DNA of 44,036 bases from Acidimicrobiia bacterium (GTDB lineage: Bacteria > Actinomycetota > Acidimicrobiia > Spongiisociales > Spongiisociaceae): NCBI GenBank assembly GCA_011523635.1, contig WTGI01000012.1:1-44036 (forward strand). Direction: 5' to 3'. Positions within the stretch are counted from its first letter, which is position 1, and each line of letters begins with the position of its first letter. A program made the position numbers and the translations under genes. This document shows positions 1 to 44,036 of this stretch, in pieces. Under the pieces are notes generated by a model. The model worked only from the letters and a program-made list of their open reading frames with translations. It was not told the DNA's origin and did no database searches.

Positions 1-19
1 GCCGTCGCCGGCCCGTATG

Positions 20-409
20 TCAGGCGCAGTCGCGACAGAGAGCGTCAGCAGCGAGCTGCACCTTCTTGAGGCGCAGGAAGCAAGACCGGCAGACGAACTC
101 GTCGCCCCGCATCTGCTCCGCCTCGATGTCGAGGTTCATCTCGGAGCGGCGGATCTCCCGTATCTCGCTGGTCTCGTCGACCAGCATGGTGGCCGACTCG
201 GTTGCTTCGACGGTCTCCAACTCCTCGGCCTCCAGGGCGTCGAGTTCGACGGGGCCGTTGCCGTTCTCGTCGTCGTTGTCCTCGTCGCCGGCTCGGCCGC
301 CGGGGTTCTCGCTATCCAGGTCGGCGCCGCCGTCCCGGTCGAATGGGTCTCGGATGGTGTCGTCCAATCCTCTATTCCCCCAGTCTGATCGCGGCGAGAG
401 TATACGCAT
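20..409 (-). CDS. DUF4193-like small acidic zinc-ribbon protein
   Basis: The predicted protein has 129 residues with a very acidic middle and a C-terminal pair of CxxC motifs (CRSC and CRDC). This resembles the actinobacterial DUF4193 family, whose function is unknown. It is the last gene of the minus-strand block and follows the lipid kinase gene by 30 bases. The start is uncertain. An ATG at 409 opens the frame, but a good -10 hexamer (TATACT) lies at 399-404, inside the first codons. If that promoter is used, translation would begin further in, for example at the TTG at 367, giving about 115 residues. The family call rests on the C-terminal cysteines and overall composition only. Confidence 0.7.
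   Translation of the reverse strand: MRILSPRSDWGNRGLDDTIRDPFDRDGGADLDSENPGGRAGDEDNDDENGNGPVELDALEAEELETVEATESATMLVDETSEIREIRRSEMNLDIEAEQMRGDEFVCRSCFLRLKKVQLAADALCRDCA
399..404 (-). promoter_or_regulatory. candidate -10 hexamer for the DUF4193-like gene
   Basis: TATACT on the minus strand matches the actinobacterial -10 consensus TAnnnT. It lies inside the longest reading of the downstream gene, so it argues for a later start codon. Confidence 0.35.
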
Positions 410-439
410 CCGGCCCCGGTCTGCGAACGGCCGGTGGTC

Positions 440-1324
440 TCAGATCATCAATCGGAGGCTTCCGGCCCGGAGCCGGACCAGGAGGGGGGTCCGGCCGATG
501 GGTTCCCCGTCCACTTCCACCGGCCAGGGTGGGTCGGCCTCGATCCGGGCCTCGGGAACCACGAAGCGCCGGACACCCGGGTCGGCGAGGTGATTCCCGC
601 CCCTGGCCTTCCGCATCAGTGCAGCCACCTCCCTCCTCCGGCTGCTGATGACCTGTATGTCGAGCAGCCCGTCGACCATGGATGCCCGGGGGGCGATGTT
701 GAAGCCGCCCCCGAAGAACTGGGCGTTGGCTGCCACGACGGTGAGGGCCAGGCCGGAGAACTTCCGCCTACCGGCCTCGACGCGGGCGTCGATCGGGCGC
801 CAGGACGGCAGGGAAGCGGCTACCGCCGCTACGTAGCGAAACGACCCCAGCCGGGCGGGTATGTGCTGGGCGGTGCCGGCGGCCGCAGCCGTGGCGCCGG
901 CGCTGGCCACGTTGAGGAAGTACCTGCGGCCCCACTCCCCCATGGCAAGGCCGACGTCCACCGGGTAGGGCGTCCCTTCGACCAGGCGGGCAGCCGCCCG
1001 GTCGAGGTCGGGTCCGATCCCGAAGGTCCTGAGCAGGTCGCAGCCAGTGCCGGCCGGGAGGATGCCCAGGAGCGGCGCTGCATTCCATTCGTGGGCCATG
1101 ATCTCGTTGAGCACCGCGTTGACCGTCCCGTCTCCCCCCACCGCCACCAGGCGCCGCCGGTCGGCGCTTGCCGCGTCCCTGACGGCGTCTCCCAGCGCGC
1201 CCAGCCCGTCCACCTCCAGAACATCCGCCGGTACCGAATGGGACCGGAGAGCGGCCACCGTGTCAGCCATTGCCGACCGGCCCCGGCCGGCATGCGGGTT
1301 GACCAGCACCAGCCAGGGGGTCAT
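440..1324 (-). CDS. diacylglycerol kinase family lipid kinase (DagK/YegS type)
   Basis: The protein has 294 residues and fits the diacylglycerol/sphingosine kinase catalytic family, which phosphorylates a lipid hydroxyl with ATP at the membrane. The N-terminus (LVLVNPHAGRGR, residues 5-16), the nucleotide-binding GGDGT at 63-67 and the PAGTG loop at 90-94 are all present. The residue after PAGTG is Cys where many relatives have Asn. The C-terminal beta domain is intact and ends in the usual hydrophobic strand. Its ATG overlaps the stop of helY (ATGA), so it is translationally coupled at the end of the tatA-tatC-helY operon. The exact lipid substrate cannot be told from sequence. Confidence 0.88.
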   Translation of the reverse strand: MTPWLVLVNPHAGRGRSAMADTVAALRSHSVPADVLEVDGLGALGDAVRDAASADRRRLVAVGGDGTVNAVLNEIMAHEWNAAPLLGILPAGTGCDLLRTFGIGPDLDRAAARLVEGTPYPVDVGLAMGEWGRRYFLNVASAGATAAAAGTAQHIPARLGSFRYVAAVAASLPSWRPIDARVEAGRRKFSGLALTVVAANAQFFGGGFNIAPRASMVDGLLDIQVISSRRREVAALMRKARGGNHLADPGVRRFVVPEARIEADPPWPVEVDGEPIGRTPLLVRLRAGSLRLMI

Positions 1325-3360
1325 ACGACGCCGCCGGCGGTGACGATTCCCCGATCGATGGCCGTGCGGGCCCGGCCTGCCGCCTTCTCGAGTTCGCCCT
1401 CCCCCAGGACCCGCGCCGCGTCACCGACCTGGCGCAGGAGGTCCAGAACGGACCGGGTGGTACGGACGAAGTCCCCTGCGGCGATAGAGCCCTCTTCGAG
1501 GAGCTCCTCGAGGTCGATCCGGAGCGCCCAGGCGTAGGCGAGCCAAGCGAACCCGGGATGGGGGAAGCGGGTCACGGGCAGGTGATGGCGGTCCTCGGCA
1601 GCGGCGAGGTCCTCCGCCAGCTCAACCAACCGGCTCCAGGCATCGTCGAGGGGCTCGGTGGGCCATCCCTCCGGCTCGTCGGCGTCGCGTCGGGGCTCGT
1701 AGGCGAAGGCCGATAGCAGGGCCGCCAGCTCCGGCGCGCGCAGCCCGGCGAGAATCCCCTCTCGTATCGCCTCCACGAGGAGGAGACCGAGGTCGCTGTA
1801 TACGACCCGGAGCGCCTCTCCCCCGGGTTTGAGCCCCCAGTCCCGGATGTGGCCGCGCTGTTCCAGGAGACGCCGGGTCCGGTCGAACCTCTCCAGGAGG
1901 TTGCTCCGGCGAGGGCGCGACCTGTGGCCGCTCCCCCTGCCACGGGTCCGTTTGGTCAGCCGCCGGTCCTGGAACTCGGCGAACGACGCCGCGAGGAGCC
2001 GCTCGGCTTGGTGGCGGGAGTAATTGGCCACCAGGTTGACCAGCATGTTGTAGGTGGGGCGGAAGCTGGACCGCAGGGGATGGCTGCCGAGCCGGGCGAT
2101 CGACGCCATGCGCTCGAACGGCACGAAAGGCGAGTGAAGCACCACCCCGTGACCCACCGTATCGATCCCGCGGCGTCCGGCCCGGCCTGTCAGCTGGGTG
2201 AACTCTCCCGGGAGCAGCAGCTCGTGGCTCTCGCCCGTAAACCTCGACAGGCGGTCGAGGACGACGGTCCGAGCGGGCATGTTGATGCCCAGCGCCAGGG
2301 TCTCGGTGGCGAACACCACCTTGATCAGCCCATCGCAGAAGAGCTCCTCGACCACCTCCTTGAAGGCGGGCACGAGGCCGGCATGATGGGCCGCGACTCC
2401 GCGCTCGAGCCTGGCCAGCCACCGGTCGTGTCCCAGGGTCCGCAGGTCGGACCAGTCGAGGTGGGCGGTTCCCTTCTCGGCCCGGCGCCGGATCTCGTCC
2501 CGTTCGGCGTCGTCGGTGAGCCGGATCCCGGCGGCGACCACGCGGTCGGCGGACTCGTCGCATCCGGCTCGCGAGAACAGGAAGTAGATGGCCGGGAGCA
2601 GGTCGAGAAAGGCGAGATGCTCCACCACCGAGGTCCTCCGGGGGGTCGAGAAGCGGCGGCGGCGCCCACCCCGCCGGGCCAGGAGGCGGGGAATGGCGGC
2701 GTTGGGCCTCATCCCGCCGGAAGCCTCCATGTAGAGGGGCAGGAGATGGACCTCCCGGTCGAAGCGGTCCCAGACCGACCACCACCGCTCGAGCCGTACC
2801 GGCCGGTGCTCCTCGACGACCAGCTCGGTGGGACCCCGCCGCGAGCGTAACCAGTCGGTGAACTCGCCCGAGTTGGAGACGGTAGCCGACAGGCACACCA
2901 GCCGGATGTGGGGTGGAGCGTGGATGATCACCTCCTCCCAGACCGCGCCGCGGAACCGGTCCTGCAGGTAGTGGACCTCGTCGAGGACCACCGTGTCGAC
3001 CATGGACAGGTCCGATCCGGAATAGATCATGTTGCGCAGTACCTCTGTGGTCATCACCACCACGGGAGCGTCGTGGTTGATGGTGTTGTCGCCGGTCAGC
3101 AACCCGACCCGGTCGCTTCCATGGACGGCGCCGAAATCCCGGAACTTCTGGTTGGACAGCGCCTTGAGGGGCGTCGTGTAGAACACCCGGCGCCGGTTGG
3201 CCAGGCTCAGGTGGATGGCGGCCTCGGCGATCAGGGTCTTACCGGCGCCGGTGGGTGCCGTCACCACCACCGACCGGCCCATCTCCACCATCTCGGCGGC
3301 GAGTATCTGGTAGGGGTCGGCCGTGAACGGGAGCGATTCGAAGAAGGCGTGAACCCTCAT
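1321..3360 (-). CDS. helY: DExH-box superfamily 2 helicase HelY (Ski2/Mtr4-like)
   Basis: The 679-residue protein has Walker A APTGAGKT (35-42), the DEVH box (127-130), motif III SAT (158-160) and motif VI with GRAGRRG near 388-394. A C-terminal DSHCT-type domain follows. It is an ATP-dependent nucleic-acid helicase, probably acting on RNA or recombination intermediates. I chose the ATG at 3360. It overlaps the tatC stop (ATGA), and the open frame upstream of it is only tatC read in another frame. The order tatA-tatC-helY matches mycobacteria. The protein is shorter than mycobacterial HelY, which has about 900 residues as I recall, so accessory insertions are probably missing. Confidence 0.92.
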   Translation of the reverse strand: MRVHAFFESLPFTADPYQILAAEMVEMGRSVVVTAPTGAGKTLIAEAAIHLSLANRRRVFYTTPLKALSNQKFRDFGAVHGSDRVGLLTGDNTINHDAPVVVMTTEVLRNMIYSGSDLSMVDTVVLDEVHYLQDRFRGAVWEEVIIHAPPHIRLVCLSATVSNSGEFTDWLRSRRGPTELVVEEHRPVRLERWWSVWDRFDREVHLLPLYMEASGGMRPNAAIPRLLARRGGRRRRFSTPRRTSVVEHLAFLDLLPAIYFLFSRAGCDESADRVVAAGIRLTDDAERDEIRRRAEKGTAHLDWSDLRTLGHDRWLARLERGVAAHHAGLVPAFKEVVEELFCDGLIKVVFATETLALGINMPARTVVLDRLSRFTGESHELLLPGEFTQLTGRAGRRGIDTVGHGVVLHSPFVPFERMASIARLGSHPLRSSFRPTYNMLVNLVANYSRHQAERLLAASFAEFQDRRLTKRTRGRGSGHRSRPRRSNLLERFDRTRRLLEQRGHIRDWGLKPGGEALRVVYSDLGLLLVEAIREGILAGLRAPELAALLSAFAYEPRRDADEPEGWPTEPLDDAWSRLVELAEDLAAAEDRHHLPVTRFPHPGFAWLAYAWALRIDLEELLEEGSIAAGDFVRTTRSVLDLLRQVGDAARVLGEGELEKAAGRARTAIDRGIVTAGGVV

Positions 3361-4076
3361 TTCTTGAGGGTCAGGCGGATCAGCCAGATGGTGGCCTCGT
3401 AGAACAGGTAGAGCGGGGTCGAGAGCAGCAGGAGCGTCACCGGATCGCCGGTAGGGCTCACCGCGGCCCCCACCACGACGATGATGAGTACCGCCCAGCG
3501 CCGACCGGCCGCCAACTTGTCGGAACTCACCACGCCGGCCGCGGCCGCGCCGTACAGGAACACGGGGAACTGGAACGAGATGCCGAACAGCAGCAGGAAG
3601 CGGATCACGAAACGGGTGTAGAGCTCGACCGTCCAGAGATTCTCCAAGTCCTCGAAGATCGACACGAGGAACGCGACCGCCCGGGGAAGGCTCCAGTAGG
3701 CAAACCCCACGCCGAGGCAGAACAGGGTGACCAGCGCCGCCACCACCGGGAAGGCCCACTTGCGTTCCCTCTGGGTGAGGCCGGGGTTGATGAAGCACCA
3801 CGCCTGGTAGGCGATCACCGGGCTGGCCAGCAGCACCCCGCCGAAGAGCGCCATGCGCATGGCGATCGAGAACTGGTCGGTAGGCCCGGTCACCACCAGG
3901 TCCCGCCCCGCCACCTCGCTGTAGGAGTTCTGCAGGAGGTGGAGCATCTGGTTGCGGAAGAAGAAGGCGACCACGGTGCCGACTCCGACCGCTATGAAGG
4001 TCTTGACGAGACGTGACCGGAGCTCCGTGAGGTGCCCCATCAGCGGCTGGCCGGAGGGATCGGCTCCTTCGGTCAT
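3357..4076 (-). CDS. tatC: Sec-independent protein translocase subunit TatC
   Basis: The 239-residue protein has the TatC layout. The N-terminal cytoplasmic segment reads MGHLTELRSRL, the family's signal-peptide-binding region, and about six membrane segments follow. With TatA/TatB it forms the receptor that recognises twin-arginine signal peptides and exports folded proteins. Its ATG overlaps the tatA stop and its stop overlaps the helY ATG (both ATGA), so the three genes form a tightly coupled operon. Length and motifs are normal. Confidence 0.96.
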   Translation of the reverse strand: MTEGADPSGQPLMGHLTELRSRLVKTFIAVGVGTVVAFFFRNQMLHLLQNSYSEVAGRDLVVTGPTDQFSIAMRMALFGGVLLASPVIAYQAWCFINPGLTQRERKWAFPVVAALVTLFCLGVGFAYWSLPRAVAFLVSIFEDLENLWTVELYTRFVIRFLLLFGISFQFPVFLYGAAAAGVVSSDKLAAGRRWAVLIIVVVGAAVSPTGDPVTLLLLSTPLYLFYEATIWLIRLTLKK

Positions 4077-4660
4077 TCGCCCCTGTCCGCTTGCTCGTCG
4101 GCCTCAGGTCCGGCGGGGGCGTCCCCAAGATCGCCGTCCTCCCCTACCGGAGGGTCGGCGGCCTCCTCGGCCGGGCCGTCCTCCGGAGTAGGGTCCGGCG
4201 CCTCGAGCGGTACCACGTTCCCGGGCATCGGGTCGTCCAGGCCCTTCCACGCTTCGCCGGGCGACACGCCCACCGGGGGTTCGGGGGCCACCCATCGCGC
4301 CTCGGGCGGTTCGGGCGTCTCCGGTACGGGGGTGGAGGCATCGGGCGCGGCTCGGCCGGTTTCCTCGAGGGATTGCCTGATGTCGCGGTCCACCGCGCCC
4401 GCGGCATCGGCCGTCTCGGCCAGGGTGCGCTTCACGTCGCTCACCGGCTCGGCCAGGTCCTGGCGGATTTCCTTGATCGGCTCGCGCAGCGGAGCCACCT
4501 CCTTCTCGATCCCGTCGCGAAGGTCTCGGACGGCCTCGCGGAGCTCGCGGACGTACTTGCCCATGGTGCGCGCGATCTCGGGCAGGCGGTGCGGACCGAA
4601 GACCACCAGGGCTATCACGGCGATGGTGAGTATCTCTAGACCGCTGAACGTGTCGAACAC
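4073..4660 (-). CDS. tatA: Tat translocase subunit of the TatA/TatB family (TatB-like)
   Basis: One N-terminal membrane helix (about residues 8-21) ends in the FGP hinge. An amphipathic helix (RLPEIARTMGKYVREL) and a long charged coiled-coil-like stretch to about residue 110 follow, then an acidic, proline-rich tail. This is the TatA/TatB fold. The MFD start, the Glu in the membrane helix and the 195-residue length look more like TatB, while the position next to tatC matches actinobacterial tatA, so the subunit type is open. The start is GTG at 4660, six bases after a TAGCAT hexamer, which suggests a leaderless mRNA. Confidence 0.88.
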   Translation of the reverse strand: MFDTFSGLEILTIAVIALVVFGPHRLPEIARTMGKYVRELREAVRDLRDGIEKEVAPLREPIKEIRQDLAEPVSDVKRTLAETADAAGAVDRDIRQSLEETGRAAPDASTPVPETPEPPEARWVAPEPPVGVSPGEAWKGLDDPMPGNVVPLEAPDPTPEDGPAEEAADPPVGEDGDLGDAPAGPEADEQADRGE

Positions 4661-4666
4661 GTTGCC

Positions 4667-4672
4667 ATGCTA
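4667..4672 (-). promoter_or_regulatory. candidate -10 of the tatA-tatC-helY operon
   Basis: TAGCAT (TAnnnT consensus) ends six bases before the GTG start at 4660, so transcription would begin at or next to the start codon (leaderless). It marks a likely internal promoter downstream of pafC. Confidence 0.4.
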
Positions 4673-4702
4673 CCGGCGCACGCCTACCCGCCCCACGGCG
4701 GT

Positions 4703-5650
4703 TCAGGCTCGGGAGGCGTCGTATCGAGCCAGGATTGCTTCGCGCAGGCGCTCCGTCTCCTCCCGGACTTCCGGTCCCTCGATCAGGCGCGCCTGGTCGC
4801 CCAGCCGCAGCAGCAGCCGGGCGCACACCCGCGCATCGGACATGGCGAACCGGATCACGAGCTCCTCGCCGGTGTCCTCCAGTATCTCGACCGGGTAGTA
4901 CTCGGCCACCCACCTGGCGCCGGAGCGCAGCGCCAGCCGGGCATAGATGGCGTCAGCGGACGGGGTGTAGTCGACGTTCGTGGGAGCAGGCGGCATGGCG
5001 GGGGGTTCGAAGACCTCCCCCGACGCCTCCACCGACCGGATCCGGTCCACGCGGAACAGGCGCCGGTCACCGGCCAGACGGCAGTGCGCCAGGAGGTACC
5101 AGCTTCCCATCGACGCGTGGACCATCAGCGGCTCGATGGCCCGAACGGTGGTCCGGTTGGTGCTCAGGGACAGGTAGGTGATAGTCAGCACGGTTCCGTC
5201 GCGGGCCGACCGGCGCAGGGTGTCGAGGTGTCCGGGCTCGGGAGGCAACTCGGCCGCGATGACCGTGGCGGCCTCCGGGAATAGGGCGCCGGTCAGCTTC
5301 TCGACCGCCCTCGCCAGCGCTTCGTTCCCCTGGGAGGTGCCGGCCACCGCCAGCCCGGCGCTGAGCAGGCCCAAGGCTTCGTGGGGCGTGAGCCGGAGCG
5401 GCCGGGAGAAGTAGTCGGCCATGTCCAGAACCACCTCGTCACCGTCCATGTACGCCACCATCAGGTCGCCGGGGCCGTATCCGGGCAGCCCGCAGCAGAA
5501 GAGCAGGTTGAGGTCGTCGGCGAGCTGGCGACGGCTCGCGTAGCCGAACCGCTCCATGACCTCGGTGACGGTCGGGTAGGGGTTGGCCAGCGCCCACGGG
5601 ACCAGGGCGAGGATCCGGGCCAGCCTCTGCCGGGTCCGGGAGGCGGTCAC
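4703..5650 (-). CDS. pafC: WYL-domain transcriptional regulator PafC
   Basis: The 315-residue protein has an N-terminal helix-turn-helix (RILALVPWALANPYPTVTEV, then a recognition helix near residues 38-50), a WYL domain around residues 150-230 and a C-terminal WCX-type region. In actinobacteria PafB and PafC form a heterodimer that activates the LexA-independent DNA-damage response by letting RNA polymerase use RecA-NDp promoters. The GTG start overlaps the pafB stop (GTGA), so the two subunits are translationally coupled. The gene name rests on this pairing next to pafA. Sequence alone does not separate PafC from other WYL regulators. Confidence 0.9.
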   Translation of the reverse strand: MTASRTRQRLARILALVPWALANPYPTVTEVMERFGYASRRQLADDLNLLFCCGLPGYGPGDLMVAYMDGDEVVLDMADYFSRPLRLTPHEALGLLSAGLAVAGTSQGNEALARAVEKLTGALFPEAATVIAAELPPEPGHLDTLRRSARDGTVLTITYLSLSTNRTTVRAIEPLMVHASMGSWYLLAHCRLAGDRRLFRVDRIRSVEASGEVFEPPAMPPAPTNVDYTPSADAIYARLALRSGARWVAEYYPVEILEDTGEELVIRFAMSDARVCARLLLRLGDQARLIEGPEVREETERLREAILARYDASRA

Positions 5651-6570
5651 CGGCCGGCCTCGAGCCGCCTGACCATCTCGGCGCGGAGCTCCGGAGGGTC
5701 GAGGATCACCGCCCCGTCATCGAGGAATATGACCATGTCGAGCAATGAGTCGTTCGTATAGGGAACTTCCAGGATCGTGCCTCCCGCCTCGGTGGTCTCG
5801 ACGGCCTCGGCGTCGGGGAACCGGTGCTCGACCCACCAGGCGATATCGGCATCGCACTCGATGAGCGCACGTTTCGTCGCCTGTTGCTCCCAGGGCAGCG
5901 ACTCCAGGATGTCCCGGGCGCTGTAACCCTCCGGTCGCGGGAAAGCGTCCGGATCGCCCGCCGGTTCCAGCTGCTCCGCCCGATCGAGCCGGTAGGTCCG
6001 GATGGTGGCGTCCTGGTCCGGCTCGACGCCCGCGAAGTACCAATGGCCCCGCCGGTGGTGCATGCCGTAGGCGCAGAGGGTGCGCGGGCGCCCGTGGTAG
6101 ACGAACCGGATCAGGCGGCGCTCCAGCACCGCCTGGAAGATCAGGCCCAGGTTCTCGCTGCCCAGACCCAGGTCGGCGCCCACCAGTGTGCCCGTGTCGG
6201 CCAGCCGGGCCCCGCCCAGCTTGAGCAGGCCGTTGGCGCCCGACGGCCAGCCGCCGGAACGCACCATATGCACCGCGAGGGCCAGCGCGGTCCGTTCCTC
6301 GTCGGTGAGCCCCGGCTCGATGGTCCGGTAGTTGCTCTCGGGAACCACGTAACCCCACTCGACCTCCCAGGCGTCGGTGGCTTCCTGCGCGAGTTCGATC
6401 CCCAGCTCGCGCAGGCTGGCCTTGTCCCGCTCGAACTTGCGGTGGAAGGCCTGGTCGGACAGGTCGCCGTACCCGGCCACCGTGTTCCGTATCTGTTCGG
6501 CGGTGACGGGACGCGAGGAATCGACCAGATATGCCAGCAGGTTGATCAAGCGCTCGACGACGGTGCTCAT
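5647..6570 (-). CDS. pafB: WYL-domain transcriptional regulator PafB
   Basis: The 307-residue protein has an N-terminal winged helix-turn-helix (VVERLINLLAYLVDSSRPVT) and a WYL domain that includes RFVYHGRPRTLCAYG near residues 155-169. It is the partner of PafC in the mycobacterial-type DNA-damage activator. It sits between pafA and pafC as in other actinobacteria. The ATG at 6570 follows a TACATT hexamer by eight bases, so it may have its own leaderless transcript. A large inverted heptad repeat separates it from pafA. Confidence 0.9.
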   Translation of the reverse strand: MSTVVERLINLLAYLVDSSRPVTAEQIRNTVAGYGDLSDQAFHRKFERDKASLRELGIELAQEATDAWEVEWGYVVPESNYRTIEPGLTDEERTALALAVHMVRSGGWPSGANGLLKLGGARLADTGTLVGADLGLGSENLGLIFQAVLERRLIRFVYHGRPRTLCAYGMHHRRGHWYFAGVEPDQDATIRTYRLDRAEQLEPAGDPDAFPRPEGYSARDILESLPWEQQATKRALIECDADIAWWVEHRFPDAEAVETTEAGGTILEVPYTNDSLLDMVIFLDDGAVILDPPELRAEMVRRLEAGR

Positions 6571-6578
6571 GGTCTGCC

Positions 6579-6584
6579 AATGTA
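6579..6584 (-). promoter_or_regulatory. candidate -10 of pafBC
   Basis: TACATT fits TAnnnT and ends eight bases before the pafB ATG. No convincing -35 was seen and no Shine-Dalgarno sequence precedes the ATG. Confidence 0.38.
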
Positions 6585-6594
6585 ACGATCTCGG

Positions 6595-6666
6595 TTGCCA
6601 GTTGCTAGTTCCTAGTGGTTAGGCTCTAGTGGTGAAATATTATATCAACTAACAACTAGAAACTAG
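6595..6666. repeat. inverted array of degenerate 7-bp repeats after pafA
   Basis: Positions 6595-6629 read as five TTGCTAG-like heptads. Positions 6646-6666 read as three CAACTAG-like heptads of opposite orientation (CAACTAA, CAACTAG, AAACTAG). Arms 6605-6622 and 6649-6666 match in 16 of 18 positions as an inverted repeat around an A+T-rich loop. The right arm ends directly at the pafA stop codon (6667-6669), so the transcript can fold a long hairpin at the pafA 3' end. Confidence 0.75.
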
Positions 6667-8022
6667 TCACAGGCCTGCGATCAGGCGCTCCACCCTCTCG
6701 TCGGAGGCCTTGAACGGGTCCTTGCAGAGCACGGTCCGCTGGGCCTGGTCGTTCAGCTTCAGGTGGACCCAGTCCACCGTGTAGTCGCGGTTGCGGGCCT
6801 TGGCGGCGGCGATGAACCGTCCCCGAAGCCGGGCGCGGGTCGTCTGGGGAGGCTTCTCCTTGGCGATGGCGATGGCGGCGTCCGTCACGAGGCGGTCCAC
6901 GACGCCCCGCTGGGCCAGCAGGTAGTAGAGGCTGCGCTCCTCCGTCACGTCGTGGTAGCTGAGGTCCAGCAACTGGACCCGGGCGTCGGAGAGCGCCAGG
7001 TCGTGGCGGGCCCGGTAACGCTCGATGAGGTGGTACTTGGTCACCCAATCAACCTGGCGCTCGAGCGAGAAAGGGTCCTTCTCGAGGCCGGTGAGCAGGT
7101 GCTCCCACATCTCGACGGCTCGCTGTACCGAGGGGGGGAAGCCGGGGTTCCGGGCGTACCGGATGATCCGGTCCAGGTACTCCCACTGGATGTCGAGGGC
7201 CGACAGCATCCGGCCGTTGGCAAGGCGGACCGGTTGCCGGCAGGTCGGGTCCTGGCTGATCTCCCGGATGGCCCGGATGGGGTTGGCCAGGGTCAGGTCC
7301 CTGAACATCACTTCGGCTTCGATCATCTCCAGCAGCGCAACGGTGGCGCCCACCTTGACGTAGGTGGCGTACTCGTTCATGTTGGAGTCGCCGGCGATCA
7401 CGTGGAGGCGCCGGAACCGCTCGGCATCGGCATGGGGCTCGTCACGCGTGTTGATGATGGGGCGTGACCGCGTAGTCGCCGAGGAAACCCCTTCCCAGAT
7501 GTGGTCGGCGCGTTGCGAGATCGAGAAGGTGGGCCCCTTGGCGGTCTGGAGGAGCTTGCCCGCCCCCGAGAAGATCTGGCGGCTGACCAGGAACGGTATG
7601 AGGATCTCCAGCATCTTCTGGAAGTCCGCCTTGCGGAGTACCAGGTAGTTCTCGTGGCACCCGTACGAGTTGCCCGCCGAGTCGGTGTTGTTCTTGTAGA
7701 GGAAGATGTTCCCCCGGATACCGTCGTTCCGCAGGCGTTGCTCGGCCGAACGCTGGAGATCTTCCAGGACCCGCTCGCCGGCCTTGTCATGGGCTACCAG
7801 ATCAAGGAGGTCGTCGCATTCCGGTGTGGCGTACTCGGGATGGCTGCCCACATCCAGATAGAGCCGCGCTCCGTTCTCCAGGAACACGTTCGAGGACCGG
7901 CCCCACGTCACCACCCCCCGGAACAGGATGCGGGCCACCTCGTCGGGACTGAGGCGGCGTTGTCCCCGAAGCGTGCATGTGATGCCGAACTCGTTCTCGA
8001 GACCGAAGATGCGCCGTTCCAT
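6667..8022 (-). CDS. pafA: Pup-protein ligase PafA
   Basis: PafA joins the C-terminal glutamate of Pup to substrate lysines using ATP, marking them for the proteasome. The protein matches mycobacterial PafA along its whole length. It has the nucleotide-binding start [14 protein letters not shown], the catalytic aspartate in [10 protein letters not shown] (Asp57), the [17 protein letters not shown] strand and the C-terminal [18 protein letters not shown] chose the ATG at 8022 (451 residues). It aligns with the family start and lies eight bases after a TAGCCT -10 hexamer. A TTG at 8055 would add 11 residues. The gene follows prcA by 54 bases that hold heptad repeats. Confidence 0.96.
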
Positions 8023-8030
8023 GGCCCAAT

Positions 8031-8036
8031 AGGCTA
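8031..8036 (-). promoter_or_regulatory. candidate -10 of pafA
   Basis: TAGCCT fits TAnnnT and ends eight bases before the chosen pafA ATG. It supports the shorter start and an almost leaderless transcript separate from prcBA. Confidence 0.42.
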
Positions 8037-8052
8037 GGTGATTTGCTTCTGG

Positions 8053-8080
8053 CAACCAGCGGCTAGCGACCAGCGACTAG
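8053..8080. repeat. four 7-bp repeats between prcA and pafA
   Basis: The segment reads CAACCAG, CGGCTAG, CGACCAG, CGACTAG as four successive heptads. The last one contains the prcA stop codon (TAG on the minus strand, 8077-8079). It belongs to the same repeat class as the arrays near 6600, 14100, 14430 and 42950. Confidence 0.65.
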
Positions 8081-8754
8081 GAATCCGCTATCTCCCCGAG
8101 TTCTTCCTTGGTCAGGCGGCGGAACCGGCGTGCCGGGCCTTCGCGCGCCAGCAGGGCGCCCTCCCACCCGTCGATGTCGCGGCCCTCGACCTCCCGGAAG
8201 GCGTTGGCGGTGAGGGTCAGGGCCTCGGCCAGGCCGAGAGTGTCCTGGTAGTCCTCCCCCAGCCGGTCGGACAGCTCGTCGGCCTGTCCGCCGATGGCCG
8301 TGTAACCGCGCTTGTCGTACAGGGTGCCGTCATACGTCACCTTGAACAGGCGGTCGTCGGTAACGGTACGGCCGACTTCCGCCACGAGCACCTCCACCTC
8401 GAATGGCTTGGGGCCCTGGACGAAGATGTTCCCCAGCGTCTGCGAGAATGCGGACGCCAGGCTCTTGGCGGTGACGTCGCGGCGCCCGTACTGGTATCCC
8501 TTGATGTCGGCGTAGCGGATTCCCGCCACCCGCAGCGATTCGAACTCGTTGTACTTGCCCACCCCGGCGAAGGCGATGCGGTCGTATATCTCCGAGGTCT
8601 TGGTGAGGGTGCGGCTGGGGTTCTCGGCAAGTAGCAGAACCCCCTCCCGGACCTGCAGAGCGGCGATAGAGCGGCCTCGGGCGATGCCCTTGCGGGCGTA
8701 CTCGGCGCGGTCCTTGACCAGCTGTTCGGGAGCTACGTAGAACGGAAGGGTCAC
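8077..8754 (-). CDS. prcA: proteasome alpha subunit PrcA
   Basis: The 225-residue protein is the non-catalytic alpha-ring subunit of the 20S proteasome. It has the N-terminal gating helix region (YVAPEQLVKDRAEYARKG), the alpha/beta sandwich strands (SIAALQVREGVLLLAEN) and a C-terminal charged helix. The alpha rings gate entry and dock the ARC ATPase. The GTG start overlaps the prcB stop (GTGA), giving coupled translation of both subunits as in other actinobacteria. Length is slightly below the mycobacterial 248 residues. Confidence 0.95.
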   Translation of the reverse strand: MTLPFYVAPEQLVKDRAEYARKGIARGRSIAALQVREGVLLLAENPSRTLTKTSEIYDRIAFAGVGKYNEFESLRVAGIRYADIKGYQYGRRDVTAKSLASAFSQTLGNIFVQGPKPFEVEVLVAEVGRTVTDDRLFKVTYDGTLYDKRGYTAIGGQADELSDRLGEDYQDTLGLAEALTLTANAFREVEGRDIDGWEGALLAREGPARRFRRLTKEELGEIADS

Positions 8755-9542
8755 CGGACCACCTCCATTGCCCGTTCGGCCGCCTCGGCGACTGCCGTCC
8801 GGTCGACTTCCTGGACGCCGTCGGCCGTGACCGTGACCACGTTGGGGTAGATCCCGCGACGCAGGTCGGGACCTCCGGTCGCCAGGTCCTGGCCGGCCGC
8901 CGCCACCAGGGCGGCGATGCTGTGGTCGATGGCCTCGGTCCGGTCGGATCCCGGGTTGTACACCGTTCTCAGGTATGCCCTGGCTTCCCGGCTGCCCGAC
9001 CCGGCGGCGCCGAAGTCCCGCTCCTCGTAGCGCCCTCCGATCGCATCGAAGGTGAACACGTGCCCGGTCCCGCTCTCGGGCTCGATCCCGCAGAACAGCG
9101 GCACGACCACGAACCCCTGCAGGGCCATCGGTAGCTGGGAACGAACCATCCGGGCCAGGTAGGTGGCCTTGCCCTCCAGGCTGAGGCGCACCCCCTCGAG
9201 CTTCTCATAGTGCTCCAGCTCGGTCTGGAAGAGGCGGATCAGTTCGACTCCGAGCCCGGCCGTTCCCGAGATGGCCACGGCCGAATAGGCATCCGCCGCG
9301 AACACCTTCTGGATGTGGCGGTGAGCGATGTCGTAGCCGGCGGTTGCCTGGCGATCCCCCACCATCACCACCCCGCCGTTGTAGCGGAGGGCCAGCACGG
9401 TGGTGGCGTCAGGCGGGTGGAATCCCGAAGGCGGGGTATCCGGGCCCAGCGACCATTCCGGCGCCAGGTCGAGCGACCTGATCAGTTCGGTGAAGCTGGC
9501 GCCGGGCAGGGGCGCCCCCAGAGGAAGGAGGCTGCCCGTCAC
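8751..9542 (-). CDS. prcB: proteasome beta subunit PrcB
   Basis: The 263-residue precursor carries a propeptide that is removed to expose the N-terminal nucleophile threonine. The conserved strand TTVLALRYNGG places that threonine at residue 47. Lys near residue 80 (HIQKVF) and the GDRQAT loop complete the active site. The residue before the cleavage point is Ala46, where most family members have Gly. The GTG start overlaps the pup stop (GTGA), and its stop overlaps prcA. Beta rings do the proteolysis inside the barrel. Confidence 0.95.
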   Translation of the reverse strand: MTGSLLPLGAPLPGASFTELIRSLDLAPEWSLGPDTPPSGFHPPDATTVLALRYNGGVVMVGDRQATAGYDIAHRHIQKVFAADAYSAVAISGTAGLGVELIRLFQTELEHYEKLEGVRLSLEGKATYLARMVRSQLPMALQGFVVVPLFCGIEPESGTGHVFTFDAIGGRYEERDFGAAGSGSREARAYLRTVYNPGSDRTEAIDHSIAALVAAAGQDLATGGPDLRRGIYPNVVTVTADGVQEVDRTAVAEAAERAMEVVR

Positions 9543-9727
9543 TCGCCGCCCTTTTGCACGTAGTTCTTCACGAACTCCTCGGCGTTCTCCTCGAGCACCG
9601 AATCGATCTCGTCCAGGAGTTCGTCGATCTTGTGTACCCCGCCTTGCTCGGCGACGCGCGGGGCCGCGGCAACCGGCTCGGACACCTCGCCGGGACGGCG
9701 CCGGATCCGCTCTCGTTCCTGTGCCAT
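9539..9727 (-). CDS. pup: prokaryotic ubiquitin-like protein Pup
   Basis: The 62-residue disordered protein is the degradation tag. It has the central helix-forming segment (IDELLDEIDSVLEENAEEF) that binds the ARC coiled coil and the C-terminal VQKGGE. Because it already ends in Glu, it needs no deamidation by Dop before PafA uses it, unlike the GGQ Pup of mycobacteria. I chose the ATG at 9727. It has a strong AGGAGG Shine-Dalgarno at 9735-9740 and gives the normal family length. The open frame extends 23 codons further up but lacks similarity there. The stop overlaps the prcB start. Confidence 0.96.
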   Translation of the reverse strand: MAQERERIRRRPGEVSEPVAAAPRVAEQGGVHKIDELLDEIDSVLEENAEEFVKNYVQKGGE

Positions 9728-9730
9728 CTC

Positions 9731-9768
9731 TTCTCCTCCTAAGAACCCGTGGCCGGACCCGGCCACGG
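9731..9768 (-). promoter_or_regulatory. pup leader: strong ribosome site under a GC-rich hairpin
   Basis: A nine-base-pair stem (9747-9755 with 9760-9768, four-base loop) lies just upstream of the AGGAGGAGAA ribosome-binding site of pup. On the minus strand the hairpin is followed by GTTCTTA, a weak T-rich run. It could be an attenuator between dop and pup or an mRNA-stabilising 5' structure. The sequence does not decide which. Confidence 0.45.
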
Positions 9769-9856
9769 TGCGATACCTCACTTGTCGGCCAATCATGCCA
9801 CTACCGGGCTCAGACCTCTTAGGCTCTCCCAGCCGACCCTCACCCCTCAGGGAGTC

Positions 9857-11335
9857 TCAACACCCTCCAAGTGCGTCCAGAAGCGTGGCAGCGTCCGGAG
9901 AGGTGTCGAGCAGGTCGCCAACCAGGGACTCGTTACCACGCAAGGGCTCCATCATAGGCACCCGTTTGAGGGAGTCCTCACCCACGTCGAACACCAGCGA
10001 GTCCCAGTTGGCCGCCACGAGAGAGTCGGGATACTTCTTGACGCATCGTCCCCGGAAGTAGGCACGGGTTTCGGGGGGTGGTTCCACCGTAGCCCGCCGA
10101 AGTTCTGCCTCGTCGAAGATCCTCCGGAGCAGCCCCCGCTCCTCGAGCCGGTATGCCAGGCCCTTGCGGGGATCGGTGTCGTGGTATTGGAGCGCGGCCA
10201 TGGCCAGCTTGGGATCGTGCCACTCCAGCTCGTCCCGCCGGCGAAAGGCGCTCAGCATCCGTAACTTGGCGGTCCAGTCGATCCGGTCCGACGTGAGCAT
10301 CGGGTCCCGTTCCAGGTCGTTGAGGATGGAACTCCACTCGGTGATCACGTCCGCCCACACCGGTTCCGGATGGTTGGAGGCGGCGTACTTCGACAGCCAC
10401 TCGAGGTAGCGGAACTGGAGTTCGAGCGCGGTGGCGGACGAGCCGTCGGCCATGGGCAGGGGCAGGCTGAGGGATAGGTCGTGGCTCAGTTGCCAGGTAG
10501 CCGAGACCGGGTCGGCCAGGGCCAGGTCGTCGGGCACGGCGCGGTCCTCGATGGCGGCCAGGAGCAAGGCGGTGGTCCCCAGCTTCACGAACGTCTGGAC
10601 CTCGGACATGTTGGCGTCGCCGATGATGACGTGGAAGCGGCGATACCGGGCCGGGTCGCCGTGGGGCTCGTCCCTGGTGTTGATGATGGGTCTCTTGAGC
10701 GTGGTCTCCAGGCCCACCTCCTCCTCGAAGAAGTCGGCTCGCTGGCTGATCTGGTATCGCACCGGCGGGCGGCCGTTCTCGGAACCGAGCTTCCCCGACC
10801 CGGTGAAGACCTGGCGGGTCACCAGCCAGGTGGTGGCGTAGCGGATCAGGTCGGAGAAGGGCAACTCCCGGTCGACCAGGTAGTTCTCGTGGTGGCCGTA
10901 GGAGTTGCTCTTACCGTCGCTGTTGTTCTTGTGGACGTACATGTACTCGCCGGGCCGGAGGATCTGGTACGCCTGGTCCACCGCGGTGGCCACCACCCTC
11001 TCCCCCGCCTTGTCGTACAGGGCGGCCTGCCGGGGGTCGACGCACTCGGGGCTCGAGTACTCGGGATGGGCGTGATCGACGTAGAAGCGGGCGCCGTTGG
11101 TCAGCACCACGTTGACCAGACCGGAGTCGGGCTCGGCCAGGCCGTGGTCCTCGTGACCACCCCCGCGGGCGTCCCGGCCCGGGGTCTCCTCGTCGAACGA
11201 CCACCGCACCCGAACGCGGCCCCCCTGGTAGGAGTTGACTACCAGCGAGGAGGCGAGGGTCGGGTTGAAGTCCGGTTGGTTGCGAACCGTGATCCCGTAT
11301 TCGGTCTCGGTCCCGATGACTTTGGGAGCCGCCAT
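9857..11335 (-). CDS. dop: depupylase/deamidase Dop
   Basis: The 492-residue protein is a paralogue of PafA with the same glutamine-synthetase-like fold. Visible are KVIGTETEYGI at the start, the catalytic aspartate in YVDHAHPEYSSPE (Asp87), the KNNSDGKSNSYGHHENY strand and the extra loop near residues 48-70 typical of Dop. Dop removes Pup from substrates. Since Pup here ends in Glu, its other role, deamidating Pup-Gln, should not be needed. It starts two bases after the arc stop and is 129 bases upstream of pup. Confidence 0.95.
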   Translation of the reverse strand: MAAPKVIGTETEYGITVRNQPDFNPTLASSLVVNSYQGGRVRVRWSFDEETPGRDARGGGHEDHGLAEPDSGLVNVVLTNGARFYVDHAHPEYSSPECVDPRQAALYDKAGERVVATAVDQAYQILRPGEYMYVHKNNSDGKSNSYGHHENYLVDRELPFSDLIRYATTWLVTRQVFTGSGKLGSENGRPPVRYQISQRADFFEEEVGLETTLKRPIINTRDEPHGDPARYRRFHVIIGDANMSEVQTFVKLGTTALLLAAIEDRAVPDDLALADPVSATWQLSHDLSLSLPLPMADGSSATALELQFRYLEWLSKYAASNHPEPVWADVITEWSSILNDLERDPMLTSDRIDWTAKLRMLSAFRRRDELEWHDPKLAMAALQYHDTDPRKGLAYRLEERGLLRRIFDEAELRRATVEPPPETRAYFRGRCVKKYPDSLVAANWDSLVFDVGEDSLKRVPMMEPLRGNESLVGDLLDTSPDAATLLDALGGC

Positions 11336-11337
11336 GC

Positions 11338-13077
11338 TTACAGGTACTGACCTGCGCCGACCGCCTCGATGGTCCTCGACTCGTCTTCTCCCTCGATGAG
11401 GGTGCGAACGTAGACGATCCGCTCCCCCTTCTTCCCGGATATCTTGGCCCAGTCATCCGGGTTGGTGGTGTTCGGGAGGTCCTCGTGCTCCCGGAACTCC
11501 TGCTTGATACCGACCAGCAGGTCTTCGGTGCTGATCCCGCCGGAGTCACCTGCTATCCGCCGCTTGATGGCCGCCTTCTTGGCGCGGCGCACGATGTTCT
11601 CGATCATGGCGCCGGAGGCGAAGTCACGGAAGTAGAGGACTTCCCGGTCACCGTTCTGGTAGGTGACCTCAAGGAAGCGGTTCGCGTCGCTCTCGGCGTA
11701 CATCTTCTGTACCACCTGGTCGACCATGCGATCCACCAGGACGGCCGGGTCGCCGCCTGCCTCCTCTAGGGCGTCGGCGTCGAACGGGAGGTCGGTACCG
11801 AGGTAGATCTTGAAGATCTGGCGGGCCGCCGAGGTGTTGGGACGGGCGATCTTGATCTTCACGTCCAGCCTTCCCGGGCGGAGAATGGCCGGATCGATGA
11901 GGTCCTCCCGGTTGGAGGCGCCGATCACGATCACGTTCTTGATCATCTCGACGCCGTCGAGCTCTGAGAGAAGCTGCGGGACGATGGTGGATTCGACATC
12001 GGATGAGATGCCGGTGCCTCGGGTCCGGAAGAGGGAGTCCATCTCATCGAAGAAGACGATCACCGGGACGCCTTCGTCCGACTTCTCACGGGCTCGCTGG
12101 AAGATCAGCCGGATCTGCCGCTCGGTCTCCCCCACGTACTTGTTGAGAAGCTCCGGGCCCTTGATGTTGAGGAAGTAGGACCGGGCGTCGTCGTAGCCGG
12201 TGCGTTTCGCCACCGCGTCGGCCAGGCTGTTTGCCACCGCCTTGGCGATGAGGGTCTTGCCGCATCCGGGCGGCCCGTAGAGGAGAACTCCCTTGGGCGC
12301 CACCAGTCCGTATTCCTCGAACAGGTCTCGGTGGACGTACGGGAGCTCTACGGCGTCCTTGATCGCTTCGATCTGCTCGTGAAGTCCGCCCACCTGGGCG
12401 TAGGTGACGTCGGGGACCTCCTCGAGCACCAGTTCCTCCACCTCGGGCCGGATCAGCCTCTCGTAGGCGAGGCCGTGCCGGGGGTCGATGCGGACGTGGT
12501 CCCCGATCCTCAGGAAGACCCGCTGCAGCGGCCCCGCCAACTCCACAACCCGCTCCTCGTCGGCGTGGGCCATCACCAGCAGCCGGTCGTCGGAGAGTAT
12601 CTCCTTGATGGTGACGACCTGACCCTGGCGGTCGAAGTCCCTCACCTCCACGATGTTCATCGAATCGTTCACCAGCACCTGCTGGCCCCGCTGGAGCGCC
12701 TTGATCTCGATGGAGGGCTGGGCGTTCACGCGCATCTGGCGCCCCCCGCTGATCACATCGACGGTGCTGTCGCTGTTGACACCCAGCACCGTGGCGAACG
12801 GATTGGGGGCGGTAGTGAGCTTGTCGACCTCAGCCCGGAGCATGGCGAGCTGCTCCCTGGCCTCCTCCAGTACTGCGGACAGCTTCTCGTTGCGCTGGCC
12901 GGCCAGGGCGAGTTGGGCCTTGGCCTCGGCGAGGCGGCCCTCCAGGAGCCGGACCCGGCGCGGGCCGTCCTGGAGGCGACGGCGCAGGACGGAGACTTCT
13001 TCCTCGAGCGCGTGCACGGTGCCACGGAGCGCGTTGATCCGGTGCTCGTATTCGTACGGCATCTGTCGATCAGTCAC
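11338..13077 (-). CDS. arc: proteasome-associated AAA+ ATPase ARC/Mpa
   Basis: The 579-residue protein unfolds pupylated substrates and feeds them to the proteasome. It has an N-terminal coiled coil (about residues 10-90) that captures Pup, tandem OB folds (about 92-205), Walker A GPPGCGKT (268-275), Walker B VFFDEMD (341-347) and arginine fingers near 400. The C-terminal GQYL is the proteasome docking motif. The start is GTG at 13077. An ATG five codons later is possible. A TATACT promoter element lies 24 bases upstream, with a direct repeat around it. Confidence 0.96.
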
Positions 13078-13100
13078 TCGCCCGCCTCAGCATTGCGGGC

Positions 13101-13127
13101 AGTATACGAGTGGACACACGAGTGGAC
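13101..13127 (-). promoter_or_regulatory. candidate arc promoter with direct-repeat operator
   Basis: TATACT at 13101-13106 (minus) is a good -10. Two identical 10-bp copies of ACGAGTGGAC (plus-strand reading) lie at 13106-13115 and 13118-13127, spaced 12 bases apart across the -10 to -35 interval. This is a plausible site for a regulator, although which one is unknown. Confidence 0.4.
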
Positions 13128-13156
13128 GTCCTCTTCTCGAACAATTGCCTGACCTC

Positions 13157-13948
13157 TCATAGCGGGCTGACGCATCGGGCGGTGGTCACGAATCCGGTGT
13201 GGCCGACCATCCCGTGATCCGGGCGGACCGAGCGGCCCGCGACGTGCCACGTCCGGAGCAGGATCTCGAAGGTCTCGACATCGACGAACCGCTCGCTGGA
13301 TTCCAGGGTGCTGTGGAACCTGTCGACCTGCGGAACGGTCGGGACGTAGCCGGCCACCAGGCCGCCGGGTCGGAGCGTCTTGGCCGCGGCCGGGATGACC
13401 TGCCAGGGCTCCGCCAGGTCGAGGACGAGGCGGTCGTGGCAGACCTCGGCCGCGATCTCACGGACATCGCCGACGCGCAGGTCGAGGTGGTCGGGAATCG
13501 AACCGAAATAGCGTTCGATGTTGGCCCGCCCGCGGGCGGCATGGTCTTCGCGGAGCTCGCACGAGATCACCCGGCCGGTCGGGCCCACCGCCCGTACCAG
13601 GGCCAGGGTGGCGGCGCCGGAGCCCGTGCCGGCCTCCAGGACGGTGGCGCCGGGGCGGATGTCGGCATACACGAGGATCGGGCCGAGATCCTTCGGGTAC
13701 ACCACCTGCGGCCCGCGGCGCATCTTGAGAACGTAATCGGCCAGGCGGGGACGGACGCCGACCAACGGCGCGCCGTTCGAGGACGTGAACCTGGTGCCCT
13801 CGGGCCGGCCGATGATGTCGGCGTGGGCAAGGCGTCCCCGGTGGTACTGGAAGGTACCGGTGGAGCGGAGTCGCAACAGGTACTTGCGACCCTTGTCGTC
13901 GAGCAGGAGAGCCGGTTCGCCCTCCCCGAACGGGATTCCCGCAGCCAC
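13157..13948 (-). CDS. trmI: tRNA (adenine-58-N1)-methyltransferase TrmI
   Basis: TrmI makes m1A58 in the tRNA T-loop with S-adenosylmethionine. Motifs are the N-terminal barrel, YPKD (84-87), the SAM-binding VLEAGTGSGAA (about 103-113), the acidic residue in CELREDHAA, and VLDLAEPWQV near residue 180. I set the start at GTG 13948 (263 residues), five bases after the stop of a 33-codon upstream gene. A GGAGG at the end of that gene can serve as ribosome site. Upstream codons in the same frame encode no family sequence. The pairing with arc matches the mycobacterial order. Confidence 0.9.
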   Translation of the reverse strand: MAAGIPFGEGEPALLLDDKGRKYLLRLRSTGTFQYHRGRLAHADIIGRPEGTRFTSSNGAPLVGVRPRLADYVLKMRRGPQVVYPKDLGPILVYADIRPGATVLEAGTGSGAATLALVRAVGPTGRVISCELREDHAARGRANIERYFGSIPDHLDLRVGDVREIAAEVCHDRLVLDLAEPWQVIPAAAKTLRPGGLVAGYVPTVPQVDRFHSTLESSERFVDVETFEILLRTWHVAGRSVRPDHGMVGHTGFVTTARCVSPL

Positions 13949-13953
13949 GACGG

Positions 13954-14055
13954 TCAGAATCCTCCGAGCGAGGCCAGGCTGGCCACCAGGGTCAGCACCA
14001 TGCCGGCTACGGTGACCCAGACCACCACCTTCACCCACGTGGGCGTCTGCCTCAT
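13954..14055 (-). CDS. 33-residue single-pass membrane peptide upstream of trmI
   Basis: ATG at 14055 is preceded by an AGGAGAG ribosome site. The 33-residue product starts MRQTPTWVKVVVWV and consists of one membrane helix (about residues 8-30) after a short polar start. It ends five bases before the trmI start and overlaps the trmI ribosome site, so it may couple trmI translation. Its shape (short polar N-terminus, VVW, one helix) resembles the small DUF4044-type membrane proteins, but that is weak evidence. Function is unknown. Confidence 0.6.
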   Translation of the reverse strand: MRQTPTWVKVVVWVTVAGMVLTLVASLASLGGF

Positions 14056-14069
14056 GTGCTCTCTCCTGG

Positions 14070-14134
14070 TTTCTTGTTTCTAGTCTCTAGTGTCCATCAT
14101 AACCAGCAACTAGCAACTAGAAACTAGCAACTAC
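14070..14134. repeat. inverted array of 7-bp repeats upstream of the trmI unit
   Basis: Positions 14070-14090 read TTTCTTG, TTTCTAG, TCTCTAG. Positions 14107-14134 read CAACTAG, CAACTAG, AAACTAG, CAACTAC in the opposite sense. The two halves can pair. The array lies between divergent genes, the 33-codon gene on the minus strand and a small gene on the plus strand. Confidence 0.72.
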
Positions 14135-14142
14135 AGATTCGC

Positions 14143-14148
14143 TAGCCT
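14143..14148 (+). promoter_or_regulatory. candidate -10 of the small plus-strand membrane-protein gene
   Basis: TAGCCT sits in the 13-mer TCGCTAGCCTGCA (14139-14151), five bases before GTG 14154 and eight before ATG 14157. The identical 13-mer recurs at 43126-43138 upstream of lepA, which supports a promoter role. Confidence 0.4.
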
Positions 14149-14153
14149 GCACC

Positions 14154-14390
14154 GTGATGCTCCGGTTCCTCTCTGCTCGTCGCGGCGCCCGTTACCTTTT
14201 CAAAGGCCTTCGGCAAGGCAGGTGGCCGCTCATCCTGGTGGGCCTGACCGTACTCGTGGCGCGGTTCAACAAGTGTTGTCGGCCGGACGCCTCACGGGTG
14301 GCGACGGTCCGGGTGAAACCCGGTCAGAGCCTCGGACTACGGGTCTCCCGGCCCGGCGAGGCACCCACGACCTTCCGCGTAGACAGCTAG
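14154..14390 (+). CDS. small hypothetical membrane protein
   Basis: The frame encodes 78 residues: a basic N-terminus, one hydrophobic segment (about residues 25-36, PLILVGLTVLVA) and a C-terminal part rich in Arg, Val and Pro. Codon third positions are mostly G or C, as in neighbouring genes, and a TAGCCT -10 hexamer precedes the start, so I regard it as real. No family is recognised. The start may be GTG 14154 or the adjacent ATG 14157. It is the only plus-strand gene in the first 27 kb and is bounded on both sides by heptad repeats. Confidence 0.6.
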   Translation: MMLRFLSARRGARYLFKGLRQGRWPLILVGLTVLVARFNKCCRPDASRVATVRVKPGQSLGLRVSRPGEAPTTFRVDS

Positions 14391-14469
14391 TTGTTAGCAA
14401 ATGGTTGTTAGTTACCATTTGAACAGTGTACTAGAAACTAACTACTAGCAACTTGCAACTAAAAGCTAC
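14391..14469. repeat. 7-bp repeat array between convergent small genes
   Basis: Directly after the plus-strand stop codon come TTGTTAG (14391-14397), CAAATGG and TTGTTAG (14405-14411). Positions 14428-14469 then read GTACTAG, AAACTAA, CTACTAG, CAACTTG, CAACTAA, AAGCTAC. The last heptad includes the stop of the minus-strand gene (TAG, 14466-14468). Both convergent transcripts therefore end inside the array. Confidence 0.7.
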
Positions 14470-14657
14470 AGCCGGTGGATCTCGATCCGGGCGCCGCGGC
14501 GTCTGGCGCGCCTCCGTCCGGCCAGGAAGACGATGGCGAGCGCGCCGGCCCAGGCCAAGGCGTTTCTCATCGCGGCCGAGCGGACGAAGTCACCGGTGTC
14601 GTTGACGGCTTCCTCGATCTGGTGAGCCTTGGCTTCGATGTCGTCACGGGTGATCAC
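14466..14657 (-). CDS. small membrane-anchored hypothetical protein
   Basis: The 63-residue protein starts at GTG 14657, which overlaps the stop of the holin-like gene (GTGA). It has a charged helix (about 5-28), one membrane helix (about 33-47) and a very basic tail (GRRRARRRGAR). Small proteins of this kind commonly follow phage-holin-family genes in actinobacterial chromosomes. Function is unknown. Confidence 0.65.
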   Translation of the reverse strand: MITRDDIEAKAHQIEEAVNDTGDFVRSAAMRNALAWAGALAIVFLAGRRRARRRGARIEIHRL

Positions 14658-14959
14658 AGGGACTCCCTGGGTCGGTTGGCCAGCCATATCACGAAGAGAG
14701 CCAGCAGGGCGGCCAGCGCCGCGCCGATGAAGTAGCCCAGAACACTCCACAGCGCGCTGTCAGGAAGCAGGTCTAGCACCAGTCTGAGCCCGGCGATCGA
14801 GAGCATCAACCACCCCGCGGCGAACAGCAGTCCCGCCAGCAGGCTGAACCCCGCGAAACGTGCCACCCGGCGCAAGGGCGCCACCGTCTCCTGGGCGAGG
14901 TATGCCTTCGACATCTCGAGCAACTCGGACATCAACTGGGGGATTTCAGCTTGCTTCAT
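14654..14959 (-). CDS. phage-holin-family (Holin-X type) membrane protein
   Basis: The 101-residue protein has an amphipathic N-terminus (about 1-30, with MSELLEMSKAYLAQE) and two membrane helices (about 33-57 and 71-94). This matches the chromosomal putative actinobacterial Holin-X family, which is widespread outside phages and of unknown function. No phage genes are near, so it should not be read as a prophage lysis gene. A TAGGCT hexamer at 14987-14992 could be its -10 and overlaps the left tip of the palindromic element. Confidence 0.75.
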   Translation of the reverse strand: MKQAEIPQLMSELLEMSKAYLAQETVAPLRRVARFAGFSLLAGLLFAAGWLMLSIAGLRLVLDLLPDSALWSVLGYFIGAALAALLALFVIWLANRPRESL

Positions 14960-14989
14960 GCGTGTGTGATCCGGCAGGGGTACGCAAGC

Positions 14990-15159
14990 CTAGTGGTCTG
15001 TCTGCGCAACAACCAGGTGTGGCCTGGCGGTCATCGGCGTCCCTCGCGGCGTTCTGCTTCCTCAACGTACCACTGCGGGTACGCCCTCGTCAGCGGGCCT
15101 TGCGAGGAACACCGCTGCCGACGCCATACCACACCGCCGTTACACAGACAGACCACTAG
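14990..15159. repeat. palindromic element of about 170 bp with 15-bp terminal inverted repeats
   Basis: Positions 14990-15004 (CTAGTGGTCTGTCTG) are the exact reverse complement of 15145-15159. Similarity between the arms continues inward with gaps (GGTGTGG, TGGCG and CCTCGC blocks pair), and a small hairpin (CGTACC/GGTACG) sits near the centre at about 15065-15082. It holds no gene and no clear target-site duplication. It could be a non-autonomous (MITE-like) element or a structured RNA. Confidence 0.6.
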
Positions 15160-15212
15160 CGAGTGAAGGTGGGTAATCCTCATGGAAAATGGATATCGGC
15201 GCCCGGGAGGCT

Positions 15213-15755
15213 TCATCCCAGCAGGGGCTTGTAGGCCTCCAGGAACCGTTGGTAGGTGGCCACTCCGGATCTCTGCCGCTCGATCTCGTCCTCGGTCAGC
15301 CGCCTCACCGGCTTGGCCGGTATGCCCATGGCGAGCGTCCAGGGCGGGATGACCCGGCCCTCCGGCAACACTGCGCCGGACGCCAGCCAGGCGCCCTCAC
15401 CTAGCTCGGAGCCGGTGAGTGCCATTGCGCCGATCCCGACCAGACAATGGTCTCCGACTCTCACGCTGTGCAGCACCGCGGCGTGACCCACCGTGGTGTC
15501 CCTGCCAACGACACACGGGAAGCCGGGGTCGCAATGCATCACCACGTTGTCCTGGAGGTTCGATCCCTCCCCCACCACCGCCCGGTCCAACTCGGCGCGG
15601 ATGACCACCCCGAACATCACAACGGCGCGGGCCTCGATCACAGCGTCGCCGTAGATGTGAACGCCCGGCGCCACGAAGGAGTCGGGATGGATCGAAGGGG
15701 ATCCCAGGACCACCGGTCCCTCAGGTTCCCCGTGGGTTTGATCGGCCCGGGACAC
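15213..15755 (-). CDS. gamma-carbonic-anhydrase-like hexapeptide-repeat protein (YrdA/PaaY family)
   Basis: The 180-residue protein is a left-handed beta-helix of hexapeptide repeats (about residues 15-150) with a C-terminal helix. The metal-binding histidines of the family are visible in VVMHCD, VGHAAVLHS. Members are trimeric; some hydrate CO2 and others have unclear enzyme roles. The GTG at 15755 follows a TATCCT -10 hexamer by six bases, implying a leaderless mRNA. It is followed by the palindromic element. Confidence 0.85.
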   Translation of the reverse strand: MSRADQTHGEPEGPVVLGSPSIHPDSFVAPGVHIYGDAVIEARAVVMFGVVIRAELDRAVVGEGSNLQDNVVMHCDPGFPCVVGRDTTVGHAAVLHSVRVGDHCLVGIGAMALTGSELGEGAWLASGAVLPEGRVIPPWTLAMGIPAKPVRRLTEDEIERQRSGVATYQRFLEAYKPLLG

Positions 15756-15761
15756 GACCGA

Positions 15762-15767
15762 AGGATA
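15762..15767 (-). promoter_or_regulatory. candidate -10 of the gamma-carbonic-anhydrase-like gene
   Basis: TATCCT ends six bases before the GTG start, so the transcript would start at the first codon. There is no Shine-Dalgarno sequence. Confidence 0.45.
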
Positions 15768-15834
15768 CCTCCGGCCCGGTGAACGACTGGTCTATCCGTG
15801 GATTGGCCTGGTTGGTCCGCAGACAAGACATGGG

Positions 15835-15918
15835 TGTCGGAGAGAGGACTCGAACCTCCACGCCCTTGCGGGCACTAGGCCCTCAACCTAGCGCGTCTAC
15901 CAGTTCCGCCACTCCGAC
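15835..15918 (-). tRNA. tRNA-Leu (anticodon GAG)
   Basis: The 84-nt class II tRNA has a 7-bp acceptor stem GTCGGAG/CTCCGAC, the D-arm GGTAGACGC, an anticodon stem CTAGG/CCTAG with loop TTGAGGG (anticodon GAG, reading CUC and CUU), a long variable arm (TGCCCGCAAGGGCGT) and T-loop GTTCGAGTC. CCA is not encoded. Confidence 0.95.
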
Positions 15919-15933
15919 CCGAGCGGGGGCAAG

Positions 15934-15961
15934 AGTATACCCACGGCGGGTCTCGTGTCAG
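15934..15961 (-). promoter_or_regulatory. promoter of tRNA-Leu(GAG)
   Basis: CTGACA (-35, 15956-15961) and TATACT (-10, 15934-15939) are separated by 16 bases. The start of transcription would be about eight bases before the tRNA. This is the best sigma-70-type promoter in the window; its -35 overlaps the stop codon of the MBL hydrolase gene. Confidence 0.6.
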
Positions 15962-16587
15962 TCGACGCCCAGCCGCGCGATCTGGTCGAGAACCCCGGCA
16001 CGCTCCGCGCCGATGGTGGTGCTGTCGCCATGGCCGGTGTGGACCACCGTCTCGTCCGGGAGGACCAGCAACATGTCGCGGATGCTCCTCAGGATGGTGG
16101 GCCGGTCGCTGAAGCTCCGTCCGGTAGCACCCGGACCCCCGTTGAACAGGGTGTCGCCGGAGAACATCAGCCCGCTCCTCTCGTCCCGGAAGCAGCACGA
16201 GCCCGGTGAGTGACCGGGGGTGTGGATCACCGCCAGTTCGTGCCCGGCCACCCGCAGGGTGGCGCCGTGCGTCAGGTCCCTATCGGGAGCGTCGTCGGCA
16301 TACACCATGTCCCACAGCATCCGATCGTCGGGGTGAAGCATGATGGGAGCGTCGACCTGCTCGCGCAAGGCGACCGCCGAGTCGATGTGGTCGTTGTGGC
16401 CGTGCGTGAGGACGATCGAGGTCACCTGCCGGCCACCCACCGCCTCCACTATCGGAGCATGGTCATGGCCGGCGTCGATCACCAGCACCTCCCGATCATT
16501 TCCGATCAGCCAGATGTTGTTGGTGACCTCCCACTCGCCGCCGTCGAGGCGGAAAAGCCCGTCGGTGGTTACCAGTTCGATAGGCAT
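15958..16587 (-). CDS. MBL-fold hydrolase, probable thioesterase partner of MscR
   Basis: The 209-residue metallo-beta-lactamase-fold protein has the metal ligands HGHND H (His62, His64, Asp66, His67), His126 in HTPGHS, Asp145 in FSGDT and His186. It resembles glyoxalase II-type enzymes. It lies 12 bases after mscR, as in mycobacteria, where the pair is thought to handle mycothiol conjugates. A role in hydrolysing S-formylmycothiol or a similar thioester is therefore likely but inferred from context. Confidence 0.85.
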   Translation of the reverse strand: MPIELVTTDGLFRLDGGEWEVTNNIWLIGNDREVLVIDAGHDHAPIVEAVGGRQVTSIVLTHGHNDHIDSAVALREQVDAPIMLHPDDRMLWDMVYADDAPDRDLTHGATLRVAGHELAVIHTPGHSPGSCCFRDERSGLMFSGDTLFNGGPGATGRSFSDRPTILRSIRDMLLVLPDETVVHTGHGDSTTIGAERAGVLDQIARLGVD

Positions 16588-16599
16588 GGTCGACAGCCG

Positions 16600-17685
16600 T
16601 TAGAACACAACTACCGAGCGCAGCACCTCCCCGCGCTCCATCTTGTGGAAGGCTTCCTCGACGTCTCCCACGCCGATCGTCTCGGAGACGAATCGGTCCA
16701 GATCGAGACGACCCTGGAGGTACAGGTCGATCAGCATGGGGAAGTCCTTGGAGGGGAGGCAGTCCCCGTACCAACTCGACTTCAGGGCTCCCCCGCGGCC
16801 GAACACCTCGATGAACGGCAACTCGAGGGTCATGTCCGGGGCGGGCACCCCCACGAGCACCACCGTGCCGGCCAGGTCGCGGGCCTTGAAGGCCTGCTGG
16901 TAGACGTGGGGCAGGCCGATCGCCTCGATGGCCACGTCGACCCCGTTGCCTCCGGTCAGCGCCTTGATGGCATGAACCGGGTCCTCGTCATTCGAGTTGA
17001 TGGTGTGGGTGGCCCCGAACTCTGTGGCCCATTCGAGTTTACGGTCGTCGATGTCGACGCCGATGATGGTGGTCGCTCCGGCCAGCTTGGCCCCGGCGAT
17101 GGCGCCGTCGCCCACGCCTCCGCAGCCGAACACCGCCACGCTGTCGCCCGCGCCCACGCCACCGGTGTTCATGGCCGCGCCGATGCCGGCCATGACCCCG
17201 CAACCCAGCAGGCCGGCAGCCACGGGCGAGGCGGCGGGGTCCACCTTGGTGCACTGGCCGGCCGCTACGAGGGTGGCATCCGCGAACGCGCCGATGCCGA
17301 GGGCTGCCGACAGTTCCGTGCCGTCGGCGAGGGTCATCTTCTGGGTGGCGTTGTGGGTGTTGAAACAGATATTGGGCCTGCCCCTCAGGCATGACCGGCA
17401 CTGGCCGCATACCGCGCGCCAGTTCAGGATGACGAAGTCACCGGGCTCCACCTCGGTCACCCCGGCGCCCACCTCCTCGACCACCCCGGCCGCTTCGTGG
17501 CCCAGGAAGAAGGGGAATTCGTCGTTGATGCCTCCCTCGCGGTAGTGGAGGTCGGTGTGGCAGACCCCGCACGCCTGGATGCGGACCACCGCCTCGCCGG
17601 GACCGGGGTCCGGTATGACGATCTCCTCGAGGGTCACCGGCTCACCAACTGCCTTCGATACCACACCCTGCACGGTCCGCGGCAT
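16600..17685 (-). CDS. mscR: S-(hydroxymethyl)mycothiol dehydrogenase / nitrosomycothiol reductase MscR
   Basis: The 361-residue zinc alcohol dehydrogenase matches mycobacterial MscR over its full length. Catalytic zinc ligands are Cys42 and His63, structural zinc ligands Cys93, Cys96, Cys99 and Cys107, and the NAD-binding GCGGVG is at 187-192. The family oxidises the formaldehyde-mycothiol adduct and reduces S-nitrosomycothiol, so the organism should make mycothiol. ATG at 17685 has an AGGAGAGG ribosome site. A TAGTCT hexamer at 17715-17720 could be its -10. Confidence 0.93.
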
Positions 17686-17743
17686 TTTCCTCTCCTCTGC
17701 TGACGTTGCCCGAGAGACTAGTGGCCGGGACCGATCCGAGCCT

Positions 17744-19276
17744 TTACGCCGCGGACGGTGCCCAGAGATCGGTCCCGGGATGGAACTGGCTCCACGCGAA
17801 CCAGAAGGATTCGTGTGCGGGTATCTCCGCCCCGTCCGGTCCCCGGGCGCGCAGGCCGCCTCCGTCCAGCACCACGAAGACCTCCCCGTACTCGACCGGT
17901 TCCCCCCGTCTCAGCGTCGCCAGCGCCTCGGCCACCGGGAAGGCCACCGCGGTGGGGGCCTCTCCCCCGTCGACCAGCACGCCCAGTACCTTCTCCTGGA
18001 CCGGCAGTCGGTCGTCCCAGTCCCCGATCGGGAAGATAGGACCGTGGTCGTCCCTGCCGCGCAGGGGATCGTCCGGGTAGGACCGGCCTATCCCGCCGTC
18101 CTGGGCCACGATGAGAGTATGCGGATTGGCCGCCTTCCACTCCCCCCACCGCGAGGCCACCACGGTGGTCTGAGGCAACCGGACGCCCGCCTCCCGGAGG
18201 GGACCGCTCACCGCCTGGCCGGTGAACGTGTCGAACATGGAACGCGTGTGGTACTCGTACATCATCTTGTTGGAACGCGAGAGGAGCCCGGAGGTGCGGA
18301 GTTCGAAAGTCCCGGCTTCCCCGAGCCGATGGCGGACCGAGTCGGGCGCCATGTCCGTGAAGTAGGCCTGGGCGGAGCCGCACAGGGTGCAGTACGGGAT
18401 CCCCAGTCGCCTGCCACCGATGGTGATGTTGACCATCTCGTGGACTTCCATGATGTTCTTGGGGAACGCCACCGCCTCCCCGTTGACGGTCACCGCGAAC
18501 ACGTATGCCTCGTCGGGGTAGTAGTCACCCTCGGAGGCGGGGACCAGCAGGGGATCGTTGAGCGCCGGGATGCAGCCCCTGGGGCACGGCAGGTGCGTCG
18601 TGTTGAGCGGGCGATCGTCGATCAACACCCCGCCCCACGTGACGTGACGCCAATCGATGAGTGAGTTCTCGTCGGCGAAGAAGGGTGCCCATCCCAACTC
18701 GATCAAGGTGTACAACCCGCCCTTCCACGTGCCTAACCCGGGCGGCGCCGGCGTGTCCCATGCGATCAGCTGGTTGGTGGCGTCGCGCCACGGGTTCGGG
18801 CCGAGCTCCACGCCTGTCAGTTCGGTGAACGCGTATTGGAGGCCGGAAGCCTCGGGAGGGATGAAACGCATGAGATCCGCGATGACCCAGGCGACGCGCA
18901 GGTCACCTGACCGGCCGAGGCGGAGGATGGCCTCAGTGTCCAGTCCGGTGGTCAACGAGTCGAGCACGGCTTGAAGATCGGCCTCTGTGTCCACCTCCAA
19001 GGCGGCCTCAGCTGTAGTGGCCGGCACTTCATCAGCTGAACCGGCCGGCGTCGTGGTTTCGGCGGAGACCTGCTCGGGCGCCGTCGCAGGAGCCTGGTCG
19101 GTCGGTTGGTCCCGGCCGGACGTGGTGGAAGGTGCCGTCAGGCCGGTCGTGGTGGTGGTCTCGACCGGTTCGGCCTGCCGGCTCGACGGTCCGCCGGATC
19201 GGATGGCGACCAGCGCCACGACACCCACCAGCGCCACCAGACCGATCAGGAGCGCCCAGCGCCGTCCCGGGTTCAT
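17744..19276 (-). CDS. DUF3179 domain-containing exported/membrane-anchored protein
   Basis: The 510-residue protein has an N-terminal membrane anchor (about 8-26) and a low-complexity Thr/Pro/Ala linker (about 30-90). A globular region follows whose second half is a DUF3179 domain. Its signatures are [15 protein letters not shown], the CTLCGSA motif and the later [11 protein letters not shown]. The domain's function is unknown; the paired cysteines suggest metal or redox chemistry. It follows secG by 77 bases. The N-terminal domain (about 95-190) is not recognised. Confidence 0.85.
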
Positions 19277-19353
19277 GCCGAAGCCTCGCCGGGGGTTCCG
19301 GTCATCAGCCGGGGTGCCGGCCCGCTCCCGATCGCCGGCCGGAGATCATGAGT

Positions 19354-19593
19354 TCAGCGGCCGAGAAGGATCGCCAGGCTGACGGTGGTGGCCGCGAAGA
19401 GGACTGCAACGAAGACGGTCATGCGATCCAGGTTGCGCTCGGCGAGCGTGGACCCGCCCATGCCGCCGGCCTGCATCCCGCCGCCGAACATATCGCCGAG
19501 CCCACCCTTGCCGGCATGGAGCAGGATCAGGAAGACCAGGGCAACCGCCACGATCAGATGAAGTACGGTGATGATGGCGATCGCGATTGTCAT
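19354..19593 (-). CDS. secG: preprotein translocase subunit SecG
   Basis: The 79-residue protein has two membrane helices (about 5-24 and 57-77). Between them lies the conserved SecG loop LLHAGKGGLGDMFGGG, followed by a Met/Gly-rich stretch. SecG assists SecYEG-mediated export. It lies downstream of gpmA, tpiA and pgk, the usual actinobacterial place next to glycolytic genes. Confidence 0.93.
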   Translation of the reverse strand: MTIAIAIITVLHLIVAVALVFLILLHAGKGGLGDMFGGGMQAGGMGGSTLAERNLDRMTVFVAVLFAATTVSLAILLGR

Positions 19594-19607
19594 GGGTAGT
19601 CCCTGGT

Positions 19608-19766
19608 CAGTCAGTGGTGAGCGGTCAGTGGTCAGCTTACCAACCTCGTCGATGTAGCCCAGAACATCCTCGAGCCGCTGTCGGCCGTGCGCGGTGACCC
19701 TTGGGGTACTCGGCTACCGATGTACGTCTGGAAGCCATTCACGGGCCACAGACCACTGACCACTAT
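19608..19766. repeat. inverted 7-bp repeats flanking the gpmA-secG spacer
   Basis: Near 19610-19636 the sequence runs as CAGTGGT, GAGCGGT, CAGTGGT, CAGCTTA. At 19746-19766 it reads CCACAGA, CCACTGA, CCACTAT in the opposite sense. An 11-base block (GGTCAGTGGTC) is shared as an inverted repeat. The right end contains the gpmA stop codon (19763-19765). The about 110 bases between them hold no gene that I can see. Confidence 0.55.
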
Positions 19767-20512
19767 CCCGCCTGGGCGGCTACGGCGGCGGCGGCGGCCT
19801 CCGCTACCGCCGGATCGCCCAGGTACCTGTCTCCGGCATACTCGAGATCGCCGTCCAACTCCACGACCAGCGGGATCCCGGTGGGGATGTTGAGCCGGGT
19901 GATCTCCTCGTCGCCGATACCTTTCAGGTACTTGAGCAGGGCGCGGATGCTGTTGCCATGGGCGACCACGAGGACACGTCGTCCCGAGGACAGATCGGGC
20001 ATGATCCCCGCCCTCCAGTAGGGCACGGCGCGAGCGACCACATCGGCGAGGCACTCGGAGGCGGGGAGGTCGGCGGCGGCCACGTCCTGGTACCTCCTGT
20101 CGAGGCGGGGATGGCGCGGATCGTCCCTCTCCAGCGCCGGGGGCGGCACCGCATAGCTCCGCCTCCACTGGAAGACCTGGTCTGCGCCATGCAGGGCGGC
20201 GGTCTCCTTCTTGTTCAGACCCTGCAGGCCGCCGTAATGACGCTCGTTGAGCCTCCAGCTCCGCCTGATGGGCAACCAGTGCAGGTCCATGCGGTCCAGG
20301 GCGAGGTTGGCGGTGCTGATGGCCCTTCGCAGCAGCGAGGTGTGGACGATGTCGAAGCTTAGGCCTTCCCCGGCCATCAGAATTCCGGCGGATACCGCCT
20401 CGTCCTCACCGCCGGCGGTGAGCGGAACGTCGGTCCAGCCCGAGAAGCGATTCTCGAGATTCCAGGTGCTCTCGCCGTGTCGGAGCAGGACCACCTCGTG
20501 CGGTCGGGTCAT
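19763..20512 (-). CDS. gpmA: 2,3-bisphosphoglycerate-dependent phosphoglycerate mutase
   Basis: The 249-residue enzyme interconverts 3- and 2-phosphoglycerate. The phosphohistidine motif [10 protein letters not shown] (His12), the [10 protein letters not shown] loop, [11 protein letters not shown] and the second catalytic histidine in [11 protein letters not shown] are present. An alanine-rich tail ends the protein. ATG at 20512 has a GAGGGAG ribosome site. It follows tpiA by 16 bases, so the two are probably cotranscribed. Confidence 0.95.
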
Positions 20513-20528
20513 TGGTGTCCGCTCCCTC

Positions 20529-21305
20529 TCAAGTCCAGTACGTCACGCAGGCTGCCAGCGTCCCGGGGTCGAGAGATGCCCCCCCGATCAGACCGCCGTC
20601 GATGTCCCGCTTGGCCATGAGAGCGGCCACGTTACCCGGGTTGATCGACCCTCCGTAGATGATCCGCACCTGATCGGCGGCTTCGCCATGGCGCGATCGG
20701 ATGCGGTTCCTCAAGTGCGAGATCATCTCCTGGGCCACGGATGGCCGGGCGTGCCGGCCGGTGCCGATCGCCCATACCGGTTCGTACGCGACCACCAGCC
20801 GGGCCACCTGATCGGACGGTATCCGGGCGAGAGCGCCCGAGACCTGCCGGCCCACCGTCTCCTCGGCATCTCCGGCCTCGCGTTCCTCCAGGGTCTCCCC
20901 CACCGCCACGATCGGCACGATCCCTTCCGACAGCGCCGCCCGAGCCTTCCTGTTGACCATCCGGTCGTCCTCACCGAAGTGTCGGCGGCGCTCCGAATGG
21001 CCGACTATGACGTGGCTGACGGCCAGCTTGGCCAGCATGCGAGCCGATACCTCACCGGTGTGGGCGCCCTCCTTGGCCCAATGGACGTTCTGCGCCACGA
21101 TGTGGATCGGAAGGTCGTCCATCTGGACCACGGTCTGGACCGAGCGGAGCGAGGTGAAGGACGGCGCGACCCCCACGTCGACGCGGTCGTAGTCGGCAGG
21201 GTCGAGTTGGTAGCTCAGGGCCTGGACCCACTGCATAGCCTCGAAATAGGTCCCGTGCATCTTCCAGTTGCCCACCATCAGGGGTTTGCGCGCTACCGGG
21301 CCCAT
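20529..21305 (-). CDS. tpiA: triosephosphate isomerase
   Basis: The 258-residue TIM barrel has the N-terminal [11 protein letters not shown] (substrate Lys and Asn), the catalytic His in IVGHSERR, the catalytic Glu in [12 protein letters not shown], and the phosphate-binding IIYGGSI and [10 protein letters not shown] chose ATG 21305, which overlaps the pgk stop by 13 bases and fits the family start. The frame is open much further upstream but there it only reads pgk out of frame. Confidence 0.96.
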
Positions 21306-22477
21306 CGTTCCAGTCCTCTCACGCCCGGCAGGGTCTTGCCTTCCAGGAGCTCCAGCCCGGCCCCGCCGCCTGTCGACAGATGGTCGAGGTCGGCCTGGCA
21401 GCCGAGCATTCGCAGAGCGGCCACGGAGTCGCCACCGCCCGCTACCCGGAAGGCGCCCGACCGGGCCATCGCGTCCGCCACGGTAGCGGTCCCCGACCGG
21501 AACGCCTCCCACTCGAACACCCCCATGGGGCCGTTCCAGAACACCGACCCCGATCCCCCGATGACCTCGGCGAACTGCTGGGAGGTTTCGGGGCCGATGT
21601 CCAGGCCCCAGGTGTCCTCCTCTATGGAGTTCACACCCACCGCGGTAGCGCCGGCCTCCTCCTCGAAACGATCGGCCGTGACTATGTCGGACGGCAGGAC
21701 CAGACGGTCCGCCTCGGGGCTGGCCAGGAGTTCGCGTAACGAATCGAAATAGTCCGGTTCGACCAGCGAGTTGCCGACCTCGTAGCCCTCGACGGCCAGG
21801 AAGCTGAAGCACATACCGCCGCCCACCAGCATGGCGTCCACCTTGGGTAGCAGCGCTCGGATCAACGGAAGCTTGTCGGAGATCTTGGCGCCCCCCAGCA
21901 CCACGGTGAATGGGACGGGCGGGTTGTCCATGAGCGTGCTGAACACGGCCAGCTCGCGTTCGAGCAGCGGCCCGGCGGCCGATCTGAGCAGGGCGGACAC
22001 CCCGGTGGTGGAAGCATGGGCCCGGTGGGCCGAACCGAACGCGTCCAGCACGAACAAGTCAGCCCATTCGGCCAACTCCGACGCGTAATCGGGGTCGTTG
22101 GTGGACTCGCCGGGATGGAAGCGCGTGTTCTCGAGCAGCACCACGTCGCCCGGACCGGCGCCTGCGATCAGGCGGCGGGCATTCTCGCCGACCGAGTCGG
22201 AGGCATGGACGACCGGGAATCCACCCAGCTCGGCCAGTGCCCTGGCCACGGGGGCCATTCGCATCCCGTCCACCACGCGGCCCCGGGGCCGCCCCAGATG
22301 GCTGCACAGGATGACCGTCGCGCCGGCGTCTCGTAGTTGGTCGATGGCGGGGAGCGCCGCCCGGAGGCGAAAGTCATCGGCCACCCGGCCGTCTCGCAGG
22401 GGAACGTTCAGGTCGGACCGGAGCAGCACGCGGCGCTCGGACACCGGAAGATCCGTGACGGTCAAGAACCTCTCCAC
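21293..22477 (-). CDS. pgk: phosphoglycerate kinase
   Basis: The 394-residue protein makes ATP from 1,3-bisphosphoglycerate. It has RSDLNVPL, SHLGRPRG, ENTRFHPGE, the hinge region KISDKL, and the nucleotide-binding FWNGPMGVFE and GGGDSVAAL. The start may be GTG 22477 or a TTG five codons later that has a GGAGAGG in front of it. It follows rapZ by 12 bases; gap, which normally precedes pgk, is absent. Confidence 0.95.
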   Translation of the reverse strand: MERFLTVTDLPVSERRVLLRSDLNVPLRDGRVADDFRLRAALPAIDQLRDAGATVILCSHLGRPRGRVVDGMRMAPVARALAELGGFPVVHASDSVGENARRLIAGAGPGDVVLLENTRFHPGESTNDPDYASELAEWADLFVLDAFGSAHRAHASTTGVSALLRSAAGPLLERELAVFSTLMDNPPVPFTVVLGGAKISDKLPLIRALLPKVDAMLVGGGMCFSFLAVEGYEVGNSLVEPDYFDSLRELLASPEADRLVLPSDIVTADRFEEEAGATAVGVNSIEEDTWGLDIGPETSQQFAEVIGGSGSVFWNGPMGVFEWEAFRSGTATVADAMARSGAFRVAGGGDSVAALRMLGCQADLDHLSTGGGAGLELLEGKTLPGVRGLERWAR

Positions 22478-22489
22478 CAGTCCCCGTCT

Positions 22490-23383
22490 CTACTGCTCGA
22501 CATCCCGATGCCGGATGGTGGCGTGATAACCCTCGTCCCCCAGCCACTCCCCCAGTTCCTCGGCGATGGCCACGGAGCGGTGGCGCCCTCCCGTGCAGCC
22601 GATCCCGATGCTCACGTAGGACTTGCCCTCTTCCCGGTAGCGGGGGATCAGGAACGAGAGGAGGTCACGGATCCGATCCAGAAAGCCACGAGCGTCGTCA
22701 GTACCGAGCACGAAGGTACGAACCGCCTCATCGCGACCGGTCAAGAGGCGGAGACCGGGCATCCAGTGAGGATTCGGGAGGAACCGTACGTCGAACATCA
22801 GGTCATTGTCGCGGGGCGTGCCGTTCTTGAAGCCGAACGAGGTGACCGCCAGGCGCATGGCGTGCTCATCCACCAGCGCCGAGAGGTGGCTCCCGAACCA
22901 CTCGCGAAGCTGATGGACGTTCGTCTCGCTCGTGTTGATGTACATGTCGGCCCGGAGCCGGAGGTCGACCATCATCTCGCGCTCGGCGGCGATCGAGTCG
23001 GCCAGGGTCGGCAATCCGAGGGGGTGGGGTCGGCGGTGCTCCTCGTAGCGGCGGATCAGGACGTCGTCATCGGCGTCCAGGAAGACCAGCGTCATGCCGA
23101 TACCGGCCTGTTCCAACTCCTGGATGTGGGTCTCGAGCTCCGTGAGAGGGAAGCCGCCGCGGCTGTCCAGGACCACCGCCAGGTGCCGGCCGCCCGCTCG
23201 CAGGTCGTTCAGTTCGAGAACCTGGCGGAGCAGGAGTGGGGGAAGGTTGTCGATCACGTAGAAGCCGAGGTCCTCGAGGACCTTGGCGCCGGTGGAGCGG
23301 CCGGCGCCGGAAAGACCGGTCAGCACCAGCAACCGGGTACCGGGGCCCGTCGTGGAAGATACCGGGGCGTCGGGCTCAACCAT
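22490..23383 (-). CDS. rapZ: RapZ-family nucleotide-binding protein (RNase adapter, YvcJ)
   Basis: The 297-residue protein has Walker A GLSGAGRS (about 23-30), a Walker B-like LVFLDADD and the C-terminal GCTGGRHRSV motif of RapZ. In proteobacteria RapZ guides RNase E to a small RNA; in Gram-positives its role is less clear. The ATG overlaps the end of uvrC by eight bases. In most actinobacteria yvcK and whiA follow directly; here pgk follows instead. Confidence 0.93.
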   Translation of the reverse strand: MVEPDAPVSSTTGPGTRLLVLTGLSGAGRSTGAKVLEDLGFYVIDNLPPLLLRQVLELNDLRAGGRHLAVVLDSRGGFPLTELETHIQELEQAGIGMTLVFLDADDDVLIRRYEEHRRPHPLGLPTLADSIAAEREMMVDLRLRADMYINTSETNVHQLREWFGSHLSALVDEHAMRLAVTSFGFKNGTPRDNDLMFDVRFLPNPHWMPGLRLLTGRDEAVRTFVLGTDDARGFLDRIRDLLSFLIPRYREEGKSYVSIGIGCTGGRHRSVAIAEELGEWLGDEGYHATIRHRDVEQ

Positions 23384-25202
23384 GGAGGGTAGCGTAGAGG
23401 TTCTCGGCCACCCGTTGCGGCACCACCTCGGCCAGCTGGCTCACGCTGGCCTCCCGCATCTTCTTGACCGAGCCGAACGTCCGCACCAGGGCTCTCTTGC
23501 GAGCCGGTCCGACCCCGTCCACTTCGTCGAGTATGGAATCCACCATCCGCTTCCCGCGGAGCTGGCGGTGGTACATGAGGGCGAAGCGGTGGGCCTCGTC
23601 ACGTACCCGCTGGAGCAGGTGGAGCGCGGGCTGGTCCCTCGGGATGACTATGGGATCGACCTGGCCGGGGACGTACACCTCCTCCATGCGCTTCGCCAGT
23701 CCGGCCACCGGTATGTCGAGTTCCAGCTGGGCGAGGACTTCGACCGCCCTGGCGATCTGACCCGGCCCCCCGTCGATCAGCACGAGCGAGGGCGGGTAGG
23801 AGAACTTGCCCCGTTCGGAGACGGGCTTGTCCAGATCGGCGAGATAGGCGGTGAAGCGCCGGCGGATGACCTCCTCCATCGACGAGAAGTCATCCTGCCC
23901 GGTCACCGTACGGATCCGGAACCTCCGGTAGTCGGCCCGGCGGGGAAGACCGTCCTCCAGGACCACCATCGAAGCAACGGTGTGGCGCCCCTGGATGGTC
24001 GAGATGTCGTAGGCCTCGATCCGGAGCGGGGGCTCCGGAAGGGTCAGGGCGGTCTGGAGGCTGCGCAGGTCCCGGGCTCGGGCGTTGTGGTCCGACTGGC
24101 GCCGGAGCCGGTGCCGCAGCAGAGCCTCGGAAGCGTTGGTCTTGGCTGTCTCGAGGAGGCGGCGCTTGGGGCCCCGCTTGGGAGACCGGAGGGTCACCCG
24201 AGTACCCCGTCTCTGGGACAGGAGATCCGACCACGGCTCGTCATCCGGGGGCATGGCCTCCACCAGGATGAGACGGGGCGGTGGTGAGGACTCGTCGTAG
24301 AGATCCCGGAGGACGGTGGCGGTGACCTGGGACGGCGTCACATCCTCGACCTTGTCGATGATCGAGCCCAGCCGCCCCACGATGCGGCCGTTGCGCACCT
24401 TGAGCACCTGGACCGAGGTCTCGAGGTCGGTCTCGTCCATGGCGATCAGGTCGAAGTGCTCGGGCCGGTCGGTGACGACCTCCTGGCGGGCCACTGCGCG
24501 CCTCACATCCCGAGCCTGGTCGCGCAGGCGGGCGGCGCTCTCGAACTCGAGCTCGTCCGACGCCTTGTGCATCCGGGCTTCTATGCGTTGGATCAGGTCG
24601 TCGGCGCTGCCGGAGAGAACCTGTTCGAGGCCGCTCACGTACCCGGCGTAGGTATCCGGATCGACATAGCCCACACAAGGCGCCGAACACCGATCGATCT
24701 CGTACTCGATGCATGGCCTGCCCTTGAGCTCGTGGCGCCGGAACACCGCATCCGAGCAGGTACGGATCGGGAGCGACTTGAGCAGCAGGTCCAGGGTGTT
24801 GCGGATGGCATAGGCATGGGCGTACGGGCCGAAGTACCGGGTTCCCTTCCTCTTGGCTCCCCGGACCACCCGAGCCCGCGGCCACAGGTCGGACCGGGTT
24901 ACGGCCAGGTAGGGATAGCTCTTGTCGTCTCGCAGCCGGATGTTGAAGCGGGGGCGGTGCTCCTTGATGAGCGAGAACTCCAGGAACAGGGCCGCCACCT
25001 CGCTGTCGACCATGATCCATTCCACGCCGTCGGACGCATCGACCATGGCCTGGGTCCGGGGCGGCAGGTCGCCGGTGAAGTAGGTGGAGACCCGCTTGCG
25101 AAGAGACTTGGCCTTGCCCACGTAGTTGACCCGGCCATGCCGATCACGGAACAGGTAGGCGCCCGGCGCGTCGGGGATCTCGGCGGGCAGGGGACGGTTC
25201 AC
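23376..25202 (-). CDS. uvrC: excinuclease ABC subunit UvrC
   Basis: UvrC makes the 3' and 5' incisions of nucleotide excision repair. The protein has the GIY-YIG domain (PGAYLFRD, then VNYVGKAKSLRKRV), a UVR motif (DELEFESAARLRDQ), an RNase H-like endonuclease domain (EAYDISTIQGRHTVASMVV) and C-terminal helix-hairpin-helix motifs (VDGVGPARKRAL). I prefer GTG 25202 (608 residues), which matches the usual start. A TTG at 25229 would add nine residues. It begins just after the channel gene and may be cotranscribed with it. Confidence 0.95.
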   Translation of the reverse strand: MNRPLPAEIPDAPGAYLFRDRHGRVNYVGKAKSLRKRVSTYFTGDLPPRTQAMVDASDGVEWIMVDSEVAALFLEFSLIKEHRPRFNIRLRDDKSYPYLAVTRSDLWPRARVVRGAKRKGTRYFGPYAHAYAIRNTLDLLLKSLPIRTCSDAVFRRHELKGRPCIEYEIDRCSAPCVGYVDPDTYAGYVSGLEQVLSGSADDLIQRIEARMHKASDELEFESAARLRDQARDVRRAVARQEVVTDRPEHFDLIAMDETDLETSVQVLKVRNGRIVGRLGSIIDKVEDVTPSQVTATVLRDLYDESSPPPRLILVEAMPPDDEPWSDLLSQRRGTRVTLRSPKRGPKRRLLETAKTNASEALLRHRLRRQSDHNARARDLRSLQTALTLPEPPLRIEAYDISTIQGRHTVASMVVLEDGLPRRADYRRFRIRTVTGQDDFSSMEEVIRRRFTAYLADLDKPVSERGKFSYPPSLVLIDGGPGQIARAVEVLAQLELDIPVAGLAKRMEEVYVPGQVDPIVIPRDQPALHLLQRVRDEAHRFALMYHRQLRGKRMVDSILDEVDGVGPARKRALVRTFGSVKKMREASVSQLAEVVPQRVAENLYATLHG

Positions 25203-25233
25203 GGGACAGTGTCCATCGGTATCGAACAACCCA

Positions 25234-27363
25234 TCAACCGAACGCGCCGAACCACCGGTCGTGGATCTGCTTGTAGATGCCGGACTCGATGAGGTCCAGA
25301 AGGGCCAGGTCGATCTGCTCGCGTAGCGCGGTGTCGTCCTCGCTGACCATCAGCCCGTACTGGACCTTGTCGAACAGTGGCCCGACCGTGGTCACCGTGC
25401 CCTCGCCCCGGTGCGACACGTGGAATTGGAGAACCGGAGCATCGAACACGACCGCATCGACCTCGCCCTGCGCCAGCTGGTCGTAGGCGTCTTCGAGATC
25501 GTGCACCACGACCGGGCCGACACCGATACCGGCCAGGTAGTCGTATCCGGCCGAGTCATGGACGGTGGCGATCCGGTGACCCGGAAGATCGGCGGGTCCG
25601 TCGATGTTGCCGCGGAGTTCGTTCACCGCCAGCGAAGAGGCGATGGCAGCGGTGAAGCTGGCGAACACCAGGGTTCCCAGGGCGATCCAGATCAGGGCGA
25701 ACAGCCTGCCCGGTTGTCCGCGGGCCACCTTGTCGCCGTAACCGACCGTGCTCATGGTGACGACGGACCAGTAGAACGAGTCCCAGATGCCCCGGCCGTA
25801 CGGCACCGCGAAGTCCGGGTTGTGCTTCCGTTCCAGCCACCAGATCAGGTGGGCGGCGACCAGAACGGCTACCGCGAACACCACCAGCAGCCAGGGCAGG
25901 TCCGAACCCCAGATAGCCGACAGGAAGACCCCGATGCGGTCCCAAACCGCTTGGGAGCCACTGGTAGGGGTCATGATGGTGAGGCCGGTGTCCAGCAGGG
26001 GAAGGGAGAAGTCGATCGCTTCCTCGCGGGGGCCGGTGATCGCCGCGCCCCCCAGTCCCACGTCAGCCACCCCGCGGTTGATGTCGTCCACTTGCTTGGC
26101 GACGGTGTCGACCGCGTAGATCTCGACCGTCATGCCGAGGCGGGCGGCGATGAGCTCCACCAGGTCGACCTCGAAGCCGCTGTACGTACCTTGGTTGTAG
26201 ATCACGAAGGGCGGAAGGGTGCGGGCGGCTACATGGAGCACCCCGCCTGCGGCGACAGTGCCCCCGCCCACGACGCTGTCCAGGGCGATGGCCTCCGGAT
26301 CGGCGGCTTCGATCCACACGGACACCACGTTCGAATTACGTTCCACCCAATCTTGGGCGTGCCGCCGGATGTCCTCCGGGTCACCCTGGTCCCGGACCAT
26401 GTGGGCGTTCTGCGCGGAGATGTCCTCTAGGGAGATCACGACCTGTTCTAGTAGCCGGCGAACGGACGGGTTGGCATCGAGAAAGCGGGAGTTCGCCACA
26501 GCCCGGATGTCGTTGGGGGGCCATCCCACCAGGCACGGATCGTTGGCGCAGCCCGGTATGCCCGGTATCGACGTCTGGTCGAGAAAGGCCGACTGGTCAG
26601 GAGGCAGGGAGGGGAAAGGTGTCTCCAGCCACACCACGTCACGGCCTGGCACCAGCTGGCCGACGGTCCAGTTGGGAGTCCACGTGTAGTAGAGAACCGG
26701 TTGACCCGCCTCGAACCGGGCGATGGTCTCGGCGATTAGCGGCGAGTAGTCGCCCTGAACCTGTTCGACCGTGGCAGCCAGTCCGTACGCTTCCAGATGG
26801 TGTTCGATGACGTGGGAACAGGTCCAACCTGTCTCGCAACCGATCAGGTCGGCCCGCCCGTCGGCGTCCAGGTCGAACAGCGTGGCGATGTCAGGATCGG
26901 CCAGGTCTCCCAGGTTGGTGATACCGTGCGCCTCCGCGGTAGCCGCATCGGCGAAATAGCCTTGGAGCGCCCCTGCATCGACCTGGGTACCTACCCGCTC
27001 CACGATGTCTTCCTCTATGAGGCCGTCGTGGGTGGGGAACCACCCGTTCACCCAGAGATCGACGTCACCGGCGGCCACCGCGCGGTAGAAGTCCGGGTTC
27101 TCCATGGTGACCGGACCTTCCACGCGATACCCAAGGCGCATTAGGAGGAGACGGTATACCTCGGCCTGGAACCAGCCGGTGTCCCAGGTCGCCCTGGCCA
27201 TGCGCACGGTCTTCGCCTCGACGGGATCCTCCTCCGGCTGGCCCGAGGCAGGGACGACCGAACCCATGGCTAACAGTGCGAGAACCGACAGCAAGCAGGC
27301 GATCAGGGTGCGGCGCACGATGGTCTCCGGTAGGGACTGCGCCAAGGCTAGCGATGTCTCCAT
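25234..27363 (-). CDS. GluR0-type ligand-gated K+ channel with N-terminal ProX betaine-binding domain
   Basis: The 709-residue protein is a multidomain receptor channel. In order: a signal peptide (to about 42); a complete ProX-type domain (about 53-345) with cage tryptophans W108, W180 and W228 and a calcium-loop-like DxDxDGxxD at 164-172; S1 (about 375-470) with Arg446; M1 (about 489-509); a pore loop with the potassium filter TVGYGD (539-544); M2 (about 553-580), ending in SFTAAIASSLAV, which resembles the SYTANLAAF gate of glutamate receptors; and S2 (about 585-705) with Asp641. Arg446 and Asp641 sit where amino-acid-binding proteins hold the ligand's carboxylate and amino groups. The start is ATG 27363; GTG 27318, with GGAG in front, gives a more usual signal peptide. 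It is divergent from a betaine transporter operon. Confidence 0.88.
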   Translation of the reverse strand: METSLALAQSLPETIVRRTLIACLLSVLALLAMGSVVPASGQPEEDPVEAKTVRMARATWDTGWFQAEVYRLLLMRLGYRVEGPVTMENPDFYRAVAAGDVDLWVNGWFPTHDGLIEEDIVERVGTQVDAGALQGYFADAATAEAHGITNLGDLADPDIATLFDLDADGRADLIGCETGWTCSHVIEHHLEAYGLAATVEQVQGDYSPLIAETIARFEAGQPVLYYTWTPNWTVGQLVPGRDVVWLETPFPSLPPDQSAFLDQTSIPGIPGCANDPCLVGWPPNDIRAVANSRFLDANPSVRRLLEQVVISLEDISAQNAHMVRDQGDPEDIRRHAQDWVERNSNVVSVWIEAADPEAIALDSVVGGGTVAAGGVLHVAARTLPPFVIYNQGTYSGFEVDLVELIAARLGMTVEIYAVDTVAKQVDDINRGVADVGLGGAAITGPREEAIDFSLPLLDTGLTIMTPTSGSQAVWDRIGVFLSAIWGSDLPWLLVVFAVAVLVAAHLIWWLERKHNPDFAVPYGRGIWDSFYWSVVTMSTVGYGDKVARGQPGRLFALIWIALGTLVFASFTAAIASSLAVNELRGNIDGPADLPGHRIATVHDSAGYDYLAGIGVGPVVVHDLEDAYDQLAQGEVDAVVFDAPVLQFHVSHRGEGTVTTVGPLFDKVQYGLMVSEDDTALREQIDLALLDLIESGIYKQIHDRWFGAFG

Positions 27364-27517
27364 ACGTCCTCATGGAACAAATACCTGGGTTTCTCCGTAC
27401 TCGCGGTCCGCTTCGGCTATAAAGTGAATGGGCACAGGGCTCGGCTGTGAATTGCCGTGCACCCTGCAGGCGATTGAAAGGAGGCCCGTATGGTCATGAG
27501 AATCGGGAGGAGGTTCC
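27364..27517. promoter_or_regulatory. divergent promoter region between channel and BCCT operon
   Basis: This 154-bp spacer must drive both directions. A T/A-rich core, GGCTATAAAGTG (27413-27424), contains -10-like hexamers on both strands (TATAAA or TAAAGT on plus, TATAGC on minus). A CACAG-N7-CTGTG palindrome at about 27435-27451 could be an operator. The elements are suggestive only; shared regulation of the two units is inferred. Confidence 0.35.
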
Positions 27518-27525
27518 ATGGCTGA
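27490..27525 (+). CDS. possible 11-codon leader peptide overlapping the BCCT start
   Basis: ATG 27490 has a very strong AAAGGAGG ribosome site. The frame reads MVMRIGRRFHG and stops at TGA 27523-27525, five bases beyond the BCCT ATG (27518). The BCCT gene has its own GGGAGGAGG site inside this small frame. It may couple or limit BCCT translation. It could equally be a chance frame. Confidence 0.35.
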   Translation: MVMRIGRRFHG

Positions 27526-29296
27526 CGATCAACGCCACGACCACGACCTGGACCTCACCGGCATCTCCGAGGCCTACGAGGACTGGGAGAGGGACCAAGA
27601 CCGCCGCCGTGAGGCTGCCATCCGGGAACGTGCGCACTTCCAGGGTCTTCAGGTAGACCCTGACATCGACTTCTATCCCGAGGTGGCCGACCGGGAGCCC
27701 GGTGACAAGAACATAGTCAGGTGGGGATTCGACATACATCCCCAGGTGACGTTCTACGCCGCGGGATTCCTGGTGATCTTCATCGCGGCCACCCTGATCT
27801 TCCCGGATCAGGCGGGCGGGGTGTTCAGCGCCATCCTCACCTTCATCAACGAGAAGGTGGGCTGGCTGTACATCATCGCGTTCAACGTCTTCATCGGCGC
27901 CGCGCTCTACTTCGCGTTGGGCAGGTACGGGAAGATACGACTAGGCGGCCCGGGGGCCCTTCCGGAGTTCTCCACCCCCGCCTGGTACGCCATGCTGATC
28001 TCGGCCGGTCTCGGTATCGGGCTGATGTTCTGGGGCGTGGCAGAGCCGATCTTCCACCTGACCGCGCCGCCTCCTCTGTTCGACGTAGAACCCTTGTCGA
28101 CGGGCGCGGCCCGGGCCTCTCTGGCGACCTCCTACCTCCACTGGGGGATCCATGGGTGGGCGCTGTACGGCCTTGTAGCCCTCGCCCTCGGGTTCTTCGC
28201 CTATAACCGGGGACTGCCCCTGACCTTCCGCTCGGTCTTCTACCCGATCCTCGGCCCGAAGATCTACGGCGGATGGGGCAATGCGATCGACATCCTCACC
28301 GTGGTGGCCACCCTCTTCGGCCTGGCCACTTCGCTGGGGTTCGGCGCCTCGCAGGCCGCCGCGGGGCTGAACAAGGTCTTCGGTGTACCGGATACCCTGT
28401 TGGTCCAGATTCTGCTGATCGCAGGTATCACGGGGCTGGCCACCATCTCGGTTGTGGCTGGCTTGGACGCCGGGGTCAAGAGGCTCAGCGCGCTCAACGT
28501 ATGGCTGGCCGCGGCCTTCCTGGTCTTCGTGTTGGCGGTGGGCCCGACCTTGCTGGTCCTCTCCCTGTACGTGGAGAGCATCGGCGTCTACATCCAGATC
28601 CTGCCGGAGTTCTCGTTCTGGAACGCAGCCCTGCTCGACACGCAGTGGCAGCAATGGTGGACCATCTTCTACTGGGGATGGTGGATCTCCTGGTCTCCCT
28701 TCGTCGGCATGTTCATCGCCCGGATCTCCAAGGGGCGCTCGGTGCGGGAGATGATCATCGGTGTGATCGTCCTTCCCTGCCTCCTGTGCTTCCTGTGGTT
28801 CGCGGTGTTCGGCGGAGCGGCCATGAACTTGCAGATGACCGGCGAACTGGACGTTGCTACGGCGGTGAACGAAAACGTGGCGACAGCCCTGTTCGTGATG
28901 CTGGAGGCCTTCCCATGGACCTTCTTCGTCTCGATAGTGGGCATCCTGTTGCTGGTCTCGTTCTTCGTCACCTCGTCGGACTCGGGATCCCTGGTGGTTG
29001 ACCACCTGACCTCGGGCGGAAAGCTCGACTCGCCCAAGCCGCAGCGCGTGTTCTGGGCGTTGATGGAAGGCGCGGTGGCAATCGTGTTGCTGGCGGGAGG
29101 CGGCCTGTCCGCCCTCCAGACCGCAGCGGTGGCGACCGGACTGCCGTTCCTCTTCGTGCTACTGATAATGCTGTGGAGCCTGAAGAAGGCCTTCGACGAG
29201 GAACTCGACCTCCTGGAGAGCCACTACGACGAGGCCATCTTCCAAGCCCAACACAGCGGCTTGATCGAGCGGCTGGAGAGAGGAGGTGACAAGTGA
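27518..29296 (+). CDS. BCCT-family betaine/choline/carnitine transporter
   Basis: The 592-residue secondary transporter has a long acidic N-terminus (about 1-70) and about twelve membrane helices. The BCCT signature in helix 8 (WWISWSPFVGMFIARIS, from residue 388) holds the tryptophans that bind quaternary amines. The helix-3 GLGIGLMFWGVAEP (about 162-176) resembles the sodium-coupled betaine carriers. It should import glycine betaine or a related solute with sodium or proton. ATG 27518 has a GGGAGGAGG site. Its stop overlaps the start of a ProX-type lipoprotein gene (GTGA), an unusual partner for a BCCT carrier. Confidence 0.95.
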   Translation: MADDQRHDHDLDLTGISEAYEDWERDQDRRREAAIRERAHFQGLQVDPDIDFYPEVADREPGDKNIVRWGFDIHPQVTFYAAGFLVIFIAATLIFPDQAGGVFSAILTFINEKVGWLYIIAFNVFIGAALYFALGRYGKIRLGGPGALPEFSTPAWYAMLISAGLGIGLMFWGVAEPIFHLTAPPPLFDVEPLSTGAARASLATSYLHWGIHGWALYGLVALALGFFAYNRGLPLTFRSVFYPILGPKIYGGWGNAIDILTVVATLFGLATSLGFGASQAAAGLNKVFGVPDTLLVQILLIAGITGLATISVVAGLDAGVKRLSALNVWLAAAFLVFVLAVGPTLLVLSLYVESIGVYIQILPEFSFWNAALLDTQWQQWWTIFYWGWWISWSPFVGMFIARISKGRSVREMIIGVIVLPCLLCFLWFAVFGGAAMNLQMTGELDVATAVNENVATALFVMLEAFPWTFFVSIVGILLLVSFFVTSSDSGSLVVDHLTSGGKLDSPKPQRVFWALMEGAVAIVLLAGGGLSALQTAAVATGLPFLFVLLIMLWSLKKAFDEELDLLESHYDEAIFQAQHSGLIERLERGGDK

Positions 29297-30231
29297 TCAA
29301 GAGATCGAGCACTCGGATCGCCGCGGTCGCGGCCTTCGTGCTGGTGCTCTCGGCCTGCGCCGTGCAGGAAGAGGAGGGCCCTGTGGCGATCGCCCGGGCC
29401 GACTGGAGTTCCGGCTACATGCAGGCCGCCATCTACGCGCAGCTGATCGAGGAGCTCGGGTACGAGGTCACCGATCCGGCGGCTGCCGAGCTCAGGCCCT
29501 ACTCGTTCTATCCCGCTCTTGCGGCCGGACAGTACGACCTGTGGGCCAACGGCTGGTTCCCACTCCACAACATCTTCCTGGAGGGAGAGAACGTCACCGG
29601 CCAAGCGGTCGATCTGCCCATCGAGGCCGTGGGCTGGCAGGTGGCCGGCGGCGGCGGCGAAGGCATCATGGTCGACAAGGCCACGGCCGACCGGCTGGGA
29701 ATCTCCTCGATGGACGGTGTGGCCGCCAACGCCGGCGTCTTCGACAAGAACGGCAACGGCAAGGCGGACTTCATCGGCTGCAATGTCGGATGGGGATGCC
29801 AGATCGCCTTCAACGAACAGATCGCCAACGAGAGCTGGGGCGCAGGCGTGGAGCAGATCTCCGGCACCTACGACCAGCTGATCAGAGGCGTCATCGACGA
29901 AATAGAGGCCGGCGAGTCGGCGGTGTTCTATGCCTGGACCCCCAACTGGACCAGCACCGTCCTGGTGCCGGGCCAGAATGCCGTGTGGGTCCAGTCGGAC
30001 ATCAACGACATCCGGGCGGTGGCCAACACCGACTTCCTGGATAGGAACCCGGACATCCGCCGCCTCCTCGAGGTGGTGGCGATCCCGTTGGGCGACATCG
30101 CAGCGCAGAACGCCAGGATGGCCGCCGGGGAGTACTCCGAGGCTGACGTCGCGGCTGACGCCGAGGCCTGGATCGCCGATAACCGAGCTCAGGTCGACGA
30201 CTGGCTGGCAACGGCACGCGCCGCCGGCTGA
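29293..30231 (+). CDS. ProX-type betaine-binding lipoprotein paired with BCCT
   Basis: The 312-residue protein has a lipoprotein signal with lipobox LSAC (Cys22), so it is tethered to the outer face of the membrane. The rest is a ProX-type substrate-binding protein. W88 (in NGWFP), W167 (in GCNVGWGC) and W215 (in FYAWTP) match the three tryptophans of the E. coli ProX aromatic cage, which bind glycine betaine or proline betaine. A calcium-loop-like DxNxNGxxD lies at 151-159. No ABC permease or ATPase gene is nearby. It is coupled to the BCCT gene by a GTGA overlap and has a good ribosome site (GAGGAGGT). It is a close paralogue of the channel's N-terminal domain. Confidence 0.93.
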   Translation: MIKRSSTRIAAVAAFVLVLSACAVQEEEGPVAIARADWSSGYMQAAIYAQLIEELGYEVTDPAAAELRPYSFYPALAAGQYDLWANGWFPLHNIFLEGENVTGQAVDLPIEAVGWQVAGGGGEGIMVDKATADRLGISSMDGVAANAGVFDKNGNGKADFIGCNVGWGCQIAFNEQIANESWGAGVEQISGTYDQLIRGVIDEIEAGESAVFYAWTPNWTSTVLVPGQNAVWVQSDINDIRAVANTDFLDRNPDIRRLLEVVAIPLGDIAAQNARMAAGEYSEADVAADAEAWIADNRAQVDDWLATARAAG

Positions 30232-30262
30232 TAGTAGAGACCGAAACAAGAGAACAGCTAGG

Positions 30263-30302
30263 AAGACCCGGCTCCTCACCGATTCATGAGGAGCCGGGTC
30301 TT
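30263..30302 (+). terminator. strong bidirectional terminator hairpin
   Basis: A perfect 16-bp stem (30263-30278 with 30287-30302) and an eight-base loop lie between the ProX-type lipoprotein gene and the convergent methyltransferase gene. The right arm ends in TCTT and the left arm starts with AAGA, so short T runs occur in both directions. Confidence 0.8.
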
Positions 30303-30333
30303 CGCGCGGCGGGACCGCGTCCTCTGTGCCCGG

Positions 30334-31077
30334 CTACCTTCGCCGCCATCGGATCGCCATGAGATGGGGGATGTCTCGGTGCTGGGCAAGGATCGGATCC
30401 CTGGCGGCGGCCCGCGTACCCACACCCTGCTCTAGCACCTTCTCCAGGGACCATCCGGCGGTGGCGGCCTCGGTGAGCAGGGCCCCGACTGGTCGGTGGA
30501 TGAATTCGACGGACCGGTCTCGGGCCGGCTCCCGGGTCCGGCCGCGACTCAGGTAGTCCCCGAACCTCCAGAACAACTCGCCGTCGGTCGGGTCGATCAC
30601 CGGCCCGGACCGGGGCGCCGTGTAGACGGGATGGTTGAGGACGATCGCCAGCGATCCACCAGCCCGAGTGACCCGGGCGGTCTCGGCGAAGAAGCATCCC
30701 GCGTCTTCGAAATGCTCCAGCGCCAGGACGGCGTAGGCGCCATCCACCGCCGCGTCGCGTACGCAGGCGAGGTCGGGTAGGCGTCTGAGAAACACCGGAT
30801 GGCGGCCGGAGGCCAGGCGGGCCAACTCGAGATTGACGTCCACGCCGATGACCCTGACGCCCCGGGCTGCCAGCCTCCCGCCGATGCGCCCGTCCCCGCA
30901 CCCCAAATCCAGCATTACCTGCCCACGCCGCGGCCGGAACACTTCGAGGAAGAGCGGTACGACCTCCTCCCGGTAGGCCGGATCATCGGCCTCGGCAAAC
31001 CACCAACCGGCTAGGTCGCCCCAATCGTCTTTCTGTTCATGTCTCCCTGGCATTATCATGCGATCCATTCTCATCAT
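30334..31077 (-). CDS. class I SAM-dependent methyltransferase
   Basis: The 247-residue protein has motif I LDLGCGDGRIGG (about 56-67), an acidic end of strand 2 (VIGVDVNLEL) and motif post-I features (VLALEHFEDAGC) of small-molecule methyltransferases. Substrate is unknown. Several ATG codons lie within the first nine positions (31077 down to 31053), so the start is uncertain. A start at MPGRHEQ would lose eight residues and no motif. It is head-to-head with the toxin-antitoxin genes, sharing a spacer of about 40 bases. Confidence 0.82.
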   Translation of the reverse strand: MMRMDRMIMPGRHEQKDDWGDLAGWWFAEADDPAYREEVVPLFLEVFRPRRGQVMLDLGCGDGRIGGRLAARGVRVIGVDVNLELARLASGRHPVFLRRLPDLACVRDAAVDGAYAVLALEHFEDAGCFFAETARVTRAGGSLAIVLNHPVYTAPRSGPVIDPTDGELFWRFGDYLSRGRTREPARDRSVEFIHRPVGALLTEAATAGWSLEKVLEQGVGTRAAARDPILAQHRDIPHLMAIRWRRR

Positions 31078-31111
31078 CTGATCTCAATAGTCTGATCATT
31101 ATGACTATACT
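31077..31111 (+). promoter_or_regulatory. toxin-antitoxin promoter/operator
   Basis: TATACT at 31106-31111 ends seven bases before the antitoxin ATG (31119), implying a leaderless mRNA. Two direct copies of TCTGATC at 31077-31083 and 31091-31097 are candidate sites for autoregulation by the antitoxin, which is usual in this family. Confidence 0.45.
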
Positions 31112-31118
31112 GGTCACG

Positions 31119-31397
31119 ATGAGTACGGTATCGGTTTCCGAGTTGAAAGCCAACCTCTCTCGCTATCTTCGCGAAGTCCGACGTGGCGGCGAGGTCCAGG
31201 TTCTGGACCGTGGCACACCTGTCGCCAGGCTGACGGCGCCAACGGAGCCTCACAGCGGAACCCGGGAGAGGCTGGTCCGCATGGGACTCCTACGACCGGG
31301 CAGCGGAGACGCGGCGGCGATCCTGAACCTGGCCCCTCTGGAGCTCCAGACGAGCCTCATCGAGGCGTTGGACGAGGACCGAGCGGACCGTGTATGA
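31119..31397 (+). CDS. type II antitoxin, Phd/YefM (VapB-like) family
   Basis: The 92-residue protein has the Phd/YefM N-terminal DNA-binding fold (VSVSELKANLSRYLREVRRG, then VQVLDRGTPVARL). Its C-terminal tail should wrap the toxin. I chose ATG 31119; an ATG at 31101 lies upstream of the -10 hexamer and is unlikely. The stop overlaps the toxin ATG (ATGA). Confidence 0.88.
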   Translation: MSTVSVSELKANLSRYLREVRRGGEVQVLDRGTPVARLTAPTEPHSGTRERLVRMGLLRPGSGDAAAILNLAPLELQTSLIEALDEDRADRV

Positions 31398-31831
31398 GGT
31401 ACTGGGACGCATCCGCGCTCGTCCCGCTGATCGTTGCGGAGCCTGCTTCCGGAACGGTGCGCTCCTGGCTCGCCGAAGACAGCGAGATCGTCACATGGGT
31501 ATGGACACGGGTCGAGATCATCGGCGCGGTCGAACGCCGCACTCGGGAGGGGTGGCTCACCAGACCACAGAGACGCCAGGTGCTCCGGCAGCTGGATACC
31601 CTATCCGATAGCTGGGACGAGGTGACAGAGGTGCTGGCGGTGAGATCACGTGCCGCGTCGCTGCTGGCGCGGCACCCCATAAGGGCTGCCGACGCAGCCC
31701 AGCTCGGATCCGCCCTGGTGGTGAATGAACAACTTGCCGCCCCTCTGCGGTTCGTGTGCCTGGATCATCGCCTGGCGGAGGCGGCCGAGCGGGAAGGTCT
31801 GCGAATAATGGAACAGGACGAGCGCCCTTAG
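31394..31831 (+). CDS. PIN-domain toxin, VapC family
   Basis: The 145-residue PIN-domain RNase has the acidic active-site residues Asp5 (in YWDASAL), Glu41 (in TRVEI) and Asp in IRAADAAQL near residue 99, and a further acidic position in CLDHRL. VapC toxins usually cut tRNA or rRNA. Its stop codon (TAG, 31829-31831) interlocks with that of the convergent uvrA (TAA, 31828-31830), leaving no room for a terminator. Confidence 0.9.
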
Positions 31832-34647
31832 GGGAGCACATCCCGCAGGAACTTGCCGGTGTAGGACTCGGGTACGGCGGCCACCTGCTCGGGGGTCCCC
31901 GAGGCCACGATCCGTCCGCCCTCGTCCCCGCCTTCCGGGCCGAGGTCGATGATCCAGTCGGCGGAGCGCACCACGTCCAGGTTGTGCTCTATGACCACCA
32001 CCGTGTTGCCCGTGTCCACGAGGCGGTGGAGCACCTCGAGGAGCTTGCGCGTGTCCTCGAAGTGCAGTCCGGTGGTGGGCTCGTCGAGGATGTAGAAGGT
32101 GTTGCCGGTGGCCCGCTTGCCCAGTTCGGAGGCCAGCTTCACCCGCTGGGCCTCCCCACCCGAGAGGGTCGGCGCGGGCTGGCCCAGACGGATGTAACCG
32201 AGGCCGACATCGCAGATGGTCTGGATGATGCGGGCAATCGGAGGCTGCGCTTCGAAGAACGACAGGGCCTCCTCGGCGGGCATGTTGAGGACGTCCGCGA
32301 TCGACCGGCCCTTCCAGAGCACCTGTAGCGTGTCCCGGTTGTAGCGCCGGCCCTCGCAGATCTCGCACAGCACGTAGACGTCCGGCAGGAAGTGCATCTC
32401 GATCCTGATCGTGCCGTCTCCCCGGCAGGCCTCGCAGCGCCCGCCCTTGACGTTGAACGAGAAGCGCCCCGGCAGGTAGCCCCGCGCCCGGGACTCCGGC
32501 GTGGAGGAGAACAGCTTGCGGATCCGGTCGAACACCTTCGTGTACGTGGCGGCGTTGGAGCGCGGTGTGCGGCCGATGGGCGACTGGTCGATGTTGATCA
32601 CCTTGTCGAGATGATCCACGCCTTCGATGCGGCGATGCCTTCCTGGAACGGTCCGCGAGCGATACAGCCGGCTGTGGAGGCCTTTGGACAGGATCTCCTG
32701 GACGAGGGAGGATTTGCCGCTCCCTGACACCCCCGTCACGGCGATCAGCTTCCCGAGGGGGACGTCCACATCGAGGTTCTGCAGATTGTTCTCGGCGGCC
32801 CCGACCACCTTGAGCGACCGCCCGTCGCCGTTGCGACGTCGCTCGGGTGTGGGGATGTGCCGGCGGCCTGCCAGATAGGCGCCGGTCAGCGACTCAGGCT
32901 CGCCCACAAGGACGGAGAGGTCTCCCTGGGCCACCACGTGCCCGCCCCGCTCCCCCGCTCCCGGCCCCAGGTCCACTATGTGATCTGCGGTCCGGATGGT
33001 CTCCTCGTCGTGCTCGACCACTATCAGGGTGTTGCCGAGGTCACGGAGCCGGAGCAGCGTCTCCAGCAGCCTCCGGTTGTCCCGCTGGTGGAGGCCGATG
33101 GAAGGCTCGTCGAGCACGTAGAGGACGCCCACCAACCCCGAGCCGATCTGGGTTGCCAGGCGGATGCGCTGCGCCTCGCCGCCGGAGAGGCTGGCGGCGC
33201 CCCGGTAGAGGGTCAGGTACTCGAGACCCACGTCGAGGAGGAAGCTGAGACGCTCCCGGATCTCCTTGAGTACCGGGCCGGCAATGGTCGCATCCCGTTC
33301 GCCGAGCTCGAGCCGGTCGAGAGCTTCGAGCGTGCCCCGGATGGACCGGTCGCAGACCTCGAAGATGTTCAGCCCCCCCACGGTGACGGCCAGCGACACG
33401 GGGTTGAGGCGGGCACCGGAGCAGGTCGGGCAGGGCACCCGGCGCATGTATTCCTCGTACAACGACCGGGCTCGATCCGACTCGGTCTGCTCGTGGCGCC
33501 GGCGCAGCACCGGGATCACCCCTTCGTACTTGGCCCGGTAGCGCCGCCGCCGGCCGAACCGGTTGGTGAAGGACACCTGGACCCGCAGGTCTCCGGTGCC
33601 GTACAGCACAGCCTGCTGGTGCTCGATGTCCAGGTCGCAGAACGGGGTGTCGACATCGAAGCCCAGCGTCCTGGCCAGGCCGTTTAGGAGGTGTTGGTAG
33701 TAGCGGTTGCTGTTGGTCGCCCATGGGGCGAGCGCGCCGTCCGCTATGGAGCGCTCGTCATCGGGCACGACCAGGCGGGGATCCACCTCGAACCTGGTGC
33801 CGATGCCGGAGCAGGCTTCGCAGGCGCCGTAGGGGCTGTTGAAGGAGAACGACCTGGGCTCCAGCTGCTCGAACGAGATACCGCAGCTGTCGCAGGAGAG
33901 ATGCTGGCTGAAGGTCAGTTCGGACCCGCCGATGATGTCGATCACCGCCGTGCCGCCGGTCAGGCCCAGGGCGGTCTCCAGGGATTCGGTGAGGCGCCTG
34001 GTACCGCCGCGGCCGGCTACCAGCCGGTCGACCACCACTTCGATCGTGTGGGTGTAGTAGCGGTCGAGACGGATGGACTCGGCCAGGTCCATGATCTCAC
34101 CGTCGACCCGGGCCCGGCTGAAGCCCTGGCGGGACAGGTCCCGGAACAACTCCTCGTACTCCCCCTTCCGTCCCCGCACGATGGGCGCCAGCACCTGGAA
34201 TCGGGTGCCTTCCTCCAGCTCGGTTATCCGGTCGACGATCTGCTGGGGGGTCTGGCGCGCCACCACCTTGCCGCACTTCGGGCAGTGGGGTGTCCCGATA
34301 CGGGCGTAGAGGAGCCGGAGGTAGTCATGGATCTCGGTGACGGTGCCGACCGTGGAACGTGGGTTCCGGCTGGCGGTCTTCTGGTCGATCGAGATGGCAG
34401 GTGACAGGCCCTCGATGAAGTCCACATCGGGCTTGTCCATCTGGCCCAGGAACTGGCGGGCGTAGGCGGACAGGCTCTCCACGTAGCGGCGCTGGCCCTC
34501 TGCGTAGATGGTGTCGAACGCCAGGCTGGACTTTCCGGACCCGGACAGGCCCGTGAACACGATGAACCTCTCGCGGGGCAGCTCGATGGAGATGTCCTGG
34601 AGGTTATGCTCGCGTGCTCCGCGAACGATGAGCTTGTCTCTGGTCAT
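31828..34647 (-). CDS. uvrA: excinuclease ABC subunit UvrA
   Basis: The 939-residue damage-recognition ATPase has two ABC modules. The first Walker A is [12 protein letters not shown] (about 33-44) and the second [10 protein letters not shown] (near 640). Two ABC signatures (LSGGEAQRI and LSGGEAQRV) and the zinc modules (CPKCGKV, CDSCG, CEAC, CEICEG) are visible. Length is normal. It lies 123 bases downstream of uvrB, and a PafBC-like promoter motif lies in that gap. Confidence 0.97.
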
Positions 34648-34689
34648 GAGCCCGGGGCGGTTCGGCGCAGGGGAAGCGGGATACCGGAC

Positions 34690-34712
34690 ATGCTAGTGGT
34701 TGCCCGTGACCA
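34690..34712 (-). promoter_or_regulatory. PafBC (RecA-NDp)-like promoter upstream of uvrA
   Basis: On the minus strand TGGTCACGG (34704-34712), eight bases, then TAGCAT (34690-34695). This follows the RecA-NDp arrangement TTGTCRGTG-N8-TAnnnT with six of nine upstream positions matching and exact spacing. Transcription would start about 35 bases before the uvrA ATG. Confidence 0.4.
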
Positions 34713-34770
34713 CCCACCGGCGCCGGGTGACAGGCGATGGGTCGCTTCACCTCCCCGGCAGACCCGTTGG

Positions 34771-36789
34771 CTACCGGGTTACCTCGCTCAGTTCCTTCAT
34801 CTCGCGTTTGAGTTCGGTCACCTCGTCGCGAAGGCGGGCGGCGTACTCGAAGCGGAGGTCCCGGGCGGCTTCCCGCATCTCGTCCTCCAGGCTCTGGATC
34901 AGGCGCCCCAGGTCCTCGCTCGCCAGCTCCACCGGTGAGCTCACCTCCATCGAGCCCAGGCTCCTGTCCCGGCGGCGCGATGACGACGGGCTTGACGACA
35001 CCAGCTCGAGGATGTCGGACACCTTCTTGCGGATGGTCTGGGGGTCGATGCCGTGCTCCTCGTTGTAGCGCACCTGAAGGTACCGGCGGCGGTTCGTCTC
35101 CCCGATAGCGGCCCTCATGGAATCGGTCAGGTCGTCCGCATACATGATCACCCGGCCCGAGACGTTCCGCGCCGCCCGGCCGATGATCTGGATCAGGCTC
35201 GTCTCGGAACGGAGGAAGCCTTCCTTGTCGGCGTCCAGGATCGCCACCAGCGACACCTCGGGCAGGTCCAGTCCCTCCCGGAGCAGGTTGATGCCGACCA
35301 GCACGTCGTAGTCCCCCAACCGCAGGTCGCGTAGCAGCTGGACCCGTTCGAGGGTGTCGATCTCCGAGTGGAGGTAGCGGGCCCGGACCCCCATCTCCAG
35401 CAGGTAGTCGGTCAGGTCCTCCGACATCTTCTTGGTCAGCGTGGTGACCAGTATCCGGTTCCCCAACACAGCCTGGTCCCGGATCTCCCCGATCAGATCG
35501 TCTATCTGGCCCTTGGCGGGCCTGACGACTACCTCGGGATCGACCAGCCCGGTGGGCCGGACTATCTGCTCGACGATGTTGTCGGACTGCCTGCGCTCGA
35601 AGGGGCCGGGCGTGGCCGACATGAAGACCACCTGGCCGGTCTTCTCCAACCACTCGTCGAAGCGCAGCGGCCGGTTGTCGAGCGCCGACGGCAGGCGGAA
35701 ACCGTGTTCCACGAGCACGTCCTTCCGGCTCCGATCCCCCTCGTACTGGCCGTGGAGCTGGGGGATGGCCACGTGGCTCTCGTCGATGATGGTCAGGAAG
35801 TCGTCCGGGAAGTAGTCCAGCAGCGTGTAGGGCGCCTCCCCCGGCTCCCTGCCGTCGATGTGGCGGCTGTAGTTCTCGATCCCGGAGCAGAACCCCACCT
35901 CGCGGATCATCTCCAGGTCGTAGGTGGTACGCATGCGGAGCCGCTGCGCCTCGAGCAGCTTCCCCTGCTGCTCCAGTTCCGCCAGCCTCTCCCGCAGCTC
36001 TGCCTGGATACCCACCATCGCCCGCTCCATGCGTTCCTCCGAGGCGGCGTAGTGGGTAGCCGGGTAGACCCACAGCTCCTTCATCTCGTCGATGATCTCA
36101 CCGGTCACCGGGTTGATACGGACGATCCGGTCCACCTCATCGCCGAAGTACTCCACCCGGGCGATGGTCTCCTCGTAGGCCGGAAAGACTTCGAGGGTGT
36201 CGCCCCTGACCCGGAAACGCCCCCGCACCAGGTTCACCTCGTTGCGCTGGTACTGGATGTCCACCAGCCGGCGGATGGCCTGGTGGAGCGGGAACTCGAC
36301 GCCCCGGATCAGCCGCAGGACCTGCCCGGCGTACTCGTCGGGACTGCCCAGGCCGTAGATGCAGGACACGCTGGCCACGATCACCACATCGTCCCGGAAC
36401 AGCAGCGACGAGGTGGCGGCGTGACGGAGCCGGTCGATCTCGTCATTGATGGTGGCGTCCTTCTCGATGTAGGTGTCGGTCTGGGGGATGTAGGCCTCCG
36501 GCTGGTAGTAGTCGTAGTAGGAGACGAAGTACTCGACCCGGTTGCCGGGGAAGAACTGGCGGAACTCCGAGGCCAACTGCGCGGCGAGGGCCTTGTTGGG
36601 AGCGATCACCAGGGCAGGGCGCTGGGCCTGCTCGATCGTCCAGGCGATGGTGGCGGACTTCCCGGAGCCGGTGATGCCCAGCAGGGTCTGGAACGCGTCG
36701 CCACGCTCCACCCCTTGGGCGAGCGCGGCAATGGCGGCAGGTTGATCACCGGCCGGGTTGAAGTCGGAAACAACTGCCAAATCCGCCAC
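34771..36789 (-). CDS. uvrB: excinuclease ABC subunit UvrB
   Basis: The 672-residue helicase-like protein verifies damage and recruits UvrC. It has Walker [14 protein letters not shown] (about 38-50), the beta-hairpin region [12 protein letters not shown], a DESH box (near 335), motif [11 protein letters not shown] and a C-terminal UVR domain ([14 protein letters not shown]). The start is GTG 36789, eight bases after a TATGAT -10, so the mRNA is probably leaderless. It is divergent from the ureohydrolase gene. Confidence 0.97.
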
Positions 36790-36797
36790 GCCGCTCG

Positions 36798-36820
36798 ATC
36801 ATAGGGGGGTGAGGTGACAA
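36798..36820 (-). promoter_or_regulatory. PafBC (RecA-NDp)-like promoter of uvrB
   Basis: On the minus strand TTGTCACCT (36812-36820), exactly eight bases, then TATGAT (36798-36803). The RecA-NDp consensus recalled for mycobacteria is TTGTCRGTG-N8-TAnnnT, so the first six bases, the spacing and the -10 all match. The hexamer ends eight bases before the GTG start. Confidence 0.55.
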
Positions 36821-36920
36821 CCGGCTGGAGGAGGTACTCCGAGGGATCAGCCACAGTCGCCCGGTGCAGGGACGGCGCCCGGATGGGTTATCGTTCGTCG
36901 CCGGCGAGACTCGAGGGACG

Positions 36921-37973
36921 ATGCCCGACTACGGCGACATGCACGGATGGCACAGCGAGGAGTTCGTCGAACGTCCTGACTCCGATCTCCCCGCCTACAT
37001 GGGGGCAACCACGTTCGCCAAGCTGCCCCTGGTAACGGACCTCGGCGAGATCGCCGAGCGGGCTCCCGATGCGGTCATCGTGGGTGCGCCGCTCGATGAC
37101 GGCACCACCTACCGGCCGGGGGCGCGATTCGGGCCCCGGGCCATACGGACGGGTAACAACAACTCCAGCGTGTTCCACTCCCTCCAACTCGGCGTGGATG
37201 TCTTCAAGGTGCTGGACGTCGTGGACGCCGGCGACGCCAACATCGAGCCGGTGTGGCTGGAGCGGGGCTACGCGATGATCTACCGCAAGGTGCGCGACCT
37301 GGCCGCGACGGGTGCGGTGCCGATCGTCCTCGGAGGCGACCACGGCATCACCTGGCCGTCCGCCACCGCCATAGCGGAGGTGAACGATCCGGCGCGGATC
37401 GGGATGGTCCACTTCGACGCCCACGCCGACACCGGCGAGGTCTTCGGACCGATCGCGAACCACGGATCCCCGATGCGGAAGCTCCTCGAGTCGGGCGCCA
37501 TCGCCGGACCTAACTTCGTCCAGGTGGGACTCCGGGGCTACTGGCCGGACGGGGAGACCCTGGCCTGGATGGAGGAGAAGGGCTTCCGGACGCACTTCAT
37601 CACCGAGATCGAGGAGCATGGCGCCGAGGCGGTGGTCGACCGGGCGATCGACGAAGCATTGGACGGCACCGACGCCGTGTACCTGAGCGTGGACATAGAC
37701 GTTCTCGACCCCGCTTACGCCCCGGGCACGGGAACGGCCGAGCCCGGCGGGATGAGTACCCGAGAGCTCCTGAGGGCGGTCCGGCGTGTCGCCGGCGCGG
37801 TCGAGCTGGCGGGCATGGACGTGGTGGAGGTCTCCCCGCCCTTCGACCACGCCGACCTGACCGCCATGGCGGCCAACCGCGTGGTGATGGAGGCCCTCTC
37901 CGCGCTCGCCGTCAAGAAGAGGTCGGGCACCGCGGTCCGGAGATCTACCGCCCGGATCGGGGGCGGGTCCTGA
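36921..37973 (+). CDS. agmatinase/ureohydrolase family enzyme (SpeB-like)
   Basis: The 350-residue protein (from ATG 36921) is a manganese ureohydrolase. Metal-ligand motifs are GGDH (138-141), HFDAHADT (164-171) and SVDIDVLDP (near 257-265). The family hydrolyses agmatine, arginine, guanidinobutyrate or similar guanidino compounds to urea and an amine or amino acid. Agmatinase is most likely but the substrate is not fixed by these motifs. The frame is open 19 codons further upstream, but this ATG follows GAGGGACG. Its 3' end overlaps the convergent coaE by 29 bases. Confidence 0.88.
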   Translation: MPDYGDMHGWHSEEFVERPDSDLPAYMGATTFAKLPLVTDLGEIAERAPDAVIVGAPLDDGTTYRPGARFGPRAIRTGNNNSSVFHSLQLGVDVFKVLDVVDAGDANIEPVWLERGYAMIYRKVRDLAATGAVPIVLGGDHGITWPSATAIAEVNDPARIGMVHFDAHADTGEVFGPIANHGSPMRKLLESGAIAGPNFVQVGLRGYWPDGETLAWMEEKGFRTHFITEIEEHGAEAVVDRAIDEALDGTDAVYLSVDIDVLDPAYAPGTGTAEPGGMSTRELLRAVRRVAGAVELAGMDVVEVSPPFDHADLTAMAANRVVMEALSALAVKKRSGTAVRRSTARIGGGS

Positions 37974-38538
37974 TTCGCGCCACGGCGTCGTCGAGCGCCC
38001 TTGCCAGGTGCTCCCGCGTGCCCACGTTGTCGACCACGTAGTCGGCCGCTTCCAACCACTCCCCGCGGCCGGGTTGGGAGGCCAGGCGTGCGTCGATCTC
38101 CCCTTCGGACATGCCCCGCCCACGGAGCCGCTTCCTCCTGAGTTCGAGAGGCGCTTCGATGACCACCCACAACCAGCTGTCATCGACCAGATCCGCCAGG
38201 ATCGGGATCTCCACGGCCGCCGGACGGTCGCCTGCGTCGCGGGCCCATCGGGCGATGCCGCGGCGAATGGCCGGGTGGGTGATCGCCTCGAGTTCGGCGA
38301 GCTGATCCCGGTCGTGGAAGACGATCCTTGCCAGCGCACGCCGATCGATCGCCCCACCGGTCACGGCCGCCGGCCACCGCTCGGCCACCCGTAGGGCCAC
38401 CGGATGGTCTCCCTCGAGGACCGAATGGCCCACCCGGTCGGCATCCAGAACCGAGAAGCCGCGCTCGGCCAGCAACCCCCCTGCCTGTGATTTACCGGAA
38501 CCGATGCCCCCACCGATGACCAACCGCAGTGGCTTCAT
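37945..38538 (-). CDS. coaE: dephospho-CoA kinase
   Basis: The 197-residue P-loop kinase catalyses the last step of coenzyme A synthesis. It has Walker A GGGIGSGKS (about 9-17), LDADRVGH (CoA site) and the LID region (RLRGRGMSEGEIDARLASQ). It lies 17 bases after rpsA in the same direction, a common actinobacterial pairing. Its 3' end overlaps the ureohydrolase gene tail to tail. Confidence 0.94.
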   Translation of the reverse strand: MKPLRLVIGGGIGSGKSQAGGLLAERGFSVLDADRVGHSVLEGDHPVALRVAERWPAAVTGGAIDRRALARIVFHDRDQLAELEAITHPAIRRGIARWARDAGDRPAAVEIPILADLVDDSWLWVVIEAPLELRRKRLRGRGMSEGEIDARLASQPGRGEWLEAADYVVDNVGTREHLARALDDAVARIRTRPRSGR

Positions 38539-38555
38539 GAACGGCCCCGCCTGGG

Positions 38556-39974
38556 TTACCGGCGGCCGATCCCCCGCTCCTTCAGCTCCTGGAGGATCGC
38601 CTCCAGGGAGGCATCCACGTCAAAGGAGGGCTGCTTCTCTTCTTGGGTGTCCGCTCGCTCGAACTCGGATACGGCGGGACGCCGGCGCCGCGGAGGACGG
38701 TGGCCCGACTGCCGAGCGCTGAACTCGGGTAGTGCCTGCTTGATGGAGAAGCTCACCCGGCGGCGGCCCTCGTCCATCTCGGTCAGCTTGACCTTGACCC
38801 GCTGGCCGATGGAGAGTTCCAACTCGGGGGACTCGACCCGATGCATGGCGATCTCCGAGACGTGGACCAGACCCTCTACGCCGTCTCCGACCGCCACGAA
38901 TGCCCCGAAGGGCACCGTCTTGATCACCTCTCCCTCGAGAACGGTCCCGACCTCGTGCTGGCGGCTGAACGCCTGCCACGGATCGGCGGTGGTCTGCTTG
39001 ATGGACAGGGATATCCGCTCGCGGTTGCGGTCGATCTCCAGGACCTTGACGGTCACCTTCTGGCCGACCTTGACCACCTCCGACGGGTGGTTGACGTGTT
39101 TCCAACTCAACTCGGAGACGTGCACCAGGCCGTCCATCCCGCCTAGGTCCACGAAGGCCCCGAAGTTCACTACCGACGAGACCGAGCCGGTGCGGGTCTC
39201 GCCCACCGTGAGGTTGCTGAGAAACGCGCCCCTCTGCTCGGCCTGGGCCTCTTCCAGGTAGGCCCGCCGGGAGAGCACCACGTTGTTGCGGTTGCGATCC
39301 AACTCGATGACCTTGGCCTCGATGTCCTCGCCCACGAACGGGTCGAGATCACGAACCCGGCGGAGATCGACCAGGGAGGCGGGCAGGAAGCCCCGCAACC
39401 CGATGTCCACGATCAAACCGCCCTTGACCACTTCGATCACCGTGCCCCGGACGGTGCCCTTGTTCTCCTTGACCGCCTCTATCTGGCCCCAGACCCGCTC
39501 GTAGAGGGCCCGCTTCTTGGACAGGATGAGCCGGCCGTGCTCGTCCTCCTTGTCGATGACCAGCACTTCGATCTTCTGGCCGATCGAGACGATCTGGTCG
39601 GGCGTGACGTTCTTGCGGATCGACAGTTCCTTGAGCGGAACGACGCCCTCGGACTTGTAGCCGATGTCGACCAGGACCTCATCCTGGCCCATGCTGACCA
39701 CGTGTCCTTCGAGGATGTCGCCCTCTTTGAACTCGAGGACGGTCTCGGCGATGGCGGCTTCGAAGTCCTCGGGGCCGAGGTCGTCCGGAAGGGAGCTGAC
39801 GCTACGAGCCTTGATGGCGGGCGGCCCCATGACCGGGTTGTTGTCATCCGGATTGTCGACCATCTCGGTCGGCACGACGACGGGCGGGAGGGATACCGGT
39901 GCGTGGGGAGTTGCTTCCGGCGTGGCAGGGCCGGTGTCCTGAGCGTTGTCTGTTCTATCGGCGGGAGTTTCCAT
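38556..39974 (-). CDS. rpsA: 30S ribosomal protein S1
   Basis: The 472-residue protein has four S1 RNA-binding repeats (about residues 85-155, 170-240, 258-326 and 343-412). A low-complexity N-terminus rich in Pro and Asp and a basic C-terminal stretch (RPPRRRRPA) flank them. It helps load structured mRNAs on the ribosome. ATG 39974 follows a GGAAAG site. Four repeats instead of six is normal for actinobacteria. Confidence 0.96.
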   Translation of the reverse strand: METPADRTDNAQDTGPATPEATPHAPVSLPPVVVPTEMVDNPDDNNPVMGPPAIKARSVSSLPDDLGPEDFEAAIAETVLEFKEGDILEGHVVSMGQDEVLVDIGYKSEGVVPLKELSIRKNVTPDQIVSIGQKIEVLVIDKEDEHGRLILSKKRALYERVWGQIEAVKENKGTVRGTVIEVVKGGLIVDIGLRGFLPASLVDLRRVRDLDPFVGEDIEAKVIELDRNRNNVVLSRRAYLEEAQAEQRGAFLSNLTVGETRTGSVSSVVNFGAFVDLGGMDGLVHVSELSWKHVNHPSEVVKVGQKVTVKVLEIDRNRERISLSIKQTTADPWQAFSRQHEVGTVLEGEVIKTVPFGAFVAVGDGVEGLVHVSEIAMHRVESPELELSIGQRVKVKLTEMDEGRRRVSFSIKQALPEFSARQSGHRPPRRRRPAVSEFERADTQEEKQPSFDVDASLEAILQELKERGIGRR

Positions 39975-40193
39975 CTTTCCTATTTCTCTGCGGGAGGTCC
40001 TGGACTGAATACGAGCCGGGACGCATCACGCCTCGGCAATGCTGATCGTGTCGATGTGGTTGGTTGTGGACCTCCAGGCAGGAAAACCGTCTCCGCTATG
40101 CGTTGCCGGTGACGGAGCGCGCCGAAGAATAACACCTCCCCGGCCGGCCCGGCGGGCGCATCCTGGGAGGGTATCCACCCGCCGCCCGCCTCG
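39975..40193 (-). promoter_or_regulatory. rpsA leader and spacer after polA
   Basis: This 219-bp spacer holds no gene that I can see. Near its polA end, GGCGGGC/GCCCGCC blocks can form a GC-rich stem downstream of the polA stop and may terminate polA. A TTATTC-like hexamer near 40125-40135 (minus strand) is a weak candidate -10 for rpsA. Neither element is certain. Confidence 0.3.
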
Positions 40194-42842
40194 CTACTCC
40201 TTCACGGAGGCGAGATCCGGTCCGATTCCCACGTCGACGGTGAGCGGCACGGCAAGTTCCACCACCCCCTCCATCATCTCGCGGACGAGGCGAACGGTGG
40301 GCTCGACAGCATCCTCGCGGACCTCGAACACTAGCTCGTCGTGGATCTGGAGCAGCATCCTCGCCTGTTCGGGAGCCAGGTGCCTGTCGAGTTCGATCAT
40401 CGCGATCTTGATGACATCGGCGGCCGAACCCTGAACGGGTGCGTTCAGCGCCATCCGCTCCCCCATGTGGCGGGTCCGCCAGTTGCTAGACAGCAACTCG
40501 GGAAGGTACCGGCGGCGCCCGAACAGCGTGGTGGTGTAACCGACCTTTCGAGCCTCCCTCACCACCTCCCTGAGGTAGTGGCGCACGTCGGGGAACTGCC
40601 GGAAGTAGGTGTCCATGTGCTCCTGGGCCTCCGCCCGTCCGATCTTCAACCGCTCGGCGAGGCCGTATGCCTCCATCCCGTAGAGGAGGCCGAAGTTGAT
40701 CGCCTTTGCCCGGCGCCTGGTGTCCGCCTCGACCGTGTCGGCGGTGAGGCCGAACACGCGCGCCGCCGTGGCGGTGTGGATGTCCTCACCGGCCAGGAAC
40801 GCACCCAGCAGCCCGGGGTCCTCGGAAAGGTGCGCCAGGATCCGGAGCTCGATCTGGGAGTAGTCGGCCACCACGAACCGGAAGCCCTCCGCGGCGACGA
40901 AGGCTCGCCGGATGGTGCGGCCGAGCTCGGATCGCACCGGGATGTTCTGGAGGTTGGGCCGGTCCGAGGACAGTCGCCCCGTGGAGGCGCCCGTCTGGTT
41001 GAACCGGGCGTGGATGCGCTTATCGGGCCCGATCAACGGCAGGTAGCCCTTGACGTAGGTGCTGCGGAGCTTCTCCACCTCGCGGTAACGAAGGACGAGC
41101 CCGACGATGGGATGGTCTTCCTTCAGTTTTTCAAGTACCGAGGCATCGGTGCTGGGTGTTCCCCGGGGGGTCTTCTTCAGCACGCGCAGCCCGAGGTCGT
41201 CGAACAGCACCTTTCCGAATTGCTGGCTGGACTTGATGTTGAACTTCCGACCGGCCTGTTCGTGTATCCGGGTCTCCAACCCGGCGAGTTCGGCCCCGAG
41301 GCCTGCGCCCATCTCCTCGAGGTAGTCCCTGTCCACCCCGATACCGTGCTGCTCCATCCGGGCCAGCACCCGCACCAGGGGCAGTTCCATCTCTCGTAGC
41401 AGGGTCAACTGGTCCCGATCGGCCAGCTCCGCCTCCATAACGGCCTGCAGGTCGCGGACCGCCATGGCCCTGGCACCGGCCGCCTCCAGGTCCGGGCCGC
41501 CACCGAAGTCGAAGGTGGCCTGGCCGTTGTCGGCCGCCCCGCTCTCGGAAGCGTTCAGGTCGACCGCCAGGAAGCGGGAGGCCAGGTCCTCCAGCTTCTC
41601 CGATCGACCGGCCGGGCCGATGATGTATCCCGCCAGTTCGGGATCGAACTCCAGCCCGTCCAGTTCGTAGCCGGTCCGGTGCATCTCCTGCGCCAGTTTC
41701 TTCGACTTGTAGGCGGAATGAGGCACGCCGGGATCGGCCAGGGCAGGAGCGAGGTGTTCCAGGAGCGACGCGGGCACGTAGTAGGCCGTCCGTTCGGACC
41801 CGTCAGGCGCCGCCCCACCGAGAAGGGGGACGACCATCAGCCCGGTCAACTCGCCCGACTCGTGAACCGGCTCCACGGCCAGACCTGCCGCGCCTGCCAG
41901 CGTGGCAGCCTCGGTCGCCGACTGCACCACCCGGACCTCCAACTCGATGGCCGTCTCGGCGGCCGGAGGAGTGCCACCCTCCTGATCCGTCAGGCGTGTC
42001 CATAGGGTGGCGAACTCCAGCCGGTCGAAGACCGCTTGCACCGACGGCCAGTCAAGGTCTCTCCTGCGCAGCCGGTCCTCATTGACCTCGAGATCCAGGT
42101 CGTCGACCAGCGCCATCAGTTCGCGGTTGAGCAGGACCTGTTCCCGGTGGGTGGTGAGGTTGCTACGCAGTCTCGGAGAGAAGCTCTCGACATGCGAGAA
42201 GACACCCTCCAGGTCGTCGAACTCCGACAGGAGCCGGGCGGCGGTCTTCTCTCCCACTCCCGGAACACCGGGCAGGTTGTCGGACGTGTCCCCGCGCAGG
42301 GCTGCGTAGTCCAGATACTGCCCCGGCCTCACCCCGTACTTGCCCTCGACCCAATCCGGATCGACCACCACCGTGTCGGAAATGCCGCGGCGGGTGTAGA
42401 TGACCTTCACGGTCGGGGACACCAACTGGAAGCTGTCACGGTCTCCCGTGACCACCAGCACCTGCCAACCGAGGTCGGTCACCATCTTGACCAGCGTCGC
42501 GATCACGTCGTCGGCTTCGAATCCGGGGCGTTCCATCTGGAGGATCCCCATGGCCTCCAGCACTTCACGGATCAGGGGAAGCTGGCTCCGGAACAGGTCG
42601 GGCGCCGACTCTCTCTGGGCCTTGTAGTCGGCGTAGCGCTCCGTGCGGAAGGTGGACCTCCCCACGTCCCACGCCACCGCCATGCCGTCGGGCCGGTGCT
42701 CGCCGAGCAGCTTGATCAGCATCGAGGTGAAGCCGAACGCGGCGTTGGTCACCTGGCCGGAGCTGGTAGCGAGGTCGGGAGGCAGGGCGTAGAAGGCGCG
42801 GTAGGCGAGACTGTGGCCGTCCACAAGGGCCAGGGTGGGCAT
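40194..42842 (-). CDS. polA: DNA polymerase I
   Basis: The 882-residue enzyme has an N-terminal 5'-3' exonuclease (about 1-290, with VDGHSLAYRAF and GDTSDNLPGVPGVGEKTA), a central 3'-5' exonuclease-like domain and a C-terminal polymerase (motif A DYSQIELR near 655; motif B RRRAKAINFGLLYG; motif C IHDELVFE near 833-840). The central domain lacks the DEDD carboxylates (LAVEPVHES where active enzymes have a DTE motif), so proofreading should be absent, as in mycobacteria and Thermus. ATG 42842 follows a TACGAT hexamer by six bases. Confidence 0.97.
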   Translation of the reverse strand: MPTLALVDGHSLAYRAFYALPPDLATSSGQVTNAAFGFTSMLIKLLGEHRPDGMAVAWDVGRSTFRTERYADYKAQRESAPDLFRSQLPLIREVLEAMGILQMERPGFEADDVIATLVKMVTDLGWQVLVVTGDRDSFQLVSPTVKVIYTRRGISDTVVVDPDWVEGKYGVRPGQYLDYAALRGDTSDNLPGVPGVGEKTAARLLSEFDDLEGVFSHVESFSPRLRSNLTTHREQVLLNRELMALVDDLDLEVNEDRLRRRDLDWPSVQAVFDRLEFATLWTRLTDQEGGTPPAAETAIELEVRVVQSATEAATLAGAAGLAVEPVHESGELTGLMVVPLLGGAAPDGSERTAYYVPASLLEHLAPALADPGVPHSAYKSKKLAQEMHRTGYELDGLEFDPELAGYIIGPAGRSEKLEDLASRFLAVDLNASESGAADNGQATFDFGGGPDLEAAGARAMAVRDLQAVMEAELADRDQLTLLREMELPLVRVLARMEQHGIGVDRDYLEEMGAGLGAELAGLETRIHEQAGRKFNIKSSQQFGKVLFDDLGLRVLKKTPRGTPSTDASVLEKLKEDHPIVGLVLRYREVEKLRSTYVKGYLPLIGPDKRIHARFNQTGASTGRLSSDRPNLQNIPVRSELGRTIRRAFVAAEGFRFVVADYSQIELRILAHLSEDPGLLGAFLAGEDIHTATAARVFGLTADTVEADTRRRAKAINFGLLYGMEAYGLAERLKIGRAEAQEHMDTYFRQFPDVRHYLREVVREARKVGYTTTLFGRRRYLPELLSSNWRTRHMGERMALNAPVQGSAADVIKIAMIELDRHLAPEQARMLLQIHDELVFEVREDAVEPTVRLVREMMEGVVELAVPLTVDVGIGPDLASVKE

Positions 42843-42848
42843 GCGATG

Positions 42849-42854
42849 ATCGTA
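42849..42854 (-). promoter_or_regulatory. candidate -10 of polA
   Basis: TACGAT fits TAnnnT and ends six bases before the polA ATG; no ribosome site is visible, consistent with a leaderless mRNA. Confidence 0.4.
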
Positions 42855-42934
42855 GCCGTAGCCTGGAGTTCGTACTTCGTCGTCTGTGGTCGGTACTCCG
42901 ATGTCGTCGGCTCAGTAGATGAAAACGTACGTGT

Positions 42935-42969
42935 CAACTAGCAACTCACAACTAACGACTAACAACTAC
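42935..42969. repeat. five 7-bp repeats between polA and tRNA-Leu(CAA)
   Basis: The stretch reads CAACTAG, CAACTCA, CAACTAA, CGACTAA, CAACTAC without interruption, the clearest tandem run of this heptad in the window. It ends five bases before the 3' end of the tRNA gene. Confidence 0.8.
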
Positions 42970-42973
42970 CCGG

Positions 42974-43057
42974 TACCGGGAATGGGACTCGAACCCATAC
43001 GCCCTTGCGGGCACCGGATTTTGAGTCCGGCGCGTCTACCAATTCCGCCATCCCGGC
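42974..43057 (-). tRNA. tRNA-Leu (anticodon CAA)
   Basis: The 84-nt class II tRNA has acceptor GCCGGGA/TCCCGGT, D-arm GGTAGACGC, anticodon stem CCGGA/TCCGG with loop CTCAAAA (anticodon CAA, reading UUG), variable arm TGCCCGCAAGGGCGT and T-loop GTTCGAGTC. The first pair is a G-U wobble. CCA is not encoded. The variable arm is the same as in tRNA-Leu(GAG) at 15835. Confidence 0.93.
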
Positions 43058-43068
43058 GAGGGAGCACG

Positions 43069-43074
43069 ATCTTA
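43069..43074 (-). promoter_or_regulatory. candidate -10 of tRNA-Leu(CAA)
   Basis: TAAGAT lies 11 bases upstream of the tRNA 5' end; a CTGCAA block 16 bases further up may be the -35. Confidence 0.4.
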
Positions 43075-43129
43075 CCCCGACGGCCCCTCCTTGCAGGACC
43101 GTATCCCCTTCACGGTGGGCCTCGATCGC

Positions 43130-43135
43130 TAGCCT
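43130..43135 (+). promoter_or_regulatory. candidate -10 upstream of lepA
   Basis: TAGCCT lies within the 13-mer TCGCTAGCCTGCA (43126-43138), identical to the one before the small gene at 14154. The leader to the lepA ATG would be about 65 bases. Confidence 0.3.
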
Positions 43136-43207
43136 GCAACTCTCGGACCGGGTGAGTTCGCCTACCCGCGAACCCCGAAGAACCGTTCTCGAGCACCGTC
43201 GCAGGTC

Positions 43208-44036
43208 ATGGATCAATCTCGCATACGCAACGTCGCGATCATCGCTCACATCGACCACGGCAAGTCGACACTGGCAGATCGATTCCTAGAGATTTGCGGG
43301 GCTGTGGAAGCACGCCGGATGCGCGCCCAGTACCTCGACAACATGGAACTGGAGCGGGAGCGCGGTATCACCATCAAGCTCCAGAGCGTCCGCCTCGACT
43401 ACGGACCCTGGCGGATCAATCTGATCGACACGCCCGGCCATGTCGACTTCGGCTACGAGGTGTCCCGGTCGCTGGCGGCATGCGAGGGGGTGATCCTTCT
43501 AGTGGACGCCGCCCAGGGCATCGAGGCCCAAACCCTGGCCAACTGCACGCTGGCCTTGGAGCACGATCTGGCCGTGGTCCCGGTTCTCAACAAGGTGGAC
43601 CTGCCCGCCGCCGATCCTGACCGGGTGGCCGAGGAGATCGAACAGGTCCTGGGCATCGCGGCCGAAGAGGTGCTGGCCGTCTCGGCCAAGACCGGAGAGG
43701 GCGTCGCCGGGCTCCTCGACGCGGTCTGCCGGCGCGTGCCGGCCCCGGAGGGCGATGCCGATGCCGAACTTCAAGCCCTGGTGTTCGACTCCCATTTCGA
43801 CACCTACCGGGGGGTGATCAGCTCGATCCGGATCGTGCAGGGCACGCTGCGCTCCGGCTCGCGGGTGCGTCTCATGCAGACCGGCGCCGTCTACAACGTC
43901 CAGGAGATCGGGGTACGCACCCCGTCAGCCGTTCTCGTGGAGGAACTGGGTCCGGGGGAGGTGGGATACCTCATATCGGGGGTCAAGAACACGGCGGAGG
44001 CCCGCCCGGGCGAGACCGTGACCGACGCCGCCCGTC
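43208..44036 (+). CDS. lepA: elongation factor 4 LepA (5' part, cut by window end)
   Basis: The first 276 codons are present. The G domain has AHIDHGKST (13-21), the switch I region with [19 protein letters not shown] and NKVDLP, and domain II starts with [13 protein letters not shown]. These features, especially the short [16 protein letters not shown] segment, point to LepA rather than TypA or EF-G. LepA is a ribosome-associated GTPase that acts on translating or assembling ribosomes. ATG 43208 has only a weak GCAGG in front. Confidence 0.93.

Follow-up and report, generated by a model that had tools for sequence, protein, structure and literature searches.

A ProX-type betaine-binding domain at the amino terminus of predicted GluR0-type potassium channels in several bacterial phyla

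Introduction

Can a bacterial channel of the glutamate receptor type carry a betaine-binding protein as its amino-terminal domain, and what would such a channel sense? The question is raised by an open reading frame on contig WTGI01000012.1 of an Acidimicrobiia bacterium (assembly GCA_011523635.1), which was analysed over its whole stretch of 44,036 nucleotides, here called the window. An earlier note, made from the sequence alone, read this frame as a potassium channel receptor with a ProX domain placed in front of the channel.

The GluR0 receptors of Synechocystis (slr1257) and Nostoc punctiforme share with this protein the order S1-M1-P-M2-S2, a K+-type filter, a signal peptide and an amino-acid-binding core, but they have no amino-terminal domain. 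GluR0 was stated to be without an NTD (PMC6385376), and nearly all GluR0-like matches in cyanobacteria were frames of about 360-440 aa. Those iGluRs of animals and plants that have an amino-terminal domain show the same order of ATD, LBD and pore, whereas the protein described here has a ProX-type amino-terminal fold, lacks M4 and has a K+ filter. E. coli ProX of the ProU system and OpuAC domains resemble its amino-terminal part in fold, in the betaine cage and in the equivalents of Cys136 and Cys142, but E. coli ProX is the periplasmic protein of an ABC transporter and not the N-terminal domain of a channel. A betaine-binding domain is also fused to a membrane protein in OpuF and OpuA (OpuF is cited in PMC7876524); these, however, are ABC transporters.

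Results

A single frame encodes ProX and the channel

The frame was confirmed at 25234..27363 on the minus strand, where it is single and uninterrupted, with 709 codons counted from the ATG at 27363. Its extent up to 27363 had been claimed as well; the frame is intact over this length, but the ATG is probably not the translation start. Because many relatives begin to align only at codon 16-17, with 'MRRT...' or 'MRR', and because GGAG is located 6 bases 5' of the GTG at 27316-27318 (codon 16), this GTG is the likelier start from the sequence, and the protein made from it would have ~694 aa. The choice between the two starts leaves the architecture unchanged, and residues are numbered from the ATG below.

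All features of the receptor lie on the minus strand. The signal peptide region (27238..27363, residues 1-42) was assigned from the sequence and from a helix at residues 13-34 of the predicted structure, with low confidence around it. It is followed by the ProX (OpuAC) domain at 26293..27219 (residues 49-357), which holds the putative cage residues W108, H112, W180, C182 and W228, and by a linker at 26251..26292 (residues 358-371), which is predicted to be disordered and evolves fastest within the mature protein. The S1 half of the amino-acid-binding domain, containing R446, is encoded at 25966..26250 (residues 372-466), and the S2 half, containing D641, at 25237..25611 (residues 585-709). Between the two halves are M1, the pore helix, the filter and M2 (25612..25899, residues 489-584), with the K+ selectivity filter TVGYGD at 25732..25749 (residues 539-544).

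Pfam searches matched OpuAC/ProX at residues 51-341 (E 1e-51), SBP_bac_3 split across 381-706, Ion_trans_2 at 497-578 and Lig_chan at 491-594, all exceeding the curated cut-offs. The NCBIfam ProX model NF008334 scored 343 bits on the N-terminal part against a cut-off of 215. The SBP_bac_3-type ligand domain is interrupted by two TM helices and a pore loop, as in GluR0-type channels. The order that had been read from the sequence, from the signal peptide through ProX, S1, M1, the TVGYGD filter and M2 to S2, was confirmed. The animal-type N-terminal domain family (LIVBP/ANF-like, with the Type-I periplasmic-binding fold) gave no Pfam match on the receptor.

The AlphaFold model, built on an alignment of 42 sequences, had a mean pLDDT of 83.7. 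The ProX and S1-S2 domains were well folded in it, and helices M1, P and M2 were present. The best PDB match of the ProX part was 1r9l, E. coli ProX with glycine betaine (Z 38.4, 1.6 A, 298 residues), and that of S1-S2 was 2pyy, the Nostoc GluR0 core with glutamate (Z 28.9, 1.9 A, 214 residues). The ProX fold, taken with the Pfam result, supports the idea that this is a prokaryotic amino-terminal domain convergent with that of animal receptors. Since the pTM was 0.51 and the linker at 359-371 had a pLDDT under 50, the orientation of ProX relative to S1-S2 is uncertain in the model, and a mechanical coupling between them is a proposal.

The fused order is present in dozens of assemblies

The earlier note had named an assembly join or a frameshift near codons 345-375 as the finding that would overturn its reading. 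Relatives were sought in 59 related genomes and in GTDB contigs. ProX-S1-M1-P-M2-S2 was present as one frame in 57 distinct proteins including the receptor, that is, at no fewer than 56 other loci in several phyla. In Actinomycetota they were from Acidimicrobiia, Nitriliruptorales with Salsipaludibacter, and Jiangellaceae; in Cyanobacteriota, from Leptolyngbyaceae, Halomicronema and Symploca. Others were found in Desulfobacterota/Myxococcota, in Chloroflexota and in Bacteroidota (a MAG labelled GSL), and a copy from Kiritimatiellae was near full length, truncated by the contig end. Named strains with the fused order include Salsipaludibacter albus AS10 and Haloactinopolyspora alba DSM 45211. 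All 42 representative relatives examined contained the five core Pfam families (OpuAC, SBP_bac_3, Ion_trans_2, Lig_chan and Ion_trans).

Pairwise dN/dS was about 0.10-0.14 for ProX, mostly 0.05-0.4 for S1 and S2 and 0.03-0.18 for the pore (channel parts overall mostly 0.02-0.4), with one near-identical pair yielding zeros; a 19-residue linker was faster, at 0.25-0.5. Purifying selection maintains both the ProX and the channel halves. If the receptor were an artefact, made by joining or frameshifting two genes, the same order would not be expected in 57 distinct full-length proteins from dozens of independent assemblies, with both parts under purifying selection. Nothing at the receptor locus speaks for a join, and we reject this explanation as exceedingly improbable.

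Three fused copies (L078, L082 and L083) were broken into two frames in draft genomes, by sequencing error or by decay.

Ligand-site residues are retained

In E. coli ProX, the ligand residues are W65, H69, W140, G141, C142 and W188 (PMC10087775). The equivalents of W65 (W108), W140 (W180) and C142 (C182) were kept in 57/57 fused proteins and that of H69 (H112) in 49/57. The position of W188 (W228) was always aromatic (W in 49, F in 7 and Y in 1 of the 57), and that of G141 (T181) was variable. Two cis-prolines of ProX align Trp65 and Trp188 (PMC8601584); the prolines adjoining the corresponding tryptophans, P67 and P190, were present in all 57. The betaine cage, as located by alignment, is conserved across the fused proteins.

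In the S1-S2 domain, R446 was found in 57/57 and D641 in 56/57 fused proteins, and both align with the Nostoc GluR0 core. These are the positions at which iGluRs and amino-acid binding proteins hold the carboxylate and the amine of the ligand. The pore filter TVGYGD was kept in 56/57.

Two kinds of deviation were observed. W228 was replaced by F or Y in eight relatives (L053, L054, L057, L058, L063, L072, L079 and L096), which may have a shifted ligand preference. In two Jiangellaceae copies, from Haloactinopolyspora and Phytoactinopolyspora (L065 and L083), the architecture was kept with TPFGAGN in place of TVGYGD, and K+ selectivity is probably altered in these two.

The receptor gene is linked to a betaine-type transporter

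Across a divergent intergenic region of 154 bp (27364..27517), the receptor gene faces a gene for a BCCT (betaine/carnitine/choline-type) transporter on the plus strand (27518..29296; PF02028, E 2.5e-184), the sole BCCT of the genome. A stand-alone ProX-type lipoprotein with the lipobox LSAC follows on the same strand (29293..30231), overlapping the BCCT stop. ProW homologues gave strong matches on three other contigs of the genome (C9, C13 and C63) and none on the receptor's contig (C37); by this search, the locus lacks the linked ProV/ProW that would mark ProX as a subunit of an ABC transporter.

At 43 of the 57 loci compared, from several phyla, a BCCT gene was located within about 1.5 kb of the receptor gene. 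Four arrangements occurred: the BCCT gene was upstream and divergent at 27 loci, upstream and co-directional at 8, downstream on the other strand at 4 and downstream in the same direction at 4. These 57 loci differ slightly from the 57 proteins, as they include four broken or partial copies and leave out four short loci; several of the 14 loci without BCCT are short contigs. The counts are of loci and not of independent events, with Acidimicrobiia dominating, so that the independent evidence consists of a handful of differing arrangements. The adjacency extends to Chloroflexota, Kiritimatiellae and deltaproteobacterial lineages, and stand-alone ProX genes also adjoin in several lineages. Salsipaludibacter albus, for example, has the receptor, BCCT and ProX genes at one locus. 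No BCCT was found in the examined flanks of the cyanobacterial, Jiangellales and Bacteroidota fused copies. Among channel-only GluR0-like loci, 0/46 had a BCCT or ProX neighbour in flanks of about 1.5 kb, after the one match (L116), a fragment belonging to the fused family, had been excluded.

Whatever domains the receptor itself has, the BCCT linkage connects it with betaine, and this is added evidence for the osmolyte reading of the receptor. Inspection by eye of part of the alignment of the receptor-BCCT intergenic region revealed no clear motif of a conserved operator outside the start-codon regions.

Origin of the fusion

GluR0-like channels were detected in 50 of 292 cyanobacterial genomes searched, and only two of these 50 had the long form; in the phylum of the Desulfosarcinaceae relative, they were detected in 13/247 genomes, with one long form. 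In a tree of the channel part (74 rows), all fused proteins were in one branch (100/99), which also contained three channel-only cyanobacterial proteins. This branch was surrounded by GluR0-like channels, both cyanobacterial and other, and the named GluR0 proteins were not among the identifiable rows. In the ProX tree, the fused domains clustered, except that of Chloroflexota L069. A single clade of fused proteins was not rejected in either tree (p-AU 0.24 for the channel and 0.49 for ProX); by the same values, multiple origins of the fusion are not required. The simplest reading of these trees would be one fusion, then spread, perhaps with a loss.

Derivation of the fused ProX from the adjacent ProX lipoprotein was not supported, the BCCT-linked lipoproteins forming a separate branch (100/99). 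No other amino-terminal domain was recognised on GluR0-like channels in ~400 Actinomycetota, ~290 cyanobacterial and ~250 Desulfobacterota genomes, the longer channel frames L114, L115 and L117 being judged by eye only.

Other fusions of ProX were seen during the searches. A Chloroflexaceae frame (L086:294-2465) joins ProX to SBP_bac_3 without a channel, a fusion of two sensors with no pore. The genome of the receptor itself has a frame with two tandem ProX domains (L004, C63:2647-4602), of which the first 900 aligned bases are identical; this points to a duplication of recent date, to gene conversion or to an effect of the assembly. Paired ProX matches in one frame were also found in three other genomes (G009, G010 and G011).

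Discussion

The proposal of the earlier note, that ProX forms the amino-terminal domain of a GluR0-type K+ channel, has the support of the sequence, the predicted structure, the range of phyla and the conserved cage. We consider it fairly probable that the protein is an osmolyte-sensing channel, which recognises betaine outside the cell through its amino-terminal domain and adjusts K+ flux in parallel with the uptake of betaine. The identity of the ligand, the tetramer, the coupling to gating, the sign of modulation, the direction of K+ flux and the physiological role are matters that we infer, as are the modulation of the pore by betaine and its opening by an amino acid in S1-S2.

The receptor would be a subunit of a presumably tetrameric, K+-selective ligand-gated channel of GluR0 type in the plasma membrane, each subunit carrying two extracellular clamshells. 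The ligand of the ProX clamshell would be an osmoprotectant of the quaternary-amine type, with glycine betaine or proline betaine the likeliest, and that of the S1-S2 clamshell an amino acid. Closure of ProX on betaine could act through the short linker on S1-S2 and thereby alter how easily the K+ pore opens. Because the receptor gene adjoins the BCCT and ProX lipoprotein genes, its likely role would be to coordinate K+ flux with betaine supply. For salt-stressed cells full of K+ glutamate, the arrival of betaine could be the signal to release K+ during betaine uptake. The presence of the fused architecture in many phyla, usually beside a betaine transporter, suggests a channel that aids the exchange of K+ for betaine.

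What is known of GluR0 is consistent with this proposal. It is a K+ channel whose N and C termini both lie outside the cell; deletion changes how cell volume behaves under KCl stress, and the authors propose that glutamate set free when cells replace K+ glutamate by compatible solutes activates the channel (PMC13099474). In B. subtilis, K+ export accompanies the accumulation of compatible solutes, and in the model for that species intracellular signals, c-di-AMP among them, match K+ release to betaine uptake (PMC8844918). A channel that reads both an extracellular amino acid and betaine would fit such an exchange, and an extracellular betaine-sensing channel would give a direct link from betaine uptake to K+ release.

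Several other roles of the ProX domain have to be weighed against an osmolyte sensor. It might bind betaine mainly to capture it for the BCCT carrier, in a receptor-BCCT complex where the K+ pore balances the charge of Na+-coupled betaine uptake and is not gated by a signal. The close and recurrent BCCT linkage and the conserved cage would suit such a partner. Many loci, however, already have a separate stand-alone ProX lipoprotein beside BCCT, the cyanobacterial copies have no BCCT nearby, and conservation also covers the S1-S2 ligand site and the pore linker, for which a simple adaptor would have no use; we regard this role as unlikely. The amino-terminal domain of animal iGluRs has assembly roles, and ProX could likewise be a structural or assembly domain without functional ligand binding, as the AMPA-receptor NTD largely is, in a channel that answers only to the amino acid in S1-S2. 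The unconstrained domain orientation in the model would allow this, but cage positions aromatic in 57/57 proteins, a ProX dN/dS of about 0.1 and the linkage with a betaine-type transporter make it rather improbable.

An osmolyte sensor might also work by the same mechanism on a quaternary amine or onium compound other than glycine betaine (choline, DMSP, carnitine or proline betaine). BCCT carriers and cluster F binding proteins cover these ligands, and eight relatives have F or Y at the third cage position. As E. coli ProX is the nearest match in family and among solved folds, and nearly all of its ligand residues are kept, we think that a ligand other than glycine betaine is quite improbable.

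With osmolyte sensing as the preferred reading, a bolder one can be considered: that these proteins form a widespread and so far undescribed class of bacterial ionotropic receptors gated by osmolytes, where glycine betaine outside the cell acts through ProX and, jointly with an amino acid, gates the K+ pore directly. We give this an even chance. If true, this would physically couple the replacement of K+ glutamate by compatible solute, and iGluR-type channels would have gained a regulatory amino-terminal domain independently in bacteria. Such a bacterial counterpart of the animal glutamate receptor domain, with a different fold, would be a natural experiment on pore control.

The ProX and GluR0-type modules are each known; their combination and the BCCT linkage appear undescribed. 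A 2010 survey of prokaryotic glutamate receptor channels listed domain sets without OpuAC/ProX (PMC2950845). No description of a GluR0 with ProX, or of a betaine-binding domain fused to a channel, was found in the open-access PMC literature, in line with the earlier note, which was aware of none.

The pair formed by BCCT and the overlapping ProX lipoprotein (27518-30231 in the window) is itself conserved, even at loci without an adjoining fused channel (L102-L104). BCCT carriers are described as driven by ion gradients, and binding proteins are mentioned for ABC systems only (PMC7876524); for this reason, a BCCT linked to a binding protein may be new.
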